DNA from: Sphingomonas sp. 3P27F8
GTDB lineage: Bacteria > Pseudomonadota > Alphaproteobacteria > Sphingomonadales > Sphingomonadaceae
Assembly (NCBI RefSeq): GCF_005502745.1
Contig: NZ_SCNL01000007.1
Location: 1-64,000 of the forward strand
Direction: 5' to 3'
DNA: 64,000 nucleotides
In this document: piece by piece, positions 1-64,000 of the stretch
Position numbering within the stretch: the stretch's first letter is position 1
Layout of the letters: each line of letters opens with the position of its first letter
The notes under the pieces: generated by a model
The model's database searches: none
Seen by the model: the letters and a program-made list of their open reading frames with translations, nothing else
Told to the model about the DNA's origin: nothing
Program-made: the position numbers and the translations under genes

Positions 1-508
1 CGGTTGTAGGGGGGCTGGCGAGCGTCTCGCCCTTTGACCATTCATAAGCGATCAGGATTACCGCCTGTGCAAGGTTGAGGCTGCCGAATTCCGGGTTGAT
101 CGGCACGGTCAGGATCGTCCGCGCCAGCGCGACGTCATCGGTTTCCAAGCCGGAGCGCTCGGGGCCGAACAGGATCGCCGATCGCTCGCCAGCGCTTCGT
201 ATCGCGAGCGCCGCCGCTTCCGGTGTCCTTACCGGCTTGGTGACGCCTCGCTTGCGCACCGTCGTGGCATAAACATGCGCGCAATCGGCGACGGCGTCTG
301 CAACGCTCTCAAACACACGTGCCTGCTCCAGCACGATATCAGCCCCGGAAGCCGCTGGCCCGGCAAGCGGATTGGGCCAGCCATCACGCGGGGAGACCAG
401 CCGCATCTCCGTCAGACCGAAATTGAGCATCGCGCGCGCCGCCTTACCGATGTTCTCAGCGAGTTGCGGCCGGACCAGGACGATGATGGGGGGCGGCGGT
501 GCACTCAT
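1..508 (-). CDS. TrmJ-like SpoU-family RNA 2'-O-methyltransferase (3' end outside window)
   Basis: The visible N-terminal ~169 residues begin [20 protein letters not shown] and contain the SpoU/TrmH SAM-knot signatures: the [19 protein letters not shown] motif near the N-terminus and [15 protein letters not shown] further on. Members methylate the 2'-O of tRNA or rRNA nucleotides. TrmJ, which modifies position 32 of tRNA, has exactly this N-terminal 'NIG' layout, so TrmJ is the best guess. The C-terminus runs off the left edge. The start ATG overlaps the nrdR stop (ATGA, 505-508), so the two genes are probably translationally coupled. Confidence 0.85.
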
Positions 509-966
509 CCGCGCCCGATCTCCTCGACGGAGCCGGCGAATTCCTCGAAATCGCGGGCCTCGTTGAAATCGCGATAGACCGAGGCAAAGCGGATATAGGC
601 GACGGAATCGAGACCCTTCAGCCCCTCCATCACCATTTCGCCGATTCGCTTCGAGGTGACCTCACCGTCACCGCTAGTCTCCAGCTGCCGCTGGATGCCG
701 GATACGAGCCGCTCGATCGCGATCCCATCGATCGGCCGCTTGCGCGCGGCGATGCCGATCGAGCGGATCAGCTTCTCGCGTTCGAAAGGCTCGCGCCGCT
801 CTTGGCTTTTTACCACTACCAGTTCGCGTAGCTGGATGCGCTCGAATGTCGTGAAGCGGGCCGCGCAGCCTTCGCACTGGCGCCGGCGACGGATCGCCGT
901 GCCGTCGTCGGTCGGGCGACTGTCCTTCACTTGACTCGCATCATGGCCGCAGAACGGGCAGCGCAT
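505..966 (-). CDS. nrdR: Transcriptional repressor NrdR
   Basis: A 153-residue protein of the size usual for NrdR. An N-terminal zinc ribbon has Cys3-x2-Cys6 and Cys31-x2-Cys34, and an ATP-cone domain follows (about residues 49-139, starting [16 protein letters not shown]). NrdR senses ATP/dATP and represses ribonucleotide reductase genes by binding NrdR boxes. It lies downstream of rpiB and glyA and overlaps the next methylase gene by 4 bp. The serine hydroxymethyltransferase neighbour makes one-carbon units for dTMP, which suits a nucleotide-supply operon. No NrdR box was identified inside the window. Confidence 0.95.
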
Positions 967-1090
967 TTCGTTTCAATCCTTGTAACGCGTAAGGAAAAGC
1001 CCACTCAGCGCCCGCATTTCCCATAGCTCGCGCGATGTGGAAAGCGGGCGGCGGAGTGGGCCGTCGCCAGTCAGTCAGATGATGGCGCGA

Positions 1091-1267
1091 TCAAGCCTTG
1101 TCGCGACGCGCGTAAGCGACGCCCGCGCCCACGATAGCGCCCAGCACGGGGCCGACAAACGGCAACGGGATCGCAACCACAGCGCCGATCGCGCCATATT
1201 TTGCCATCTTCTTACCCAGGCCTGGCGTGTTTTTCACATTGCTTTGCACTTCGTCGATCTTCGACAT
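1091..1267 (-). CDS. Small membrane protein, uncharacterised
   Basis: A 58-residue protein starting MSKIDEVQSN, with one hydrophobic, glycine-rich stretch (about residues 24-50, AIGAVVAIPLPFVGPVLGAI) and a basic C-terminus (ARRDKA). It is likely a small inner-membrane protein. The start at 1267 is preceded by a good GAGGAA ribosome-binding site, and the gene sits 8 bp after the glyA stop, so it is probably in the same transcript. I do not recognise a family function. Confidence 0.6.
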   Translation of the reverse strand: MSKIDEVQSNVKNTPGLGKKMAKYGAIGAVVAIPLPFVGPVLGAIVGAGVAYARRDKA

Positions 1268-1275
1268 GTCGTTCC

Positions 1276-2583
1276 TCACTGATAGACGGGAAAACGAGCG
1301 CACAACGCACGAACTCGTTCCCTAACACGCGCCTCAATCTGTGCGTCGCCAGACTCTCCGTTTTTGGCAAGACCATCCAGCACATCGGCGACCATGTTGC
1401 CGATGTCCCGAAATTCCGCCGTGCCAAAGCCGCGCGTCGTACCCGCGGGCGAGCCGACCCGGATGCCACTCGTCTTCATCGGCGGCAGCGGATCGTTCGG
1501 GATGCCGTTCTTGTTACAGGTGATGCCCGCGCGCTCTAGCGCCTCATCCGCGTCCTTGCCCGTCACGCCCAGCGGGGTGAGATCCACCAGCGCCAGATGC
1601 GTATCGGTGCCCCCGGACACGATACGCGCGCCACGCTCGGCGAGGGTGGAGGCGAGGACTTTGGCGTTAGAGATAATAGCGGCGGCGTAGGTCTTGAACT
1701 CGGGCCGCAGCGCTTCGCCGAACGCGACGGCTTTCGCCGCGATCACATGCATCAGCGGGCCGCCCTGAAGGCCGGGGAAGACCGCCGAGTTGATCTTCTT
1801 CGCGATCGCCTCGTCATCGGTGAGCACCATGCCGCCGCGCGGGCCCCGCAACGTCTTGTGCGTGGTGGTCGTCACGACATGGGCATGCCCAAACGGCGTG
1901 GGGTGAACCCCGCCCGCAACCAGCCCGGCGAAATGCGCCATATCGACCATGAACAACGCCCCCACCTCGTCCGCGATCGCGCGGAAGCGGGCGAAATCGA
2001 TGTGACGCGGATAGGCGGAGCCGCCGGTAATGATGAGCTTCGGCCGGTGCTCGCGCGCCAGCGCCTCGACCTGATCGTAATCGATCAGATGCGTATCGGG
2101 CTTCACGCCATATTGGACGGCGTTGAACCATTTGCCGGACATCGCCGCCTTCGCGCCATGCGTGAGATGCCCGCCCGCATCGAGGCTGAGCCCCATGATC
2201 GTATCGCCCGGCCTGGTGAGCGCCAGCATCACCGCACCGTTCGCCTGCGCGCCGGAATGCGGCTGGACATTCGCAAAGCCGCAGCCGAACAGCGCCTTCG
2301 CGCGCTCGATCGCCAGCTGCTCCACCTCGTCGGAGGGGTGACAGCCCTGATAATAACGCTTGCCGGGATAGCCTTCCGCATATTTGTTCGTGAAGACGCT
2401 GCCCTGCGCCTCCAGCACCGCCTTCGAGACGATATTCTCGGAGGCGATCAGCTCGATCTGGGTCTGCTCGCGCTCTAGTTCATGCGCGACACCCTCGAAC
2501 ACCGCGGGATCCGCATCGGCCAGGCCCCGCGTGAAGAAGCCATCGGGCTGCACATCGGTGAGATTGGCGGGATTCGTGCTCAT
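1276..2583 (-). CDS. glyA: Serine hydroxymethyltransferase
   Basis: A 435-residue cytosolic PLP enzyme that interconverts serine plus tetrahydrofolate with glycine plus 5,10-methylene-tetrahydrofolate, the main one-carbon source. Family hallmarks are the ELIASEN motif near residue 44, [13 protein letters not shown] near 66-78, and the PLP-lysine motif [16 protein letters not shown] with Lys243. The start ATG at 2583 was chosen because it overlaps the rpiB stop (ATGA, 2580-2583) and gives the normal family length; reading frame continues upstream but that part is not SHMT-like. It is followed by a small membrane protein and nrdR. Confidence 0.97.
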
Positions 2584-3020
2584 GCTGGCTCCTTCATGGA
2601 TAGCTTGTCGACGCGATGCTGGTGGCGACCGCCCTCGAACCCGGTCGCGAGAAAGGCTTCGAGGCACGCCTTGGCCATTTCCGGCCCGATCAGGCGCGCG
2701 CCCATCGCAATGGCGTTGGCGTCGTTGTGGGTCCGCGCGAGCGCCGCCGACAGCGGCTCGCTGACCAAGGCACAGCGGCACGCCGGATTGCGGTTCGCCG
2801 CGATCGAGATGCCGATGCCGGACCCGCACAGCGCGACGCCGCGCTCGACGCGGCCATCGGCCAGCGCGGCGGCGACGGCATAGCCATAATCGGGATAATC
2901 GACGCTCGCGCCGCCATCCGTGCCGAGATCGAGCACTTCATGCCCCTCCGCGCGCAGCCATTCGGCGAGCAGGGTCTTCAGCTCGACGGCGGCGTGATCG
3001 GATGCAATGGCGATGCGCAT
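2580..3020 (-). CDS. rpiB: Ribose 5-phosphate isomerase B
   Basis: A 146-residue protein of the RpiB/LacAB fold that interconverts ribose 5-phosphate and ribulose 5-phosphate in the pentose phosphate pathway. It begins [15 protein letters not shown], with substrate-binding His9. It carries the active-site Cys65 in [15 protein letters not shown] and His98 in [12 protein letters not shown]. Length and motifs match the family throughout. It is the first gene of the rpiB-glyA-nrdR-trmJ run and overlaps glyA by 4 bp. Confidence 0.95.
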
Positions 3021-3111
3021 CGGCGACGCTTTCCTGGGAGGCGATGGACGGATGCCCGCGCCTTTAACCCCGCCGCCGCGCGAATGCCACCGTTGAAGCC
3101 AGGCTTTCTCC

Positions 3112-4617
3112 TCAGCCGCGCCGCCAGACCATCATTTCTCCGCCCGCCGCCACCGTCCCGCCGCTGCCGACCGGCTCGTTCGCGCCATCGGTGAGGAAGG
3201 CGATCGTCGCCGCATCCTCGCCGGGCACATGCGCCAGCGTCCGGTTGCCATCGGGGAGCCGCGCGACGACGACGCCCGATCCGGGGCGCCCGTCACGCGC
3301 GTAGAAAACGGTATAGGTTTCGATCGTGGCCGGCCCGGCATAATCCTTCACCAGTTCGGGAACCGGCCCGCGCGCGGCATCCGCCTCCGCCTGACAATCG
3401 AACGCATGCGCCTCGCCCGCGCCGGGCAACGGCTCGACACCCAGCACGATCGCATGATTATGCGTCGCGAAGCCACCGTTCGCGAAGAGCAGCCCCGTGC
3501 GCCCGTCGCCCGCGCGCAGCGAATCGACCATCTCGGCCACCGCGTGGCTCATGTAATTGCCGATCGGGCCGCCGCCGAACGTCAGCCCGCCGAACACGGT
3601 CGCGGGTTTTTCGAGCGGCCAGCCGATCACGCGCCGCGCCATTTTCGGCACGCAGGGGAAACACGAATACAGCTCGGCGAGATCGAGATCACCGGCCGTC
3701 ACCCCGTTCCATTCGAGCGTGCGCTTCAGGCACACTTCCATGCTCGGCGACTTGTCATAGCGATCGCGCGCCATGAAATCGTCCGCCTCATGCGCCGCCG
3801 CGCCGCGCCCGACATGGATGATCCGCCCCTCCGGCACGCCGCGCCGGCGCGCTTCGGCAAGGCTGGTGACGATGAAGCCGGCGCCCTGATTGACGCTCGA
3901 ATTGGCGACCATCAGCTTGGTGTACGGGAAAGCGATCGGGCGGTTCTCCGCGGTCGGCTCGATCACCTCGTCCACGCTTTTCGGCGCATGAATCCACGCC
4001 GCCGGGGTGCTTGCGGCCACGGCGCTGAAACGCGACCAGATCTCGCCGGATTCGCGCTGCCCTTCGGCCAGCGTCTGCCCGTAAGCGGCGCGCCCGGCGT
4101 TCTCGTACAGCGGATAGACATCGACCGGCGCGGCAAGGCCGTGGATCTGGCGATAGCCCGGCGCTCGCCCCTTCGCGAGATTGCGGATCGGATTCTGATC
4201 CGCCACCGCCGTCTTCGCCGCCAGCGCGGCGCGCTGGCTGGCGGTGCGCAGCGCCTCGCCGCCCGTGACGACCGCGATCTTCACATCGCCGGTCGCGATG
4301 CGATTGGCGGCCTCGTTGAGCAGCAATATCGGGCTGTCGCCGTTCGGCCCGACCGATTCATACACGATTCGCGCCGCCGATCCGATCCGGTCCGCCACCT
4401 TCTGCGCCAGCGGATTATCCTGCCGGAAGCTGATCTGCTGCACCACCGCGACCGAGCCGGCATCCGCCAGCCAGCCGCCGCCGGCATCGCGATCCGCCTC
4501 CTCCAGCGCGGCGACCATCAGGCCGAGCGAATCGCGCCCCTGCATCGGGTCCGCCGGGCGGTCGCTGACCTGCCCGACGCCAACGATCACCGCGACGCGT
4601 TCCGGATCAGCCGCCAC
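3112..4617 (-). CDS. Thiolase-superfamily protein (acetyl-CoA acetyltransferase-like) without the usual cysteines
   Basis: About 501 residues from a GTG at 4617, 1 bp after the stop of the upstream enoyl-CoA hydratase gene. The protein has a thiolase-like fold: N-terminal half with GVGQVSDRP, GPNGDSPILLLNEAA (about 90-104) and VVTGGEALR; C-terminal half with AELYSCFP (314-321), FGGGPIGNYMSHA and FANGGFATHNHA; plus about 100 extra C-terminal residues. The positions that normally carry the nucleophilic Cys (CxSG) and the second Cys (CxGGG) do not hold cysteine here, as in SCP2/Ltp2-type thiolase-like proteins. It may be a retro-aldol or condensing partner rather than a classic thiolase. It is the last gene of the catabolic run. 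Confidence 0.8.
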   Translation of the reverse strand: MAADPERVAVIVGVGQVSDRPADPMQGRDSLGLMVAALEEADRDAGGGWLADAGSVAVVQQISFRQDNPLAQKVADRIGSAARIVYESVGPNGDSPILLLNEAANRIATGDVKIAVVTGGEALRTASQRAALAAKTAVADQNPIRNLAKGRAPGYRQIHGLAAPVDVYPLYENAGRAAYGQTLAEGQRESGEIWSRFSAVAASTPAAWIHAPKSVDEVIEPTAENRPIAFPYTKLMVANSSVNQGAGFIVTSLAEARRRGVPEGRIIHVGRGAAAHEADDFMARDRYDKSPSMEVCLKRTLEWNGVTAGDLDLAELYSCFPCVPKMARRVIGWPLEKPATVFGGLTFGGGPIGNYMSHAVAEMVDSLRAGDGRTGLLFANGGFATHNHAIVLGVEPLPGAGEAHAFDCQAEADAARGPVPELVKDYAGPATIETYTVFYARDGRPGSGVVVARLPDGNRTLAHVPGEDAATIAFLTDGANEPVGSGGTVAAGGEMMVWRRG

Positions 4618-4618
4618 C

Positions 4619-5422
4619 TCAGCGCGCCTTCCATACCGGCGCGCGCTTCTCGGCGAACGCCTTCGGCCCCTCGCGCGAATCCTCGCTGGTGAACACGACG
4701 ATCGTCTCCTTGCGGTTCTGCGCCCAGGCGGCTTCCTCGCGCGCCACCTTGCCGTCCGCGATGCCCTGCGCCATCCGCTTCGACGCCTGCACGGAGAGCG
4801 GCGCGTTGACCGCGATGCGCTCGGCGAGCGCGAAGGCCGCATCGAGCAGCCCCTCGCGCGGGGCGACCGCGTTGACGAGGCCGAGCTCCAGCGCGCGCTG
4901 CGCGGAAATCGGATCGCCCGTCAGGATCATCTCCATCGCGATCTTCTTCGGCAGCTGCTCCGGCAGGCGGAACACGCCACCCGCCGCCGCGAACAGCCCG
5001 CGCTTCGGCTCGGGCAGGCCGAACCGCGCGTCATCCACCGCCACCGCAAGATCGCACGCGAGCGTAATCTCCAGCCCGCCGCCCAGCGCGGTGCCGTTGA
5101 CGCACGCGATCACCGGCTTGGAGATCGCGTGGCTGACGATCCCGGCGAAGCCCCAGGCCTGCTTGGCCTTGTCATCCGGCGCGAGGCTCTCGCCCCGCGA
5201 CAGCGCGACCAGATCGGCGCCGGCGCAAAAGGATTTGTCGCCCGCCCCGGTGACGATCACGCAGCGGATCTCGGGATCCTTGTCGGCCGCCTCCAGCGCA
5301 TCCCCCACGCCTTCGTGCACGAAGCGGTTCACCGCGTTGCGCGCCTCGGGGCGGTTGATCGTGACAAGCATCACATTGCCGCGCGTTTCAACCGTCACGG
5401 CGTCATTGCCAAGAGCGCTCAT
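4619..5422 (-). CDS. Enoyl-CoA hydratase/isomerase (crotonase family)
   Basis: A 267-residue crotonase-fold enzyme starting MSALGNDAVTVETRG. The oxyanion-hole motifs are SFCAGADL (about 64-71) and GTALGGGLE (about 110-118), and a candidate acid/base Glu lies in FGLPEPKRG. Crotonases hydrate or isomerise enoyl-CoA thioesters in beta-oxidation-like pathways; the substrate cannot be told from sequence. ATG at 5422 has a GGAGAGGAT ribosome-binding site. It lies 10 bp from the CoA-transferase and 1 bp from the thiolase-like gene, so they form one operon. Confidence 0.9.
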   Translation of the reverse strand: MSALGNDAVTVETRGNVMLVTINRPEARNAVNRFVHEGVGDALEAADKDPEIRCVIVTGAGDKSFCAGADLVALSRGESLAPDDKAKQAWGFAGIVSHAISKPVIACVNGTALGGGLEITLACDLAVAVDDARFGLPEPKRGLFAAAGGVFRLPEQLPKKIAMEMILTGDPISAQRALELGLVNAVAPREGLLDAAFALAERIAVNAPLSVQASKRMAQGIADGKVAREEAAWAQNRKETIVVFTSEDSREGPKAFAEKRAPVWKAR

Positions 5423-5432
5423 ATCCTCTCCT

Positions 5433-7715
5433 TCAAGCTGCCTGTTCGATGATCCTGTCGCCGAGAAGCGCGGCGACCGCATCCTCCTCCAGCCCGAGCC
5501 AGTCCGCCACCACCGCCGCGCTGTCCTCCCCGATGCGGGGCGCGGGGCGCTGATCGGGATCGGGCAGCCCGCCGGATCGCGCCGGCCGCCCCTCGACCAG
5601 AAAGGGCGCGTCGATCAGCGGATGCCGCGCCTCGCGGAAGGTGCCGAGCGCGCGATATTGCGGGCTGGCCGGTATATCGACGACGCGCACCATCATCCCG
5701 GCGGGGATGCCTGCCGCCTGGAGCGTCGCCGCCACCTCGTCGGGCGCGCGGGTGGCCGCCCATCGCTCCGCCGCCGCGCGATCGCTGCCGCCGGTCAACG
5801 CGGCGAGCGCCGCGCGATCCGCGCCATCCCGCAGCGTCACCGCGCACCATTCGTCGTCCCCCGCGCAGGCGATCAGCCAGTCCTCGCTCGTGGCGCCAGG
5901 CTCTATCGACAGACCGGCGGCAGCGGCGGCGAGCCCGGCGATCTCCGCCGCCTTCTCGCCCAGCATCACCTCCGCCTGGCTCAGGCTGGCGCTGCCGCCG
6001 CGCCCGGTGCGCATCCGCCGGATGAGCAGCGCCAGCACCGCGCACGTCCCGATCCGCGCCGCGACATGATCCGGATAGACGGTGACCGCATCGGAAAAAC
6101 TTTCCGGCTCGCCGGGATAGGTCCATTGCTTCGTAAGCCCCGCCGCGCAGCGCACCAGCGGCCCATAGCCGAGCCGGGCGGACCACGGCCCGGTCGGGCC
6201 GAAGGCGGAACTGTCCACCGTCACCAGCCGCGGGTTCGCCGCCGCCAGCGTCTCGCGATCGAAGCCGAGCGCGGCGAGCGTGCCGGGCTTGAAATTGGAC
6301 GCCAGCACGTCGGCCTGGCGCACGAGATCGAGAAACAGCGCCTTGCCGCGCGCGGAGCGCAGATCGATCGACAGCCCGCGCTTGTTGCGGTGCCCGGCGG
6401 CGAAGGTGAGCGATACCGCCGCATCGTCGCGCGACTGGCGCTGACCATCGGGGAAGGCGCCGTTCTCGACCTTCACCACCTCCGCGCCCATATCGCCGAG
6501 CAATCGCCCCGTCTCGCCACCGACGACGATCACCCCCATGTCGAGCACGCGAATGCCGGCGAGCGGCGCGTCCGCCGGCGCCGGCGCCGCGAACACCGGC
6601 CGCGCGCCCCCGAACCGCGCGCTGCCGCCCGCCTCCGGGACGCCGCCGGTTATGCCTGCGCGCACGCCATCGATCTCCACCGCGCCGTTCGGAAACGGGA
6701 GGCGCAGGCCCGGCGCGATCTCCACCGGCGCGAACGCCTCACGCGCGATCATCTGGGGGGTTTCGATCGCCTCCGCCACATCGAGCAGCGCGGCGGCGGG
6801 CACGCCATGCGCCTCCGCCTCCGCCTCGATCTCGGCCCGCGTCTTCGGCGCGAGGAAGCGCACGAACGCCTCCCTCAACGCCGCCGAGCGATAGCGCGTG
6901 ACGAGCTTTTCCCACTCCGCGCCGGCGAACGCCGCCGGCTCGCCCATCCATTTGAACATGCCGCGCCACTGCCGCGGCGCCAGCACGCACAGCCGCACGA
7001 AACCGTCGGCGCAGCGGAAGATCGGGTAGCGATGGCGCTCGTCCGTGCGGGTGCGCGCCATCTTCCACAAGGGGACACCCGATTGCGCGCTGCCCGACAG
7101 GCCGTAGCCGGGATCGAGCGCCTGCATCGCCGCCTCCAGCAGCGCAATATCGAGCCGGTCGCCCCTGCCGGTACGCAACCGCGCGATGAACGCCGCGAGC
7201 GCCAGATAGGCGATCTGTGGCGCCGCCGTCTGAAACGTCAGTTCACCGGGCGGCAGCAGCGGCGGCCGCCCCGGCAGCCCGGAGCGCGAGAGCCCGCCGG
7301 TCAGCGCATGCAGCACCGCGTCGCTCGCCTGCCAGTCCTTCCACGGGCCGTTCTCGCCGAAATCGCTGATCGAAACCACCACCAGCGCCGGGTTCGCCGC
7401 CCGCACCGCCTCCACATCGAGCCCGGGCAGCCGCGCTTCGAGCAATATGTCGGCGTCACGAGCCAGATCGAGCAACCGCGCCGCATCGCCCGGAAGATCG
7501 ATCGTCGCGACCCTTTTGCCGAGATTGGCGGCGGCGAAACCGAGCGCGATGCCGCCCGCCTTCGGGCCGGTCAGGCGATCCGCGCCGCCCCCGCGCGGCT
7601 CGATGCGGATCACGTCGGCACCCAGCTCGCGCAGGAAACGGCCGATCGCCCCGAGCGGCCCCGGCACCGCATCGATCACGCGCACGCCCGCGAGCGGCAG
7701 GTCCGCCGGCGTCAT
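5433..7715 (-). CDS. Double-domain CaiB/BaiF family CoA-transferase
   Basis: A 760-residue protein made of two tandem CaiB/BaiF class III CoA-transferase domains. The first (residues ~1-370) begins LPLAGVRVIDAVPGPLGAIG and the second (~385-760) begins APLAGIRVLDMGVIVVGGET. Each has the family pattern 'LGADVIRIEP' or 'MGAEVVKVEN' followed by the 'NKR' or 'GKR' nucleotide-loop segment. Class III enzymes move CoA between carboxylic acids. Most members are single-domain and work as dimers, so this fusion may form a built-in heterodimer. The start overlaps the upstream kinase-like gene (ATGA, 7712-7715). Confidence 0.88.
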   Translation of the reverse strand: MTPADLPLAGVRVIDAVPGPLGAIGRFLRELGADVIRIEPRGGGADRLTGPKAGGIALGFAAANLGKRVATIDLPGDAARLLDLARDADILLEARLPGLDVEAVRAANPALVVVSISDFGENGPWKDWQASDAVLHALTGGLSRSGLPGRPPLLPPGELTFQTAAPQIAYLALAAFIARLRTGRGDRLDIALLEAAMQALDPGYGLSGSAQSGVPLWKMARTRTDERHRYPIFRCADGFVRLCVLAPRQWRGMFKWMGEPAAFAGAEWEKLVTRYRSAALREAFVRFLAPKTRAEIEAEAEAHGVPAAALLDVAEAIETPQMIAREAFAPVEIAPGLRLPFPNGAVEIDGVRAGITGGVPEAGGSARFGGARPVFAAPAPADAPLAGIRVLDMGVIVVGGETGRLLGDMGAEVVKVENGAFPDGQRQSRDDAAVSLTFAAGHRNKRGLSIDLRSARGKALFLDLVRQADVLASNFKPGTLAALGFDRETLAAANPRLVTVDSSAFGPTGPWSARLGYGPLVRCAAGLTKQWTYPGEPESFSDAVTVYPDHVAARIGTCAVLALLIRRMRTGRGGSASLSQAEVMLGEKAAEIAGLAAAAAGLSIEPGATSEDWLIACAGDDEWCAVTLRDGADRAALAALTGGSDRAAAERWAATRAPDEVAATLQAAGIPAGMMVRVVDIPASPQYRALGTFREARHPLIDAPFLVEGRPARSGGLPDPDQRPAPRIGEDSAAVVADWLGLEEDAVAALLGDRIIEQAA

Positions 7716-9112
7716 GACGGCAACACCAGCTCGCGGCGCGCCGCGCTGCGCAGATAGAAATCGACGAATCCGGTTTCGTCGCCACCCGCCGCCGCGACAC
7801 GATCGTGCGCCGCGATCAACGCATCCGAGAGCGCCGCCCAGCGCGCATCGAGCGCGGTGAGCGTCATCGCGGTGTCGCCGTCGACAGCGTCGCCGAGCAG
7901 CGCCCGCATCTCCGCTATGTCGGCAAGGCGCCAGGCTGCCGCCTTCTCCGCTTCCTGCGCGGCGAGCAGCGCCAGCGCGCCCGTGCCGCCGAGCGTGGCG
8001 GCGCCGAACGCGTCCCCCGCGCCGATCGCCTGCGCCATGCCGCTGGCGATGACCCCTGCCCCGATCAGCACATGGCCGAGCTGGCTCTGCGCCTCGCCCG
8101 ACGGATCGGGCGTGATGCCGCGCCCGGCGAGCGCCGCGGCGATCACCGCATCCTGTCGCCGCCCGACATACCACCCCGACAGCCCGAGCACGGGATCGCT
8201 GTGCCCACCATCGACGAACTCGCGAAAAGCGGAGAGCCAGATCGCCGCGCCCTTCACCGAATTGAACATCAGCCACCAATCGAGCGCCGCCCGATCGACC
8301 TCCAGCCCGCTCGCTGCGCGCCAGATCTCGAGCGCGCGCTCCTGCGAGACCATGCCGCATGCGCTGCCGGCCTGGAAATGATCCCAGATCGGATTGAGCG
8401 CCCAGCCGAGATCTTCCAGCGGATCGCCCAGATGCGCCATCTCCCAATCGAACATCGCGAGCATCCGCCCCGCGCCGTCATGCATCATGTTGCCGGAACG
8501 ATAATCGCCGTGAACGAGCGCGATGCGCTGCGCGGGCGGCGGGGGATTGGCGCGCAGCCAGCGGATCGCGGCGCGCACGATCGGCTGCGGCAGGAACGCA
8601 TCCTCGCCGATCACGCCTTCCCAGTAATCGAGCGCGATGCGCCAGCATTCGCCCGGCGCCGGGGCGGGAAGGTGCGCCGCGATCGGCGTGCCCGCCGTAT
8701 CGAGCGCCGCAAGCCGCCCCAGGCCGGTGAAGAACTGCTCGCCAAGCGCCGCCGCGTGATCGCCGAATCCGGCCCGGTCGAACGGGCTTATCACCTGCCC
8801 GTCGTCGATCCGCTCCATCAGGAAGAACGGCCGCTCCAGCTCCGCCCCGTCACGCTCCAGCGCCACCGCGCCGGGAACGGGCAGAACGCCCGCCGCGCTC
8901 TGATACGCGCGAAACTCGGTTTCGCTTTCGGTTTCGATCAGCCCGGCTTTCGGCTCGCGCCGCAGGATCAGCCGTCGCCGGTCGCCATCGACGAACGCGT
9001 CGAAACGATAGGTTTCGCGGCTCGCCCCGCCGGGAATGCGCGCCAGATCGCGGATCACCACCTGCGTGCCCCACACCCGCGACAGATACGCCTCGATCTG
9101 CGGGCCGATCAT
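7712..9112 (-). CDS. Aminoglycoside-phosphotransferase-fold (APH/ACAD10-like) protein
   Basis: A 466-residue protein. The first ~340 residues are a small-molecule kinase of the APH fold: nucleotide-binding region IPGGASRETYRFDAF, catalytic loop VHGDYRSGN (HxDxxxxN) and metal-binding MFDWEMAHLGDP. About 120 further residues form an alpha-helical tail of unknown role. In degradation clusters such kinases usually accompany CoA-ester enzymes, so phosphorylation of a hydroxy-acyl substrate is more likely than antibiotic resistance (inference). It overlaps the CaiB gene and the upstream uncharacterised gene by 4 bp each. Confidence 0.85.
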   Translation of the reverse strand: MIGPQIEAYLSRVWGTQVVIRDLARIPGGASRETYRFDAFVDGDRRRLILRREPKAGLIETESETEFRAYQSAAGVLPVPGAVALERDGAELERPFFLMERIDDGQVISPFDRAGFGDHAAALGEQFFTGLGRLAALDTAGTPIAAHLPAPAPGECWRIALDYWEGVIGEDAFLPQPIVRAAIRWLRANPPPPAQRIALVHGDYRSGNMMHDGAGRMLAMFDWEMAHLGDPLEDLGWALNPIWDHFQAGSACGMVSQERALEIWRAASGLEVDRAALDWWLMFNSVKGAAIWLSAFREFVDGGHSDPVLGLSGWYVGRRQDAVIAAALAGRGITPDPSGEAQSQLGHVLIGAGVIASGMAQAIGAGDAFGAATLGGTGALALLAAQEAEKAAAWRLADIAEMRALLGDAVDGDTAMTLTALDARWAALSDALIAAHDRVAAAGGDETGFVDFYLRSAARRELVLPS

Positions 9113-10224
9113 CGGGCGGCATCCAGCATGTCGCGGAAGCCGGATGGTGCATGCGGCCCGATCACCAGTTGCTCGAGCACGCCCTTGCCGCGCGTCACCG
9201 TGCCGTCCGGCGCGGTCATCGTCACGCCGACGACCGCCTGGATGTGCAGATGGTGCGGCAGCATCGGATCGAGCTCGGCCGGCACGAAATCCTCGCGTTC
9301 CACCGTCACCGCCTCGCCATGATGGCGGCCATGCGCCCAGGTGGGGTGGCCATAGCCAAGGCCGAGCATCTGGAAGGTCGGCCCGATATCGAACGCGACC
9401 CTGGTTTCGCCCCGCTCGTCGCGCAGCGACAGCGACGCGCCCGCCGCGTGGCGCGTGCCCTTGCGCCAGTCGATCGCGTAATCCGCCGTTTCGTAATGAT
9501 GCTCGTCATCCGGGCCGCCCCCTTCGGGCCGCCACGTCGCGCGCCGGTTCCAGAAGCGGCCGTGCGCGTCGTCGTTGGTGTGGCAGTAAAGTTCGCCGCC
9601 CTCCATCGCGCACGGGCTCCACAGCCAGAAGAACTGCGGCGCGATCGGCGGGCTGGCGGGCTGCGCATCGGGCGCGCCGATCGGGCGCACGCCCCACGAG
9701 CGGTCTCGCGTGCCGAGCCAGCCGTCCACGTCGATCCGCCGGCCGTCCACCTCGATCCAGCCGGTGTAGCGCCCGTTCTGCGTCAGCCGCGTCACATCCA
9801 TCAGCACGCGCGGGCCGTTGCGGCGCGTGAAGCGCGGCTCCTCCAGCGGAAAGGCGCGGCCGGTGAAGGTGATGTCGGCGCGGATCCGCTCATCGGGCGC
9901 ATCCACCGTGAGGCGCAGCGCCTTGAGCGGCTCGATCACCTCGATCGCGATCGGGCCGACCGTCGTATCCATCCGCTCCATGCCGAGGCCACGGCTGGCA
10001 TGCAGATTCACCTGGCGCCCGTCGATCAGCACGCAGAAGGCGGCATCGATCACGTTGATATGCGGATAGACGCCCAGCGCGGCGGCGAAGAAGCCATCCT
10101 GCCCCGGTTCCGGTGCATAGCCGTTGAAGAAATAGCGATCGTAGAAATTGCGATCCGTACCCGCATAGGCGACCGGCTCCGCCGTCTGGTGGATCGGATA
10201 ATCATCGCCCTTGGTAAGCACCAT
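9109..10224 (-). CDS. Conserved protein of unknown function in catabolic operon
   Basis: A 371-residue soluble protein with no signal peptide or membrane segment, rich in Trp, His and Asp (for example DRSWGVRPIGAPDA, RNFYDRYFFNGY and GYGHPTWAHGRHHGE). The even hydrophilic beta-like pattern suggests a lipocalin- or hydroxysteroid-binding-like beta fold, but I do not recognise it with certainty. Proteins of this kind occur beside APH-like kinases and CoA enzymes in sphingomonads and mycobacteria (from memory, not searched). It overlaps the kinase gene by 4 bp (9109-9112), so it probably acts in the same pathway. Confidence 0.75.
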   Translation of the reverse strand: MVLTKGDDYPIHQTAEPVAYAGTDRNFYDRYFFNGYAPEPGQDGFFAAALGVYPHINVIDAAFCVLIDGRQVNLHASRGLGMERMDTTVGPIAIEVIEPLKALRLTVDAPDERIRADITFTGRAFPLEEPRFTRRNGPRVLMDVTRLTQNGRYTGWIEVDGRRIDVDGWLGTRDRSWGVRPIGAPDAQPASPPIAPQFFWLWSPCAMEGGELYCHTNDDAHGRFWNRRATWRPEGGGPDDEHHYETADYAIDWRKGTRHAAGASLSLRDERGETRVAFDIGPTFQMLGLGYGHPTWAHGRHHGEAVTVEREDFVPAELDPMLPHHLHIQAVVGVTMTAPDGTVTRGKGVLEQLVIGPHAPSGFRDMLDAAR

Positions 10225-10313
10225 GCCCGCTCTCCTTCAGGGGTCGCGTTCTATCGACGTCGCCCCCGGTTGGACCAGCGGCGGCGGCGCTGTCAATCAA
10301 ACAATAACAGAAG

Positions 10314-12077
10314 TTATGCCGCCAGACGCCGCGCCGCCGGCGCACCTCTCGCACCACGCACCAACCGCCCGGGAAGCGCCCCGGTGGGCTCGCCATCGCG
10401 ATAGGTGATCTGGCCCGCCACGATCGTCGCGACATAGCCGCGCGCGCGCTGCATCAGCCGCCGCCCGCCGGCCGGAAGGTCGTGGATCACCTCCGGCGCC
10501 AGCAATGTGAGATTGTCGTAATCGATCACGTTCAGATCCGCGCGCAGCCCCGGCAGGATCATGCCGCGATCGCCCAGGCCGACCAGCGCCGCCGTATCCG
10601 CCGCCTGCTGCTTCACCACGAACGGCAGCGACAGTTTCGGCCCGCGCACGCGATCCCGCGTCCAGTGCGTCAGCAGCGAGGTGGGGAAGCTGCCGTCGCA
10701 GATCATGCCCACATGTGCGCCGCCATCGGACAGACCGGGCACCGTATCGCGATGCATCATCATCTCGTAGGAAGCATCGAGCGAGCCGTAGCCATAGCTC
10801 AGGAACGGCAGATAGAGGATGCCGCGCCCGTCGTTCGAGAGCAGATGATCGAGCGCCACTTCCTTGGGATCGCGCCCCTGCGCCGCGGCGATGGCGGCGA
10901 TCGTGTGATCCGGCGTCGGCTCGTAATCGGGGCTGTCGGCTCCCAGCGGATACATGCCGCTCCATGCCGCGAAATTGGCCGATCCGAATGGCCCGCGCGG
11001 GCTCGGCGCCTCGGCGACGAGCCTCGCGCGCAACGCGGGATCGCGCAGCCGCGCGACCTGCTCCGCGATCGGCAGCCCCGCGATGTCGCGATAGCTCTGG
11101 TGCGCGCTGAACGGATTGACCGTGAGATCCAGCCCGAACAGCACACCCACGGCGCGCGCGCTGACCTGCGCCTTCATCGGCAGCCCGGCATCCACCGCCT
11201 GCTCCAGCGCAGCGAGGATCAGGCGATAGGAATCGGGCGCCTGATGGCTCTGCGCGAGGCTGAAGCTGAGCGGGCGGCCCGATTTCTCGACGATCCGGCG
11301 GAACATCGCGAATTCGCCCGCGGCATCCGGGTGAAAATCGCTGACGAGTTGCAACACGCCCGCGCCGCGCCCGCCGTTTGCGGCGGCAAGCCCCATCGCG
11401 ATGCCGGTCAGCTCATCCTCCTCCGCCGTCAGCGTGGGGGTGGGCTCGCCGGCCTTGGTGCGGTGGTTCAGCGTGCGACTGGTCGAGAAGCCGAGCGCGC
11501 CAGCCTCCACCGCCTCACGCGCGATCGCCGCCATCCGCGCGATATCGTCCGCCGTCGCCGGCTCGCGCGCCACGCCGCGTTCGCGCATCACGTTCACCCG
11601 CACCGCCGCGTGTGGCAGTTGCGTCGCGACGTCGAGATCGAAGCGGCGCTGCGCCAGCGCATCGAGATAATCGGGGAAGCTCTGCCAGTTCCATGGCAGG
11701 CCGGCGGTGAGCACCGGATAGGGCAGATCCTCCACCCCCTCCATAAGATACACCAGCCGGTCGCGATCTTCCGGCAGGCACGGCGCGAAGCCGACGCCGC
11801 AATTGCCCTGCACGATCGTGGTGACGCCATGCCACGACGAGGGCTGGAGCCGCTCGTCCCACGTCGCCTGCCCGTCATAATGGGTGTGCACATCGACGAA
11901 GCCGGGGGTGACGATCCTGCCGCGCGCGTCGATCTCCTCGCGCCCGCGCCCCGCGACCCGGCCGACCACGGCGATCGCGCCCCCGGCCACCGCGATGTCC
12001 GCCTCGAACGGTTCGCCGCCCGATCCGTCGACGATCGTGCCGCCGCGAATCACCAGATCCCAGGCTGCTTCAGCCAT
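10314..12077 (-). CDS. Amidohydrolase family 3 (N-acyl-D-amino-acid deacylase type)
   Basis: A 587-residue metal-dependent amidohydrolase. N-terminal motifs are DLVIRGGTIVDGSGGEPF and the metal site GFVDVHTHYDGQATWDERL (HxH). Later come HGVTTIVQGNCGVGFAPC, LPWNWQSFPDYLDAL and a C-terminal SDGGAHVGMICDG motif. This layout is that of D-aminoacylases and related N-acyl-D-amino-acid deacylases, although the real substrate in this cluster is unknown. It is probably the first gene of the minus-strand operon that runs to 3112. An 89-bp gap separates it from the next gene. Confidence 0.88.
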   Translation of the reverse strand: MAEAAWDLVIRGGTIVDGSGGEPFEADIAVAGGAIAVVGRVAGRGREEIDARGRIVTPGFVDVHTHYDGQATWDERLQPSSWHGVTTIVQGNCGVGFAPCLPEDRDRLVYLMEGVEDLPYPVLTAGLPWNWQSFPDYLDALAQRRFDLDVATQLPHAAVRVNVMRERGVAREPATADDIARMAAIAREAVEAGALGFSTSRTLNHRTKAGEPTPTLTAEEDELTGIAMGLAAANGGRGAGVLQLVSDFHPDAAGEFAMFRRIVEKSGRPLSFSLAQSHQAPDSYRLILAALEQAVDAGLPMKAQVSARAVGVLFGLDLTVNPFSAHQSYRDIAGLPIAEQVARLRDPALRARLVAEAPSPRGPFGSANFAAWSGMYPLGADSPDYEPTPDHTIAAIAAAQGRDPKEVALDHLLSNDGRGILYLPFLSYGYGSLDASYEMMMHRDTVPGLSDGGAHVGMICDGSFPTSLLTHWTRDRVRGPKLSLPFVVKQQAADTAALVGLGDRGMILPGLRADLNVIDYDNLTLLAPEVIHDLPAGGRRLMQRARGYVATIVAGQITYRDGEPTGALPGRLVRGARGAPAARRLAA

Positions 12078-12149
12078 CGCATCTCTCCTCGATTTTCCGG
12101 GAGGGTGCGTCCGCCGATCCGCTAAGTCAAATGTGTTAGCGGCCGTCGG

Positions 12150-12749
12150 TCAGCGCTGCACCAGCGGCGCGAAGCGGGCGACCTGCTTGCCGATCATCCG
12201 CAATTGCTCCACCACCGCCGGATCGCTCGCGCCGCCGGTGTCGTCGAATTTGGTGACCTGGCTGTTGATCGCGGCCGCGAACGGCGTCGGCCAACCCCGC
12301 AGCGCGTGGACGATCGAGCGCAGCGCCGCGATCGTCGAGCCGGTCGCCTGCCAGCCATAAGCGGTGGCGATCAGGCCAACCGGCATATCGGCGAGATACG
12401 GGCGCGCCTCGTCGCGCGCGGTTTCCTCCAGCAGGTCGAGCGCGTTCTTGACCAGGCCGGAAATGCTGCCGTGATAGCCGGGGCTGGCGATGATCATCGC
12501 CGACGCCTGCCGCACGGCCTCGACGAACTCGCGCTCCTCCGCCGTCCGCTCGGGATTGCGCGGGTCGTACAGCGGCAGCTTCGCCAAATCCGCGCCGTCG
12601 AACATCCGCGTGCGGAACCCCGCCTCGCACGCCGCGCCAAGCGCGATGCGCAACGCCCGTTCGGTGGAGGATACGCCGCCCGTCGTTCCGCCGATCCCCA
12701 CCACAAGCGGGCGATCGTCCCCGCTTGCTGCTTTCGCTTCCGTCGCCAT
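12150..12749 (-). CDS. NADPH-dependent FMN reductase family protein
   Basis: A 199-residue flavodoxin-fold protein with GIGGTTGGVSSTERALRIAL (phosphate loop, about residues 18-37) and SPGYHGSISGLVKNALDLLE (about 95-114), both typical of NAD(P)H-dependent FMN reductases of the SsuE/ArsH/WrbA-like group. The ATG at 12749 gives the normal family length. The gene is divergent from the PBP gene, with 63 bp between starts, and lies upstream of the amidohydrolase on the same strand. It may supply reduced flavin for an oxygenase encoded elsewhere. Confidence 0.88.
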   Translation of the reverse strand: MATEAKAASGDDRPLVVGIGGTTGGVSSTERALRIALGAACEAGFRTRMFDGADLAKLPLYDPRNPERTAEEREFVEAVRQASAMIIASPGYHGSISGLVKNALDLLEETARDEARPYLADMPVGLIATAYGWQATGSTIAALRSIVHALRGWPTPFAAAINSQVTKFDDTGGASDPAVVEQLRMIGKQVARFAPLVQR

Positions 12750-12812
12750 CGGGCTAAGCCCTTCGCATACGCCGGCCCCTTGCGGCAACTGTCTTATTGA
12801 AGTAATACGCCA

Positions 12813-14951
12813 ATGGCCGACCGCCACGACGACGATATGATCCCCGATCCCCACGATACAGGCCGCCTGCGCTACAACCACGCACCCGCGGCGCCACGCG
12901 CGCCGCTGCCGGCGTTCGACGCCTGGCAGGACGGGCCGACGGAGCCACCGCCGGAGCCGCCGGTCGCGCCGCACGGGCGCGGGCGCAATATCGGCCGCTG
13001 GCTGGTGCGCGGCCTCGCCGGGCTGATCGTCCTCCTCGTCATCGCGATCGCGTGGCTGGCGGTGACGGCGCCGCTTTCCCGCTCGCTCAAGCCGCCGACG
13101 CCGCCCTCGATCACGCTCACCGCGTCGGACGGCACGCCGATCGCGCGGCGCGGCGCGATCATCGGCGCCCCCGTCGATGCCGCGAAACTGCCGCCGCATG
13201 TGCGCGAGGCATTCATCGCGATCGAGGACCGGCGCTTCTATTCGCACTGGGGGATCGATCCGCGCGGCATCGCCCGCGCCGCCTGGGCCAATGTCGGCCA
13301 TGGCGGGGTGCGGCAGGGCGGCAGCACGATCACGCAACAGCTCGCCAAGAACGCCTTCCTCGATTCGGATCGCACCGCCGCGCGCAAGCTGCGCGAGGTG
13401 ATGATCGCGTTCTGGCTGGAAGCGTGGCTGACCAAGGACGAGATACTCTCGCGCTACCTGTCGAACGTCTATTTCGGCGATAACGTCTATGGGCTGACGG
13501 CGGCGGCCAAACACTATTTCGGGCGCGCGCCGGACAAGCTGAACGTGGGGCAGGCGGCGATGCTCGCGGGGCTGGTCAAGGCGCCGTCGCGGCTCGCGCC
13601 CACCAGCAATCTCGATGGCGCGCAATCGCGCGAGATGGTGGTGGTGGGGGCGATGGTCGATGCCGGCTTCCTCACGAAGGCGGAGGGTGATGCCGTCCAG
13701 CCGCAGCGCGTGCTGGCGAAGCGGCCGGAGCAGCTTCCCAGCGGCACCTATTTCGCCGATTGGGTGCTGCCCGAGGCGCGCGATCAGGCGGGCGAGATCC
13801 GCAACGAGGCCGTCATCCGCACCACGCTCGATCGCGATCTCCAGCGCACGGCCGAGCGCGTGATCCGGCAGGCCGGGCTCCGCCAGGCGCAGGCCGCGCT
13901 GGTGGCGATGACGCGCACCGGCGAGGTCGTCGCGATGGTCGGCGGCCGCGATTACGCCAAAAGCCCGTTCAACCGCGCGACGCAGGCGCGGCGCCAGCCC
14001 GGCTCCACCTTCAAGCTGTTCGTCTATCTCGCCGCGATGCGCGCCGGGATGACCCCGGAAACCGAGGTCGATGATTCGCCCGTCGAGATCGCGGGGTGGA
14101 AACCGAAGAACGACACCAACGACTATCTCGGCAGGATACCGCTGCGCCGCGCGTTCCAGCGTTCGTCGAACGTCGTCGCGGCGCGGGTTACCGAGCAGGT
14201 CGGCGTGAAGAACGTGATCCGCGCGGCGCGCGATCTCGGCATCTCCACCCCGATCGCCAATGAGGCGACGATCTCGCTCGGCACGTCGGAAGTGTCGTTG
14301 CTCGAACTTACCGCCGCATTCGCCGGGGTCGCCGACGGACGCTATCCGGTTCAGGCGCGCGGGCTGAAGGACAATAGCGAAAAGCCGTGGTACGCCTCGC
14401 TCACCGGCGGCCAGAAAACGATGCCGTCGACCATTCACGACGAAATGCTGGAGCTGCTCGCCGCCTCGATGCGCGGCACCGGGCGCGCCGCCGCACTCTC
14501 CGTTCCGGCCTATGGCAAGACCGGCACATCGCAGAGCGGGCGCGATGCTTGGTTCATCGGCTTCGCGGGCGATCTGGTCGTCGGCGTGTGGATCGGCAAT
14601 GATGACAACACGCCGAATCCGGGGCTGCACGGCGGCGGCATCCCCGCGCAGATCTGGCGCAACTTCATGGTTTCCGCGCTCGATCTGAAACCGGTGGTGA
14701 AGGCGCCGCCGCCCGAGGAGATCGATCCCGAGGCGGTGATCGACGACGTGGCGGATAATGTGCTCGCTCCGGTCGCAGGCCAGATACAGGGCCAGGTGCA
14801 GGGCGTGCAGGGGCAGCTCAAGGGGCTTGGGATCGATCTGAAGGTGGGACAGGACGGGTCGATCGTGGTCAACCGGGCGCGCGACAACACGCCGCCGCCG
14901 CCGCGCCGCGAGGAGCGCGCGCCGCCGCCCGAGGCACCCCCGCGCGACTGA
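12813..14951 (+). CDS. Class A penicillin-binding protein (PBP1A-type)
   Basis: A 712-residue bifunctional peptidoglycan synthase. It has a cytoplasmic Pro-rich tail (1-60), one membrane anchor (about 66-86), and a glycosyltransferase domain with catalytic Glu138 in IEDRRFYSHWGID and GGSTITQQLAKN (169-180). The transpeptidase domain has S398-x-x-K401 (PGSTFK) and K569-T-G. It polymerises glycan strands and cross-links stem peptides on the periplasmic face. The last ~90 residues are a low-complexity tail rich in Gln, Pro and Arg. It is transcribed alone, divergent from the flavin reductase. Confidence 0.95.
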   Translation: MADRHDDDMIPDPHDTGRLRYNHAPAAPRAPLPAFDAWQDGPTEPPPEPPVAPHGRGRNIGRWLVRGLAGLIVLLVIAIAWLAVTAPLSRSLKPPTPPSITLTASDGTPIARRGAIIGAPVDAAKLPPHVREAFIAIEDRRFYSHWGIDPRGIARAAWANVGHGGVRQGGSTITQQLAKNAFLDSDRTAARKLREVMIAFWLEAWLTKDEILSRYLSNVYFGDNVYGLTAAAKHYFGRAPDKLNVGQAAMLAGLVKAPSRLAPTSNLDGAQSREMVVVGAMVDAGFLTKAEGDAVQPQRVLAKRPEQLPSGTYFADWVLPEARDQAGEIRNEAVIRTTLDRDLQRTAERVIRQAGLRQAQAALVAMTRTGEVVAMVGGRDYAKSPFNRATQARRQPGSTFKLFVYLAAMRAGMTPETEVDDSPVEIAGWKPKNDTNDYLGRIPLRRAFQRSSNVVAARVTEQVGVKNVIRAARDLGISTPIANEATISLGTSEVSLLELTAAFAGVADGRYPVQARGLKDNSEKPWYASLTGGQKTMPSTIHDEMLELLAASMRGTGRAAALSVPAYGKTGTSQSGRDAWFIGFAGDLVVGVWIGNDDNTPNPGLHGGGIPAQIWRNFMVSALDLKPVVKAPPPEEIDPEAVIDDVADNVLAPVAGQIQGQVQGVQGQLKGLGIDLKVGQDGSIVVNRARDNTPPPPRREERAPPPEAPPRD

Positions 14952-15095
14952 AACCGGCACGGCCGACCCAGCTTCTGATCCAAGCGGGAGAATCGGGTCG
15001 ACAGCGACGCGCCGAACGGTAGAGCGGGCGTGCCCGGGTCACACGCACGCGCGGATGATCGCAGGCCAGCCACAGCAGCATTAGAGGCGAACCTG

Positions 15096-16013
15096 ATGAG
15101 CGACGCGATCCGGCCAAACTCCACCCGCGCCGCGATCCTCATTCCATTCGCCATCGTCACGGTGATCTGGGGCTCGACCTGGCTCGTCATCCGCGATCAG
15201 CTCAATATCGTTCCGCCGAGCTGGTCGGTCACCTATCGCTTCCTCACCGCCGGCATCGCGATGCTGATATGGGCGCTCATCAAACGCGAGCGTTTCGATT
15301 TCGGCGCGCGCGGCTGGGGCTTCGCGGCGGCGCTTGGCACGGGGCAGTTCGTGCTCAACTTCAACTTCGTCTATCGCGCCGAACAGCACATCACCTCCGG
15401 CCTGGTCGCCGTGGTGTTCGCGCTGCTGCTGGTGCCCAATGCCGCGTTCGGGCGCATCTTCCTCGGCCAGAGGCTCGGGCGCCAGCTGATCCTGGGATCG
15501 GGCGTCGCGATCGCCGGCGTCGTGCTGCTGTTCATCAATGAGGCGCGCAACGCCCCGCATGGATCCGGCGCGCCGATCATCGGAATCGCGCTCACCTGCT
15601 GCGCGGTCCTGGCCGCCTCCAGCGCCAATGTGATGCAGGCGACGGAGCTGGCGCGCCGCTATCCGATGATCGCCACGCTCGCGGCGGCGATGCTGATCGG
15701 CGCAGGGCTGGATGCGATCTGGGCGTGGGCGACGGTGGGGCCGCCGGTGTTCGAATGGCGCGCCGGCTATATCGCGGGCGTCCTCTACCTGGGGCTGGCA
15801 GGCTCGGCGCTCGCCTTTCCGCTCTATTTCACCGTGATCCGCGCGATCGGCCCGGCGAAGGCGGCATATTCCAGCGTGACCGTGCCGGTGATCGCGATGC
15901 TGCTGTCCACCGTTTTCGAGGGCTATCGCTGGTCGCCGCTGGCGATCGGCGGCGGGCTGCTCGCAGCCGTCGGCCTGGTCATCGCGCTTACCGCGCGCAG
16001 GCCGGCGCGGTAA
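15096..16013 (+). CDS. EamA/DMT-family transporter
   Basis: A 305-residue protein with about ten hydrophobic helices in two EamA repeats; the first repeat begins VIWGSTWLVIRDQL. DMT proteins export small metabolites such as amino acids, but no substrate can be assigned. The ATG at 15096 follows an AGAGGCGA ribosome-binding site. The 3' end overlaps the convergent SDR gene by 91 bp, more than usual, so the two coding ends share sequence in opposite frames. Confidence 0.87.
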   Translation: MSDAIRPNSTRAAILIPFAIVTVIWGSTWLVIRDQLNIVPPSWSVTYRFLTAGIAMLIWALIKRERFDFGARGWGFAAALGTGQFVLNFNFVYRAEQHITSGLVAVVFALLLVPNAAFGRIFLGQRLGRQLILGSGVAIAGVVLLFINEARNAPHGSGAPIIGIALTCCAVLAASSANVMQATELARRYPMIATLAAAMLIGAGLDAIWAWATVGPPVFEWRAGYIAGVLYLGLAGSALAFPLYFTVIRAIGPAKAAYSSVTVPVIAMLLSTVFEGYRWSPLAIGGGLLAAVGLVIALTARRPAR

Positions 16014-16750
16014 TCGGGATAAAACGGCACCCAGCCGAGCAGGCGCTTCGCCTTGCCATTCGCCACCCGCCGGTTCTCCGCGTAGAAACCGCGCGCCGCC
16101 GGCGACAGCGCGTCCGGCGAAACGAACGGCGGGGGCGGCATGCCGAGCAGCCGGGCGGCATAGTCGATCACGTCATTCTGGCTGACGGGCAGATCGTCGG
16201 CGAGGTTATACGCGCCGGGCGGCCCATCGAACCCGGCGATGACGCCGCTGGCGATATCATCGACATGCACGCGGCTGAACACCTGCCCCGCAAGGGCCAC
16301 GCGATGCGCCGTTCCCGCGCGGACGCGATCCAGCGGCGAACGACCCGGCCCGTAGATCCCCGGGAGACGGAATACGCGCGCGTCGCGCGCCAGCCACGCC
16401 GCATCCGCAGCGGCCCGCGCCCCGCGCCGGCCGCCGCCGATCGGCGCGGTCTCGTCCACCCATCCGCCGCGCGTATCGCCATAGACGCCGGTCGAGGAGA
16501 GATACCCCAGGGTGCGCCCGCCGATCACATCGCCATAATGCGACAACACCGGATCGCCACCGGCTTCGTCCGGCGGCACGCTCGACAGCACGTGCGTCGC
16601 CGCCGCGACGCCGGCGCGCACCGCGTCCACATCGCCGAAGCGGATCGTGCCGTCGCGGCCGTCGCGCGTCGTCCCCAGCACGGGCCAGCCCCCCGCCGCG
16701 ACGATCGCGCGCGCGGCGTAGCCGAGGCCGAACACGAACAGCCGGCTCAC
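15923..16750 (-). CDS. NAD(P)-dependent epimerase/SDR-like protein
   Basis: About 275 residues from a GTG at 16750 that overlaps the M28 peptidase stop (GTGA). The N-terminus VSRLFVFGLGYAARAI is a Rossmann-type dinucleotide motif (GxGxxA). Later features are LGYLSSTGVYGDTRGGWVDE, FRLPGIYGPGRSPLDRV and FSRVHVDDIASGVI, typical of extended SDRs in the YeeZ/WcaG-like group. The typical YxxxK pair is not obvious. The last ~30 residues, after LLGWVPFYPDYRAGLRA, are low complexity and encoded opposite the end of the EamA gene. Confidence 0.82.
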   Translation of the reverse strand: MSRLFVFGLGYAARAIVAAGGWPVLGTTRDGRDGTIRFGDVDAVRAGVAAATHVLSSVPPDEAGGDPVLSHYGDVIGGRTLGYLSSTGVYGDTRGGWVDETAPIGGGRRGARAAADAAWLARDARVFRLPGIYGPGRSPLDRVRAGTAHRVALAGQVFSRVHVDDIASGVIAGFDGPPGAYNLADDLPVSQNDVIDYAARLLGMPPPPFVSPDALSPAARGFYAENRRVANGKAKRLLGWVPFYPDYRAGLRAVSAMTRPTAASSPPPIASGDQR

Positions 16751-18384
16751 GACGCCATCGGCCCTTTGAAGAGCGTCCCGAAATAATCGCCCCTGTTCCA
16801 CACGGGCCGCGCATCGGCATCGGCGATCTCGCGCGCGATGCGATAGTTGGCATCGACGAAACGCACCGCCTGATCCCACATGATCGGCAGGGCAAGATCA
16901 TCCGACGGCTTGTGATAATGTCGCGACATGAACGTGGCCGTCGCGTCCTTGCCCGGCCCCTTTGGCCCCGGCCACAGAAACGCCGCGGGAATACCGCGCC
17001 GCACGAAATTGAAATGATCCGATCGCACGAAGATCGCATCGTCCGGCATCGGATCGGGCGAGACGGTTACGCCGATCGCGGCGGCCGCGCGCGCGATCAC
17101 CGGGCCCAGCGTCGATCGATCGCCGCCGAACGCCACCAGATCCTCGAACCTGTAAGTGAGGATCGACATGTCGAGGTTCACGTTGGCGACGATATCGCCG
17201 CGTGCCCCGGCCGGATGCGTCGTGAACCAGGCGCTGCCGATCAGCCCCTTTTCCTCGGCGGTGAAGGCCACGAACATGATCGTCCGGCGCGGCGCCCTTT
17301 CCCGGAAGCGCTTCGCCTCCTCGATCAGGCTGGCGATGCCGATCGCATCATCGAGCGCGCCGTTGTTGATCGTATCCCCGTTCGCATCGGGCGCGGTGAC
17401 GCCGATATGATCGAGATGCGCCGACAGAACCACCACCTCCTTGCCAAGCACCGGATCGGTACCTGGCAGCACGCCGACCACATTGGATGATTGCGCCTTG
17501 TCGAATGCGCTCGCCGTCTCGATCGCGAGCGTGCCCGGCAGCGATTGCGGCGCGTAATGCGGGATCTTCTTCGTCGCCTCCCTTGCGAGCGCCGCCCAGT
17601 TCATCCGCGCGCCGGCGAACAGCTTCGCCGCCCCCGCTTCGCTGAAGGTGGCGACGATCGGGATCGGGCTGGACTGATGGCCGGCGCCATCCGCCTCGGC
17701 ATAGACCATGCGCGGCTTCGCGGTGCTATCAAATGTCTGCCTTGCCGCGCCGCCCGGCATTTTGAGCTGGATCACGCCGACCGCGCCCCGCGCGGCAGCC
17801 GCCGCGGCCTTGACGTCGATGTCGCCCAGATACGCGCGTTCCTCCGCGTTCAGCATGCGCGGCGCACCGGGAAGTACCGCGACGATCTTGCCCTTCAGAT
17901 CGAGCCCGGCGAAATCGTTGCGCCCATTGCTGCCACCCGCGACGCCATAGCCCGCGAACACCACCGGCGCCTCCAGCGATACCGCCGCGCGGGCGGGATC
18001 GGGCAAGGCGGCATAGTCGGTGCCCGCGACCAGTGTTTCGCGCTTGTCGCCGACGGCGCGCACGACGCGGCTTTTCCCCGTGGTGCGATAGCTGACCAGC
18101 GGCACCGCCTGGAGATAGCCGCCATCGTCGCCCCCCGGCCGCAGGCCTGCCGCGTAGAACCGCGCGGCGACATATTGCGCGGCGATATCATATTCGCCGC
18201 TCCCCGCCTCACGCCCCTTCATCGCGTCGGAGGCGAGAAACATCACATGGGCCTTGATCGCCGCCTGATCGGGCGGCAGCGGCGCGTCGTTCGCGGCGGT
18301 TGGCGCATCCTGTGCGATGGTGACTGTCGACAGCGGAACAAACGCGATCAGGCCCGCGCGAGCCAGCAGGGAGAAAACTCTCAT
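16747..18384 (-). CDS. Secreted M28-family zinc aminopeptidase
   Basis: A 545-residue protein with a signal peptide (MRVFSLLARAGLIAFVPLST, cleavage near AQDAP), then a PA domain insert (about 140-280) and the M28 catalytic domain. Zinc ligands are seen in VVLSAHLDHIG (His/Asp), GALDDAIGIASL (Asp) and AFTAEEKGLIGS (Glu-Glu). It should act in the periplasm or outside the cell, trimming N-terminal residues from peptides. The start is divergent from pepN with 79 bp between, so the two peptidase genes may share a control region. Confidence 0.92.
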   Translation of the reverse strand: MRVFSLLARAGLIAFVPLSTVTIAQDAPTAANDAPLPPDQAAIKAHVMFLASDAMKGREAGSGEYDIAAQYVAARFYAAGLRPGGDDGGYLQAVPLVSYRTTGKSRVVRAVGDKRETLVAGTDYAALPDPARAAVSLEAPVVFAGYGVAGGSNGRNDFAGLDLKGKIVAVLPGAPRMLNAEERAYLGDIDVKAAAAAARGAVGVIQLKMPGGAARQTFDSTAKPRMVYAEADGAGHQSSPIPIVATFSEAGAAKLFAGARMNWAALAREATKKIPHYAPQSLPGTLAIETASAFDKAQSSNVVGVLPGTDPVLGKEVVVLSAHLDHIGVTAPDANGDTINNGALDDAIGIASLIEEAKRFRERAPRRTIMFVAFTAEEKGLIGSAWFTTHPAGARGDIVANVNLDMSILTYRFEDLVAFGGDRSTLGPVIARAAAAIGVTVSPDPMPDDAIFVRSDHFNFVRRGIPAAFLWPGPKGPGKDATATFMSRHYHKPSDDLALPIMWDQAVRFVDANYRIAREIADADARPVWNRGDYFGTLFKGPMAS

Positions 18385-18463
18385 ACAGGGGGCGGACTAT
18401 CATTCCCCCGCGCCTGCGCAAGGTTTCGATGGAACCACCGATCTTCCGGGCTATATTTCCCGC

Positions 18464-21055
18464 ATGATCGACGCACAGACCGCCGCCGCCCTCCCCGCCG
18501 TCACGCGGCGCGAGGATTACCGCCCGCCCGCGTGGCTGGTGCCGGAAGTGGCGCTCGATTTCGATCTCGATCCCGAGCGGACGATCGTGAAGGCGCGCTT
18601 CCGCGTCACCCGCAACGGGGTGCATGGCGATCCGCTGCGGCTCGACGGCGCGGGCCAGGCCCCGCTGGCGGTGCTGGTGGATGGCGTTGCGGTCAATGAC
18701 TGGCGGCGGGAGGGCGACGATCTCGTCATCCCGCTGACCGGCGCAGTGCATGTGATCGAAACGGAGGTGGAGATCGCCCCCGCGCACAACACCCAGCTGA
18801 TGGGGCTCTATTCCTCCGGCGGCAATCTGTGCACGCAATGCGAGGCGGAAGGATTCCGCCGTATCACCTATTTCCCCGATCGCCCCGATGTGCTCGCCAC
18901 CTATCGTGTGCGGATGACCGCGGACAAGGCACGCTTTCCGGTGCTGCTGGCGAACGGCGATCCGATCGCGTCGGGCGATCTTCCGGATGGCAGGCACTGG
19001 GCCGAATGGCACGATCCCTATCCCAAGCCGACGTATCTGTTCGCGCTGGTGGCAGGCGATCTGGCGGTCAACCGGGGCACGTTCGTGACGCAATCGGGGC
19101 GCGAGGTGGCGCTGGGCATCTGGGTGCGCGCCGCCGATCTGTCCCGCACCGATCATGCGCTCGATGCGCTCAAGACCGCGATGGCGTGGGACGAGCGCGT
19201 CTATGGCCGCGAATATGATCTCGACGTGTTCAACATCGTCGCCGTGGACGATTTCAACTTCGGCGCGATGGAGAACAAGGGGCTGAACATCTTCAACAGC
19301 CGCTATGTCCTCGCCGATCCCGACACCGCGACCGATTACGATTACGACGCGATCGCCGCCGTGGTGGCGCACGAATATTTCCACAACTGGTCCGGCAACC
19401 GCGTGACCTGCCGGGACTGGTTCCAGCTTTCGCTGAAGGAAGGCTTCACCGTCTATCGCGACCAGAGCTTCTCGGCCGATCAGGGCTCACCCGCGGTGAA
19501 GCGGATCGAGGATGTGCGCGGCCTGCGCGCCAGCCAGTTCCCGGAGGATTCCGGGCCGCTCGCGCATCCCGTGCGCCCCGAAAGCTATATCGAGATATCC
19601 AATTTCTACACCGCGACGATCTACAACAAGGGCGCCGAGCTGATCCGCATGATGGCGACGATCCTCGGCCCGGCGAAATTCCGCGCGGCGACCGACCTGT
19701 ATTTCGCGCGGTTCGACGGGACGGCGGCAACCTGCGAGAATTTCGTCGCCTGCATGGAAGAGGCGGGCAACGTCGATCTCTCGCGTTTCCGCCTGTGGTA
19801 TTCGCAGGCCGGCACCCCGCGCATCTCGGCGAGCATCGCGCAGGACGGGGGCCGGGCCACGCTGCGGCTCGCGCAGCATGTCCCGCCGACGCCGGGCCAG
19901 CGCGACAAGCAGCCGATGGTGCTGCCACTGAAGCTGCGGCTGTTCGGCGCGGAAACCGGCCGGCCGCTGACCGACGAACGGCTCGTGCTGCTTGAATCGA
20001 CCGCGGAGACGATCGTGTTCGATGGCATCGGAGAGCGCCCGGTGCTGTCGGTCAATCGCGGCTTTTCCGCGCCGGTCGTCATCGAAAGCGATCGCACCGC
20101 CGCCGATCTCGCTTTCCTCTCCGCGCATGATGACGATCCCTTCGCCCGGTACGAGGCGATGCAGCAGCTCATGCTCGACACGCTCGTCGCCGCGACGGTG
20201 GAAAGGCGCGCGGATCACACGGCGGTGATCCGCGCGGTGGCGAACACGCTCGCCAACGCGGGACTCGACCGCGCCTTCGTGGCGGAGGCGGTGCTCCTGC
20301 CGTCCGAAAGCTTCGTCGGCGATCAGCTCGCCACCGTCGATCCCGATGCGATCTTCGCCGCGCGTGAGGCGCTGCGCCGCGATATCGGCACCGCGCTCGC
20401 CGCCGAATGGCGTGCCGCCTATGAAGCGGCCGGCGACGAGCCTTATGCCTACAACCCCGACGCCAAGGGCCGCCGCCGGCTGCGCAACGTCGCGCTCAAT
20501 TATATCGCGGCGAGCGGCGCGACGGATGCCGCCTCCATCGCCTTCCGCCAGTTCGAAGCCGCCGATAACATGACGGACCGGCAGGCCGCACTCACCACCC
20601 TGGTGAACAGCGACTGGGACGAGCGCGAGGCGGCGCTCGACGTGTTCCACCACCGCTACGCCGACAATCCGCTGGTGCTCGACAAATGGTTCCAGACGCA
20701 GGCCTTGTCGAGTCGCGCCGATACGCCGGGGGCGGTGGCGCTGCTTGCCGAGCATCCCGATTTCACGCTCACCAATCCCAATCGGGCGCGCAGCCTGATC
20801 GGCGCATTCAGCGTCAACCAGCGCGCCTTCCATACGGCGGGCGGCCACGGCTATCGCTTCGTTGCCGATCAGCTCATCGCGCTGGACCGGATCAACCCGC
20901 AGACCGCCGCCAAGCTGCTGCCGCCGCTCGGCCGCTGGCGCCGTTTCGACACCGATCGCGCCGCCGCGATGAAGGCCGAGCTTGAGCGGATCGTCGGCAC
21001 GCCGGGCCTGTCAAAGGATCTGTTCGAGCAGGCATCGAGAAGCCTGGAGGGCTAG
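18464..21055 (+). CDS. pepN: Aminopeptidase N (M1 family)
   Basis: An 863-residue cytosolic zinc aminopeptidase. It has the exopeptidase motif GAMENKG, the zinc motif HEYFHNW followed by the distal Glu in SLKEGFTVYRDQ, and the long alpha-helical C-terminal domain of the Escherichia coli PepN subtype. It removes N-terminal residues from peptides in protein turnover. The ATG at 18464 (MIDAQTAAALP) gives the usual length. Its TAG stop shares the palindrome CTAG (21052-21055) with the stop of the convergent csaA gene. Confidence 0.96.
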   Translation: MIDAQTAAALPAVTRREDYRPPAWLVPEVALDFDLDPERTIVKARFRVTRNGVHGDPLRLDGAGQAPLAVLVDGVAVNDWRREGDDLVIPLTGAVHVIETEVEIAPAHNTQLMGLYSSGGNLCTQCEAEGFRRITYFPDRPDVLATYRVRMTADKARFPVLLANGDPIASGDLPDGRHWAEWHDPYPKPTYLFALVAGDLAVNRGTFVTQSGREVALGIWVRAADLSRTDHALDALKTAMAWDERVYGREYDLDVFNIVAVDDFNFGAMENKGLNIFNSRYVLADPDTATDYDYDAIAAVVAHEYFHNWSGNRVTCRDWFQLSLKEGFTVYRDQSFSADQGSPAVKRIEDVRGLRASQFPEDSGPLAHPVRPESYIEISNFYTATIYNKGAELIRMMATILGPAKFRAATDLYFARFDGTAATCENFVACMEEAGNVDLSRFRLWYSQAGTPRISASIAQDGGRATLRLAQHVPPTPGQRDKQPMVLPLKLRLFGAETGRPLTDERLVLLESTAETIVFDGIGERPVLSVNRGFSAPVVIESDRTAADLAFLSAHDDDPFARYEAMQQLMLDTLVAATVERRADHTAVIRAVANTLANAGLDRAFVAEAVLLPSESFVGDQLATVDPDAIFAAREALRRDIGTALAAEWRAAYEAAGDEPYAYNPDAKGRRRLRNVALNYIAASGATDAASIAFRQFEAADNMTDRQAALTTLVNSDWDEREAALDVFHHRYADNPLVLDKWFQTQALSSRADTPGAVALLAEHPDFTLTNPNRARSLIGAFSVNQRAFHTAGGHGYRFVADQLIALDRINPQTAAKLLPPLGRWRRFDTDRAAAMKAELERIVGTPGLSKDLFEQASRSLEG

Positions 21056-21423
21056 AACAGCCGCCCGCCGTTCGGCACGGTCGCGCTCGGGCCGACCAGC
21101 ATGACCTTGCCGTCCACGTCGGGGAAACCGAGCGTCAGCACCTCGCTCATCATCGGGCCGATCTGGCGCGGCGGGAAATTGACGACGGCGGCGATCTGCC
21201 GCCCGACGAGCATATCGGGCGTATAATGGTCGGTGATCTGCGCGGACGATCTGCGCACGCCCAGCGTCGGGCCGAAATCGATGCTCAGCCTGAAGGCGGG
21301 CTTGCGCGCCTCCGGGAAGGGATCGACCGCCACGATCGTGCCCACGCGGATATCGACCTTCAGGAAATCGTCGAAGCCGATCATGGCGGCGGCATCCGCC
21401 GCCGGATCATGGTTGAGATGCAT
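21052..21423 (-). CDS. csaA: tRNA-binding domain protein CsaA-like
   Basis: About 123 residues forming a single OB-fold tRNA-binding domain: FDDFLKVDIRVGTIVAVDPF, ARKPAFRLSIDFG, GVRRSSAQITDHY and QIAAVVNFPPRQIGP are the CsaA/Trbp111 pattern. CsaA is a chaperone-like protein with tRNA-binding ability. Two starts are possible, ATG 21423 (MHLNHDP) and ATG 21384 (MIGFDDF). The first overlaps the stop of the upstream GST gene (TGATG) and is preferred for coupling. Confidence 0.9.
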   Translation of the reverse strand: MHLNHDPAADAAAMIGFDDFLKVDIRVGTIVAVDPFPEARKPAFRLSIDFGPTLGVRRSSAQITDHYTPDMLVGRQIAAVVNFPPRQIGPMMSEVLTLGFPDVDGKVMLVGPSATVPNGGRLF

Positions 21424-22106
21424 CAGAAATCCGGGTTCTCGTAATAGGATGGCGGCTCGATGCCGCGCATCCGCTCCGCCAGCAGCGGGCGGAAGCTTCG
21501 GCGGCTCTTGAACGCGGAATACCATGCCTTGGCATGGGTATGCCCGCTCCAGTCGATCCCGCCGAGATAATCAGCCACCGAAATCTGCGCGGCGGCGGCA
21601 AGATCGGCGAGGCTGATCGTCGCGCCGGCCATCCATTTGCGGTGATCGAGCAGGAAATCGATATAATCGAGGTGCCCGATCGCGGACTTCATCGCTTCGC
21701 GCAGCCGCGACGCATCGGGCGAGGCGCGATGGACGATCCGCTTTATCATCCGCTCCTGCAACAGCGGCCCGGTGACGTCACGATAGAAATGCGCGTCGAA
21801 CCATGTCACCAGCCGGCGGATTTCGGCGCGATTGGCGGCGGTGCCGTTTATCATCTGCGCCTTGTCGACCGTTTCCTCGAAATATTCGCAGATGCCCATC
21901 GAATCGATCAGCAGGATATTGCGCGTCGGATCGGCCATCACCGGCGTCTGCCCGGCCGGGTTCATATCCATGAATTCGTCGCGGCGCGCCCAAGGTTCCT
22001 CGGGCACGAGTTCGTAGCCGACGTCCTTCTCGTTGAGCAGCGCGCGAACCTTGCGGGTGAACGGACACAAGGTGAATTGGTAGAGCTGCCACATGCGCCC
22101 ATCCAT
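21423..22106 (-). CDS. Glutathione S-transferase family protein
   Basis: A 227-residue protein with an N-terminal thioredoxin-like domain (YQFTLCPFTRKVRALL, with a CPFT active-site-like motif; GQTPVMADP; the GSH-binding DSMGICEYFEE) and an alpha-helical C-terminal domain (LADLAAAAQISVADYLGGI). It resembles GSTs that conjugate or reduce small electrophiles; the substrate is unknown. Two close in-frame ATGs at 22106 and 22094 could be the start. It is followed directly by csaA. Confidence 0.9.
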   Translation of the reverse strand: MDGRMWQLYQFTLCPFTRKVRALLNEKDVGYELVPEEPWARRDEFMDMNPAGQTPVMADPTRNILLIDSMGICEYFEETVDKAQMINGTAANRAEIRRLVTWFDAHFYRDVTGPLLQERMIKRIVHRASPDASRLREAMKSAIGHLDYIDFLLDHRKWMAGATISLADLAAAAQISVADYLGGIDWSGHTHAKAWYSAFKSRRSFRPLLAERMRGIEPPSYYENPDF

Positions 22107-22197
22107 AAGCCGAGCGACGCCGGTGCGGCAACGCCGCTCGACGCGGAATTTCTGGCGGTCGGCGCGCGATCGCGATCGCTATGCCGACCGCCGCGGT

Positions 22198-25100
22198 TTA
22201 CTCCGCCGCCTCCAGCACCTCATTGTCGTCCAGCGGGTGCGACAGGCGGCTCAGCATCTCCTTCGGCACGACCTGCCAGAAGTGGCCCGCGACGCGATCC
22301 CAATCCTCGAGGATGCCGCGCGACCATTTGCTGTCGGTGACCCGCGCATGCTCGCGGATCAGATTCTGGAGCACGCTCTGCCAGTGCAACGCGGCGATCC
22401 GCTGCCACACGATGTTTTCCGGGTTGGCGCGGCGCGCGAACGTGCCGGCGGGATCATAGATGAACGCCATCCCCCCGGTCATTCCGGCGCCGAAATTCGC
22501 GCCGACCTCCCCCAGCACGACCGCGACGCCGCCGGTCATATATTCGCAGCCGTTCGCGCCGCAGCCCTCGACCACCACGGTCGCGCCCGAATTGCGCACC
22601 GCGAAGCGCTCGCCCGCCTGCCCCGCCGCGAACAGGCGCCCGGAGGTGGCACCGTACAGCACGGTATTGCCGATGATCGTGTTGTCCTGACTGGCAAGCG
22701 GCGAGGACACCGCCGGCCGCACCACGATCACCCCGCCCGACAGGCCCTTGCCGACATAATCATTGGCATCGCCGAACACCTCGAGCGTCACGCCCTTCAC
22801 CAGGAACGCGCCCAGGCTCTGACCGGCCGATCCGCGCAGCCGGATCGTGACATGATCGTCGTTGAGCGTATCCATGCCGAAGCGCGCGGTGATCTCGCTC
22901 GACAGCCGGGTGCCCACCGCGCGGTGCGTGTTGCGCACCGAATAGGTGAGCTGCATCTTTTCCCCGCGCGAGAACACGGCCGCCGCATCCTTCAGGATCT
23001 GCGCGTCGAGGCTGTCGGGCACTTCGTTGCGGAACGTCTTGAGGCTGAAGCGCCGCTCGTCGTCCGCCGCGTCCACCTTGGCCAGGATCGGATTGAGATC
23101 GAGATCGTCGAGATGCTCCGCGCCGCGATTCACCTGGCGCAGCAGCTCCGTGCGCCCGATGATCTCGTCAAGGCTGCGCACGCCCAGCCGCGCCAGGATG
23201 TCGCGCACCTCCTCGGCGATGAAGGTCATCAGGTTGATGACCTTCTCCGGCGTTCCGACGAACTTCTGGCGGAGCGCCTCGTCCTGCGTGCAGACGCCGA
23301 CCGGGCAGGTGTTAGAATGGCATTGCCGCACCATGATGCAGCCCATCGCCACCAGCGACAATGTGCCGATGCCGAACTCCTCCGCGCCGAGGATCGCGGC
23401 GATCACGATATCGCGCCCCGTCTTGAGGCCGCCGTCGGTGCGCAGTTTCACGCGGCCGCGCAGGCCATTGAGGGTCAGCACCTGATTGACTTCGGACAGC
23501 CCCATCTCCCACGGCGTGCCCGCATATTTGATGCTGGTCTGCGGGCTCGCGCCCGTGCCGCCGACATGGCCGGCGACGAGGATCACGTCCGCATGCGCCT
23601 TCGCCACGCCGGCCGCGACCGTGCCGATGCCGGCCGACGAAACCAGCTTCACGCACACGCGCGCGCGTGGATTGATCTGCTTCAGGTCGTAGATGAGCTG
23701 CGCCAGATCCTCGATCGAATAGATATCGTGGTGCGGCGGCGGCGAGATCAGCGTCACACCCGGAGTTGCGTGGCGCAACTTCGCGATGAACTCGGTCACC
23801 TTGAAACCCGGCAGCTGCCCGCCCTCGCCGGGCTTGGCCCCCTGCGCGACCTTGATCTCGATCTCCTCGCAGGCGTTGAGATATTCGGCCGTCACGCCGA
23901 ACCGCCCGCTCGCGATCTGCTTGATGACCGAATTGGCGTTGTCGCCATTGGCATAGGGCGTGTAGCGCGCCTTGTCCTCGCCGCCCTCGCCCGACACCGC
24001 CTTGGCCCCGATCCGGTTCATCGCGATCGCCAGCGTCTCGTGCGCCTCCGGGCTGAGCGCGCCCAGCGACATGCCCGGCGTCACGAAGCGCTTGCGGATT
24101 TCCGTGATCGGCTCCACCTGATCGACCGGCAGCCCTTCGGACGGGAAGTTGAACTGCAACAGATCCCGCAGGTAGATCGCCGGCAGATCGGATACGCCGC
24201 GCGAAAACTGTAGATAGGTGGAATAGCTGTCGGTCGACACCGACGTCTGCAACAGGTGCATCAGCTGCGCCGAATAGGCGTGCGGCTCGCCCGTATGCCG
24301 CTGGCGATAGAAACCGCCGATCGGCAGGTTGACCACCGCCTCGTCGAACGCCGCTGCGTGCCGCTCGGTCGCGTTGACATGGAGCGAGGCATAGCCCTCG
24401 CCCGAAATCTTCGCCGGCATCCCGGGGAACAGATCGTTGACGAGCGCGCGGGACAGGCCCACCGCCTCGAAATTATAGCCGCCGCGATAGCTGGAGATCA
24501 CCGCGATCCCCATCTTCGACATGATCTTGAGCAGCCCTTCCTCGATCGCGGTGCGATGCCGCTCCAGGCATTGCTCCAGCGGCAGTTCGCCGAACAGCCC
24601 GCGTGCGTGACGATCCGCGATCGCGGCCTCGGAGAGATAGGCGTTCACCGTCGTCGCGCCGACGCCGATCAGCACCGCGTAATAATGCGTGTCGAGGCAT
24701 TCCGCGGTTCGGACGTTGATCGACGCATAGGAGCGCAGCCCGCGCCGCACGAGATGCGTGTGCACCGCCGCCGCCGCCAGCACGCCGGGGATGGCGACAT
24801 GCTCCGGCCCGATATGTTCATCGGTCAGGAACAACTCGCTGCGCCCCTCGCGCACCGCCTGTTCCGCCTGGTTGCGGATGCGCTGGATCGCGGCGCGCAG
24901 CCTTTCCGGGCCGCCGTTCGCCTCGAACGTACAGTCGATCTCTGCCGCCGCGCCGCCGAAATATGCCTTGAGCCGCCCCCAGGCAGCCGACGTGAGCACG
25001 GGCGAATCCATCACCAGCACGCGCTCGCGCCGATCCTCGGTATCGAGGATATTGGCAAGATTGCCGAACCGCGTCTTGAGCGACATCACGTAGCGTTCGC

Positions 25101-26712
25101 GCAGCGAATCGATCGGCGGGTTCGTCACCTGCGAGAAATTCTGCCGGAAGAACTGGCTGATGAGGCGCGGCTTGTCCGAGATGACGGCGAGCGGCGTATC
25201 GTCGCCCATCGATCCGATCGCCTCCTTGGCGGTTTCGACCATCGGCGCGAGGATCAGCTCCATATCCTCCAGCGTCTGCCCCGCCGCGACCTGACGCCGC
25301 GCCAGCTCCGCGCGATCATAACGCGGCACGCTGTCCGCAGGCGCGGGCGGCAGATCGCCCAGCGTGGCGAAATTGCCGATCATGGCGGCATAATCCTGCT
25401 CGCCGGCGATGCGATCCTTGATCTCGCGATCGTGATAGACGCGGCCCTCGGCCAGATCGACCGCCACCATCTGCCCCGGCCCCAGCCGGCCCTTGGCGGT
25501 GATCGTCGATTCGGGCACCACGACCATCCCGCTTTCGGAGCCGACGATCAGCAGGCCGTCGGCCGTCTCGGTATAGCGCAGCGGGCGCAGCGCGTTACGG
25601 TCCATGCCCGCCACGGCCCAGCGGCCGTCGGTCATCGCCAAGGCGGCCGGGCCGTCCCAAGGCTCCATCACGCTGGCGAGATACTGGTACATGGAGGCAT
25701 GCGCCGGGGGCACATCCTCCTCGCCGACCTGCCACGCCTCCGGCACCAGCATCAGCTTGGCGGTCGGCGCATCGCGGCCGGAGCGGCAGATCGCCTCGAA
25801 CGTCGCATCGAGCGCGGCGGTATCGCTCGCGCCCGCGGGGATCACCGGCTTGATATCCTCGGAATGCTCGCCGAACGCGATCGATGCCATGCGGATCTCG
25901 TGGCTGAGCATCCAGTTCTTGTTGCCGCGGATCGTGTTGATCTCGCCGTTATGCGCCAAACAGCGGAACGGCTGCGCCAGCCACCATTGCGGGAACGTGT
26001 TGGTGGAATAACGCTGGTGGAAGATCGCGACGCGGCTCTCGAAGCGCTTGTCGACAAGGTCCGGGTAGAAAACCGACAGGCTTTCGGCAAGGAACAGGCC
26101 CTTGTAGATGATCGATCGGCAGGAGAGCGAGCAGATGTAGAAGCCCTGGATCTGCGCCGCGATCACGCGCTTCTCGATCCGCCGGCGGATGAGATAGAGG
26201 TTCTTCTCGAACTCGGCGGCATCCACGTCGTCGGGCATCGGGCCGGCGATCATGATCTGCTCGATCTCGGGCCGCGTCTCCTGCGCCTTGCGCCCGATCA
26301 CCGACACATCGACCGGCACCTGCCGCCAGCCATAGATCGTGTAGCCCGCTTCGATGATCGCGCTTTCCACGATCGTGCGGCACGTTTCCTGCGCCCCGAG
26401 ATCGGTGCGCGGAAGGAAGATCATCCCCACCGCCAGCCGGTTCGGCTGCACCTTGTGCCCGCCCGCCGCGATCGCATCGTCGAAAAAGCGGATCGGCAGA
26501 TCGACATGCAACCCCGCGCCGTCTCCGGTCTTGCCGTCGGCATCCACCGCGCCGCGATGCCACACCGCCTTGAGCGCATCGATCGCCGACTGCACGACGC
26601 GGCGCGACGGCCGCCCGTCAGTGGCGGCGACGAGCCCCACGCCGCACGCGTCGGATTCGAACTCCGGGCGATACATCCCATGGGTGGCGAGATAGGTGCG
26701 CTGGTCGGTCAT
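22198..26712 (-). CDS. gltB: Glutamate synthase large subunit
   Basis: A 1504-residue NADPH-GOGAT alpha subunit. A short propeptide precedes Cys23 (in FESDACGVGLVAA), the class II glutaminase nucleophile. The central and FMN domains follow, with the 3Fe-4S cysteines in CIMVRQCHSNTCPVGVC, then the C-terminal beta-helix (GSAGQSLGAFLVKGVTLEVF). The enzyme makes two glutamates from glutamine and 2-oxoglutarate with the small subunit GltD. It is the last gene of gltD-DUF2059-gltB, overlapping the DUF2059 gene by 4 bp (26709-26712). Confidence 0.98.
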   Translation of the reverse strand: MTDQRTYLATHGMYRPEFESDACGVGLVAATDGRPSRRVVQSAIDALKAVWHRGAVDADGKTGDGAGLHVDLPIRFFDDAIAAGGHKVQPNRLAVGMIFLPRTDLGAQETCRTIVESAIIEAGYTIYGWRQVPVDVSVIGRKAQETRPEIEQIMIAGPMPDDVDAAEFEKNLYLIRRRIEKRVIAAQIQGFYICSLSCRSIIYKGLFLAESLSVFYPDLVDKRFESRVAIFHQRYSTNTFPQWWLAQPFRCLAHNGEINTIRGNKNWMLSHEIRMASIAFGEHSEDIKPVIPAGASDTAALDATFEAICRSGRDAPTAKLMLVPEAWQVGEEDVPPAHASMYQYLASVMEPWDGPAALAMTDGRWAVAGMDRNALRPLRYTETADGLLIVGSESGMVVVPESTITAKGRLGPGQMVAVDLAEGRVYHDREIKDRIAGEQDYAAMIGNFATLGDLPPAPADSVPRYDRAELARRQVAAGQTLEDMELILAPMVETAKEAIGSMGDDTPLAVISDKPRLISQFFRQNFSQVTNPPIDSLRERYVMSLKTRFGNLANILDTEDRRERVLVMDSPVLTSAAWGRLKAYFGGAAAEIDCTFEANGGPERLRAAIQRIRNQAEQAVREGRSELFLTDEHIGPEHVAIPGVLAAAAVHTHLVRRGLRSYASINVRTAECLDTHYYAVLIGVGATTVNAYLSEAAIADRHARGLFGELPLEQCLERHRTAIEEGLLKIMSKMGIAVISSYRGGYNFEAVGLSRALVNDLFPGMPAKISGEGYASLHVNATERHAAAFDEAVVNLPIGGFYRQRHTGEPHAYSAQLMHLLQTSVSTDSYSTYLQFSRGVSDLPAIYLRDLLQFNFPSEGLPVDQVEPITEIRKRFVTPGMSLGALSPEAHETLAIAMNRIGAKAVSGEGGEDKARYTPYANGDNANSVIKQIASGRFGVTAEYLNACEEIEIKVAQGAKPGEGGQLPGFKVTEFIAKLRHATPGVTLISPPPHHDIYSIEDLAQLIYDLKQINPRARVCVKLVSSAGIGTVAAGVAKAHADVILVAGHVGGTGASPQTSIKYAGTPWEMGLSEVNQVLTLNGLRGRVKLRTDGGLKTGRDIVIAAILGAEEFGIGTLSLVAMGCIMVRQCHSNTCPVGVCTQDEALRQKFVGTPEKVINLMTFIAEEVRDILARLGVRSLDEIIGRTELLRQVNRGAEHLDDLDLNPILAKVDAADDERRFSLKTFRNEVPDSLDAQILKDAAAVFSRGEKMQLTYSVRNTHRAVGTRLSSEITARFGMDTLNDDHVTIRLRGSAGQSLGAFLVKGVTLEVFGDANDYVGKGLSGGVIVVRPAVSSPLASQDNTIIGNTVLYGATSGRLFAAGQAGERFAVRNSGATVVVEGCGANGCEYMTGGVAVVLGEVGANFGAGMTGGMAFIYDPAGTFARRANPENIVWQRIAALHWQSVLQNLIREHARVTDSKWSRGILEDWDRVAGHFWQVVPKEMLSRLSHPLDDNEVLEAAE

Positions 26713-27287
26713 GAGTTCTTGTTCCGGTCTTCGGGCAACATTTCCTGGCGGATGCGTTCGAAGGCGTGCTTGCCGGCATCGGCCCCGGCCACGCCGCCCA
26801 ATTCCCGGCCGGCGGCGCCCATCCTGGCCTGGATTTCCGGCATCAGCCTGAGCGCTTTCGCGCCCGCGCCGCTAGCATAGAACGCCGCGATCGCGTTGAG
26901 CTCGTCGGTGGTGAACGCCGCCGCATATTCGGTGGCCGCCCGCGCCATATAGGCGGGGTACTGTCGTTTGATCGCGACCATGAACTCCTGCGACAGGATC
27001 GCGATCATCCGGTCGTGATTCTCGGGCGCGCGGGAATTGAGCGTGTCGATGATGCCCTTGCTGGCCGGATTGCTGGCCATTTCGCCGATCACGGCCTTCG
27101 CGAAAATCGGCGCGAGCTGGATGAACGTTCGATCCAGCGTCGCCTCGACGCCCATCTGCTTCAACAGCCGCTCCGCAGCGGCCTGACGCGCGGGATCCGG
27201 CGCGGCGACCGGCGTCGCGGCGGGCTGCGCCGCCGCAATCGCGGGCACGCCAGCCACTGCGAGCGCGAGCAGTGCGCGCAACATCAT
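26709..27287 (-). CDS. DUF2059 domain protein between gltD and gltB
   Basis: A 192-residue exported protein. A signal peptide MMLRALLALAVAGVPAIAAA with cleavage after AQPAA is followed by a helical DUF2059 region (SKGIIDTLNSRAPENHD, YAAAFTTDELNAIAAFYASG). The DUF2059 family has no settled function. The ATG at 27287 overlaps the gltD stop, and the end overlaps the gltB start by 4 bp. It is thus embedded between the two glutamate synthase subunit genes, although it is predicted to be periplasmic while they are cytosolic. Confidence 0.87.
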   Translation of the reverse strand: MMLRALLALAVAGVPAIAAAQPAATPVAAPDPARQAAAERLLKQMGVEATLDRTFIQLAPIFAKAVIGEMASNPASKGIIDTLNSRAPENHDRMIAILSQEFMVAIKRQYPAYMARAATEYAAAFTTDELNAIAAFYASGAGAKALRLMPEIQARMGAAGRELGGVAGADAGKHAFERIRQEMLPEDRNKNS

Positions 27288-28723
27288 GCCGCCACCTTTT
27301 CGCGCGCGGCCTTCGCCTTCAGCCACTTGTGCATATTGGCCGAGACATCGCGGCCATCGCGGATCGCCCAGACCACAAGGCTTGCGCCCCGCACGATGTC
27401 CCCGGCCGCGAATACGCCGTCGAGGCTGGTCATCAGCGTCTTTCCGTCCACCAGCACGGTGCCCCAGCGCGTCACGCCCAGCTCGGGCGCGCCCCACAGC
27501 CGCGGCAGTTCCTCCGCGTCGAAGCCCAGCGCCTTGATGACGAGATCGGCCGGAAACGACATCTCACCGCCCGGATCGATCTCCGGCGCGCGCCGCCCGC
27601 TGGCATCCGCCGCGCCCAGCCGCATCCGGCTGGCGCGCACGCTCGTCACCCGCTCGCCATCGAACGCCAGCGGCGCGGAGAGCCATACGAATTCCACGCC
27701 CTCCTCTTCGGCGTTGGCCACCTCGCGCTGGCTGCCGGGCATATTGGCGCGATCGCGGCGATACAGGCATTTGACGCTCTTCGCGCCCTGCCGGATCGCG
27801 GTTCGCACGCAATCCATCGCGGTATCGCCGCCGCCGACCACCACCACATGCTTGCCCGCCGCATCGAGGCTGCCGTCGTCGAACGCGGGCACGACATCTC
27901 CGAAGCTCTTGCGGTTCGACGCGGTGAGATAGTCGAGCGCCTCCAGCACGCCGCCCGCGCCGCTGCCCGGCACATCGATCGCGCGCGCGCGGTACACGCC
28001 GGTCGCGATCAGGATGGCGTCATGCCGCTTGCGCAGATCGTCGAGCGTCGCATCGCGGCCCACCTCGAACCCCTGATGAAAGACGATGCCGCCCGCGCGC
28101 AGCCGTTCGACGCGGCGCATCACGACCGGTTTCTCCAGCTTGAAGCCGGGAATGCCGTAAGTCAGCAGACCGCCGGCGCGATCATAGCGATCGTAGACAT
28201 GCACCTCATAGCCATAGCCGCGCAGATATTCCGCCGCCGCCAGACCCGCAGGCCCCGCGCCGATCACGCCCACCGACTGGCCGCGCGCCGGCCCGGGCTT
28301 CAGCGGCTCGACCCAGCCCTCCTCCCAGGCGGTGTCGGTGATGAATTTCTCGACCGATCCGATCGTCACCGCGCCATGGCCGGAGAATTCGATCACGCAA
28401 TTGCCCTCGCACAGCCGATCCTGCGGACAGATGCGGCCGCAGATTTCCGGCATGGTCGAGGTGCTGTTGCTCAGTTCATAGGCTTCCTTGAGCCGGCCTT
28501 CAGCGGTCAGGCGCAGCCAATCTGGAATGTGATTGTGAAGTGGGCAGTGCACCGAACAATAAGGCACGCCGCATTGCGAGCAGCGCGACGCCTGATCTTC
28601 CGCCGTGGGCACGGCATAGCGATCCGCGATCTCGCGAAAGTCCGCCGCGCGCGCCTCCGCGTCGCGCTTGCCAGGATAGGATTGCGCCGTCCCGACGAAT
28701 CGAAGCATCTTTTCCGCTGCCAT
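27284..28723 (-). CDS. gltD: Glutamate synthase small subunit
   Basis: A 479-residue FAD/NADPH protein. The N-terminal 4Fe-4S cysteines are CSQCGVPYCSVHCPLHNHIP and CGRICPQDRLCEGNC; the FAD motif is GAGPAGLAAAEYL and the NADPH motif VGGGDTAMDC. It passes electrons from NADPH to the GltB FMN and 3Fe-4S centre. The ATG at 28723 follows a GGAGGATTT ribosome-binding site and gives the usual length. It is the first gene of the operon. The 132 bp between gltD and uppP (28724-28855) should hold the promoter; no clear operator was seen. Confidence 0.97.
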   Translation of the reverse strand: MAAEKMLRFVGTAQSYPGKRDAEARAADFREIADRYAVPTAEDQASRCSQCGVPYCSVHCPLHNHIPDWLRLTAEGRLKEAYELSNSTSTMPEICGRICPQDRLCEGNCVIEFSGHGAVTIGSVEKFITDTAWEEGWVEPLKPGPARGQSVGVIGAGPAGLAAAEYLRGYGYEVHVYDRYDRAGGLLTYGIPGFKLEKPVVMRRVERLRAGGIVFHQGFEVGRDATLDDLRKRHDAILIATGVYRARAIDVPGSGAGGVLEALDYLTASNRKSFGDVVPAFDDGSLDAAGKHVVVVGGGDTAMDCVRTAIRQGAKSVKCLYRRDRANMPGSQREVANAEEEGVEFVWLSAPLAFDGERVTSVRASRMRLGAADASGRRAPEIDPGGEMSFPADLVIKALGFDAEELPRLWGAPELGVTRWGTVLVDGKTLMTSLDGVFAAGDIVRGASLVVWAIRDGRDVSANMHKWLKAKAAREKVAA

Positions 28724-28855
28724 AAATCCTCCGCCACATGCGTTCTCACACGCACGCCAGGACAACAAGGCAGCATTACTGACTTAAACGGTAAATTGTC
28801 GCACCCGCGGCTCCACGCCTCGTAGAAATTGCGGCGTTTTAGTCCCGTATCGGTA

Positions 28856-29665
28856 CTATCGTAGCGAAAGCGCGGCCAATGCCACGACACCGGCAATTAT
28901 CCGATACCAGGCGAACGGCTGAAAACCATGTTTCGTCACCACCGACATGAACCACCGCACCACGACGATCGCGACCAGAAACGACACGACAAAGCCGATC
29001 GCGATCGATCCGAGATGATCGGCGCTCAGTTCATGCCGCGCCTTCCACAGCGTCAGCGTCGTCGCGCCGAGCATCGTCGGGATCGCCAGGAAGAAGCTGT
29101 ATTCCGCCGCTATCTCCCGGCTCACTCCCATCGCGCGCGCGCCCATGATCGTCGCGCCCGAGCGGCTGACCCCCGGGATCATCGCCAAGCATTGCAACAC
29201 CCCGATGGCCAGCGCCGTGCGCCATGACATCGCTTCTACCGACCCGGTCCGCACGGGCGGCGCGACACGCTCGATGAAGAGGATCGCGATACCGCCCACG
29301 ATCAGCGCAATCGCCACCACGAGCGGCGCGATCACCGGCGCCTCCAGCACCGCCTTGATCGCCTTGTAGGCGATCGCACCCACCACGGCGGCCGGCAGAA
29401 AGCCTAGCGCCACGTTGCGGGTGAAGGCGATGGCGGCCGGATCACGCCGCGCCAGCCCATGCGCGACGTTGACGAAACGGCGCCAGAACAGCACCACCAC
29501 GGCGAGAATCGCGCCAAGCTGGATAACGATGTCGAACACCGCGTCCGCCTCCGGCAGCCCCAGCAGCGAGCCGGCGAGGATAAGGTGCCCCGTCGAGGAT
29601 ACGGGCAGAAATTCGGTCACACCCTCGACGATCCCCAGCAGGATCACGATCAGCAGGTCGTTCAT
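28856..29665 (-). CDS. uppP: Undecaprenyl-diphosphatase
   Basis: A 269-residue multi-pass membrane protein of the UppP/BacA family. Signature motifs are GIVEGVTEFLPVSSTGHLIL near the N-terminus and MIPGVSRSGATIMGARAMG in the second half. It dephosphorylates undecaprenyl pyrophosphate to recycle the lipid carrier used for peptidoglycan and surface polysaccharides, and its absence or excess changes bacitracin tolerance. ATG at 29665 was chosen over a weak upstream TTG. A GC-rich hairpin (CGCCCG-TGAA-CGGGCG, 29682-29697) lies between this gene and the SDR gene upstream. Confidence 0.96.
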   Translation of the reverse strand: MNDLLIVILLGIVEGVTEFLPVSSTGHLILAGSLLGLPEADAVFDIVIQLGAILAVVVLFWRRFVNVAHGLARRDPAAIAFTRNVALGFLPAAVVGAIAYKAIKAVLEAPVIAPLVVAIALIVGGIAILFIERVAPPVRTGSVEAMSWRTALAIGVLQCLAMIPGVSRSGATIMGARAMGVSREIAAEYSFFLAIPTMLGATTLTLWKARHELSADHLGSIAIGFVVSFLVAIVVVRWFMSVVTKHGFQPFAWYRIIAGVVALAALSLR

Positions 29666-29705
29666 GAGCAATCCTTGGGTCCGCCCGTGAACGGGCGCGG
29701 GTGGA

Positions 29706-30641
29706 TCAGGCTTTGGCGATCGCGGCGAATCGCCCGGCGCGGCGATAACGCACCAGCCACGCGGGAGCGACCGCCGCCAGCGGGGTGGGCGTCACGCCCA
29801 GCGCGGCCAGCCCCTCGGCATCCGGCGCAACCACCGTATCGTGCTGCAACAGCTTCCACTGATCCATCGTGATCGGCGCGCCGGGCAGGAAGCCGAGCGA
29901 CGCGAGCGCCTGGCCGGCAATATCGGGCAGCGCCGGCAGCGCGCGATCGCGCCCGATTTCCCGCGCGATCCAGCGGTGCAGTTCGGCCATGGTGAGCACA
30001 TCGGGGCCGCCGAGTTCATATGTCCGCCCGCCGAACGTGGCCGGGGCGCCTAACGCGGCCACCACCGCCGTCGCCACATCGCCGACGAATACCGGCTGGA
30101 AGCGCACGCCAGCGCGCAGCACCGGAACGATCGGCAGCGCGGCGATCAATCCGGCGAACCGGTTGATGAACTGATCCTCGCGGCCGAACACTGTCGCCGG
30201 GCGCAAGATCGTCGCCGCCGGGAACGCCGCGCGCACCGCCGCTTCCGCCTCGCCCTTGGTGCTCGCGTAGCGCGACGACGCCCCGGCATCCGCGCCGATC
30301 GCCGAGATATGCACCAGCGAGACCGCGCCGGCCTTCGCCGCCGCCTCCGCCACCGCCCGCGCACCATCGACATGAATCCGCCTGAGATCGCCCGTGAAGC
30401 TGCCGACGAGATTCACGACATGATCCGCGCCGGCGATCGCGCGCATTATCGTATCGGACCTGGTCACGTCGGCCGCGACAAACTGCGTCTGCCCCAATCC
30501 GCCGAGGGGCTTGAGAAACCAGGCGTCGCGGGGATCGCGCCCGGCCACGCGAACGCGTGCGCCCGCCGCCAGCAGCGCCTGCGCGACGTAGCGGCCAATG
30601 AAGCCTCCGCCGCCAACGAGCGTGACCAATCTGTCCTTCAT
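29706..30641 (-). CDS. NDUFA9-like NAD(P)H-binding SDR protein
   Basis: A 311-residue atypical SDR with dinucleotide motif LVTLVGGGGFIGRYVAQAL (residues ~4-22), HVVNLVGSFTGD, ISAIGADAGASSRYASTKGE (a Y-x3-K-like pair) and ILRPATVFGREDQFINRFA. This is the pattern of proteins related to the 39-kDa NDUFA9 subunit associated with mitochondrial complex I and of bacterial ubiquinone-linked homologues. It may bind NADPH and help quinone or complex I stability. ATG 30641 (MKDRLV) is preferred. It is the last conserved minus-strand gene before the tRNA and island. Confidence 0.88.
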   Translation of the reverse strand: MKDRLVTLVGGGGFIGRYVAQALLAAGARVRVAGRDPRDAWFLKPLGGLGQTQFVAADVTRSDTIMRAIAGADHVVNLVGSFTGDLRRIHVDGARAVAEAAAKAGAVSLVHISAIGADAGASSRYASTKGEAEAAVRAAFPAATILRPATVFGREDQFINRFAGLIAALPIVPVLRAGVRFQPVFVGDVATAVVAALGAPATFGGRTYELGGPDVLTMAELHRWIAREIGRDRALPALPDIAGQALASLGFLPGAPITMDQWKLLQHDTVVAPDAEGLAALGVTPTPLAAVAPAWLVRYRRAGRFAAIAKA

Positions 30642-30745
30642 GCGCGAGCCGTCCAATGCGATTGTTCGATCATCCGCGCCTACCTCCCTCGCGCACCCGT
30701 TGACAAGGCCACGCGGTCTCCCCTAGAGGCGCCGGCCTACCCCGT

Positions 30746-30832
30746 GCCCAGATGGCGGAATTGGTAGACGCACCAGCTTCAGGTGCTGGCGCTCGCAAGG
30801 GCGTGGAGGTTCGAGTCCTCTTCTGGGCACCA
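30746..30832 (+). tRNA. tRNA-Leu (anticodon CAG)
   Basis: A class II tRNA. Acceptor 5' GCCCAGA (30746-30752) pairs with TCTGGGC (30822-30828), with discriminator A at 30829 and an encoded CCA at 30830-30832. The anticodon stem CCAGC/GCTGG encloses the loop TTCAGGT, anticodon CAG. There is a long variable arm (CGCTCGCAAGGGCG region), and the T-arm has GGTTCGAGTCC. It marks the left boundary of the accessory region, and tRNA-Leu genes are frequent integration sites; no exact copy of its 3' end was found further on. Confidence 0.97.
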
Positions 30833-30835
30833 CTT

Positions 30836-31249
30836 CCGGTCAAAGATGGGCACCGCGCCCTCGAGGCGCGGGACGCCGCTGGTGACGCCGTTCGCCAACG
30901 CCGCTCGCGGACCATAGATGAGAATCTTGTCCGTCGCGACGGTGACGTCGGATACCAGCATTCGCAGGTAAGCGGTCCGCAAGGTCGGATCGTCGTCAAC
31001 GGCCCTACCGAGGCGTTCAATCACTTTGCGCAGGACGCGAACTTCAACCGCGGCGGCTATCGCCTGCTCGAGGACGAGTGGGCGAGGGACAAGCGTGCTG
31101 GAAGAGCTGTGACGGTGAAGATCGTTCCACAAGTCAGCAGCGCTTCCGTGCGGCCATCGACGATTAATGTTTGGTGGACCGTCGATGGCAAGACAAAGAG
31201 CCTAAGATTTCCCAACGAACGACCGGAGAAGCGCCGTGGCGGAAACTGA
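30836..31249 (+). pseudogene. Decayed DNA/RNA non-specific endonuclease toxin (C-terminal part)
   Basis: The frame ending at the TGA at 31249 encodes the second half of a DNA/RNA non-specific endonuclease (NS2-type) toxin domain. GPTEAFNHFAQDANFNRGGY, LEDEWARDKRAGRAVTVKI and INVWWTVDGKTKSLRFPNE match the usual layout, Asn-rich metal site included. There is no plausible start codon with a ribosome-binding site and no N-terminal delivery region. The segment where these nucleases carry the DRGH-type catalytic His reads GPQGRIVVNGP, without His. I read it as a truncated, inactive toxin tip. Its end overlaps the immunity gene by 14 bp. Confidence 0.65.
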
Positions 31250-31655
31250 ATCGGAGCGTCTGCTGAACGAGATTGGTCGATTACTGATGGAGGATAGCGA
31301 CTATCCCTCGGAACCCACGCTACTCTATGCGCAACTTGATCATAACATGATTGGCGAATCGATCTTCAAGGAACTCGGCAATCAGCTGCTCTATCGGTGG
31401 CCCGCAAACGAGCGCTTGCCCTACGCGCTTCTCGAATTGTGGGAAGCACAGGACGGGCGGGATCGGTGGTCGGAACTGGAATATGTGATGCGCGACGGTC
31501 TATTCGAAGTGGCGTATTTCTATCCGGACGAAATCGATCCCCGGGAAGATGTGATCGAACGCCGGGAACGTGCGCTGCGGCGGCATTTCGGAAAGAAGCA
31601 GATCGTCTACCCGCCCCTGCCCTTGGAGGACGAAGCTCAAAACTACGAAGTATAG
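31236..31655 (+). CDS. Immunity protein (YezG/DUF600-like)
   Basis: A 139-residue acidic protein starting from GTG 31236, overlapping the end of the decayed nuclease. The segments YAQLDHNMIGESIFKELGNQ, RWPANERLPYALLELWEAQD and ELEYVMRDGLFEVAYFYPDE look like immunity proteins of the YezG/DUF600 type, which neutralise nuclease tips of polymorphic toxins. The frame is complete although the matching toxin is broken, so it may act as an orphan immunity gene that protects against incoming toxins. The family assignment is from memory of sequence patterns. Confidence 0.7.
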   Translation: MAETESERLLNEIGRLLMEDSDYPSEPTLLYAQLDHNMIGESIFKELGNQLLYRWPANERLPYALLELWEAQDGRDRWSELEYVMRDGLFEVAYFYPDEIDPREDVIERRERALRRHFGKKQIVYPPLPLEDEAQNYEV

Positions 31656-31688
31656 GTCATGTCCTGTCGGGCGTTCGGCGCGGAATTG

Positions 31689-31737
31689 ATATTCTCCAAT
31701 GATTTGAGTGCCCAGCTTTGTCCCCTGTGGGGCACCA
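31689..31737. repeat. Direct repeat R1 left of toxin cassette
   Basis: A 49-bp element (starting ATATTCTCCAATGAT, ending GGGGCACCA) that matches 33351-33399 at 44 of 49 positions in the same orientation. The two copies bracket the second toxin-immunity pair. Both end in GGGCACCA, as does the tRNA-Leu gene at 30746, and R1 contains GTGCCC and GGGCAC, which could form a 6-bp stem. Such copies could support homologous exchange of toxin cassettes. Confidence 0.75.
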
Positions 31738-31778
31738 CACTCATGTAGGCGAGCCTCATAGCGGACAGAGCTGGGCAC
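31708..31778. repeat. Inverted repeat upstream of toxin gene
   Basis: GTGCCCAGCT at 31708-31717 is exactly complementary to AGCTGGGCAC at 31769-31778, a perfect 10-bp inverted repeat with 51 bp between. The left arm lies inside repeat R1. It sits 87-157 bp before the toxin start and could be a regulatory or recombination feature. The arms are short, so chance cannot be excluded. Confidence 0.4.
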
Positions 31779-31864
31779 GCGGGCCTTGTGAGGACGCCCC
31801 AGCTCCGCTTGACTTGTTGTAAAATGTTGCTCAAATGTTCTAGCCGCAATGGTAGCGGGGCGGC

Positions 31865-32974
31865 ATGAACGAGGCATCACGCGATAGGAAATCGAGCGCT
31901 TTTTCATGGTGGCTGCGAACAGGAAAGCTACCACCAGCGGTCAATCCTGACGATATCGAACTCAAATTCAACCCATGGCACGATCCGGCCGACGGTCGGT
32001 TCACCTTTGCTGGTGCGGGACGCCATTATGGTGCCGGCGGGACTGATACGGCCAGCGGGGCGAGCAGTCGCACGTCCGCCCGCGCCGGCGCCACGCCTGC
32101 TTCAGTGGGCCGCAGCAAGTCGCAGACCGCGACACGGTCGAAACCGGAAACATCGCGTGCCAGGCCACCGGCGAGTGACGCCCACAGGCCAGTGAGGCCC
32201 ATGTCATCCCCTGTGCAACCCAGAGGTATTGAAGGAGGACGGCCGGGTAACCAGCCGAACCCCGTTACCGAATTCGTCGGTGGCGTAGGTGAAGGCCTTC
32301 ACGAAGTCGGAAGAGAAGCGGTGGCGGGAGTCCGCGCTGCGCTGACGACGAATCCGGTGACCACCGTTCGCAACACCGGTCGCGGTATAGCGGCTATGAT
32401 CGATGCTGCGATTGCTGCCGAGGATACCCCCGCCCGTATACAGGTTTCGCGTGCGGCAAGCGCAGTCGCCGACGCCTCGGCGCGGGATCTCGGTCGTGCC
32501 ACCGCGACGGTCGCCGGGAACGTTGCGCTGACGGCAGCGCCAGGGGCGGCGCTCTCGAAAGCAGCCGCATTGCGCCGACTTCGCATGGCGAGGCCGCGAA
32601 CGACCTTCGATCCGCCGCAGATCGGCTGGGTGAAGGAGACGACCAGGTCGCAAAAGCCTTGGAAGGCTTACAACGATGCTGCGACGGGCGCCCAACCCGG
32701 TCGGGCGCCGACGTTGATGCGGACGATGGCGGACGGATCGAAGCGGCCGGTCAAGTTCGATGGAATCCAAGGCGATTATGTGATCGACCGGAAGTGGTCG
32801 GTCGTTGATAGGGCTAGGGCGCGAGCTCAGATCTTGCGGCAGTCGCAGGTGTTGGCAGAACACCGCCTGATTGGAACGTGGGAGGTCCCCACGCCTGTCG
32901 AGAAGCTCAAGGCACTGAAGCTGCTCAAGAAGATGAACATAACGAATATCCACGTAAAGGTCGTCAAGCCATGA
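31865..32974 (+). CDS. Polymorphic-toxin-like protein with REase-fold C-terminal tip
   Basis: A 369-residue protein. The N-terminus carries the short conserved block LKFNPWHDPADGRFTFAGAG (residues ~33-52). A disordered Ser/Thr/Pro/Arg-rich stretch (~53-135) and an Ala-rich helical middle follow. The C-terminal tip (~260-369) has KFDG (Asp299) then DYVIDRKWSV (Asp308-Arg-Lys310), consistent with a PD-(D/E)XK restriction-endonuclease-fold toxin. There is no signal peptide. The stop overlaps the next small gene by 4 bp (ATGA), as expected for toxin and immunity. The target is probably DNA or RNA (inference). The cassette is flanked by repeats R1 and R2. Confidence 0.65.
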   Translation: MNEASRDRKSSAFSWWLRTGKLPPAVNPDDIELKFNPWHDPADGRFTFAGAGRHYGAGGTDTASGASSRTSARAGATPASVGRSKSQTATRSKPETSRARPPASDAHRPVRPMSSPVQPRGIEGGRPGNQPNPVTEFVGGVGEGLHEVGREAVAGVRAALTTNPVTTVRNTGRGIAAMIDAAIAAEDTPARIQVSRAASAVADASARDLGRATATVAGNVALTAAPGAALSKAAALRRLRMARPRTTFDPPQIGWVKETTRSQKPWKAYNDAATGAQPGRAPTLMRTMADGSKRPVKFDGIQGDYVIDRKWSVVDRARARAQILRQSQVLAEHRLIGTWEVPTPVEKLKALKLLKKMNITNIHVKVVKP

Positions 32975-33282
32975 TTGCCATGCAGATTGCGAGCATTATT
33001 GCGGAATATGTCGTGTTTCTCGAACTCACCGATGAGGAGGAATTGAACCTCGACACCGCCGTGAAGATGATGGAGGCTCTCGGCAGCCATCTCGAGGAGC
33101 TGGACAAGGAATTTCTTCGCGAACTGGTGGATGCGTTTCCTGTTATAGCGGAGGAATACAGCGGCGAGGCGCAGGAGGTCGTGCGCAATATCGCATACAG
33201 CTTCTACCTTGAGGAGGCGCTCGCAGCCGACGATCCTGTCAGGTTAGCCGAATTGGAGGCACTGCGCGACGCGAGGGACTGA
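32971..33282 (+). CDS. Probable cognate immunity protein
   Basis: A 103-residue, strongly acidic, helical protein starting MIAMQIASIIAEYVVFLELT, with segments LDTAVKMMEALGSHLEELDK and EEALAADDPVRLAELEALRD. The start codon overlaps the stop of the toxin-like gene (32971-32974), the usual coupling for toxin-immunity pairs. No family is recognised. The role rests on position, size and charge, not on homology. Confidence 0.6.
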   Translation: MIAMQIASIIAEYVVFLELTDEEELNLDTAVKMMEALGSHLEELDKEFLRELVDAFPVIAEEYSGEAQEVVRNIAYSFYLEEALAADDPVRLAELEALRDARD

Positions 33283-33333
33283 ACGCCGGCTGGAATTTTA
33301 AAAACCGCGTGATCATGGCTTCGTCTATCTCTT

Positions 33334-33642
33334 TCATCGGCGACTGATCGAAATTCTCCAATGATCTGAGCGCCCAGCTTTGTCCCCCGTAGGGCACCAT
33401 TTCTCCTGCGCTAAGCGGTTGAGATTGATCGAAACGTGGGCGATATATTCGCCGATCATCCGGTGGGCCATCGGTTCAACAATGCGAGTGACCTCTTCTT
33501 TGGCTACTTCCTCAGCCTTTTCCCTCGTCAGCCCGCGTAAAGCCCAAAAGCCGTATAAGGCCGCAATAGCGAACATTGTTTGGAAAACGGTTAGAAAAAC
33601 CGCAATGTGGTCGTAGTTAGGTGCGCCACGCTCTCTCCACAA
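33334..33642 (-). pseudogene. Small membrane-protein ORF with C-terminus encoded in repeat R2
   Basis: The frame encodes YDHIAVFLTVFQTMFAIAAL, one membrane helix, then a charged helical tail REKAEEVAKEEVTRIVEPMA. No convincing start exists; the coordinate uses a TTG at 33642, and reading frame upstream only overlaps the GIY-YIG remnant in antisense. The last ~20 codons fall within repeat R2 (33351-33399). The original C-terminus was therefore probably replaced when R2 arrived. It could be a small real membrane protein or a gene fragment. Confidence 0.35.
33351..33399. repeat. Direct repeat R2 right of toxin cassette
   Basis: The second copy of the 49-bp element (starting AAATTCTCCAATGAT, ending AGGGCACCA), 44 of 49 positions identical to R1 at 31689-31737 and in the same orientation. 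It lies 68 bp after the immunity gene. The distance between copies is 1662 bp and encloses exactly one toxin-immunity pair. Confidence 0.75.
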
Positions 33643-33741
33643 TATGAGCAGGCCCGCTGACCTTAGACGCGGAAGCTCCCTCCTCGCCAACACGCACGAC
33701 GGCCTAACAACGCTACACCGATAACTCCGCCCGCTCGTGGT

Positions 33742-33932
33742 CTGCAAGCACGCGCGAAGCCTACCTACCTGCTCGCCAGTGTAGAGGCTGTCTCCACCTA
33801 CAAGCTGTTCCCCATTCATCGGCGGCGACTCGAAGCACTGATTTACAAGGTGTTCGCACCCGCGCAAATCGATCTCATCATCACCGATCGCTTCGGCATC
33901 CCGTCAAGCCGGGCGAGTGGTTCCTCGCGCCT
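33742..33932 (+). pseudogene. GIY-YIG nuclease family C-terminal remnant, frameshifted
   Basis: In frame from 33742 the sequence reads TYLLASVEAVSTYKLFPIHR, then LEALIYKVFAPAQIDLIITD and RFG. This is the characteristic C-terminal part of bacterial GIY-YIG/T5orf172-type nucleases. After RFG one missing base breaks the frame; shifting by one restores HPVKPGEWFLAP. The N-terminal catalytic GIY-YIG domain is absent. It is therefore a doubly broken remnant. Confidence 0.55.
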
Positions 33933-34231
33933 TCGGCGTGACCCCGCGTGCCGAGCACGATCGCTGTTCTCCATGTAGCACGACAAGGTGACCTCTTCGA
34001 AGTGATGCTGTCGGCCGCTGCCAACCTGATGATGGGGGGCAGCCTCGACGAGAACGGCGAGCTGACATGCCGCGCGTGCCGGAAACCTGCCCGTCTTTGC
34101 GCGCTCGAACGCCCCGGTTTTCCGCCGATCCGGCACCGCGCTTCCGATCGTTTCAGAACCAGTTGGTTGGGAAGGGGACCTTAACCGCCGAGGCGGTAAT
34201 CTGAGGAGCGATAGCAGGAGCCCCGGCCAGC
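33933..34231. other. Intergenic stretch, no gene recognised
   Basis: About 300 bp between the GIY-YIG remnant and the next gene. Short open frames exist on both strands but none has a ribosome-binding site plus a recognisable product. An AGGAG at the right end belongs to the gene starting at 34232. Confidence 0.5.
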
Positions 34232-34729
34232 ATGTGGAATGACGACAATGCCATCTACGACGATGGCGAATGGATCACTTGGACCGAGATCAACTCCCAC
34301 CTCGAACGGTTAGAGTTCGAAGCCCGCTTCCCGGACCTCGAAGCCGATCTGGTGCCGATCTTCCAGAGCCTGCTTTCCACGGCGCAGGATTACTACGAAC
34401 TGACCGGGCGGCACCTTCAGGTCTATGGCGATATCGGCGAGCTATACGGCGTCATCACGCACGGGCTGAAGCTGCACCGCAATTACGCCCAAGGGTCGGA
34501 CGGGAAGATCGGCAACCACTTCGTCGAGGTGAAGACCATCACGCCGTTCAAGAGCAACGATGTCGTCGCCCTCAACCTCAAGCGCAACTTCAGCAAGGTG
34601 CTGGTCGTGAAGATCGGCGCCGACTTCGAGGTCAGGGGGAAGCTCATCGACCGGAAGGCGTTGCCCAAGGCCAAGGGCGACCGGCTTAAGATATCGTGGG
34701 ATCAGTTCGAGCAGGCCGACACCGCCTGA
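34232..34729 (+). CDS. Uncharacterised protein with PD-(D/E)XK-like motif
   Basis: A 165-residue soluble protein starting MWNDDNAIYDDGEW. Middle segments HLQVYGDIGELYGVITHG (Glu70), YAQGSDGKIGNHFVEVKTIT (Asp90, then Glu99-Val-Lys101) give the order E...D...ExK that is usual for PD-(D/E)XK nucleases. That suggests a small nuclease or nuclease-derived domain of the DUF6998 kind (name from memory). It stands alone in the island between a GIY-YIG remnant and a decayed recombinase, and its partner, if any, is not evident. Confidence 0.7.
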   Translation: MWNDDNAIYDDGEWITWTEINSHLERLEFEARFPDLEADLVPIFQSLLSTAQDYYELTGRHLQVYGDIGELYGVITHGLKLHRNYAQGSDGKIGNHFVEVKTITPFKSNDVVALNLKRNFSKVLVVKIGADFEVRGKLIDRKALPKAKGDRLKISWDQFEQADTA

Positions 34730-34756
34730 ACGTCACCGCGCTCGGTCGATCGGCAA

Positions 34757-34819
34757 CTACAATTGGTTGCCCTTCCAGATGGGAATGCGGTTGGCATTCA
34801 AGATCGGTGTGCGTGCCAT
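34757..34819 (-). CDS. Possible 20-residue small ORF
   Basis: ATG at 34819 is preceded by CACGGAGGCAAC (a strong GGAGG ribosome-binding site, 4 bp spacing) and encodes MARTPILNANRIPIWKGNQL before TAG. The strong start signal and in-frame stop could mean a small peptide, or the surviving 5' end of a lost gene. No family is recognised. Confidence 0.3.
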   Translation of the reverse strand: MARTPILNANRIPIWKGNQL

Positions 34820-34924
34820 GTTGCCTCCGTGGGTGAGGACACGGGGGTGGTGCCAGATCAAAATTATCACACTCACTGAACTACTCGACCCGTTCCGAAA
34901 CCTAAGCGAGTCCTCCGGGAATGA

Positions 34925-35302
34925 CCAGCGCATCGCCCGCTACCCCCGCGACTCGCAAGACAGCCAGACCACCGCGAACCAGCGTCGAGAACTCATGGTC
35001 GTCGCCGAGCGGCTTGGTCACCGACCCCGGTATCAGCAGCTTGAACGGACGTGACAGGCGCCCCGGCTACGATGCGCTGATGAAGGCTGTGGCGCGGCGC
35101 GAGCTCGACATGGTGGCAAGCAGGGCCGTGGACCGGCGCGGGCGCTACCTCCAGAACCTCGTCACCCCCTCACCGCGATCAACGCCAAGGGGGGGGGACC
35201 TCTATCTCACCAGCAGGCGCTCGACACCAGCACGCCCAGCGGACGCGCCATGTTCGGCATGCTGTCGGTGTTCGCCGGCTTCGAGCGATCCACAGATCCA
35301 CA
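34925..35302 (+). pseudogene. Decayed serine recombinase (resolvase/invertase family)
   Basis: Three frames in succession encode pieces of a resolvase N-terminal domain: DSQTTANQRRELMVVAERLG, then DRRPGYDALMKAVARRELDM followed by VDRRGRYLQNLV, then DLYLTSRR/HQQALDTSTPSGRAMFGMLS with FAGFERS. In an intact member these form one chain ending near the E-helix. At least two frameshifts are present, and the catalytic-Ser N-terminus is altered (RIARYPRDSQDSQ). It is a dead mobile-element recombinase directly upstream of the CRISPR-Cas locus and suggests how the region was acquired. Confidence 0.65.
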
Positions 35303-35307
35303 AATGA

Positions 35308-35331
35308 AGACAGGGGCCGCAGCCCCCGTCT
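35308..35331. terminator. GC-rich hairpin between recombinase remnant and tracrRNA region
   Basis: AGAC-A-GGGGC, loop CGCA, GCCCC-C-GTCT: nine base pairs with a single A.C mismatch, followed by a weakly T-rich stretch (CGATTT). It could end transcripts arriving from the recombinase side and so insulate the tracrRNA/cas9 region. The short T-tract makes terminator activity uncertain. Confidence 0.45.
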
Positions 35332-35356
35332 CGATTTGGTGCAATTCAGATTGCTT

Positions 35357-35384
35357 GTTAACAACCAGACCTGCGATTTCTGAG
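35357..35384 (+). repeat. Degenerate CRISPR repeat upstream of the anti-repeat
   Basis: GTTAACAACCAGACC then TGCGATTTCTGAG. Compared with the crRNA-sense repeat (GTTGCAGCTGGACC then GCGATTTCTGA), the GACC-GCGATTTCTGA core is kept with one inserted T. It is on the same strand as, and 5' of, the tracrRNA anti-repeat. ACCAGACC (35364-35371) pairs perfectly with GGTCTGGT (35437-35444), and CGATTTCTGAG (35374-35384) with CTCAGAAATCG (35423-35433). Its variant bases match the anti-repeat better than the array repeat does. Confidence 0.6.
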
Positions 35385-35422
35385 CCACAAATCTTTCAGA
35401 AATCACAGGCGGTGTCAACCAG

Positions 35423-35525
35423 CTCAGAAATCGACCGGTCTGGTCGCAACATAATGCGATTGCGGCAGCTTGCTTCCTCATAGCAACGGCTTTCCTGTTT
35501 TACGATGTAAAAATAATCGCTTTAT
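35423..35525 (+). ncRNA. Predicted tracrRNA
   Basis: The anti-repeat at 35423-35450 (CTCAGAAATCG, ACC, GGTCTGGT, CGCAAC) is complementary to the crRNA-sense repeat in three blocks: GTTGC, GACCG and CGATTTCTGA, with bulges between, as in Neisseria-type II-C duplexes. The tail starts ATAATGCGATTGCGG and contains a TTTTAC-GAT-GTAAAA hairpin (35498-35512). It is encoded on the same strand as cas9 and 136 bp before it. Both ends are estimates: a longer form could start upstream of 35357, and the tail lacks a clear T-run. Confidence 0.65.
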
Positions 35526-35597
35526 AGGAATTGATTTTAGCCCTGGCCCCCGGCAACCTGATGATGCGAAATGGATTGGTTCGGTTTCGCTGGAGGC

Positions 35598-35645
35598 CCG
35601 ATCTGGAGCCTGGACGGGCGTATGCTTGCCCAGGCTCCAGATCGG
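35598..35645. promoter_or_regulatory. Perfect 16-bp inverted repeat in the cas9 leader
   Basis: CCGATCTGGAGCCTGG (35598-35613) and its exact complement CCAGGCTCCAGATCGG (35630-35645) are separated by 16 nt. The right arm ends 15 nt before the cas9 ATG and 3 nt before the AGGGAGGG ribosome-binding site. It could be a transcription-factor operator, an attenuating RNA hairpin or a translation control element. Its stability as RNA would be high. Confidence 0.7.
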
Positions 35646-35660
35646 CAGGGAGGGAATACA

Positions 35661-38600
35661 ATGGCGACGCGGCTTGGCCTGGACATCGGCACCAACAGCA
35701 TCGGCTGGTGCCTCTTCCTTCTTGATGAACATGGCAATCCAAAGGGCATCCAAGACATCGGTGTCCGCATTTTCTCGGACGGGCGCGATCCCAAGTCAGG
35801 GGCATCGCTCGCGGTTGACCGGCGCAATGCGCGGGCGATGAGGCGGCGGCGTGATCGCTACGTTCGGCGCCGGTCGGCGTTGCTGCAAGCCCTCGTCGAT
35901 ACCGGCCTGATGCCCACCGATGCTCAGGATGCCAAGGCGCTGGTCGGGTGCGACCCTTATGCTCTGCGCGCGGCAGCACTGGATGAAGCATTGAATCCCC
36001 ACCAGTTGGGCCGAGCACTGTTCCATCTCAACCAAAGGCGAGGTTTCAAATCGAACCGTAAGGCGGAGCGCAAAGCGGGGGATGATAAGGAGGGCGGCAA
36101 GATTGCGAGCGGTGCGAAGGCGCTCGATCAGGCGATGCATGATGCAGGCGCGCGCACTTATGGAGAGTTTCTGGCTGGCAGGGATGCGAAACGTGTTCGG
36201 ATTCGCACGGATGGAGACGGCTACGACTTTTACCCCGAACGCCGCCATCTGGAAGCTGAGTTCGATGCAATCTGGGCAGCACAGGCCACACATCATCCCG
36301 CGCTGCTGACCGATGCTGTGCGCGACCGGTTACGGCGCATCATCTTTTTCCAGCGCCCACTGAAGGCGCCGAAGGTGGGCAACTGCACCTTTTTCCACGA
36401 GGAAGAGCGCCTGCCCAAGGCCCATCCGCTATTTCAGGAAAGGCGGCTGTATGAAGAGGTCAATCAACTCGAAATTACCAAAGCCGGCGCACCATCGCGC
36501 AAGCTGTCGCTTGATCAGCGTGACAAGATCATTCTCAAACTCAAATCGGCAAAGACGACAAGCTTTTCAGGCCTGGCCAAACTGCTGAAGCTCGCCGATG
36601 ATGAGAGTTTCAACAAGGCTAGCGAAAACCGCACTGGCCTTGTCGGCGATGAAATCTTTGCCTCGTTCAGTGATAAAAAATGCTTTGGCGATCGCTGGGC
36701 GCATCTCGAGCCGGGTGTGCAATGGTCGATCGTCAAAGCCGTAGCAGAAGAGGAAGACCCTGTTCGCCTGCACGATTGGTTGATGTCCACGCATGGTGTC
36801 ACCGTTGAACAGGCCGAAGCCATCGGCCGCGTACGCTTGCCCGAAGGGCATGGGCGGCTGGGCGAAACTGCCAGTCGGAAGATTCTCGCTGAGCTCAAAA
36901 AGGAAGTCGTCACATTCGACCAGGCGGCGAAGCTTGGGATCGACCGCAAGCACAGCAATTTCGACACAGGCGAAGTCTTGCTCCATCTGCCCTATTATGG
37001 CGAAATTCTCTCGCGCGAGATTCCGCCCGGGACGCTAAATTCGGATGACATCGACGAAATTCGCTGGGGCAAGATCACTAATCCTACCGTGCATATCGGA
37101 CTAGGCCAGCTTCGCCGCTTGCTCAATGCTATCATCAATGTGCATGGCCGCCCCGATCAAATCGTCGTCGAACTGGCGCGCGAACTGAAGCTTAGTGAAA
37201 AAGACAAGGCCGAACACAATAAGCGCATTGGTGCGAACACGCGTGCGGCGGAAGCCCGGTCGAGGAAACTGCTGGAAAGCAATCAGCGCGATAGTGGTTC
37301 CAACCGGGCGCTCCTGAAGCTGTGGGAAGATCTCAATCCGAACAATCCGCTCGACCGGTGCTGCCCATTTTGCGGACGTCACATCGGGCAACTGGCGCTG
37401 TTCTCGGAGGAAACCGAGATTGAACACATCATACCCTATTCCCGCTCCTTTGATGACAGCGTCGCAAACAAAGTCATCGCCCATCGCAGTTGCAACCGCG
37501 AAAAGGGCAACAAGACCCCGTGGGAAGCATGGGGGCATACCGATCAGTGGGCGATCATCGCCGAGCAAGTGGCCCGGCTCCACAAATCGAAGCAGTGGCG
37601 CTTTGCTCCTGACGCAATGAAGCGCTTCGATCAAGAGGGCGACTTTATTGCGCGTCAACTGACCGACACGCAATATCTGTCGCGGATGGCACGGACCTAC
37701 CTTTCGAGCCTTTATCCCAACAATGCCGGTGTTTATGTAATACCCGGTCGGATGACCGCGATGCTGAGACGGCTGTGGGGATTGAACGAGTTGCTGCCCG
37801 ACCACAATTACGTCGAGAATCCTCATAGTGGTGCGCCCAAAAATCGCCTCGATCATCGCCATCATGCGATTGATGCGGCCGTGGTTGGGGTTACGACACG
37901 CGGCCTGTTGAACGAAATTTCGAAGGCGGCCGGCCGCGCAGAAGATCAGAATCTCGACAAGCTTTTTGTCGACCTGCCAAAACCGTGGGCATCATTTCGC
38001 GAAGACCTGCGTGACTCGCTTGCGCGCGTAGTTGTCAGCCACAAGGCCGATCATGGCCGCAAGGGCGTTCCCGCGAAGAGCAGGGATGCCACTGCCGCGC
38101 GCCTGCACAACGACACTGCATATGGGCTGACAGGCCTGACCAGCGACAGCGGCTTGCCGATTGTCGTACACCGCGTGCCCCTGCTCAGCCTCAAGCCGGC
38201 AGACCTCACCGATCCCATTCGCATCCCGGACGCGGCCTTGCAGCGGGCACTGTGGGAAGCGACGGAAGGCAAGTCGGGCAAAGAGTTTGAGGCGGCGCTT
38301 GTCAGGTTTTCAAAGTCAGATCCTGTATTCAAGGGTATCCGGCATGTGAGAGTGCGGGAGGCGTTGAAGATCATCCCGATCCGTGACGCTTCCGGCAATG
38401 CTTTTAAGGCTTATAAGGGCGATGCCAATGCCCGATATGATGTGTGGCGCATGCCTGACGGGAAGTGGGTATCAAGCTGGAAGGACAGGGACGGCAAATC
38501 GCATTCTGGAATTGTATCAATGTTTGACGCGCACCAGAGCATCCAGCCCGAACAGCGCCCCCACCCGGCGGCGAAGAGAGTTTTAAGTCTGCGCCAAAAC

Positions 38601-38849
38601 GACTTGATTGCGGTTGAACCGCAAGGTCAGCCGCGCAAGATTATGCGGGTGGTGAAATTTTCCGGTGGAGGGCAGATTACATTTGCAGAACATCAGGAAG
38701 CAGGACCATTGAAAGCGCGAGACGCAACTTCTCCGGCTACTGATCCTTTCAAATATTTCTATTCTTCTGCTGGCGGCTTGCAAAAAGCCAAAGCCCGGCA
38801 GATTCGTATCGACGAACTTGGTCGTATCTTTGATCCAGGACCGCGGTAA
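35661..38849 (+). CDS. cas9: CRISPR-associated endonuclease Cas9 (type II-C)
   Basis: A 1062-residue RNA-guided DNA nuclease in the size range of compact II-C Cas9. RuvC-I is RLGLDIGTNSIGW with Asp8. The arginine-rich bridge helix follows (DRRNARAMRRRRDRYVRRR, about 50-72). RuvC-II has Glu504 in IVVELARELK. HNH has EIEHIIPYSRSFDD with His589, framed by CCPFCGRH and HRSCNREKGNK. RuvC-III is RLDHRHHAIDAAVVG with Asp738. All nuclease residues are present, so it should cut both strands. ATG 35661 with AGGGAGGG ribosome-binding site is preferred over an upstream in-frame ATG at 35571 that would cross the inverted repeat. cas1 and cas2 follow. Confidence 0.97.
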   Translation: MATRLGLDIGTNSIGWCLFLLDEHGNPKGIQDIGVRIFSDGRDPKSGASLAVDRRNARAMRRRRDRYVRRRSALLQALVDTGLMPTDAQDAKALVGCDPYALRAAALDEALNPHQLGRALFHLNQRRGFKSNRKAERKAGDDKEGGKIASGAKALDQAMHDAGARTYGEFLAGRDAKRVRIRTDGDGYDFYPERRHLEAEFDAIWAAQATHHPALLTDAVRDRLRRIIFFQRPLKAPKVGNCTFFHEEERLPKAHPLFQERRLYEEVNQLEITKAGAPSRKLSLDQRDKIILKLKSAKTTSFSGLAKLLKLADDESFNKASENRTGLVGDEIFASFSDKKCFGDRWAHLEPGVQWSIVKAVAEEEDPVRLHDWLMSTHGVTVEQAEAIGRVRLPEGHGRLGETASRKILAELKKEVVTFDQAAKLGIDRKHSNFDTGEVLLHLPYYGEILSREIPPGTLNSDDIDEIRWGKITNPTVHIGLGQLRRLLNAIINVHGRPDQIVVELARELKLSEKDKAEHNKRIGANTRAAEARSRKLLESNQRDSGSNRALLKLWEDLNPNNPLDRCCPFCGRHIGQLALFSEETEIEHIIPYSRSFDDSVANKVIAHRSCNREKGNKTPWEAWGHTDQWAIIAEQVARLHKSKQWRFAPDAMKRFDQEGDFIARQLTDTQYLSRMARTYLSSLYPNNAGVYVIPGRMTAMLRRLWGLNELLPDHNYVENPHSGAPKNRLDHRHHAIDAAVVGVTTRGLLNEISKAAGRAEDQNLDKLFVDLPKPWASFREDLRDSLARVVVSHKADHGRKGVPAKSRDATAARLHNDTAYGLTGLTSDSGLPIVVHRVPLLSLKPADLTDPIRIPDAALQRALWEATEGKSGKEFEAALVRFSKSDPVFKGIRHVRVREALKIIPIRDASGNAFKAYKGDANARYDVWRMPDGKWVSSWKDRDGKSHSGIVSMFDAHQSIQPEQRPHPAAKRVLSLRQNDLIAVEPQGQPRKIMRVVKFSGGGQITFAEHQEAGPLKARDATSPATDPFKYFYSSAGGLQKAKARQIRIDELGRIFDPGPR

Positions 38850-38897
38850 CCGTTCATTATCCATGATATGTCAGTCTTAATTTTCGAAGGACTGGCC

Positions 38898-39830
38898 ATG
38901 GATCGTATTGTCGATATTGCTACCGATGATTTGCACCTGTCCGCGTATCGCGGATTTCTGGTTGTCAGCCTTGGTCGTCGGGAACAGGGCCGCGTAGCGC
39001 TCGACGATATTCAAGCCATCATCGTTCATGCCCATGGCGTAACCTGGACGACAAGTTTGGTGGTGGCCCTCGCCGAACGCGGCGCGATTATGGTGATGTG
39101 CGCGGCCAATCATTCTCCGGTGGCCATCATTTCTCCCGTTGACGGTCACCATGCACAGGCAGCCCGGATGCGAGCGCAATGGGAAGCGCCACGCCCCATG
39201 TTCAAGCAGCTCTGGCAAAAGATCATCGTGGGAAAGATCACGATGCAAGCGTCGCTGTTAACGGCTCAAGGCAAAGCTGAAGCCAATGCGCTAATGCTTA
39301 TGGCACGGCGCGTCCGCTCTGGCGATACGAACAATCTTGAAGCTCAGGCTGCGCGCAAATACTGGCCTGCGCTGATGGGTAAAGAATTTCGCCGCGATCA
39401 AAACGCTGACGGTGCCAACGCCCTGCTGAATTATGGCTACACCGTCATGCGATCATGCGTTGCACGGTCGATCATCGGGTCCGGGCTGCACCCTGCAATT
39501 GGCCTGCATCACCACAATCGGCTTAACGGCTTCGCGCTGGCTGACGATCTTGTGGAACCGTTTCGCCCCCTGGTTGACGGGCTGGTCCGGCGGATGATCG
39601 ACGAAGGTATCGAAGCCGTCACTCCCGAAGCAAAACAGCGGCTAGCCCGGCTGATCGGGCATGATTTGCGGCTGGGCGGGGCTATTTCGCCTGTGTCTGT
39701 GGCGACCCAACGCCTCGCTCAATCGCTTGCGAGGAGTTTCGAAGAACGCAAATCGGCACTCGCCCTGTTCGATCCGCCTGACGCCCTTGACTGGGCGTCG
39801 CTTGGGCAGCCGGTCGGGATTGAAGCATGA
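38898..39830 (+). CDS. cas1: CRISPR-associated endonuclease Cas1
   Basis: A 310-residue integrase subunit for spacer acquisition. Metal ligands of the family are seen as Glu148 (NLEAQAARKYW), His around 204-206 (GLHHHNRLNGF) and Glu220 (DDLVEPFRPLVD). Length and motifs match type II Cas1. ATG 38898 is preferred because an AAGGA lies before it; an in-frame ATG at 38868 lacks such a site. It lies 48 bp after cas9 and overlaps cas2 by 4 bp. No Csn2 or Cas4 gene is present, which fits subtype II-C. Confidence 0.96.
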   Translation: MDRIVDIATDDLHLSAYRGFLVVSLGRREQGRVALDDIQAIIVHAHGVTWTTSLVVALAERGAIMVMCAANHSPVAIISPVDGHHAQAARMRAQWEAPRPMFKQLWQKIIVGKITMQASLLTAQGKAEANALMLMARRVRSGDTNNLEAQAARKYWPALMGKEFRRDQNADGANALLNYGYTVMRSCVARSIIGSGLHPAIGLHHHNRLNGFALADDLVEPFRPLVDGLVRRMIDEGIEAVTPEAKQRLARLIGHDLRLGGAISPVSVATQRLAQSLARSFEERKSALALFDPPDALDWASLGQPVGIEA

Positions 39831-40156
39831 ACCTGAGTGGATACCGGCTAATGTGGATATTCGTCATGTTCGACCTGCCCGTGGACACAAAGGAACATGC
39901 GCGGGAAGCGACCAAATTTCGTGAGTTTTTGCTCGACGAAGGCTTTGAGATGAGCCAGTTTTCGATCTATGCCCGATTTTGCAATGGCAAAGAACATTAT
40001 GAGACTTACCTTCGGCGAATCGAGGCGCATCTTCCCGAACGCGGGGAGATTCATGTGCTCAATTTTACCGACAAACAGTATGAAAACATCATCCGGTTTT
40101 CGAGTCAGAGCCGCCAACGGCAACGAAAAAATCCGGATCAGCTCGCCATGTTCTGA
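39827..40156 (+). CDS. cas2: CRISPR-associated protein Cas2
   Basis: A 109-residue ferredoxin-fold protein starting MNLSGYRLMWIFVMFDLPVD, with the conserved Asp16 and the segment EGFEMSQFSIYARFC usual in type II Cas2. It dimerises and bridges two Cas1 dimers in the adaptation complex. The start overlaps the cas1 stop (ATGA), and the CRISPR array begins 72 bp after the end. Confidence 0.96.
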   Translation: MNLSGYRLMWIFVMFDLPVDTKEHAREATKFREFLLDEGFEMSQFSIYARFCNGKEHYETYLRRIEAHLPERGEIHVLNFTDKQYENIIRFSSQSRQRQRKNPDQLAMF

Positions 40157-40228
40157 CGATTCATCGCGTTTTTGCGATGACAGATGGGGCTTCTTCCAGT
40201 CTCAATTCAACTGGTTAGGCACCCATCG

Positions 40229-41450
40229 GTCATAGCATTTCAGAAATCGCGGTCCAGCTGCAACGTTGCAGCCGTGCTGATCGTGCAGGCTGCGGTCATA
40301 GCATTTCAGAAATCGCGGTCCAGCTGCAACTAGACCCACGTGTCGCCGAAGACCCACGTGGTCATAGCATTTCAGAAATCGCGGTCCAGCTGCAACCTCG
40401 CGCGCTGCACCCTGCATTTCCCGGCGTCATAGCATTTCAGAAATCGCGGTCCAGCTGCAACCGTGATCGCGCGCGGCGCGGACACGACAACGGTCATAGC
40501 ATTTCAGAAATCGCGGTCCAGCTGCAACCGAAGCAGGGCTGGGCGCGTCGGAAGGGGAGTCATAGCATTTCAGAAATCGCGGTCCAGCTGCAACGCTACC
40601 CCCGTCAGGCCGATTGCTTTCGAGTCATAGCATTTCAGAAATCGCGGTCCAGCTGCAACTGTGTCCCATGCTTATGCTATAACAGGCGCGTCATAGCATT
40701 TCAGAAATCGCGGTCCAGCTGCAACGCGATTGCTGGCTGTGCTGATGCTGGGGGGGGTCATAGCATTTCAGAAATCGCGGTCCAGCTGCAACACCGTAGC
40801 GAACTGCCCGCCCAGCTCGCCCGTCATAGCATTTCAGAAATCGCGGTCCAGCTGCAACGATGCCAGCCATGTCGCGATCGACGTGGACGTCATAGCATTT
40901 CAGAAATCGCGGTCCAGCTGCAACGCCAGAGCACCTCAAACGATTTGTAGGTTCGTCATAGCATTTCAGAAATCGCGGTCCAGCTGCAACCCGCGACAGA
41001 ATAACCCCTCGCCGGAAATTGTCATAGCATTTCAGAAATCGCGGTCCAGCTGCAACTACACGCGGCTTGCAGAGTTTCTCGCCACGTCATAGCATTTCAG
41101 AAATCGCGGTCCAGCTGCAACTGCTAACACAGGGCGCGCTTTCCGGCGCCCGTCATAGCATTTCAGAAATCGCGGTCCAGCTGCAACGCTACCTTGACTT
41201 TGTGGCCGACCAGCTCGTCATAGCATTTCAGAAATCGCGGTCCAGCTGCAACCCAGGCGCGACCTCGGTCGTGATGCGCACGGTCATAGCATTTCAGAAA
41301 TCGCGGTCCAGCTGCAACCATCTTTATCCGCTCAATCTTTCTTCCGGTGTCATAGCATTTCAGAAATCGCGGTCCAGCTGCAACTGAACAGCAATGTTGC
41401 GCTCCACGGCGTGGGTCATAGCATTTCAGAAAGCGCGGTCCAGCTGCAAC
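40229..41450. CRISPR. CRISPR array, 19 repeats of 36 bp, 18 spacers
   Basis: On the plus strand each repeat begins GTCATAGCATTTCAG and ends GGTCCAGCTGCAAC. Repeat starts: 40229, 40295, 40361, 40426, 40493, 40559, 40624, 40690, 40757, 40823, 40889, 40955, 41021, 41086, 41152, 41217, 41283, 41349, 41415. Spacers are 29-31 bp. All repeats read the same except the last (41415-41450), which has GAAAGCG for GAAATCG. The crRNA-sense strand is minus: read that way the repeat begins GTTGCAGCTGGACC like other II-C repeats and ends TGCTATGAC, resembling an extended -10 box. Spacers are G+C-rich and all different; no match within the window was noticed. Confidence 0.98.
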
Positions 41451-41720
41451 TGCCCGGTCAGCGGTGTCGTCTCGCTGTTCGCCACCGTGGCGCGAAGCGC
41501 ATCCAGGCGGTCGCTCCACCACATTTCCATTCGCGTCTTCCGTTAACTCGCCCGGTGCAGGTCGCGCTGATCGCGTTCTGATCCTGGTGCCGAGCGCACA
41601 CTAGATGACGTCGGGCGCCTACCGCTCGCTCCCGTCCCGTGGCGAGCTGGCCGTCGAGCTGGATAGCCGTTGGGAACCGATAATGATAAGAACTATGGGT
41701 AATCCAGGCTAAGGGTGGTC
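41451..41720. other. Stretch between CRISPR array and molbindin gene
   Basis: No gene is supported. The first ~75 bp directly after the degenerate last repeat read on the minus strand as a possible coding fragment (MWWSDRLDALRATVANSETT), which may be old spacer or phage-derived sequence. The right end holds the AAGG ribosome-binding site of the molbindin gene. An AT-rich patch (ACCGATAATGATAAGAACTA, around 41675-41694) may be its promoter. Confidence 0.45.
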
Positions 41721-41927
41721 ATGAAAATCAGCGCGCGCAATCAGATCTCCGGCACGATAGTTTCGGTCACGCCGGGGGCCGTCAACGGCTCGATCAAGGT
41801 CGATATCGGAGGCGGCACCATCGTCACCGCGAGCATCACCGAGGAAGCGATCGCCGAACTCGGCCTGGCGCCCGGCGAGATCGTCACCGTCATCATCAAG
41901 GCCAGCGACGTGATGATCGGCAAGTAG
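41721..41927 (+). CDS. Molbindin (TOBE/Mop domain molybdate-binding protein)
   Basis: A 68-residue single Mop/TOBE domain: MKISARNQISGTIVSVTPGA, NGSIKVDIGGGTIVTASITE, and VTVIIKASDVMIGK match molybdenum-pterin-binding proteins (MopI/II type). These form hexamers that store molybdate or tungstate in the cytosol. ATG 41721 follows an AAGGGTGG site. The next gene, modE-like, begins 0 bp after its stop, so they are one operon. Confidence 0.92.
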   Translation: MKISARNQISGTIVSVTPGAVNGSIKVDIGGGTIVTASITEEAIAELGLAPGEIVTVIIKASDVMIGK

Positions 41928-42299
41928 ATGAAGCTCGGCCCCCTCTGGCTGAAGATCCAGATCGCGGCTGGCGATGCCCTGGCGATGGGGCCAGGGAAGG
42001 CCGACCTGCTGGAGGCGATCATCGCCGAAGGTTCGATCAGCGGCGCCGGTCGTGCGCTCGGGATGAGCTATCGTCGCGCCTGGCTGCTGGTCGACGAGAT
42101 GAACCGGTGCTTCGAGCCGGTCCTGGTCGAGACGCTCAAGGGCGGCGGTCGGGAGCGCGGGGCAAAAGTCAGCGCGACCGGCCTCGCGGTTCTCGAAGCC
42201 TATCGCGAGATGGAGCGCGAGGCCGCAGCTATCGCCCAACGCCCTGCCTATAGCCGCCTGCTCGGACATCTCCGTGACGGTCCAGTTGCCAAAAACTGA
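41928..42299 (+). CDS. ModE-like winged-helix molybdate regulator (DNA-binding domain only)
   Basis: A 123-residue protein with the LysR/ModE-type winged helix: GPGKADLLEAIIAEGSISGA, then GRALGMSYRRAWLLVDEMNR and a wing GGGRERGAKVSATGLAVLE. It matches the ModE N-terminal domain and lacks the C-terminal TOBE domains. The separate molbindin gene directly upstream may supply that sensing part, so the pair could work as a split ModE. It probably controls the molbindin unit and perhaps the following TonB receptor gene. Confidence 0.88.
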   Translation: MKLGPLWLKIQIAAGDALAMGPGKADLLEAIIAEGSISGAGRALGMSYRRAWLLVDEMNRCFEPVLVETLKGGGRERGAKVSATGLAVLEAYREMEREAAAIAQRPAYSRLLGHLRDGPVAKN

Positions 42300-42334
42300 G
42301 CGCGATCCGATCGGAAGGCCAGCGCCAAATCTCT

Positions 42335-42370
42335 ATATACGGCCAAATACGACCTCGATATACGCCCAAA
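42335..42370. promoter_or_regulatory. Paired 13-bp direct repeats upstream of the TonB receptor gene
   Basis: ATATACGGCCAAA (42335-42347) and ATATACGCCCAAA (42358-42370) differ at one base and are spaced 23 bp start to start, about two helical turns. They are the only AT-rich sequence in the 112-bp gap between the modE-like gene and the receptor, 42-77 bp before its ATG. They look like a regulator-binding site, and the adjacent ModE-like protein is a candidate. Confidence 0.5.
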
Positions 42371-42411
42371 CATAATGCGGCCGCAGGGACCGCGAACAGG
42401 GGTGTTCATCG

Positions 42412-44823
42412 ATGTCGAAGCGGTTCTCAATGCTGCTCTGCGCCACAGTCGTGCCTGCGTTCAGCGCTCCGGCGCTCGCTCAGACCGGCCCGACGGAGGT
42501 GGCGCCATCCGCCTCCGATAAAGCAGCCGCCGCCGGCCTTCCCGAAGTCATCGTCACGGCGCGACGCCGGGCGGAGGATGCGCAGCGCGTGCCCGCAGCC
42601 CTGTCGGTGGTGGGCGGCGCGCTCATCGACCAGAGTTATACGGTCAACACGCAGGGCCTGACGGCGCTGATCCCGACGCTGAACTACAGCTCGGCCAACC
42701 CGCGCAACACCGCGTTTACGATCCGCGGCCTCGGTTCGAGCGTCGTCGCGGTCAGTCAGGCGAACGACGGGCTGGAGCCGGGCGTCGGCTTCTATGTCGA
42801 TCAGGTCTACCATGCCCGCCCCGCGACCGCCGCGTTCGACTTTGCCGATATCGAGCAAGTCGAGGAATTGCGCGGACCGCAGGGAACGCTGTTCGGCAAG
42901 AACACGACCGCCGGCGCGCTTAACATCACCACCCGTGCGCCGAGCTTTACGCGCGAAGGCTTCGCCGAGCTATCCTATGGCAATTATAATTACGTCCAGG
43001 CGAAGGGATGGGCATCGGGACCGATCACCGACACCATCGCCTATCGCATCTCCGGTGTGTCGACCCGGCGAGACGGCGTGCTAGACAATGTCCGCACCGG
43101 CCGTGCGGCCAATACGCTGGGCACACAGGCGGCGCGCGGGCAATTGCTGTTCAAGCCCGACGACACGATCCAGATGCGCGTCATCGCCGACTTCACCAAT
43201 TTTCAGGCCTATTGCTGTACGCAGGTCTATCTGCGCACCGGCACGTCGTTGCGCGCGCCCTCGCGCCAGTTCGGCGGACCGGCCGGCCTTGCGGCGCAGT
43301 TCGGTTACGCGCCGCCCAGCACCAATCCTTACGACCGCAAGACCGATATCGACGGGCCGCTCGGCGTCGACACCAACGAGGGCGGGGTCAGCGCGATCAC
43401 CGACTGGAACCTCGGGCCGGTGACCCTGACGTCGGTGACGGCGTGGCGCTTCTGGAACTGGGATGCGGAGAACGACCGCGACTATACCGGCTTGCCCGTC
43501 CAGCTGTCGCAGCACATCCCGTCACGGCAGGATCAGTATAGTCAGGAGCTGCGGCTCGCGTCGAACGGCGCGGGGCCGCTGTCCTATGTCGTCGGCCTCT
43601 ACGGCTTCCGTCAGCGGCTCACCGGGCGACCGATCAGCATCTATGGCCCGGCTGCCGCCCGCTATCTGATCGGCACTACCGTCGTCACCGGTACCGCGCC
43701 GAACCAGGTGACGACGGCGGTGCCGTCCAACTTGCTCGACGGCTACGGACAGGACGGCCGCACCGACTTTCGCAGCCTCAGCTACGCGGCGTTCGGCGAG
43801 GTCAATTACCGCTTCCTCGACCGCCTGACCGCGACTGTCGGCCTGCGCTACACGCAGGAGGAGAAGGACGGCTATTACGATACGACCGTCTCAGGTGGTC
43901 CGGCGACGACCAACGCCGCGCTCATCAACGCGCGTCTCGGCGTGCTGCGCCCGCAAAGCTATGAGGCGCATAACAGCGACGGAAGCTTGTCGGGGCGCGG
44001 CAACTTGGCCTGGCAGGTCAGCGACACGACGATGGCCTATGCGAGCTATGCGCGCGGGTTCAAATCGGGCGGGATCAACATGTCGGGCCTGCCGCTCGAC
44101 AGCAACAATCAGCCCGCGCTGGCGACCGCCGTGGTGCGGCCCGAGCGCAACGAAACCTATGAGATCGGGCTGAAGAACACCTTGTTCGACAACCGGCTGA
44201 TCTTCAACATCGACGGCTTCTACACCAAGGTCCACGACTTCCAGGCGACCGTAGTGGAGAACTCGCTGACCCAGACGGTGCAGCTGCGCGGTTATCTCTC
44301 CAACATCCCGGAGGTGACGGTGAAGGGGATTGAGGCAGACGTGACCGCACTGATCCTGCCGGGGCTCAGCGTGCGAACCAACTTCGCCTATTCTGATGGG
44401 AAATATACAAACTATCCCGCTGGCCCGTGCCCGCTGGAGGTGCAGACCGCCGCGACCACCCGTTGCAGCCTGACGGGGCGCAGTCTCGCGTCACTACCGC
44501 GCTTCGCGATCACCGCGGGGCTGGATTACCAGCGGCCGCTGGGCAGCGGGCAGGTGTTCGTCCACATCGACACCGCCTCGCGCAGCGGCTTCAACGGCGA
44601 TCCCAGCCTGTCGCGCTTCACCTATATCCGCGCCTACAACCTGACCAACGCCAATATCGGCTACCGATTCGCCGATGGGTTGGAACTGATCGTCTGGGCA
44701 CGCAATCTGCTCGACGCCGATTACATCCAGAACCTGACGATCCAGGCCGGCAATTCCGGCCTGATCGTCGGCACACCAAGCGATCCGCGCACCATCGGCG
44801 GAACGATCCGCTTCCGCATGTGA
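42412..44823 (+). CDS. TonB-dependent outer-membrane receptor
   Basis: An 803-residue outer-membrane protein: signal peptide ending AAPALAQ-like (FSAPALAQTG), TonB box region LPEVIVTARRRAED, plug domain (VVGGALIDQSYTVNTQGLTA, then FTIRGLGSSVVAVSQANDG and LRGPQGTLFGKNTTAGALNI), then a long 22-strand barrel ending in FRM. It imports a scarce substrate using TonB energy. It lies after molbindin and the ModE-like gene on the same strand, which hints at a molybdenum- or tungsten-linked ligand, but most sphingomonad receptors of this IroN/FepA-like type have unknown ligands. Confidence 0.93.
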   Translation: MSKRFSMLLCATVVPAFSAPALAQTGPTEVAPSASDKAAAAGLPEVIVTARRRAEDAQRVPAALSVVGGALIDQSYTVNTQGLTALIPTLNYSSANPRNTAFTIRGLGSSVVAVSQANDGLEPGVGFYVDQVYHARPATAAFDFADIEQVEELRGPQGTLFGKNTTAGALNITTRAPSFTREGFAELSYGNYNYVQAKGWASGPITDTIAYRISGVSTRRDGVLDNVRTGRAANTLGTQAARGQLLFKPDDTIQMRVIADFTNFQAYCCTQVYLRTGTSLRAPSRQFGGPAGLAAQFGYAPPSTNPYDRKTDIDGPLGVDTNEGGVSAITDWNLGPVTLTSVTAWRFWNWDAENDRDYTGLPVQLSQHIPSRQDQYSQELRLASNGAGPLSYVVGLYGFRQRLTGRPISIYGPAAARYLIGTTVVTGTAPNQVTTAVPSNLLDGYGQDGRTDFRSLSYAAFGEVNYRFLDRLTATVGLRYTQEEKDGYYDTTVSGGPATTNAALINARLGVLRPQSYEAHNSDGSLSGRGNLAWQVSDTTMAYASYARGFKSGGINMSGLPLDSNNQPALATAVVRPERNETYEIGLKNTLFDNRLIFNIDGFYTKVHDFQATVVENSLTQTVQLRGYLSNIPEVTVKGIEADVTALILPGLSVRTNFAYSDGKYTNYPAGPCPLEVQTAATTRCSLTGRSLASLPRFAITAGLDYQRPLGSGQVFVHIDTASRSGFNGDPSLSRFTYIRAYNLTNANIGYRFADGLELIVWARNLLDADYIQNLTIQAGNSGLIVGTPSDPRTIGGTIRFRM

Positions 44824-45443
44824 TGTGCAGCCCTCGCCCATCACGAAAACCGATCATGCCACCGGATTCGCCACATCATCCGATGCCGGTGAAGGCCGTA
44901 GCGGCTCGGGCGCCCTCCGGCACCATTTTTGCCGTCCGGCAGCGTTCACGAACGTCCGATAATCGACTAATATAAAATCGTTTTTCTAATTTGTCCGGCG
45001 AGGCTTGGGTTGGTTCGCCCGCAGACAGCCCACATCTGTGTCTTGGGTTCATCACGGGGGCGACCGTTGGTATCGGTGACGGCGTGGCACCTCATGCGCG
45101 GTGTCCGCGACAGGTGGCGGACGAGCGCCGAGCCGGCGACCAGATAAGTCGGCGCGCGGGACCATCAAATGGTTTGCCGCATTGGCATTTCACCTCATCG
45201 AAACGGGCCCCCGTTGCCACGAGAGAGCGATTTTGCTAGCGCCGCGCCCGGTGATATTGAGTTCCGCCACATCCACACGGCAATACCTATGTCTCGTCAC
45301 AAACTCTTTTCAATCGCTTTATGCGACGCGCAGGCGAACATGGGATAATAGTGGAATAATAGAACGTGTCATTTAGAGTATCGACGATGAGTAAATCGTT
45401 CTATTCAGCCTTGTCTTCCCGCAGAATTGCGTAGGATTGGCTC
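44824..45443. other. Long intergenic region before the polysaccharide locus
   Basis: About 620 bp without a supportable gene. The left part has an AT-rich patch (AATATAAAATCG, near 44968). Open frames in the middle carry a short GTIKWF stretch reminiscent of cold-shock proteins, but it does not continue. The right 110 bp is AT-rich, contains the inverted repeat at 45358-45405, and leads into the ribosome-binding site of the sugar transferase gene. The region probably holds the promoter of the polysaccharide operon. Confidence 0.6.
45358..45405. promoter_or_regulatory. Inverted repeat in the polysaccharide operon leader
   Basis: AATAGAACG (45358-45366) and CGTTCTATT (45397-45405) are exact complements with 30 bp between, 39-86 bp upstream of the GTG start at 45444. 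This could be an operator or a leader hairpin. The sequence around it (GGATAATAGTGGAATAATAG) has direct TAATAG repeats that resemble -10 elements. Confidence 0.4.
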
Positions 45444-46715
45444 GTGAATTTTACCTTCATTCAAGGACCGGGCAGTCGGTTTTTGCGTCTGCGCTATCAG
45501 CTCGCGGGCGCTTTCATCGCGATATTTATTCCCTATCTTCTGATCGTGCTGACCAGCTCGCCAGAGTCTGTGAGTATCTATCTGCTGACTAAAACCCTTT
45601 TCTTCAGTATGTTAGCCACAATTCTGGGAGTCATTCTCTTTCGCAGCCTTAGCCAATATCCCGGCGTGGAAGCGAATGCCTATACGCTGCCTTCCTTCGG
45701 AATTTCTTTCGGGTTACTGCTTGCGATTCTGATCCTGGCGCGGTTTCCCTACAGCCGAATGCTGCTGTTTAGCAGTTTCGGCCTAATCATTATCTGGTTC
45801 ATGTTCGTCAATACTATTGCGAACCGCCGGAGAATTCTGACTATTGGTGTCGTGCCCGGCGGCGATCATGAACTTATACTGGGCGTGGAGGGCGTTCGCT
45901 GGATTCTGCTCGATGCGCCGGAGCTGGATACCGCCGCCATCCACGCGGTCACAGCAGACCTCAGGATCGATCTGGCGCCCGAATGGGACAGGTGGCTCGC
46001 GGATTGCGCATTGCTGGGTATACCGGTCTACCATACCAAACACTTAGCGGAATCGCTTACCGGGATGGTCCAGTTGGAGCATCTGTCTGAAAACAGCTTC
46101 GGCACGCTCGCCCCTGTCTCGGCGTTCATGACGATAAAGCATCTGATGGACTGGTTGGTCGCGGCGATCGCCATGCTCTTCCTCCTGCCGCTCATGGCAG
46201 CCCTTTGCATCGCGGTTCGGCTGGATTCGCCCGGGCCCGCGATCTTCCGCCAGACACGCATGGGATATCGAGGCGTACCATTCACGGTATACAAGTTTCG
46301 CACGATGCACGCCGCGCCGACGGGTGCATCCACACTCCATGCAGCTAAAACGCAATCGGAAGATTCCCGGATCACTCGCATTGGAAGCTTCCTGCGCCGC
46401 AGCCGAATCGATGAGCTACCGCAGATCGTGAATATCCTGAAGGGCGAGATGAGCTGGATCGGTCCCCGCCCGGAGGCACGAATTCTCTCTGAATGGTATG
46501 AGGGAGAAATTCCGTTCTATCGTTATCGTCATATCGTCCGCCCCGGGATTACGGGGTGGGCTCAGGTCAATCAGGGGCATGTTGCGGAGGTCGATGAGGT
46601 TAGAAACAAGCTTTTTTTCGATTTCTATTATATCAAGAACTATTCGCCGTGGATCGATCTCCTGATCGTCTCGAAGACGGTTCAGACCGTATTGACCGGC
46701 TTCGGCGCCAAGTGA
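45444..46715 (+). CDS. Exopolysaccharide initiating sugar transferase (polyprenyl glycosylphosphotransferase)
   Basis: A 423-residue membrane protein. The N-terminal third has four or five hydrophobic helices (from LRYQLAGAFIAIFIPYLLIV), then a soluble linker. The C-terminal bacterial sugar transferase domain has RQTRMGYRGVPFTVYKFRTM, RRSRIDELPQIVNILKGEMS, the WIGPRPE motif and YRHIVRPGITGWAQVNQGH. It transfers the first sugar phosphate to undecaprenyl phosphate at the inner membrane. The start is GTG 45444 with a TAGGA-type site. It opens the locus that contains Wzx and a Wzy-like gene. Confidence 0.93.
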   Translation: MNFTFIQGPGSRFLRLRYQLAGAFIAIFIPYLLIVLTSSPESVSIYLLTKTLFFSMLATILGVILFRSLSQYPGVEANAYTLPSFGISFGLLLAILILARFPYSRMLLFSSFGLIIIWFMFVNTIANRRRILTIGVVPGGDHELILGVEGVRWILLDAPELDTAAIHAVTADLRIDLAPEWDRWLADCALLGIPVYHTKHLAESLTGMVQLEHLSENSFGTLAPVSAFMTIKHLMDWLVAAIAMLFLLPLMAALCIAVRLDSPGPAIFRQTRMGYRGVPFTVYKFRTMHAAPTGASTLHAAKTQSEDSRITRIGSFLRRSRIDELPQIVNILKGEMSWIGPRPEARILSEWYEGEIPFYRYRHIVRPGITGWAQVNQGHVAEVDEVRNKLFFDFYYIKNYSPWIDLLIVSKTVQTVLTGFGAK

Positions 46716-46752
46716 GCAGGCGCTCCGACATCCCCCAACGGCCCGGCCGCCA

Positions 46753-47541
46753 GTGATACCGGCTTGGCGAACATGGGTGGAACCAGGCGTGCCGCCCCTG
46801 GCGAGAAACCTCATTTGGGAAACATTCTTCGTCCATGCCAAAAGGGGGGTCGATTTCGAGGCGCATCTTCCATGGCATGCGGCCCCCTCAACCCGTTCCG
46901 TCCTCCTTTCAGACGCGCGCGGCAACCTGGTCGCGACGGCGATCGTACGTCCGGCGCGACAGACCGGCGTTGCAATGGTCGGCTTCGTCTGTGTGGACGA
47001 ACCATTCCGGGGCGGCGGCACCGGCCGCGATCTCATCGCGGCGGTCAATGCCTTCACCGACGCGGCGGACTATCGGGCGTCGCTGTTATGGACCGGATTC
47101 CCGGGAATCTATACGCGAAGCGGATATGACGTGATCGGCCGGGATGCGTTCGTTCGGATTTCCCGTCGTGGGATCGGGGAAGACTTTGCGCACACCCACG
47201 CCAGTTCGAAATGGCCCGGGCCCTGTGACGGCGAAGGTCTGCCCGCCTTCGCGGTGTCGGCGCATCGGTTGTGTACCGAAAGAGCGAAACTGATCGTAGC
47301 GGAAGGTCCGCGCGGCGTGACGCTCCTAGACTGGCAGGGCTCTCCAGCGGAGGTTCTGGCAATCATGGAGGCGGAGGGCCATGCCGTCTGGAACGTCAAT
47401 CTTTCTGCCCCCGACCACTTTCTGGAAGCGATCCCGGCGGATCGATACGCTATCGAATGTCGTGAGGGGGCCGCCACCATGGCACGCTTCACAGAAGCCG
47501 TGTTTCCGATTGATTATGTGCCCATAGCCGAACGCATCTAA
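46753..47541 (+). CDS. GNAT-family N-acetyltransferase
   Basis: A 262-residue protein. The N-terminal GNAT domain shows MVGFVCVDEPFRGGGTGRDL, the Q/RxxGxG/A acetyl-CoA-binding motif (RGGGTG, about residues 86-91), and LLWTGFPGIYTRSGYD. A less conserved second half is present. In a polysaccharide locus with DegT proteins it may acetylate an amino-sugar nucleotide (inference). The start is probably GTG 46753; no better ATG is in frame near it. The next gene follows after 11 bp. Confidence 0.8.
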   Translation: MIPAWRTWVEPGVPPLARNLIWETFFVHAKRGVDFEAHLPWHAAPSTRSVLLSDARGNLVATAIVRPARQTGVAMVGFVCVDEPFRGGGTGRDLIAAVNAFTDAADYRASLLWTGFPGIYTRSGYDVIGRDAFVRISRRGIGEDFAHTHASSKWPGPCDGEGLPAFAVSAHRLCTERAKLIVAEGPRGVTLLDWQGSPAEVLAIMEAEGHAVWNVNLSAPDHFLEAIPADRYAIECREGAATMARFTEAVFPIDYVPIAERI

Positions 47542-47552
47542 AGGAACGCTCT

Positions 47553-48650
47553 ATGTCGGGACCCCTCCTGCCGATCGTGAAGGTCCGCATGCCGCCGGCT
47601 GATCGGCTCGTGCCAATGCTTGAGGACGTTCTTTACGGCGGCATGCTGGCGGAAGGCGAGCATGTGTACGAGTTCGAGCGGCGTTTTGCCGCGCATTTCG
47701 GACTGCCAGAGATTCTCGGGTTCAGCAGTGGTACGGCCGCCCTGCATGTCGCGCTTCTGAGTTGCGGCGTCGAGCCGGGAGATGAAGTCGTTACGACATC
47801 GATGACCGCAGAACCGACTAATACGACCATCCTGCAAACCGGGGCAATCCCCGTCTTTGCCGATGTCGAACCGGACAGCGGCAATCTCGATCCCCGATCC
47901 GTCGAAGCCTGTATCGGGCCGCGCACGCGTGCGATTCTGGTGGTTCATTATGCGGGCTATCCAGCCCGGTTGAACGCATTACGCGAGATTGCCGATCGGC
48001 ACGACGTCGCATTAATCGAGGACTGCGCCCACGCGCTCGGCGCGCGCTATGCCGGCCAGGCGATCGGCACGATCGGCGATGCCGCGATCTTCTCGTTCCA
48101 GGCGATCAAGCACATGACGACGGTAGATGGGGGGGCGCTGGTGCTTCGCGATCCTAGCCGGATCCGCGACGCGCGCAAACTGCGCTGGTTCGGCCTGGAA
48201 AAGGGTGTGCCGCGCACCGAGGTCGATATCACGCGCGCGGGCTACAAGTACAACATGACAAACGTGGCGGGCGCGATCGGCCTGCGCCAGCTTGACAGTA
48301 TCGACGCCGCCATAGACCGGCATAAGGAGAATGGCCGCTTCTTCGACACGGCGGTCGCTGGCGTGCCTGGCCTTGCCTGCGTCGGGATTGAACAGGCCAG
48401 CGAGCCGAGCTATTGGATCTACACGCTCTTGGCCGAAGACTCCGACGCGGTCGAACGCCGGTTGGCCGAAATCGGCGTTGCCGCATCCAAGCTGCATCGC
48501 CCGAACCATCTGCATTCGGTGTTCGCACCCTATCGACGTCCGTTGCCGGGACTAGAGGAATTCTATCGCCGGCTGGTACACATCCCATGCGGCTGGTGGG
48601 TCACCGACGAGGATCGGGCCCGCATTGCTGATGCCTTGCGCCAGGTATAG
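47553..48650 (+). CDS. DegT/DnrJ/EryC1/StrS-family sugar aminotransferase
   Basis: A 365-residue PLP enzyme. LAEGEHVYEFERRFAAHFGL, FSSGTAALHVALLSCGVEPG, LIEDCAHALGARYAGQAIG and FSFQAIKHMTTVDGGALVL are the family motifs, with the PLP-binding Lys186 in AIKHMTT. It likely aminates a keto-sugar nucleotide, such as the 4-keto product of the CapE-like dehydratase encoded below. It is followed directly by a paralogue lacking this lysine (3 bp gap). Confidence 0.92.
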   Translation: MSGPLLPIVKVRMPPADRLVPMLEDVLYGGMLAEGEHVYEFERRFAAHFGLPEILGFSSGTAALHVALLSCGVEPGDEVVTTSMTAEPTNTTILQTGAIPVFADVEPDSGNLDPRSVEACIGPRTRAILVVHYAGYPARLNALREIADRHDVALIEDCAHALGARYAGQAIGTIGDAAIFSFQAIKHMTTVDGGALVLRDPSRIRDARKLRWFGLEKGVPRTEVDITRAGYKYNMTNVAGAIGLRQLDSIDAAIDRHKENGRFFDTAVAGVPGLACVGIEQASEPSYWIYTLLAEDSDAVERRLAEIGVAASKLHRPNHLHSVFAPYRRPLPGLEEFYRRLVHIPCGWWVTDEDRARIADALRQV

Positions 48651-48653
48651 ACC

Positions 48654-49769
48654 ATGACGATCGCGCTCTTCGATTGTCGCGTGGACGATGTAGCTGCCCG
48701 CGCCCTTGATCCACTGTGGCGCAGTGGGCGGCTGGCATCGGGCCCCGCAGTGCCGGCCCTCGAGCAACGGCTCGGCGCCTATGTCGGCGATCGAGCCGTC
48801 GCTGCGATGAGCGACATGACCCAGGCACTAGCAATGGCGCTGCGCCTGGCGGGCGTCGGGGCGGGCGACGAGGTCATCACGCTGGCGATGAACTGCATGT
48901 CATCGAACAGCGCGATCGCGCTTGTCGGCGCCACGCCGGTATGGGTGGATGTAGATCCGGACACGGGCAGCATCGACATCGCCGATCTCGCCGCCTGTTT
49001 CACCGAACGGATACGCGCGGTCGTCGTCTACCATCTGGCCGGCTATATCGGCGACCTGGATGCCGTACGCTCCTTGTGCGACGCCGCCGGCGTACCGCTG
49101 ATCGAGGATGCAAACGCTGCGCTGGGCGCCGAATGGCGCGGACGGCGTGCCGGTACGATCGGCGATTTCGCCGTATTCTCTTTCTACGCCAACCGACAGG
49201 TCAACGGCATAGAGGGTGCCGCGCTTGTCTGCGCGCGGGAGGAGGACGCCGCGCGAGTACGAATATTGCGGCGCTTTGGTATTGATACGGCACGGTTCCG
49301 GACCCCGGACGGGGAGATCGATCCGGCGCTCGATGTCGCGGAGATCGGCGTTGCGTCGTCGCTGACCAATGTCAACGCAACGCTTGCCGATCACGCGATG
49401 AACGACCTCGACGCGCGTCTCGCCCGCAACCGGAGCAATGTCGAACGGCTGTCCGCCGAATTGGCCGATGTCCCCGGTTTGCGCTTCGTTGCCGAGCTCC
49501 AGGGCGCAAGAGGCGTCTTCTGGGTGGCGCTGGTTCGCAGCACCACGCGCGACCGTTTGATGACCGGCCTCAAGTCCGCCGGGATCCAATGTTCCAGACT
49601 GCATCAGCGCAACGATGTCTACACCGGCTTCCATGCGAACAGGCGGAATCTGCCCGGCACGACGATGCTCGAAAAGGAGATGCTTGCACTTCCTTGCGGG
49701 TGGTGGTTGTCGCACGATGAACTTGATCGGATCGTCGCGGCGGTTCGCCAGAGCGCGCAACGGACGTGA
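48654..49769 (+). CDS. DegT/StrS-family protein lacking the PLP lysine
   Basis: A 371-residue paralogue of the preceding gene with the same fold: SDMTQALAMALRLAGVGAGD, LIEDANAALGAEWRGRRAGT and VFSFYANRQVNGIEGAALV. At the position of Lys186 of the neighbour it has Arg181 (FYANRQ), so it cannot form the normal internal aldimine. Members without Lys include dehydratases such as ColD, which use His there, and structural partners. It may be a non-catalytic partner of the first gene product or a different enzyme. Start ATG 48654 is 3 bp after the upstream stop. Confidence 0.88.
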   Translation: MTIALFDCRVDDVAARALDPLWRSGRLASGPAVPALEQRLGAYVGDRAVAAMSDMTQALAMALRLAGVGAGDEVITLAMNCMSSNSAIALVGATPVWVDVDPDTGSIDIADLAACFTERIRAVVVYHLAGYIGDLDAVRSLCDAAGVPLIEDANAALGAEWRGRRAGTIGDFAVFSFYANRQVNGIEGAALVCAREEDAARVRILRRFGIDTARFRTPDGEIDPALDVAEIGVASSLTNVNATLADHAMNDLDARLARNRSNVERLSAELADVPGLRFVAELQGARGVFWVALVRSTTRDRLMTGLKSAGIQCSRLHQRNDVYTGFHANRRNLPGTTMLEKEMLALPCGWWLSHDELDRIVAAVRQSAQRT

Positions 49770-49840
49770 TTCACCTCGCCGGATGCAAGCATCCGGCAAT
49801 TTTCGTGACCATGCCCGTCCAAGGGCGAAGGGAAGATTTC

Positions 49841-50851
49841 ATGCTTGACGGCAAGACCTTGATGATTACCGGCGGAACGGGCTCCTTTGGAACGACCGTT
49901 CTGGGACGGTTTGTCGAAACCGGCGTCCGCCAGATCATCGTCTTCTCTCGGGACGAGAAGAAGCAAGAGGATTTGCGGCTGGCGCTGAAAAGCCCGAAGG
50001 TGCGTTTCGTCATCGGCGATACCCGCGATCCGCAATCGATCGACACGGCCATGCGCGGCGTGGATTTCGTGTTCCACGCGGCTGCGCTCAAACAGGTTCC
50101 GTCGTGCGAATTTTACCCGATGGAGGCGGTGCGCACGAACGTGACCGGCACCGACAACGTGATCCGCGCGGCGATCGCAAACGGGGTACACCGCCTCGTG
50201 CTTCTCAGCACCGACAAGGCCGTCTATCCGATCAACGCAATGGGCATATCCAAGGCGATGGCCGAAAAGGTACTCGTATCGCATGCGCGGGCGATGCACG
50301 CCGACGGTCCGGTCTTGTGTGCAACCCGTTACGGTAACGTCATGGCCTCCCGCGGATCGGTTATCCCGTTGTTCATCGAACGCATCAAGGCCGGGCAGCC
50401 GATGATGATTACCGATCCCGCCATGACGCGGTTCATGATGTCGCTCGAGGATTCGGTCGACCTTGTTCTGCACGCCTTTCGAAACGGAGAGCAGGGTGAC
50501 ATCTTCGTCCAGAAAGCGCCGGCCTGCACCATCGAAACGCTGTCGATCGCGCTCAGCGAGCTGTTCAATGTCCCGCTCAATACCGGCATCCTGGGCACGC
50601 GGCATGGAGAGAAGCTTTACGAGACGCTCGTCTCGCGCGAGGAAATGGCCAAGGCAGACGATATGGGCCGCTATTGGCGGGTGCCGGCAGACAACCGAGA
50701 TCTCAACTACGAACTGTTCATTTCAGAAGGGTCGCAGGCGTTGAACCAGATCGACGACTACACCTCGCACAATACAAACCGGCTTGATGTAGCGCAAACC
50801 AAGCAGCTTCTGCTGACACTGCCACATGTTCAGGCCGCACTGCGGCGCTGA
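49841..50851 (+). CDS. CapE-like UDP-GlcNAc 4,6-dehydratase (inverting type)
   Basis: A 336-residue extended SDR starting MLDGKTLMITGGTGSFGTTV (nucleotide motif TGGTGSFG). Markers of the CapE/WbjB/FlaA1-like inverting dehydratases are FHAAALKQVPSCEFYPMEAV, the catalytic STDKAVYPINAMGISKAM (Met-x3-Lys in place of Tyr-x3-Lys) and RYGNVMASRGSVIP. It would turn UDP-GlcNAc into a UDP-4-keto-6-deoxy sugar, the entry to N-acetylated fucosamine-type sugars. No CapF or CapG genes are in the window. AAGGGAAG before ATG 49841 supports the start. Confidence 0.93.
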   Translation: MLDGKTLMITGGTGSFGTTVLGRFVETGVRQIIVFSRDEKKQEDLRLALKSPKVRFVIGDTRDPQSIDTAMRGVDFVFHAAALKQVPSCEFYPMEAVRTNVTGTDNVIRAAIANGVHRLVLLSTDKAVYPINAMGISKAMAEKVLVSHARAMHADGPVLCATRYGNVMASRGSVIPLFIERIKAGQPMMITDPAMTRFMMSLEDSVDLVLHAFRNGEQGDIFVQKAPACTIETLSIALSELFNVPLNTGILGTRHGEKLYETLVSREEMAKADDMGRYWRVPADNRDLNYELFISEGSQALNQIDDYTSHNTNRLDVAQTKQLLLTLPHVQAALRR

Positions 50852-50871
50852 CGTCGGCGCTGCCGATCCCC

Positions 50872-52389
50872 ATGAGCCGTTCGCGCAGTAGTCACGGATT
50901 TGCCATTCTCGCGGATTTCGTATCGCTTTTCGCGGGGCGAGTCGGCGGAATTCTCGTCACTCTGTTCTTCATCCCGCAATACAACCGGCTGCTTGGTGCC
51001 GATGCGTTCGGCGCGATCGCGGTGGTCCTGTCGCTCCAAGCCTTCTTCCTGATGTCAGATCTGGGCTTAGCGACGCTCATCAGCCGGGATACCGCGGTCG
51101 CGCGGGACAATCCGGCGGCACTGGCTGCGGTGGCGTGGACGCGGCGGCGGGCGGAAGTGATCCTGGCGGTGCTAGCGCTGGGCGTGTTGGCGGTGGCGAT
51201 CTCGCTGCCGCTGGCCGGGGCGCCGGTGCCGTGGTCTTTAACGGCCGGCGTTAACGCGGGTTTGATCGCGATCCTAATGGTGCTGCTGGTAGGCACCAAC
51301 ATCGTCCAATTGAGCCTGAACGCACTCGGTCTTTACCGCGCCGGCGCGGGAATTTCAGTGGCAGGCGCGCTTGCGCGCGGCGCGGCGACCGTCATCGTTT
51401 TGCGGTCGATGCCGAGCTTTTCGGCGCTTCTCCAGGTCCAGGTTGCAATGGCCACGGTCCACTTCGTCCTAGCGCGTTGGGTGCTGGAGCGCGGCTGCGC
51501 GGCGAGTACTGATGGCGAGCGGTTGCTGAATTTGCCGGAGATGATGCGGTTAATGCGGCGCTGCACGCCGCTCGTACTTTACACGCTGGGCGGCGCGGCA
51601 GCGGTCAATCTCGACAAGTCGATCGTCAGCGCCTTCATCTCGCTTAAGATTGCCGGCACCTATTTCCTGGCGACCACCTATGCGCTCGTGCCGGTGGGCA
51701 TCCTTTCGGGACCGATCAACAGCTATTTTGCCCCGCGCGTAGCCCATGCGCGACACGCCGGGGACAGCGTCCGCGAATATCGCCTGGCACTCACGTTCCA
51801 GCTTGTGCTCATGTGCATCGTGGTCGGGCCATCGCTTAGCCTGGCGTTCCAGATGTCGGACTGGCTGATGCTCTGGCTGCATGATGCTGCTCAGGTGAAC
51901 AGGATAATGATCATCGCGCCGATCCTGCTGGCCGGCGGCGCCTTGTCCGCCACGGGCTATTACCCGACCACCTATCTGATCGCGGCCGAGGACAACGGAT
52001 ATCTCGCGCGTTTGTCTATTGTGGCAGCGATCGGGGTTTTGATCGCGACGCCATTTTTCGCAGCGCATCACGATCTTGTCGGGGTGGCGTGGAGCTATTG
52101 CGCTTTCTACGCGGCCGGCTTCGTTGGGCTTTGGCTGCGCCTTGCCAGCAGAATTGGCTGGGGAGCGATGGCCCGCTTTCTGGCAATCGCGTATCTTATG
52201 CCGATGCTGGTTATCACACTCGCTTATCTCTCGCTTCATGCGGTCGCGGCGGCCTTCGCGGTTCCGGCCCCGCTGGCCCTGCTCGGACCGATGGCTGTTG
52301 CCAGTGCTGTGGGAATGCTGGCATGCGCAGCCGTGTTTCTGCGCGAGCGCAATCGTCCGGGCTGGGCGGCACAGAAGGAAATCCCGTGA
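50872..52389 (+). CDS. Wzx-type polysaccharide flippase
   Basis: A 505-residue protein with about 12-14 hydrophobic segments, starting MSRSRSSHGFAILADFVSLF and having VGGILVTLFFIPQYNRLLGA, IVSAFISLKIAGTYFLATTY and PINSYFAPRVAHARHAG, the usual polysaccharide-transport (MATE/MOP) pattern. It flips lipid-linked repeat units across the inner membrane for a Wzy-type polymerase. Start ATG 50872 lies 20 bp after the CapE-like gene. The stop overlaps the next glycosyltransferase start (GTGA). Confidence 0.9.
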   Translation: MSRSRSSHGFAILADFVSLFAGRVGGILVTLFFIPQYNRLLGADAFGAIAVVLSLQAFFLMSDLGLATLISRDTAVARDNPAALAAVAWTRRRAEVILAVLALGVLAVAISLPLAGAPVPWSLTAGVNAGLIAILMVLLVGTNIVQLSLNALGLYRAGAGISVAGALARGAATVIVLRSMPSFSALLQVQVAMATVHFVLARWVLERGCAASTDGERLLNLPEMMRLMRRCTPLVLYTLGGAAAVNLDKSIVSAFISLKIAGTYFLATTYALVPVGILSGPINSYFAPRVAHARHAGDSVREYRLALTFQLVLMCIVVGPSLSLAFQMSDWLMLWLHDAAQVNRIMIIAPILLAGGALSATGYYPTTYLIAAEDNGYLARLSIVAAIGVLIATPFFAAHHDLVGVAWSYCAFYAAGFVGLWLRLASRIGWGAMARFLAIAYLMPMLVITLAYLSLHAVAAAFAVPAPLALLGPMAVASAVGMLACAAVFLRERNRPGWAAQKEIP

Positions 52390-53606
52390 CGCTGATCACT
52401 ATTGTCATCCCCACCCACAACCGTCAGGTCTATGCCGCAGAGGCGGTGCGCAAGATCATTGCGGTGCTGCCCAGCGCGCAGATCATCGTTAGCGATACCA
52501 GCGCCGACGACAGGTTGCGCGCGATGCTGCCGGCAGAGACGGTCGAATATGTACGGCCCGATCGGCCGATGGACGTCGTATCGCATTTCGAGTTTGCGCT
52601 GGCTGGCGCCCGCGGTCGGTACGTGATGTTCATCGGGGATGATGACTGCATAGGGCCCGGGCTTGAGAAGATTGCCCAATGGGCGGACCGTTGCGGTGTC
52701 GACGCGGTCGTTAGCTACGGCGATTCCTTCCTCGCCAACTATTTCTGGCCCGGCGTGCGATCGCGCTTCTATGGCAACGGTTATGCAAGCCGACTGTTCG
52801 TGCGGCCATTCACGGGCACGGCGAGGCGGATAGACGCCGTCGCAGCCCTTCGCCGGACCTTGCGCGATTTGGGATCGGGGCTCGGCAACATGCCCCGTGT
52901 CTATCACGGCCTGGTTTCGCGCGCGCTGATCGATAAGGTGAAGGCACGTTATGGAACCCTGTTCGGTGGGGTGACCCCGGATATTTACAGTGCCGCCCTG
53001 ATTAGCGACCAAGCGGCGAACGTCTGGCAGGTCGACTATCCCTTTTGCCTGCCGGGTGGCTCGCCCAGCAGCACCGCTGGCACCGGCGCGGCGGGCACCG
53101 ACTTGACTTCGCTCGCGGAGCACCCGCACACGGCCGCCTTCGCGGATCTGCGATGGGATCCTGCGCTCCCCGCCTTCTACGCGCCCCACAACGTCTGGGC
53201 CTATTCGCTCAAAAAGGCGGTGGACCGGATCGAACGGACCGATCTGCGCCCCAACCTTGCCCGCGTTTATGCGGTGTCTCTACTGCGCCATCGTCGGCAG
53301 CGTGCGAAAATCCTCGCAGCGCGTAGCAGCAGCGCGTCGCCTTGGTTGGCAATAACATGGGAAATTGCGCGTGAACTGGTCTTCCAGACCCGCCGCTACG
53401 CTATACGGCTGACAGCGCCCAAGGCGGGCGGTACGGCTATTCGCTTTGACGACCTGCCTGACATTTCAGCCGCCTATGATCGTCTGGAGCAGTATATCGC
53501 CGATCGGGGGATCGTACTGAAACTGCCGGACTGCGCGAGCGCGCGGGAACCGGCACCGGGAACGATCCGCAACGAACAGCCCCGTTCGCTGGCAGCAGCG
53601 CGGTGA
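52386..53606 (+). CDS. GT2-type glycosyltransferase
   Basis: A 406-residue cytosolic glycosyltransferase with a GT-A N-terminus: VTLITIVIPTHNRQVYAAEA, SAQIIVSDTSADDRLRAML and the metal-binding RYVMFIGDDDCIGPG (DDD). The C-terminal ~200 residues are unusual. The GTG start at 52386 overlaps the flippase stop. It should add a sugar to the lipid-linked repeat unit; donor and acceptor are unknown. Confidence 0.88.
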   Translation: MTLITIVIPTHNRQVYAAEAVRKIIAVLPSAQIIVSDTSADDRLRAMLPAETVEYVRPDRPMDVVSHFEFALAGARGRYVMFIGDDDCIGPGLEKIAQWADRCGVDAVVSYGDSFLANYFWPGVRSRFYGNGYASRLFVRPFTGTARRIDAVAALRRTLRDLGSGLGNMPRVYHGLVSRALIDKVKARYGTLFGGVTPDIYSAALISDQAANVWQVDYPFCLPGGSPSSTAGTGAAGTDLTSLAEHPHTAAFADLRWDPALPAFYAPHNVWAYSLKKAVDRIERTDLRPNLARVYAVSLLRHRRQRAKILAARSSSASPWLAITWEIARELVFQTRRYAIRLTAPKAGGTAIRFDDLPDISAAYDRLEQYIADRGIVLKLPDCASAREPAPGTIRNEQPRSLAAAR

Positions 53607-54880
53607 TATCGCCAACGTCACCCGACCCGGTTGGGAGGACTGCGGGAGCAAACAGCCGTCCCGACCGCTACGGGGGAGCGATTGCTTTATGCGCGCTGTT
53701 GCTCATCATCGCGATGCCTTTTCTGGCACTGTTCGCGTTCGATGCATCATCGACGATGCCGGGCTTATTGGGTGCCTGCACCATCATCCTGGGCGCCGGC
53801 GCCTTGGGATTCTACGCGATGACGGGGGGGCGGTACTGGGCGATAATACTGACGACTACTGTGATCGCGGTTTTCGTGATCCTGTTTCAAAGCCTGGTCG
53901 TATCACTGTTCGTAGCAATGGACGTACAACGCGTAGCGGGCTCTGTTGTCGCGGCCATTGTTGTCGTCATTACTGGCTATCTGATGCGCCTCATTCTGCA
54001 ACAGACGGCGCCTGCATCCCTCGATCGGGTGCTGACAGGCATCTGCATTGCCTTCGTGACGGTCGGCGTCCTTTCGATCCTGGGCATCCAGCCGCTAAAA
54101 TCGGATTACAGCAAGCCAATCTTTCCATTCACGGAGCCATCGCACTTCGCGCTGAGTTTCTCGCCCTTCCTGATCTATCAGTGCGTACGGTCGTCGTTGC
54201 CGGTTCGGCTAGCGTGGCTTGCAATTGCGCTGTTGCTGGCCCTGTTGCTTCAGAGTCTCTCGCTAGTCGTCGCCGTCGGGTTGGCGGCGGCATGCTGCCT
54301 GTCGTTCTCGCTGCTGGCGGGCGCACTGGTCGGCCTCAGCGCCGTAATCGGCTATCTCGACATCAGCTATTTCACCGATCGCTTGGATTTCTCGGTGAAC
54401 ACCACGAACGTGTCCACTCTAGTCTACATCCAGGGACTTGAGTTGGTCGAAGCCGGCTTACGCAAGACCGCCGGGTTAGGCATCGGTTTCCAGCAGCTCG
54501 GCGTCGTGCCACTCAACGTGCCGACCAGCGATCTGATCTACAGCATCAACGGTGACGACGCCAATCTGCGCGACGGCGGCTTTACCGCCGCGAAGCTTAT
54601 AGCCGAACTGGGCTTTGTAGGCATCGGGCTGATTGCGGTCTATCTCTATGCACTCGTGAAGGCGGTGCTCGCGCTACGAGCCTTGTCAAGCGGGCTACCG
54701 GGGTCGGCGCAGGAGCGTTTTGCTCTTTCTGTCATTGCGGGTCTTTCCATCGAACTGTTCGTGCGCGGGGGAGGTTATTTTACCGGCACGATGGTTCTGA
54801 TGGTGCCCGCTTCGCTCATGGCGCTGGAGCATGGTTATCTGCGAATCCGGCGCGCCGCGGTCAGGCGCCTTCTCCCATGA
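53603..54880 (+). CDS. Wzy-like O-antigen/polysaccharide polymerase candidate
   Basis: A 425-residue protein with about ten hydrophobic helices (for example IALCALLLIIAMPFLALFAF, LAIALLLALLLQSLSLVVAV, FVGIGLIAVYLYALVKAVL). A large periplasmic loop region contains FSVNTTNVSTLVYIQGLELV. Wzy proteins share little sequence, so the call rests on topology, size and position after the flippase and glycosyltransferase. The GTG start overlaps the upstream stop (GTGA, 53603-53606). Confidence 0.75.
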   Translation: MISPTSPDPVGRTAGANSRPDRYGGAIALCALLLIIAMPFLALFAFDASSTMPGLLGACTIILGAGALGFYAMTGGRYWAIILTTTVIAVFVILFQSLVVSLFVAMDVQRVAGSVVAAIVVVITGYLMRLILQQTAPASLDRVLTGICIAFVTVGVLSILGIQPLKSDYSKPIFPFTEPSHFALSFSPFLIYQCVRSSLPVRLAWLAIALLLALLLQSLSLVVAVGLAAACCLSFSLLAGALVGLSAVIGYLDISYFTDRLDFSVNTTNVSTLVYIQGLELVEAGLRKTAGLGIGFQQLGVVPLNVPTSDLIYSINGDDANLRDGGFTAAKLIAELGFVGIGLIAVYLYALVKAVLALRALSSGLPGSAQERFALSVIAGLSIELFVRGGGYFTGTMVLMVPASLMALEHGYLRIRRAAVRRLLP

Positions 54881-56469
54881 AGGTATCGCGGCGTGATACC
54901 TTGTTAGGGCTGTCCGGATTGGCGGCCGGCGCTCGCGGCGACAGTTTGGTATTCGCCGAAGCGCCGGCCCCTTCTACCCAAGGCAGCGATTACGCCGACC
55001 TGCAGCGCCGCTATGACGCGATCGCGGCGGCGGGCGGGGGTACGTTGCGGCTTCCAGCGGGCGTTCATAACGTCACGCTCGTCATGCATTCGCGCGTGGT
55101 GCATCTGTGCGGAGCGGGGCGAAACGCGACGATCCTTGTTCCCCGCAATCCCGACTTGCCGGTATTCCAGCAGCGCTATGCCACCGCAGGCTGGGACGCG
55201 GTGACAATCTCGGACCTCACGATCAAGGGATCGGGCAAGGGCACGGCGCTGGATTATGGCGACACGGCAGCGGATCGTTTCACCGGCCGAACCATCCTAC
55301 GCAATGTAAGGTTCACGGGCTTTTCGATCTGCGTCCGGCGGTCATCGGGCAATATCGGGCTGTACCTAGAAGGCTGCCAGTTCGACGCGGCCGATTATCA
55401 TATTTGGGGGCAGAGCTTCCGGGGAGCCGACGGGCTCATCATGCACGATGGCGTGCTGAGTGCGCGGGATTGCCATTTCCAGGAAGCGGCCAAGGCAGTG
55501 CTGTACGTCGACAGTTCTGTCCCTGGATCGGGTCAGATCACATTCGATACCTGCACCTTTGAGAGCAACCCCGGCTTCGTCTTCGTGTTCGCGCGGTTCG
55601 AAAGCCGCGACGGGGTGCCCGGCATCAGCGTGCGATCGTGCTGGAACGAGAACAATGCGACCGGCGGATCTTCCCACGGCATCCAGCTCGCCGGCAAGTA
55701 TCGATCCCCCGCCTTCCTGTTTGCCGATCGCGTCGGCCTGATCGAATTCAGCGATACGCCGCCGGGGGCGATGGTGCTGCTTGGCGACACCAGCGTCGTC
55801 ACCCGGTCATGCGCGCTCGATATGCTTGACGTCGTGGAAGCGAGCCCGGCTGCCACCCTAACCCATTACGACGCCCGCATTTTCGGCGACAGGGTTGTTC
55901 CGGGTCTGACCCGCAGCCTGACGAACGCCAATCAGAAGAATTTTGGCCCGACCGGCGCCATCTTCCGCTTGCCGCATCGCATCGGTATCGTCCGTCCCCG
56001 GATCGACGGCGCTCATGCGGTCGGGACGTGCGCCGCGCCAATGAATGTCGAGGGCAAGCGCAGGGTACTCAGTCGCAGTGTTCCCGACGCGATCCTACCG
56101 GGACTTGCCGCCAGCCAGCAACTCGATCTCGTGGCCGGCGACGCAGGGTATGTGGCCACGATCGCCGTCCCCGCGCCCGCTTATCTCGCCTGGACCTTCA
56201 GCTATCGCCGGATTTCAGGTGCGCCTGTAGAGTTCGTGATCGCCGGCCGTGCCGGAATCTCTACTCAGACAACGCTTGACGCGGACGCCTGGACAACGAT
56301 CGGCGGTGTCGCTTTCATCGACCGTCCGCTCGATCAGATTGGTTTTCTTATCCGAAGCGCGGGCCCGGCATCCATACGCATCGGCGGCTACCAGCTCATC
56401 TGTTTTCCTAGCCGAATGGCGGCGACGGAGATGCTGAACGACGGACTGTTCCGGGATCAGCCTGTTTAA
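54877..56469 (+). CDS. Tat-exported right-handed beta-helix protein
   Basis: A 530-residue protein beginning MKVSRRDTLLGLSGLAAGAR, a twin-arginine signal (SRRDTL) with a hydrophobic stretch. Then DYADLQRRYDAIAAAGGGTL-type segments start a pectate-lyase-like parallel beta helix with repeated short strands (ILRNVRFTGFSICVRRSS, GLYLEGCQFDAADYHIWGQS). A distinct C-terminal beta domain starts around residue 400. Such proteins are lyases or polysaccharide-binding factors; in this locus it may trim, release or anchor the polymer. No catalytic set can be named from sequence. The start overlaps the polymerase stop (ATGA). Confidence 0.8.
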   Translation: MKVSRRDTLLGLSGLAAGARGDSLVFAEAPAPSTQGSDYADLQRRYDAIAAAGGGTLRLPAGVHNVTLVMHSRVVHLCGAGRNATILVPRNPDLPVFQQRYATAGWDAVTISDLTIKGSGKGTALDYGDTAADRFTGRTILRNVRFTGFSICVRRSSGNIGLYLEGCQFDAADYHIWGQSFRGADGLIMHDGVLSARDCHFQEAAKAVLYVDSSVPGSGQITFDTCTFESNPGFVFVFARFESRDGVPGISVRSCWNENNATGGSSHGIQLAGKYRSPAFLFADRVGLIEFSDTPPGAMVLLGDTSVVTRSCALDMLDVVEASPAATLTHYDARIFGDRVVPGLTRSLTNANQKNFGPTGAIFRLPHRIGIVRPRIDGAHAVGTCAAPMNVEGKRRVLSRSVPDAILPGLAASQQLDLVAGDAGYVATIAVPAPAYLAWTFSYRRISGAPVEFVIAGRAGISTQTTLDADAWTTIGGVAFIDRPLDQIGFLIRSAGPASIRIGGYQLICFPSRMAATEMLNDGLFRDQPV

Positions 56470-56481
56470 CGGCCGTCGCGG

Positions 56482-57042
56482 TCAGACCTTCTCATCGGGA
56501 CGGCGCCTCACCGGGGTAGGCTTTGCGGGCACCCCGGCCAGCATGCAGTTTTCAGGGGTCGATTTGTTGACGACGGCGTTGGCCGCGATGACGCAGCCGT
56601 TTCCGATCACGATATCGCCGATGATCTTGGCACCCGACGCAATCAAGACATGGTCCCCCACCACTGGGCGGGCATCATAGCTGAACATGATATCCTTCGC
56701 GCCGATGGTAACCTGATGGTAGATGACGGCATGATGCCCGATCGACATCGCGCCGATCACCGTGCCCGACGCGTGTGGCATGTAAAAATGCGGGCCAATC
56801 TCGCAATTAGACGCGATCTCGATGCCGAAAAGGAAGAAATTCACCCACGTCAGTATCTTGGCCAACGGTACCATTCGCTTTTCGTGCAACCAGCGTGAAA
56901 GCCGGTATATCCCGACTGGCGAGCAGCGCGGAACCAGAAAGTTCCGCCAAAGATGATAAACGCGAACTTCTTTCCCCACACGTCCGGTATAGAAATAGTG
57001 ACGTTCCAAATCGGATTTGAGAAGATAGACCAAGCCGGTCAT
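56482..57042 (-). CDS. CysE/LbH-family serine O-acetyltransferase-like protein
   Basis: A 186-residue protein whose C-terminal half is a left-handed beta-helix acetyltransferase of the serine acetyltransferase type (IGPHFYMPHASGTVIGAMSI, HHAVIYHQVTIGAKD, PVVGDHVLIASGAKIIGDIV, NGCVIAANAVVNKSTPENCM). In polysaccharide loci such enzymes often O-acetylate sugars. It starts the minus-strand arm's end and converges on the beta-helix gene with 12 bp between stops. Confidence 0.88.
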   Translation of the reverse strand: MTGLVYLLKSDLERHYFYTGRVGKEVRVYHLWRNFLVPRCSPVGIYRLSRWLHEKRMVPLAKILTWVNFFLFGIEIASNCEIGPHFYMPHASGTVIGAMSIGHHAVIYHQVTIGAKDIMFSYDARPVVGDHVLIASGAKIIGDIVIGNGCVIAANAVVNKSTPENCMLAGVPAKPTPVRRRPDEKV

Positions 57043-57061
57043 GGTAACTCCGCCGATGCCG

Positions 57062-58078
57062 TCACAACGAGTTTTCTAGGACGTTGTCTATCCACCCTGG
57101 GAGGCTGTACTTGTACTGGATCACCCCTGGCAACGCGCGATAGGGCGTCTTGAGAAAATCCTCCGGGATCGCGGGATCCGCCCGGTCGATGATGTGAATG
57201 TTCTGCGGATCATAAAAGTCATAATCTCTGATATGACTGTTCGTCGTGATCAGCTTCTTGCTCGCGCCAACGGCCTCGAACGTCCGCATGGTAAGCCCGG
57301 TCTGATGCGGATGCTCCATGTCGACAATCGCGCGCGATCTTGCGAAGGTTTGCTGCACGGTCGGAAACGGCAACGGCTCATATCTGAAATCGTCGTACTT
57401 CGCGTTCCTGAACGCCGGGTTGATCGCCTTCTGCGCATAGAAGACCCATGGCGCCTGAAGAAACAGATACCAGAACCGCGGCACGTCCGGCGCGAGCCCT
57501 TTGTTGATCGTCGAGATAATGTGGAACCGATCCGAATGCGCAGTGCCGATAAAACTCAGATCATATTTCGGCGCGCCATCACTTGGCTCGAAGCCGGGAG
57601 CAAAGAACAGCGGCAGCAGCCGCATCCCGTAACGCTGCGCGGCATCCGGATCGAACGTTACGCATTCGTCGAAGAAAGGCAGGATTTCCTGCGCCTTCGG
57701 CTTGTTGCGCATCGAATCCCAGATGTAGAACAGGAAGCGCGCGGATGGCATGCGCGCGCGCATCTCCTTCAGGAGTCCGTTCGACAGGGTCTGCCCGTTG
57801 ACCACGAACACCAGATCATATTGCCGGTTACCGAACTCGGCCAGCTTGCGCCGGTAGAAGCGGTCAGCGAACCGCATGACAGCGGCACGTGAATAGCGCG
57901 TGATCGCGGTCATCAGCGGCGTGTTGAAGGGGCGGTCCGGAAGGTAATCGACCTCCGCCCCTCGCGCTCGAAGTTCCGCCATGATCTGCTGCTCATAGCC
58001 GAAATAGCGCACGGAAAAAAAAAGGATGCGCTTGCCCGCAAGCGAACCGGCGCGCTCCCGCGCAAGGAAATTCTGCAT
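57062..58078 (-). CDS. CgeB/GT-B-like glycosyltransferase
   Basis: A 338-residue protein starting MQNFLARERAGSLAGKRILF. Segments FFSVRYFGYEQQIMAELRAR, YDLVFVVNGQTLSNGLLKEM and RAIVDMEHPHQTGLTMRTFE, ending LPGWIDNVLENSL, are the pattern of CgeB/DUF3880-type GT-B glycosyltransferases in surface polysaccharide loci. The donor site is likely HPHQTGLTMRTFE near the C-terminus. ATG 58078 was chosen; a GTG at 58087 is also possible. It is 14 bp after the upstream epimerase stop. Confidence 0.82.
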   Translation of the reverse strand: MQNFLARERAGSLAGKRILFFSVRYFGYEQQIMAELRARGAEVDYLPDRPFNTPLMTAITRYSRAAVMRFADRFYRRKLAEFGNRQYDLVFVVNGQTLSNGLLKEMRARMPSARFLFYIWDSMRNKPKAQEILPFFDECVTFDPDAAQRYGMRLLPLFFAPGFEPSDGAPKYDLSFIGTAHSDRFHIISTINKGLAPDVPRFWYLFLQAPWVFYAQKAINPAFRNAKYDDFRYEPLPFPTVQQTFARSRAIVDMEHPHQTGLTMRTFEAVGASKKLITTNSHIRDYDFYDPQNIHIIDRADPAIPEDFLKTPYRALPGVIQYKYSLPGWIDNVLENSL

Positions 58079-58092
58079 GTCTGCCACGCCGG

Positions 58093-59214
58093 TCAGGCAC
58101 CCATCAGCTTGCGCGCGCGCAGTTCGGCCGCGGCCTGTTCCAGCCTGTCCTCGTGTACCGGCTGCTCTCCTGCCCATGCGCAGAAGCGCGTCAGCCCCTC
58201 CACGAGCGTCACCCTTGGCTCGAAACCCAACAGGCTGCGCGCCCGAGTCAGATCGGCGAAGCAATGGCGAATATCGCCGACGCGGTACTGGCCCGTTACC
58301 TGCACGGGTACGCGGAAACCGCCCGATTTGAGCAGCTGGTCGACGAGATCGAGAACGGTTGTCGGCGCGCCTGCGCCCAGGTTCATCGTGGCGCCGTCCG
58401 GCAGGTCGGCGTCCAGCGCCGCGACCAGTCCATCGACAATATCCTCAATATGGATGAAATCGCGGGATTCCAGTCCGTCCTCGTAGACCGGGATCGTCAT
58501 TCCCTGCCGTGCGCGGTTGAAGAAGATCGAGATAATGCCGGTATAGGGATTCTGCAGCGATTGCCCTTCGCCATAGACGTTCTGGAACCGGAAGATGACG
58601 GGCTTGAACCCCAGCGCGGGGCCAGCCGCACGTAGTAGTAGTTCCTGGGACGCCTTGGTCGCCGCGTAGATCGATCCGGGGGAAAACGGCAGGTCTTCCG
58701 GTGTCGGCACGGCGGTGAGAGGCGTGCCGTTTGCGGAGCGCGGCTCCCACAGATTGTCCGCCAGCTGGGCTGGCGAGCGCGGCATGGGCTGGACGAGCAT
58801 ATCGGGGCGATCGGGCGCAACATAGGCCCCCTCGCCGTACACGCTGCGGCTCGAGGCCAGGATAACCCTACCGGGCTTGCGATCAGCCGAAGCAATGGCT
58901 TCGATCAACGCCGCGGTACCGAGTTCGTTGACGGCGACATAGTCCTGCACCCGGTACATCGACTGGGCGGTGCCGGTCTCCGCGGCTAGGTGGTAGATCG
59001 CGTCGCACCCATCGACCAGTTCGGAATGCCGCGCGAGGTCGCGAACGTCGAGCCGTACGACGTCCGCACCGGCGGGCGGTATGACAACAGGCAGCGCGCC
59101 GTGGATCTGGGGCGTCAGACTATCGACCAGAACCACCTCATGGCCCAGTTCCTGCAGTTTCTTTCCAAGCGCCTGGCCGATGAAACCTAAGCCGCCCGTC
59201 ACCATGATCTTCAT
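58093..59214 (-). CDS. NAD-dependent nucleotide-sugar epimerase/dehydratase
   Basis: A 373-residue extended SDR with MKIMVTGGLGFIGQALGKKL (GxxGxxG), YHLAAETGTAQSMYRVQDYV, VILASSRSVYGEGAYVAPDR and the catalytic YAATKASQE (Tyr-x3-Lys). It probably interconverts a nucleotide sugar, such as a UDP-glucuronate or UDP-galactose epimerisation, with NAD+ bound. The substrate is not determinable. ATG 59214 is preferred over a TTG 6 bp upstream. It belongs to the minus-strand arm with the two glycosyltransferases. Confidence 0.9.
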   Translation of the reverse strand: MKIMVTGGLGFIGQALGKKLQELGHEVVLVDSLTPQIHGALPVVIPPAGADVVRLDVRDLARHSELVDGCDAIYHLAAETGTAQSMYRVQDYVAVNELGTAALIEAIASADRKPGRVILASSRSVYGEGAYVAPDRPDMLVQPMPRSPAQLADNLWEPRSANGTPLTAVPTPEDLPFSPGSIYAATKASQELLLRAAGPALGFKPVIFRFQNVYGEGQSLQNPYTGIISIFFNRARQGMTIPVYEDGLESRDFIHIEDIVDGLVAALDADLPDGATMNLGAGAPTTVLDLVDQLLKSGGFRVPVQVTGQYRVGDIRHCFADLTRARSLLGFEPRVTLVEGLTRFCAWAGEQPVHEDRLEQAAAELRARKLMGA

Positions 59215-59322
59215 CGACAACCCTTCACTTACATCTGTCGTGCCGAAACGGATCCGGCACGCTGATCACTGTCGAGCCGAGCATCCCTAGATGAGCATCC
59301 CCCGACACGTAAATCCTTGTCT

Positions 59323-60444
59323 TTACAGCCCATCGGTGAGGTAGCGCCAAAGCGACGGCCAATCCTTCATGAACGGCTGTTCCGGTTCGGGAGTCACATT
59401 GCCTTGAGGTTCCCACGCGCCAGCTGCAATTCGCGCGATCGCGTCACGCCAGGCGCAGGGATCGTCGACCGCCACAAAGCTTACGGCATCGTAGTTTCCG
59501 ACTGTTTCGTGAGCATAGGGCAAGTCTGCCACCAGTAGTGGTTTGCCGAAACCCTTGGCTTCGGTGATCGGGAGGCCCCAAGTCTCGAGGCGCGACGGGA
59601 AGAGGACGACGTCGCACTGTTCATATTCGGCGGTCATGCGCACGCGATCCTGCCGGCCGATCAGGCTGATGCCGGCAACATCGCCATATTGCCGGGCAAG
59701 GTGGGCGGCCCATCTGTTCTCGGTTCCATCCATGGTAAGTCGCAGATCGACAAGCGGTATCAGCTCTGCCGGAAGTCTGTGCACCGCCTCGCACAGGATT
59801 TCGATATTCTTGAAGACACGGGGAAGCGCAGGATAGAGCAGCCGAAGCGGCGCGTCCCGCGTCGCCATCCGCAACCGCTGCGGGACCGCGGGTTCGTCTT
59901 CACTCGTCACGGCCTGCTTGGCGGGGCGCGCGACCACGACGCGGGGATGCCCGACTTCGCGGCGAAATGCGTCGCGTAGCCATGATTGCTGGACGATGAC
60001 CGCGTAATTTCTGTTTATGAGAACCTTGTACAGCCTCAGATACAGGATGTTGAACAGAAAGAACTTTATATCGAACCTGGCTTCCTTCAGACTCGCTTTG
60101 TAGAAAGGCGACGGGTTGTGACAATATACCGCTTGGCGCCGCGCCTCTACATTCGGCGTCATATCGTGAAGCGATAGCCACAGGTCCGGCATCATCTGTC
60201 GAGACAGTTTGCCAAACTCTCGCCATTCCAGCCGCAGGCGCGAAAGCCAGCTGCGCTTCGATTGCGGGAACGCGATCGTGCGAATGCGCGGATTGGCGAC
60301 CAGCGCTTCGTCATGAACAAGCGCCGTGATTGTCCACTCGGGGCCAAGTGTGTCGGCCGCGCTATCGAGAGCATCGATCAGGACGGTCAGCGGGCCACCT
60401 TCGCTGAAATTCACGGCAGAGACAACCAGATGTCGCGTCGTCAT
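59323..60444 (-). CDS. GT4-family glycosyltransferase
   Basis: A 373-residue GT-B glycosyltransferase: N-terminal MTTRHLVVSAVNFSEGGPLT, middle DAPLRLLYPALPRVFKNIEI, and C-terminal donor-site motif EYEQCDVVLFPSRLETWGLP with ITEAKGFGKPLLVADLPYAH (the E-x7-E pattern of GT4). It adds a sugar to the repeat unit at the cytosolic face. ATG 60444 is supported by length. It precedes the epimerase gene by 108 bp on the same strand. Confidence 0.9.
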   Translation of the reverse strand: MTTRHLVVSAVNFSEGGPLTVLIDALDSAADTLGPEWTITALVHDEALVANPRIRTIAFPQSKRSWLSRLRLEWREFGKLSRQMMPDLWLSLHDMTPNVEARRQAVYCHNPSPFYKASLKEARFDIKFFLFNILYLRLYKVLINRNYAVIVQQSWLRDAFRREVGHPRVVVARPAKQAVTSEDEPAVPQRLRMATRDAPLRLLYPALPRVFKNIEILCEAVHRLPAELIPLVDLRLTMDGTENRWAAHLARQYGDVAGISLIGRQDRVRMTAEYEQCDVVLFPSRLETWGLPITEAKGFGKPLLVADLPYAHETVGNYDAVSFVAVDDPCAWRDAIARIAAGAWEPQGNVTPEPEQPFMKDWPSLWRYLTDGL

Positions 60445-60992
60445 TGCTTTTCCCGCCAGACTCCTGAGGCGAACACGATCCGCTGGAAATCGATCTGATG
60501 CGCGGCGACAGCGCCTACCGTGCGATCCGCAGGCGGGCAAGGCGTATGCGCAGAACGCGGCTTCGCAGAAGCTGCATTCAACGCGGGCAAAAGCAGGATG
60601 GCTGCGCAGGAACCAATGGCCGCTCGATGTCCTGATGCTTAGGTTAGACCGACCTTACCGTCGTCCGCCGGGAGGCGAATCTCGAGATGGCCACGCTCGA
60701 TGCCGTGTTGATCACCGATATCCAGCCCAGGGATTGCAGGTTGCCGATCCGGCGCCCGCATATGCGTGCCTCCTGGCCATCGGCGATCCCGGTGCGGGTG
60801 ATCCGCCAAGAGCGCCCATTACATAAGAACCGCTGCACAGTTCCGGCATGCGGCGCCTCGAACGTGGATTTGTCGCTTGAACAGTGCCGAGGCACTCGTG
60901 TCCGCGGCAACCACAAGTTAGACTGGGGCAATGCAATCGTTGAGCCTTGATGCCGGTGCGCACCTCCAACACCCTGTTGCCGGCCTGTGGCC
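60445..60992. other. Region before nhaA, no gene recognised
   Basis: About 550 bp. Several open frames exist on both strands but none has a plausible start signal or a recognisable product. The last ~50 bp upstream of nhaA may hold its promoter, but no clear -10 or -35 pair was picked out. Confidence 0.5.
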
Positions 60993-62186
60993 ATGAGCCG
61001 TCGGCCTGCTTCGGCATTGCGCGCGTTCCTGAGCGGCGAAACGGCAGGAGGCTTCGTACTGATCGCGGCCGCCGGACTGGCCATGGTCGCGGCGAACATG
61101 CCGGCAACCGCAGGCTCGTATGCGCGCATGCTGCATGCCGAAACCGGGCCAACGCTGTCGACGGCGCTAGGCCCGATGACGGTGCATCTGTGGATCAACG
61201 ATGCGCTGATGGCGCTGTTTTTCCTGCTCGTCGGACTGGAGATCAAGCGCGAGTTCGTCGACGGGCGGCTGGCGCGCGCCGATCAGCGGCGGCTGCCGTT
61301 CATCGCCGCCGCCGCCGGCATGGCAGTGCCTGCGCTAGTCTATCTGCTGGTGGTGGGTGACAACAGCGGCCTTCAGCGCGGCTGGGCGATTCCGGCGGCG
61401 ACCGATATCGCCTTCGCCATCGGCGTGATGGCGATGCTGGGCAAGCGCGTGCCGCCCGCACTCAAGCTGTTGCTCACAACTGTCGCGATCGTTGACGACA
61501 TGGGGGCGGTAGCGATCATCGCACTCGCTTATACCGAGGAGATTAGGGCGCTGGCGCTGATCGGCGCAGCGCTGGCGCTGGTGGTGCTGTATGTCATGAA
61601 CCGACGCGGCGTGCATAAGCTCTGGCCGTACCTGTTCGCCGGTTTGGCGCTGTGGCTTTTTGTGCTGCAATCTGGCGTTCACGCAACAGTCGCCGGGGTG
61701 TTGACCGCCATGTTCATCCCGGTAGTGCCAACGCCCGGTGCGCCCGACGCGCCGGAATCACCGCTCCACCGCCTGGAACATGCGCTCAGCCCATGGGTGG
61801 CGCTGGTGATCGTCCCACTGTTTGCCTTTGCCAATGCCGGCGTCTCGTTGGGCGGTGTCGGCTGGAGCGTGTTGGCGCAGCCGGTGGTGCTGGGTGTTTC
61901 GCTCGGGCTGTTTCTGGGCAAGCAATTCGGCGTATTCGGCGGTATCTGGTGCGCGGTGCGCCTCGGCATCGCGAAGCGGCCGGGCGGGGTGAGCTGGCTG
62001 CAGATCTACGGCATGGCGCTGCTGGCCGGTATAGGCTTCACCATGAGCCTGTTCATCGGCGACCTGGCTTTCCCCGGCGATGGCGCGCTGGTGGAAGAGG
62101 TCAAGATAGGTGTGCTGGCCGGATCGTTGCTTTCGGCGGTCACCGGGTTCGCGGCGCTGGCGCTGGCCGGCCGCTCACGCGCCTGA
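60993..62186 (+). CDS. nhaA: Na+/H+ antiporter NhaA
   Basis: A 397-residue inner-membrane antiporter with 12 hydrophobic segments. Signature sites are the AIVDDMGAV motif, whose Asp pair binds and exchanges Na+ and H+, HLWINDALMALFFLLVGLEI in TM3, and WAIPAATDIAFAIGVMA. It expels sodium at alkaline pH. ATG 60993 was preferred over the upstream GTG 60987. The gene overlaps the convergent rlmE by 12 bp at its end. Confidence 0.96.
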   Translation: MSRRPASALRAFLSGETAGGFVLIAAAGLAMVAANMPATAGSYARMLHAETGPTLSTALGPMTVHLWINDALMALFFLLVGLEIKREFVDGRLARADQRRLPFIAAAAGMAVPALVYLLVVGDNSGLQRGWAIPAATDIAFAIGVMAMLGKRVPPALKLLLTTVAIVDDMGAVAIIALAYTEEIRALALIGAALALVVLYVMNRRGVHKLWPYLFAGLALWLFVLQSGVHATVAGVLTAMFIPVVPTPGAPDAPESPLHRLEHALSPWVALVIVPLFAFANAGVSLGGVGWSVLAQPVVLGVSLGLFLGKQFGVFGGIWCAVRLGIAKRPGGVSWLQIYGMALLAGIGFTMSLFIGDLAFPGDGALVEEVKIGVLAGSLLSAVTGFAALALAGRSRA

Positions 62187-62861
62187 CGTGGAATCGTCCC
62201 TCCGGCCTTTGAAGCCCTGCGCTACAACAAACCACTCGACGCTGCCCTTGCGGCTGGCGGGCGGCTTCGCGTGTTTCACGGAGGTGAAGTGGCGCTTCAT
62301 CTCCGCCACCAACGCGGAATCCGCGCCGCCCGCGAACACCTTCGAAACGAAGGTGCCGCCCGGCGCCAGCACCTCGATCGCGAAGGCGAACGCGGTTTCG
62401 ACCAGCGCCATCGTGCGCAATGCGTCGGTCTGCGGATGCCCGACGGTATTCGCCGCCATATCGGAAAGCACGATATCGGGCGCGCCGCCCAGCGCGTCCA
62501 TGAGCATCGCGGGTGCGGCATCGTCCATGAAATCATGCTGGAAGATCGTCACCCCATCGATCGGATCGACCGGCAACAGGTCAATCCCCACCACGGCGGC
62601 TTTGGGGGCCATCCGCCGCACCACCTGGCTCCAGCCGCCCGGTGCGATGCCCAGGTCGACGACGCGCTTCGCGCCCTTCAGGATACCGAAACGCTCGTCC
62701 AGCTCGGTCAGCTTGTAGGCGGCGCGGCTGCGATAGCCTTCCGCCTTCGCACGATGGACGTAAGGATCGTTGAGCTGCCGTTCCAGCCAGCGTGTCGATT
62801 GCGCGCTGCGGTTTCGGGCGGTGCGTACGCGCTGACGCAGCCCGGAGCCACCGCGCGTCAT
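62175..62861 (-). CDS. rlmE: 23S rRNA (uridine-2'-O)-methyltransferase RlmE
   Basis: A 228-residue SAM methyltransferase: SRAAYKLTELDERFGILKGA, RVVDLGIAPGGWSQV (SAM motif I), DIVLSDMAANTVGHPQTDAL and GGTFVSKVFAGGADSALVAE are RrmJ/FtsJ hallmarks, and the K-D-K-E catalytic set can be matched (Lys in YKL, Asp in LSDMA, Lys in VSKVF, Glu in SVEWF). It methylates U2552 of 23S rRNA. The ATG start overlaps the ppx stop (ATGA, 62858-62861). Confidence 0.95.
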   Translation of the reverse strand: MTRGGSGLRQRVRTARNRSAQSTRWLERQLNDPYVHRAKAEGYRSRAAYKLTELDERFGILKGAKRVVDLGIAPGGWSQVVRRMAPKAAVVGIDLLPVDPIDGVTIFQHDFMDDAAPAMLMDALGGAPDIVLSDMAANTVGHPQTDALRTMALVETAFAFAIEVLAPGGTFVSKVFAGGADSALVAEMKRHFTSVKHAKPPASRKGSVEWFVVAQGFKGRRDDSTSGA

Positions 62862-63895
62862 CGGCCAGCCGCCATCAGCCTGCGCAATATGCCCTCGCGG
62901 ATACCGCGATCCGCCACCCCGATCCGTTCGGCCGGCCACAGATCGAGGATCGTCTCGAGGATCGCACAGCCCGCCACGACCAGATCGGCCCGTTCGCGGC
63001 CGATGCAAGGCAGGGCCGCCCGTTCCGCCGGGGACATATGGGCAAGACTGTTGGACACGTCGCGCATCGCGTGCGCCGGCGCGATCAGCCCGTCAACCGC
63101 CGCGCGATCATAGCGATCGAGCCCCAGGTGGACAGAGGCGAGGGTCGTCACCGTGCCCGATGTGCCCAGCAACCGATGCTCCCCTGCCCCCCTCGGCAAC
63201 CGCTGCGCGAACGGCGCAAAGCTTTCGCGCACCAGCGCGCGCATCCGCTCATAGGTGGCGGCCCGGCCTGCTGCGCCTTCGGCCACTGCAACGCTTTCAG
63301 TCAGAGAAACGACGCCCCACGGCGCGGAATGCCAGTCCAGCACGGTGGGAACGGTGGCGGTCGTGTCGATCAGCACCAGTTCGGTCGATCCGCCGCCGAT
63401 GTCGAACACCAGTGCGGGGCCGTCTCCGGGCTCCAGCAGCACGTGGCAGCCGAGCACCGCCAGTCGCGCTTCCTCCTCCGCCGAGATGATATGGAGTTGG
63501 ATCCCCGTTTCCGAGCGCACGCGCGCGATGAATTCGGCCCCGTTCGATGCACGCCGGCACGCCTCGGTCGCCACGGAACGTGCAAGTGCGACGTTGCGGC
63601 GACTCAGCTTGTCGGCGCAAACGCGCAGCGCGGCGAGGGTGCGATCGATCGCCGCGTCGGAAAGCCGCCCACTGCTCGCCAGTCCTTCGCCGAGCCGAAC
63701 GATGCGCGAGAAAGCGTCCACCACCGCAAACCCATCGCCCTGCGGCCGCGCGATCAGCAGCCGGCAATTGTTGGTGCCGAGATCGAGCGCCGCGTAATGA
63801 CGCGCGAAACCGGTGCGGGGCCGCGCTGGAGTGGTAGCCGTTCGACCGGGACCCTGCCCCTGCCGGTGCGGCAAGCTGGCGGAAAAGTCGCCCAT
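62858..63895 (-). CDS. ppx: Ppx/GppA exopolyphosphatase-family phosphatase
   Basis: A 345-residue member of the ASKHA-fold Ppx/GppA family: FARHYAALDLGTNNCRLLIA (phosphate loop 1), RSVATEACRRASNGAEFIAR, ISAEEEARLAVLGCHVLL, VFDIGGGSTELVLIDT (phosphate loop 2, with GGGSTE) and LLGTSGTVTTLASVHLGLDR. The short single-domain form is usual for alphaproteobacteria. It degrades polyphosphate or pppGpp. A ~25-residue basic N-terminal tail precedes the fold. It is followed by rlmE. Confidence 0.92.
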   Translation of the reverse strand: MGDFSASLPHRQGQGPGRTATTPARPRTGFARHYAALDLGTNNCRLLIARPQGDGFAVVDAFSRIVRLGEGLASSGRLSDAAIDRTLAALRVCADKLSRRNVALARSVATEACRRASNGAEFIARVRSETGIQLHIISAEEEARLAVLGCHVLLEPGDGPALVFDIGGGSTELVLIDTTATVPTVLDWHSAPWGVVSLTESVAVAEGAAGRAATYERMRALVRESFAPFAQRLPRGAGEHRLLGTSGTVTTLASVHLGLDRYDRAAVDGLIAPAHAMRDVSNSLAHMSPAERAALPCIGRERADLVVAGCAILETILDLWPAERIGVADRGIREGILRRLMAAGR

Positions 63896-64000
63896 TGCCG
63901 TTACTTTCTATTCTGTTCTGCCGCCACGAAACTTCTGCTTCGCCCGGTGCTTGGACCTGAGGCTACAGATTCGTGACCGGCCCGGCAAGCCACGCTTGAC

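Follow-up and report, generated by a model that had tools for sequence, protein, structure and literature searches.

A putative tracr-L-like natural single-guide RNA beside the divergent tracrRNA of type II-C CRISPR-Cas loci in Alphaproteobacteria

A natural single guide, tracr-L, was reportedly described by Workman et al. in 2021 in the type II-A system of Streptococcus pyogenes. Passages of PMC8616872, PMC8730458 and PMC11417352 place tracr-L in type II-A, those of PMC8730458 locating it in many Streptococcus species and those of PMC11417352 covering II-A work on S. pyogenes and S. mutans. The scaRNA of Francisella novicida (type II-B) represses lipoprotein genes according to sections of PMC8730458 and PMC13431127, the latter also presenting a Neisseria II-C scaRNA that acts on efeUOB, and the relevant passages of PMC6199352 contain predictions of scaRNAs in type II-C and of an sgRNA-like RNA in the II-A system of Listeria monocytogenes. 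Finally, excerpts of PMC13131331 and PMC12737573 describe the CreR cas-regulating RNAs of types I-B, I-E and V-A.

Here, we present a comparative analysis of the region upstream of cas9 in a window of 64,000 nucleotides (the whole stretch of DNA analysed, from Sphingomonas sp. 3P27F8) and in related loci. The pattern observed is best explained by tracr-L-like self-repression of Cas9 in type II-C systems of Alphaproteobacteria, a reading that we consider likely on the basis of sequence comparison. A literature search by title and abstract found no such element for type II-C; preprints and most subscription papers fell outside its scope, and an earlier report is possible.

The cas9 locus and the strand of its tracrRNA

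The window carries on its plus strand cas9 (35661-38849, 1062 aa), cas1 (38868-39830) and cas2 (39827-40156), followed by a CRISPR array of 19 repeats (40229-41450) whose crRNA sense is the minus strand. The locus was called type II-C from this gene content (cas9, cas1, cas2 and array, without csn2 or cas4) and not from a tree with typed Cas9 proteins; no further cas genes were seen between these genes and the array, which sets the locus apart from type II-A. At the gathering threshold, Rfam matched tRNA alone in the window, and a strict scan of 35200-35700 reported neither promoter nor terminator. Directly left of the tracrRNA described below, 34921-35307 contains broken reading frames, which we take to resemble pieces of a site-specific recombinase. 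In addition, a 20-nt, 85% complementary pair, possibly due to chance, connects the end of an upstream ORF (34709-34728) with the tracrRNA promoter region (35406-35425).

Three repeat-like stretches lie upstream of cas9 within 35309-35525 (35357-35384, ~35390-35419 and 35423-35450). An earlier note on this DNA, whose sequences and coordinates are correct, had proposed that the two outer ones form a natural single-guide-like RNA, and these arms indeed pair almost perfectly over a long stretch (RNA of 35357-35452: -35.8 kcal/mol, z -5.67, none of 200 shuffles as stable), the RNA folding of 35337-35530 giving a z of -4.10. Outside the array, 35368-35383 is the top crRNA-sense match to the array repeat in the window (score 25, the next being 21). 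The degenerate copy was also said to out-pair the array repeat, which holds slightly in the window (-44.4 vs -41.5 kcal/mol) but in just 2 of the 14 loci with both energies.

The earlier note read this RNA from the plus strand, with the tracrRNA starting at 35423 and a guide at 35347-35356, whose ten bases match 35466-35475 with one mismatch (CAGATTGCTT/CAGCTTGCTT) in a duplex that is symmetric between the strands. Relatives of the locus contradict this reading. The block 35309-35384 is nearly unchanged in two Novosphingobium plasmids (NZ_CP063447 and NZ_CP028348), whose cas9 shares 81-82% DNA identity with that of the window, and lies there on the minus strand with a terminator hairpin; in both, 76-77 nt separate the end of the anti-repeat from cas9, the remaining upstream element being absent. 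Relative to cas9, loci L003, L004, L006, L012 and L015 likewise carry the tracrRNA block on the minus strand; L002 has it on the plus strand. By this comparison, the actual tracrRNA is the minus strand from 35385 to ~35309. Since 35309-35384 is the tracrRNA in relatives, 35357-35384 is the anti-repeat and not a guide-bearing repeat, and the “spacer-like” 35347-35356 is the tracrRNA tail, conserved as such in relatives, which leaves the proposed guide-target pair unsupported. With the tracrRNA on the minus strand, the supposed anti-repeat at 35423-35450 becomes a degenerate crRNA-sense repeat upstream of it. Furthermore, plus-strand elements with an exact GTTGC showed no cas9-near self-target, two pairs being found in 135 loci (125 and 10 others), neither with NGG. 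The plus-strand reading, to which we attach next to no credence, is rejected on account of the minus-strand tracrRNA of relatives; the design itself, i.e. a single-guide-like RNA upstream of a II-C cas9 with a repeat fitted to the anti-repeat, stands with another strand, guide, target and tracrRNA position.

In three related loci (L132, L133 and L134), the tracrRNA is flipped onto the cas9 strand. On the NZ_CP063447.1 plasmid (L049), the annotated cas1 (8603-8947) comprises just 345 bases against 963 in the window, so that the adaptation genes of this plasmid may be broken.

Read on the minus strand, the window successively contains guide, repeat, tracrRNA promoter, anti-repeat, nexus and terminator. 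The predicted guide AGCTGCCGCAATCGCATTAT (35451-35470, its 5′ end assumed and its length taken as 20 nt) adjoins the degenerate crRNA-sense repeat GTTGCGACCAGACCGGTCGATTTCTGAG (35423-35450), which pairs with the tracrRNA anti-repeat (35357-35385, defined by relatives and pairing). A second, inner repeat-like stretch (35390-35419, delimited by eye, with an exact 11-nt repeat match at 35394-35404) overlaps the predicted promoter of the short tracrRNA (35390-35418), composed of TTGACA (35418-35413), 17 nt and AAGATT (35395-35390), the box being weak. The nexus and tail (35331-35356, from relatives and fold) are followed by the terminator hairpin (35309-35330, from relatives), with a T-run that is poor in the window. 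With the guide constrained to stay unpaired, the predicted fold is that of a single-guide RNA, with a repeat:anti-repeat stem, a nexus hairpin and a terminator hairpin; left unconstrained, the long RNA prefers pairing via the inner repeat-like stretch (-63.5 vs -58.4 kcal/mol with the guide open).

Second repeats, guides and self-targets across related loci

The first set comprised 113 oriented loci, 89 of them with an array, fragments and duplicates among the first loci having been removed by script. Enough upstream DNA was available for 111 loci, and the removal of 10 without a rule-based minus-strand tracrRNA left 101, then 99 (window included) once L141 and L143, copies of other loci, were dropped; the loci are not phylogenetically independent. 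In 21 of the 101 loci, window included (20 without one duplicate pair), the strand of the tracrRNA bears a second repeat between the tracrRNA and cas9. The gap between tracrRNA and cas9 spans 272-480 nt in these loci, except for L069 (148 nt), whose match is probably due to chance. Among the 80 loci without a second repeat, the gap measures 57-181 nt in 63 and 197-419 nt in 17. Pairing between second repeat and anti-repeat, computed for 17 loci, was in each case at least 2.8 sd beyond that of shuffled repeats. Solo crRNA-sense repeats were also seen on the plus strand upstream of cas9 in L103 (-133 to -105) and L147 (-236 to -209).

The guide corresponds to the bases directly 5′ of the second repeat on the minus strand, and its last 10-13 nt match, in many loci, a site nearer cas9, after which come e.g. 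AGGAATTG, AGGCATTG or GGGGATTG. In the window, the last 11 nt match the predicted target AATCGCTTTAT (35515-35525, plus strand) at 10 of 11 positions, the mismatch falling in the seed at position 5 from the PAM side, and the inferred PAM AGGAATTG (35526-35533, plus strand) comes directly after the target with the same eight bases as in L056, a locus whose guide and target agree perfectly over 13 nt. Such a pair had a chance of 0.004 in 20000 shuffles (0.0001 with NGG) and of 0.012 for random window 11-mers (0.0017 with NGG). Five sites with at most one mismatch, the guide itself included, occur in the 64 kb, one of them with NGG. In its own genome, a pattern search with the full guide returned a single occurrence at up to two mismatches and one further site at three, and a search with 13 guide bases plus NGG, at up to two mismatches, returned 15 places, among them the guide itself; the predicted self-target lies outside these places because two bases differ 5′ of the 11-mer. 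As further short seed sites exist in this genome, the specificity of the guide is putative. The window target is located 136-146 nt before the cas9 start, the position of the cas9 promoter being putative. After seven plus-strand targets, the inferred PAM runs into TTGA in the window, L051, L052 and L056 and into TTGT in L104, L055 and L065 being different; this TTGA may be the -35 box of cas9.

Guides vary among loci, each fitting the upstream region of its own cas9. In a guide-swap control on 14 loci, which had been picked by repeat matches and for several of which guide matches had already been seen by eye, 13 of the 14 own pairs reached score 8 vs 1 of 182 swapped pairs. With a rule-based set of 20 loci and a loose junction, own and swapped pairs amounted to 13/20 vs 4/380 at score 10 and 16/20 vs 30/380 at score 8, no good guide match being found in this set for L062, L063, L069 and L082. 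A blind scan, relying on GCAAC (the repeat start, at most one mismatch) and on a second occurrence, with one mismatch at most, of the 11 nt that follow it, with neither PAM nor repeat similarity, revealed guide/self-target pairs in 23 of the 99 loci vs ~1 expected from shuffles, 17 loci having NGG vs 0.1 expected. It added L067, L072, L091, L137 and L138, whose second repeat is below threshold, together with L082 at another place. We accepted 21 of these 23 pairs, L062 and L140 being judged noise, partly for their missing NGG (17 of 23 with NGG when both are included); the pair of L113, which requires a 1-nt bulge, was excluded from the count.

When anchors were permuted over 125 loci, GCAAC gave 27 loci (19 with the exact anchor, 18 with NGG), while 27 of the other 29 letter orders gave 1-14 loci (0-2 exact, 0-3 with NGG); the exceptions, CGCAA (20, 9 and 7, respectively) and CAACG (13, 0 and 7), share four overlapping bases with GCAAC. 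A second set of 55 loci, reduced to 43 by removing 10 duplicates and 2 loci without a Cas9 start and to 26 scored loci by removing 17 without a rule-based tracrRNA, contained four loci with a pair vs 0.3 expected, just one of them with NGG (0.15 expected), and no match in five loci with gaps of 218-551 nt. Fixed rules were applied in the rule-based, blind, permuted-anchor and second-set scans, anchor and length having been learned from the first set. Gaps of 195 nt or more occur in 36 loci of the first set; for 15 of these no pair was accepted, L063 being among them despite its clear second repeat. For the whole set of pairs, chance is ruled out by the swap, shuffle and permuted-anchor controls. 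Since a strong hairpin is possible on both strands, the inverted repeat might also work independently of Cas9, at the DNA level or by forming a hairpin within some other transcript (e.g. an attenuator); this leaves unexplained why, in relatives, 11-mers anchored by GCAAC recur with an NGG-type flank, and we hold this alternative to be very improbable.

These pairs are also biased in their flanks. NGG follows 17 of the 21 accepted targets, against a background of 6.6%, and PAM positions 5-7 in the 21 accepted loci are mostly A (14), T (15) and T (12), the inferred PAM being NGG followed by A/T-rich bases. GGA replaces NGG in L090, L091 and L093, and in L160 and L193 of the second set, where NGG would be obtained if the target end were moved one base back. 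A spacer of L093 matches a Mesorhizobium phage over 30 of 32 aligned bases (28 of 30 spacer bases; E 0.005, one moderate match), and the 3′ flank of this protospacer in crRNA sense, GGAGATCA, is near GGAAATTA beside the own target of L093, providing single, weak independent support for the PAM. The window array had no match in phages, its matches in plasmids were four records that are apparently other CRISPR loci, and three of its spacers, used as exact patterns, were absent from viral contigs. As for other arrays, that of L143 matched two records of one phage over 123 bases without a spacer match, that of L138 gave nothing in phages and one plasmid record with repeated pieces, and those of L052, L065, L066, L105 and L055 gave nothing in phages. 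Among the matches listed for 1557 spacers against the collected DNA, the near-identical ones were copies of the same loci and two others were weak. A word search of the Cas9 PAM catalogue PMC7606464 returned none of the genera sought. A related Cas9 is encoded, at 48% identity and together with an array of 12 repeats, on an IMG/VR viral contig (L131).

Proposed self-repression and its evolution

According to the mechanism that we favour, the minus strand would encode the normal short tracrRNA together with a longer form acting as a natural single-guide RNA. A transcript initiated upstream of ~35470 would carry the guide, the degenerate repeat folded onto the anti-repeat, the nexus and the terminator. 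In Cas9 loaded with this long RNA, the 11 nt at the 3′ end of the guide would base-pair with 35515-35525, beside the NGG-type PAM; the protein would remain on this site upstream of cas9, leaving the target uncut because the match is short. Bound Cas9 would in turn lower cas9-cas1-cas2 transcription. Cas9 self-repression, which the earlier note had put forward as the purpose of the element, is probable given its recurrence in relatives and the joint change of guide and target.

For the short tracrRNA, a TTGAC box stands at promoter spacing, inside the long form, in 14 of the 21 loci, window included, as a consensus match and not as a mapped promoter. The promoter region of the short tracrRNA (35390-35419 in the window) resembles a CRISPR repeat, most clearly in L104 and L082, whose TTGACC and TATCAT boxes are embedded in a decayed repeat; this resemblance suggests that tracrRNA promoters were made from stray repeats. 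For the long form, consensus promoters in the 21 loci averaged 6.6 of 12 matches vs 6.8 in shuffles, none being above chance. That no long-form promoter stands out would suit a two-part system, in which guide and degenerate repeat form a separate scaRNA-like RNA pairing in trans with the short tracrRNA, with the same target and effect. In L066 and L113, a hairpin then a T-run, as in a scaRNA-type terminator, occur between guide-repeat and tracrRNA, so that these two loci may make such a separate RNA. The window, by contrast, has no T-run there and just 37 nt from the 30-nt repeat core to the anti-repeat, and we regard the two-part system as unlikely.

The trait is distributed patchily over a Cas9 tree built with FastTree: 92 loci were scored, and the 21 positives among them require 17 changes, gains and losses not being distinguished. 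The first 16 positives required 14 changes vs a shuffled mean of 14.9, i.e. they are not more clustered than shuffled labels, and all of them fall within 72 of the 102 tree rows. The comparison of related II-C loci advocated by the earlier note recovers a pattern that recurs with co-changing guide and target, but the two closest relatives, the Novosphingobium plasmids, are without the element. This patchiness, like the seed mismatch, the weak terminator T-run, the extra inner repeat-like stretch and the promoter that was not found, would be expected of stray CRISPR repeats persisting beside the tracrRNA as remnants, functionless now in the window. The NGG-bearing guide/self-target pairs in 17 loci, where 0.1 was expected, and the low chance of the window pair with NGG (0.0001-0.0017) speak against a remnant, which appears improbable to us.

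Self-repression by a natural single-guide RNA would probably be a recurrent II-C trait in Alphaproteobacteria (about one in five scored loci), repeatedly appearing and disappearing, with a locus-specific 11-nt guide matched to the upstream region of its own cas9. The raw material of the element would be stray CRISPR repeats next to a divergent tracrRNA, and in some loci the promoter of this tracrRNA is maybe itself a decayed repeat. If true, the control of Cas9 by its own natural single guides would extend from type II-A to type II-C, where the genes are laid out differently and guides change fast. From the guide/self-target pairs, PAMs can also be predicted for about twenty Cas9 proteins that are as yet uncharacterised; the pairs further indicate natural single-guide scaffolds and bear on how the dose of Cas9 is limited. 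Moreover, since the nearest relatives are located on conjugative plasmids and have no such element, regulated and unregulated forms of a near-identical system can be compared.

Comparison with known systems

With CreR, as depicted in the excerpts cited above, the window element would share a crRNA-like RNA that partly matches a cas promoter and an effector that represses its own genes; CreR involves other effectors and no tracrRNA fusion, and the present Cas9 system falls outside it. As in the sgRNA-like RNA predicted for Listeria monocytogenes, repeat and anti-repeat would belong to one transcript upstream of the cas genes, but the Listeria RNA is of type II-A and the passages of PMC6199352 describe no target upstream of cas9 for it. 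The scaRNAs, in the sections cited, likewise rely on a degenerate, tracrRNA-pairing repeat located outside the array, through which Cas9 acquires a partial guide; a scaRNA is a separate RNA that represses other genes, whereas the present element has its guide on the strand of the tracrRNA, with a predicted target upstream of cas9.

The resemblance to tracr-L, as presented in the passages cited, covers the degenerate repeat upstream of the tracrRNA, on the same strand and complementary to the anti-repeat, the short-tracrRNA promoter within the long form (in the window, a consensus match only), a PAM-adjacent match of ~11 nt (10 of 11 in the window) located upstream of the cas genes and a presumed binding without cutting. 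Experiments back tracr-L in II-A; the II-C element is predicted here from sequence. Unlike tracr-L, the window locus is of type II-C and has a tracrRNA divergent from cas9, and the window and its relatives display guides and targets that vary by locus, an inferred PAM of NGG plus A/T-rich bases and a patchy presence. As the gene content is not that of a type II-A locus, the II-C element would work like tracr-L without being a member of its II-A family.
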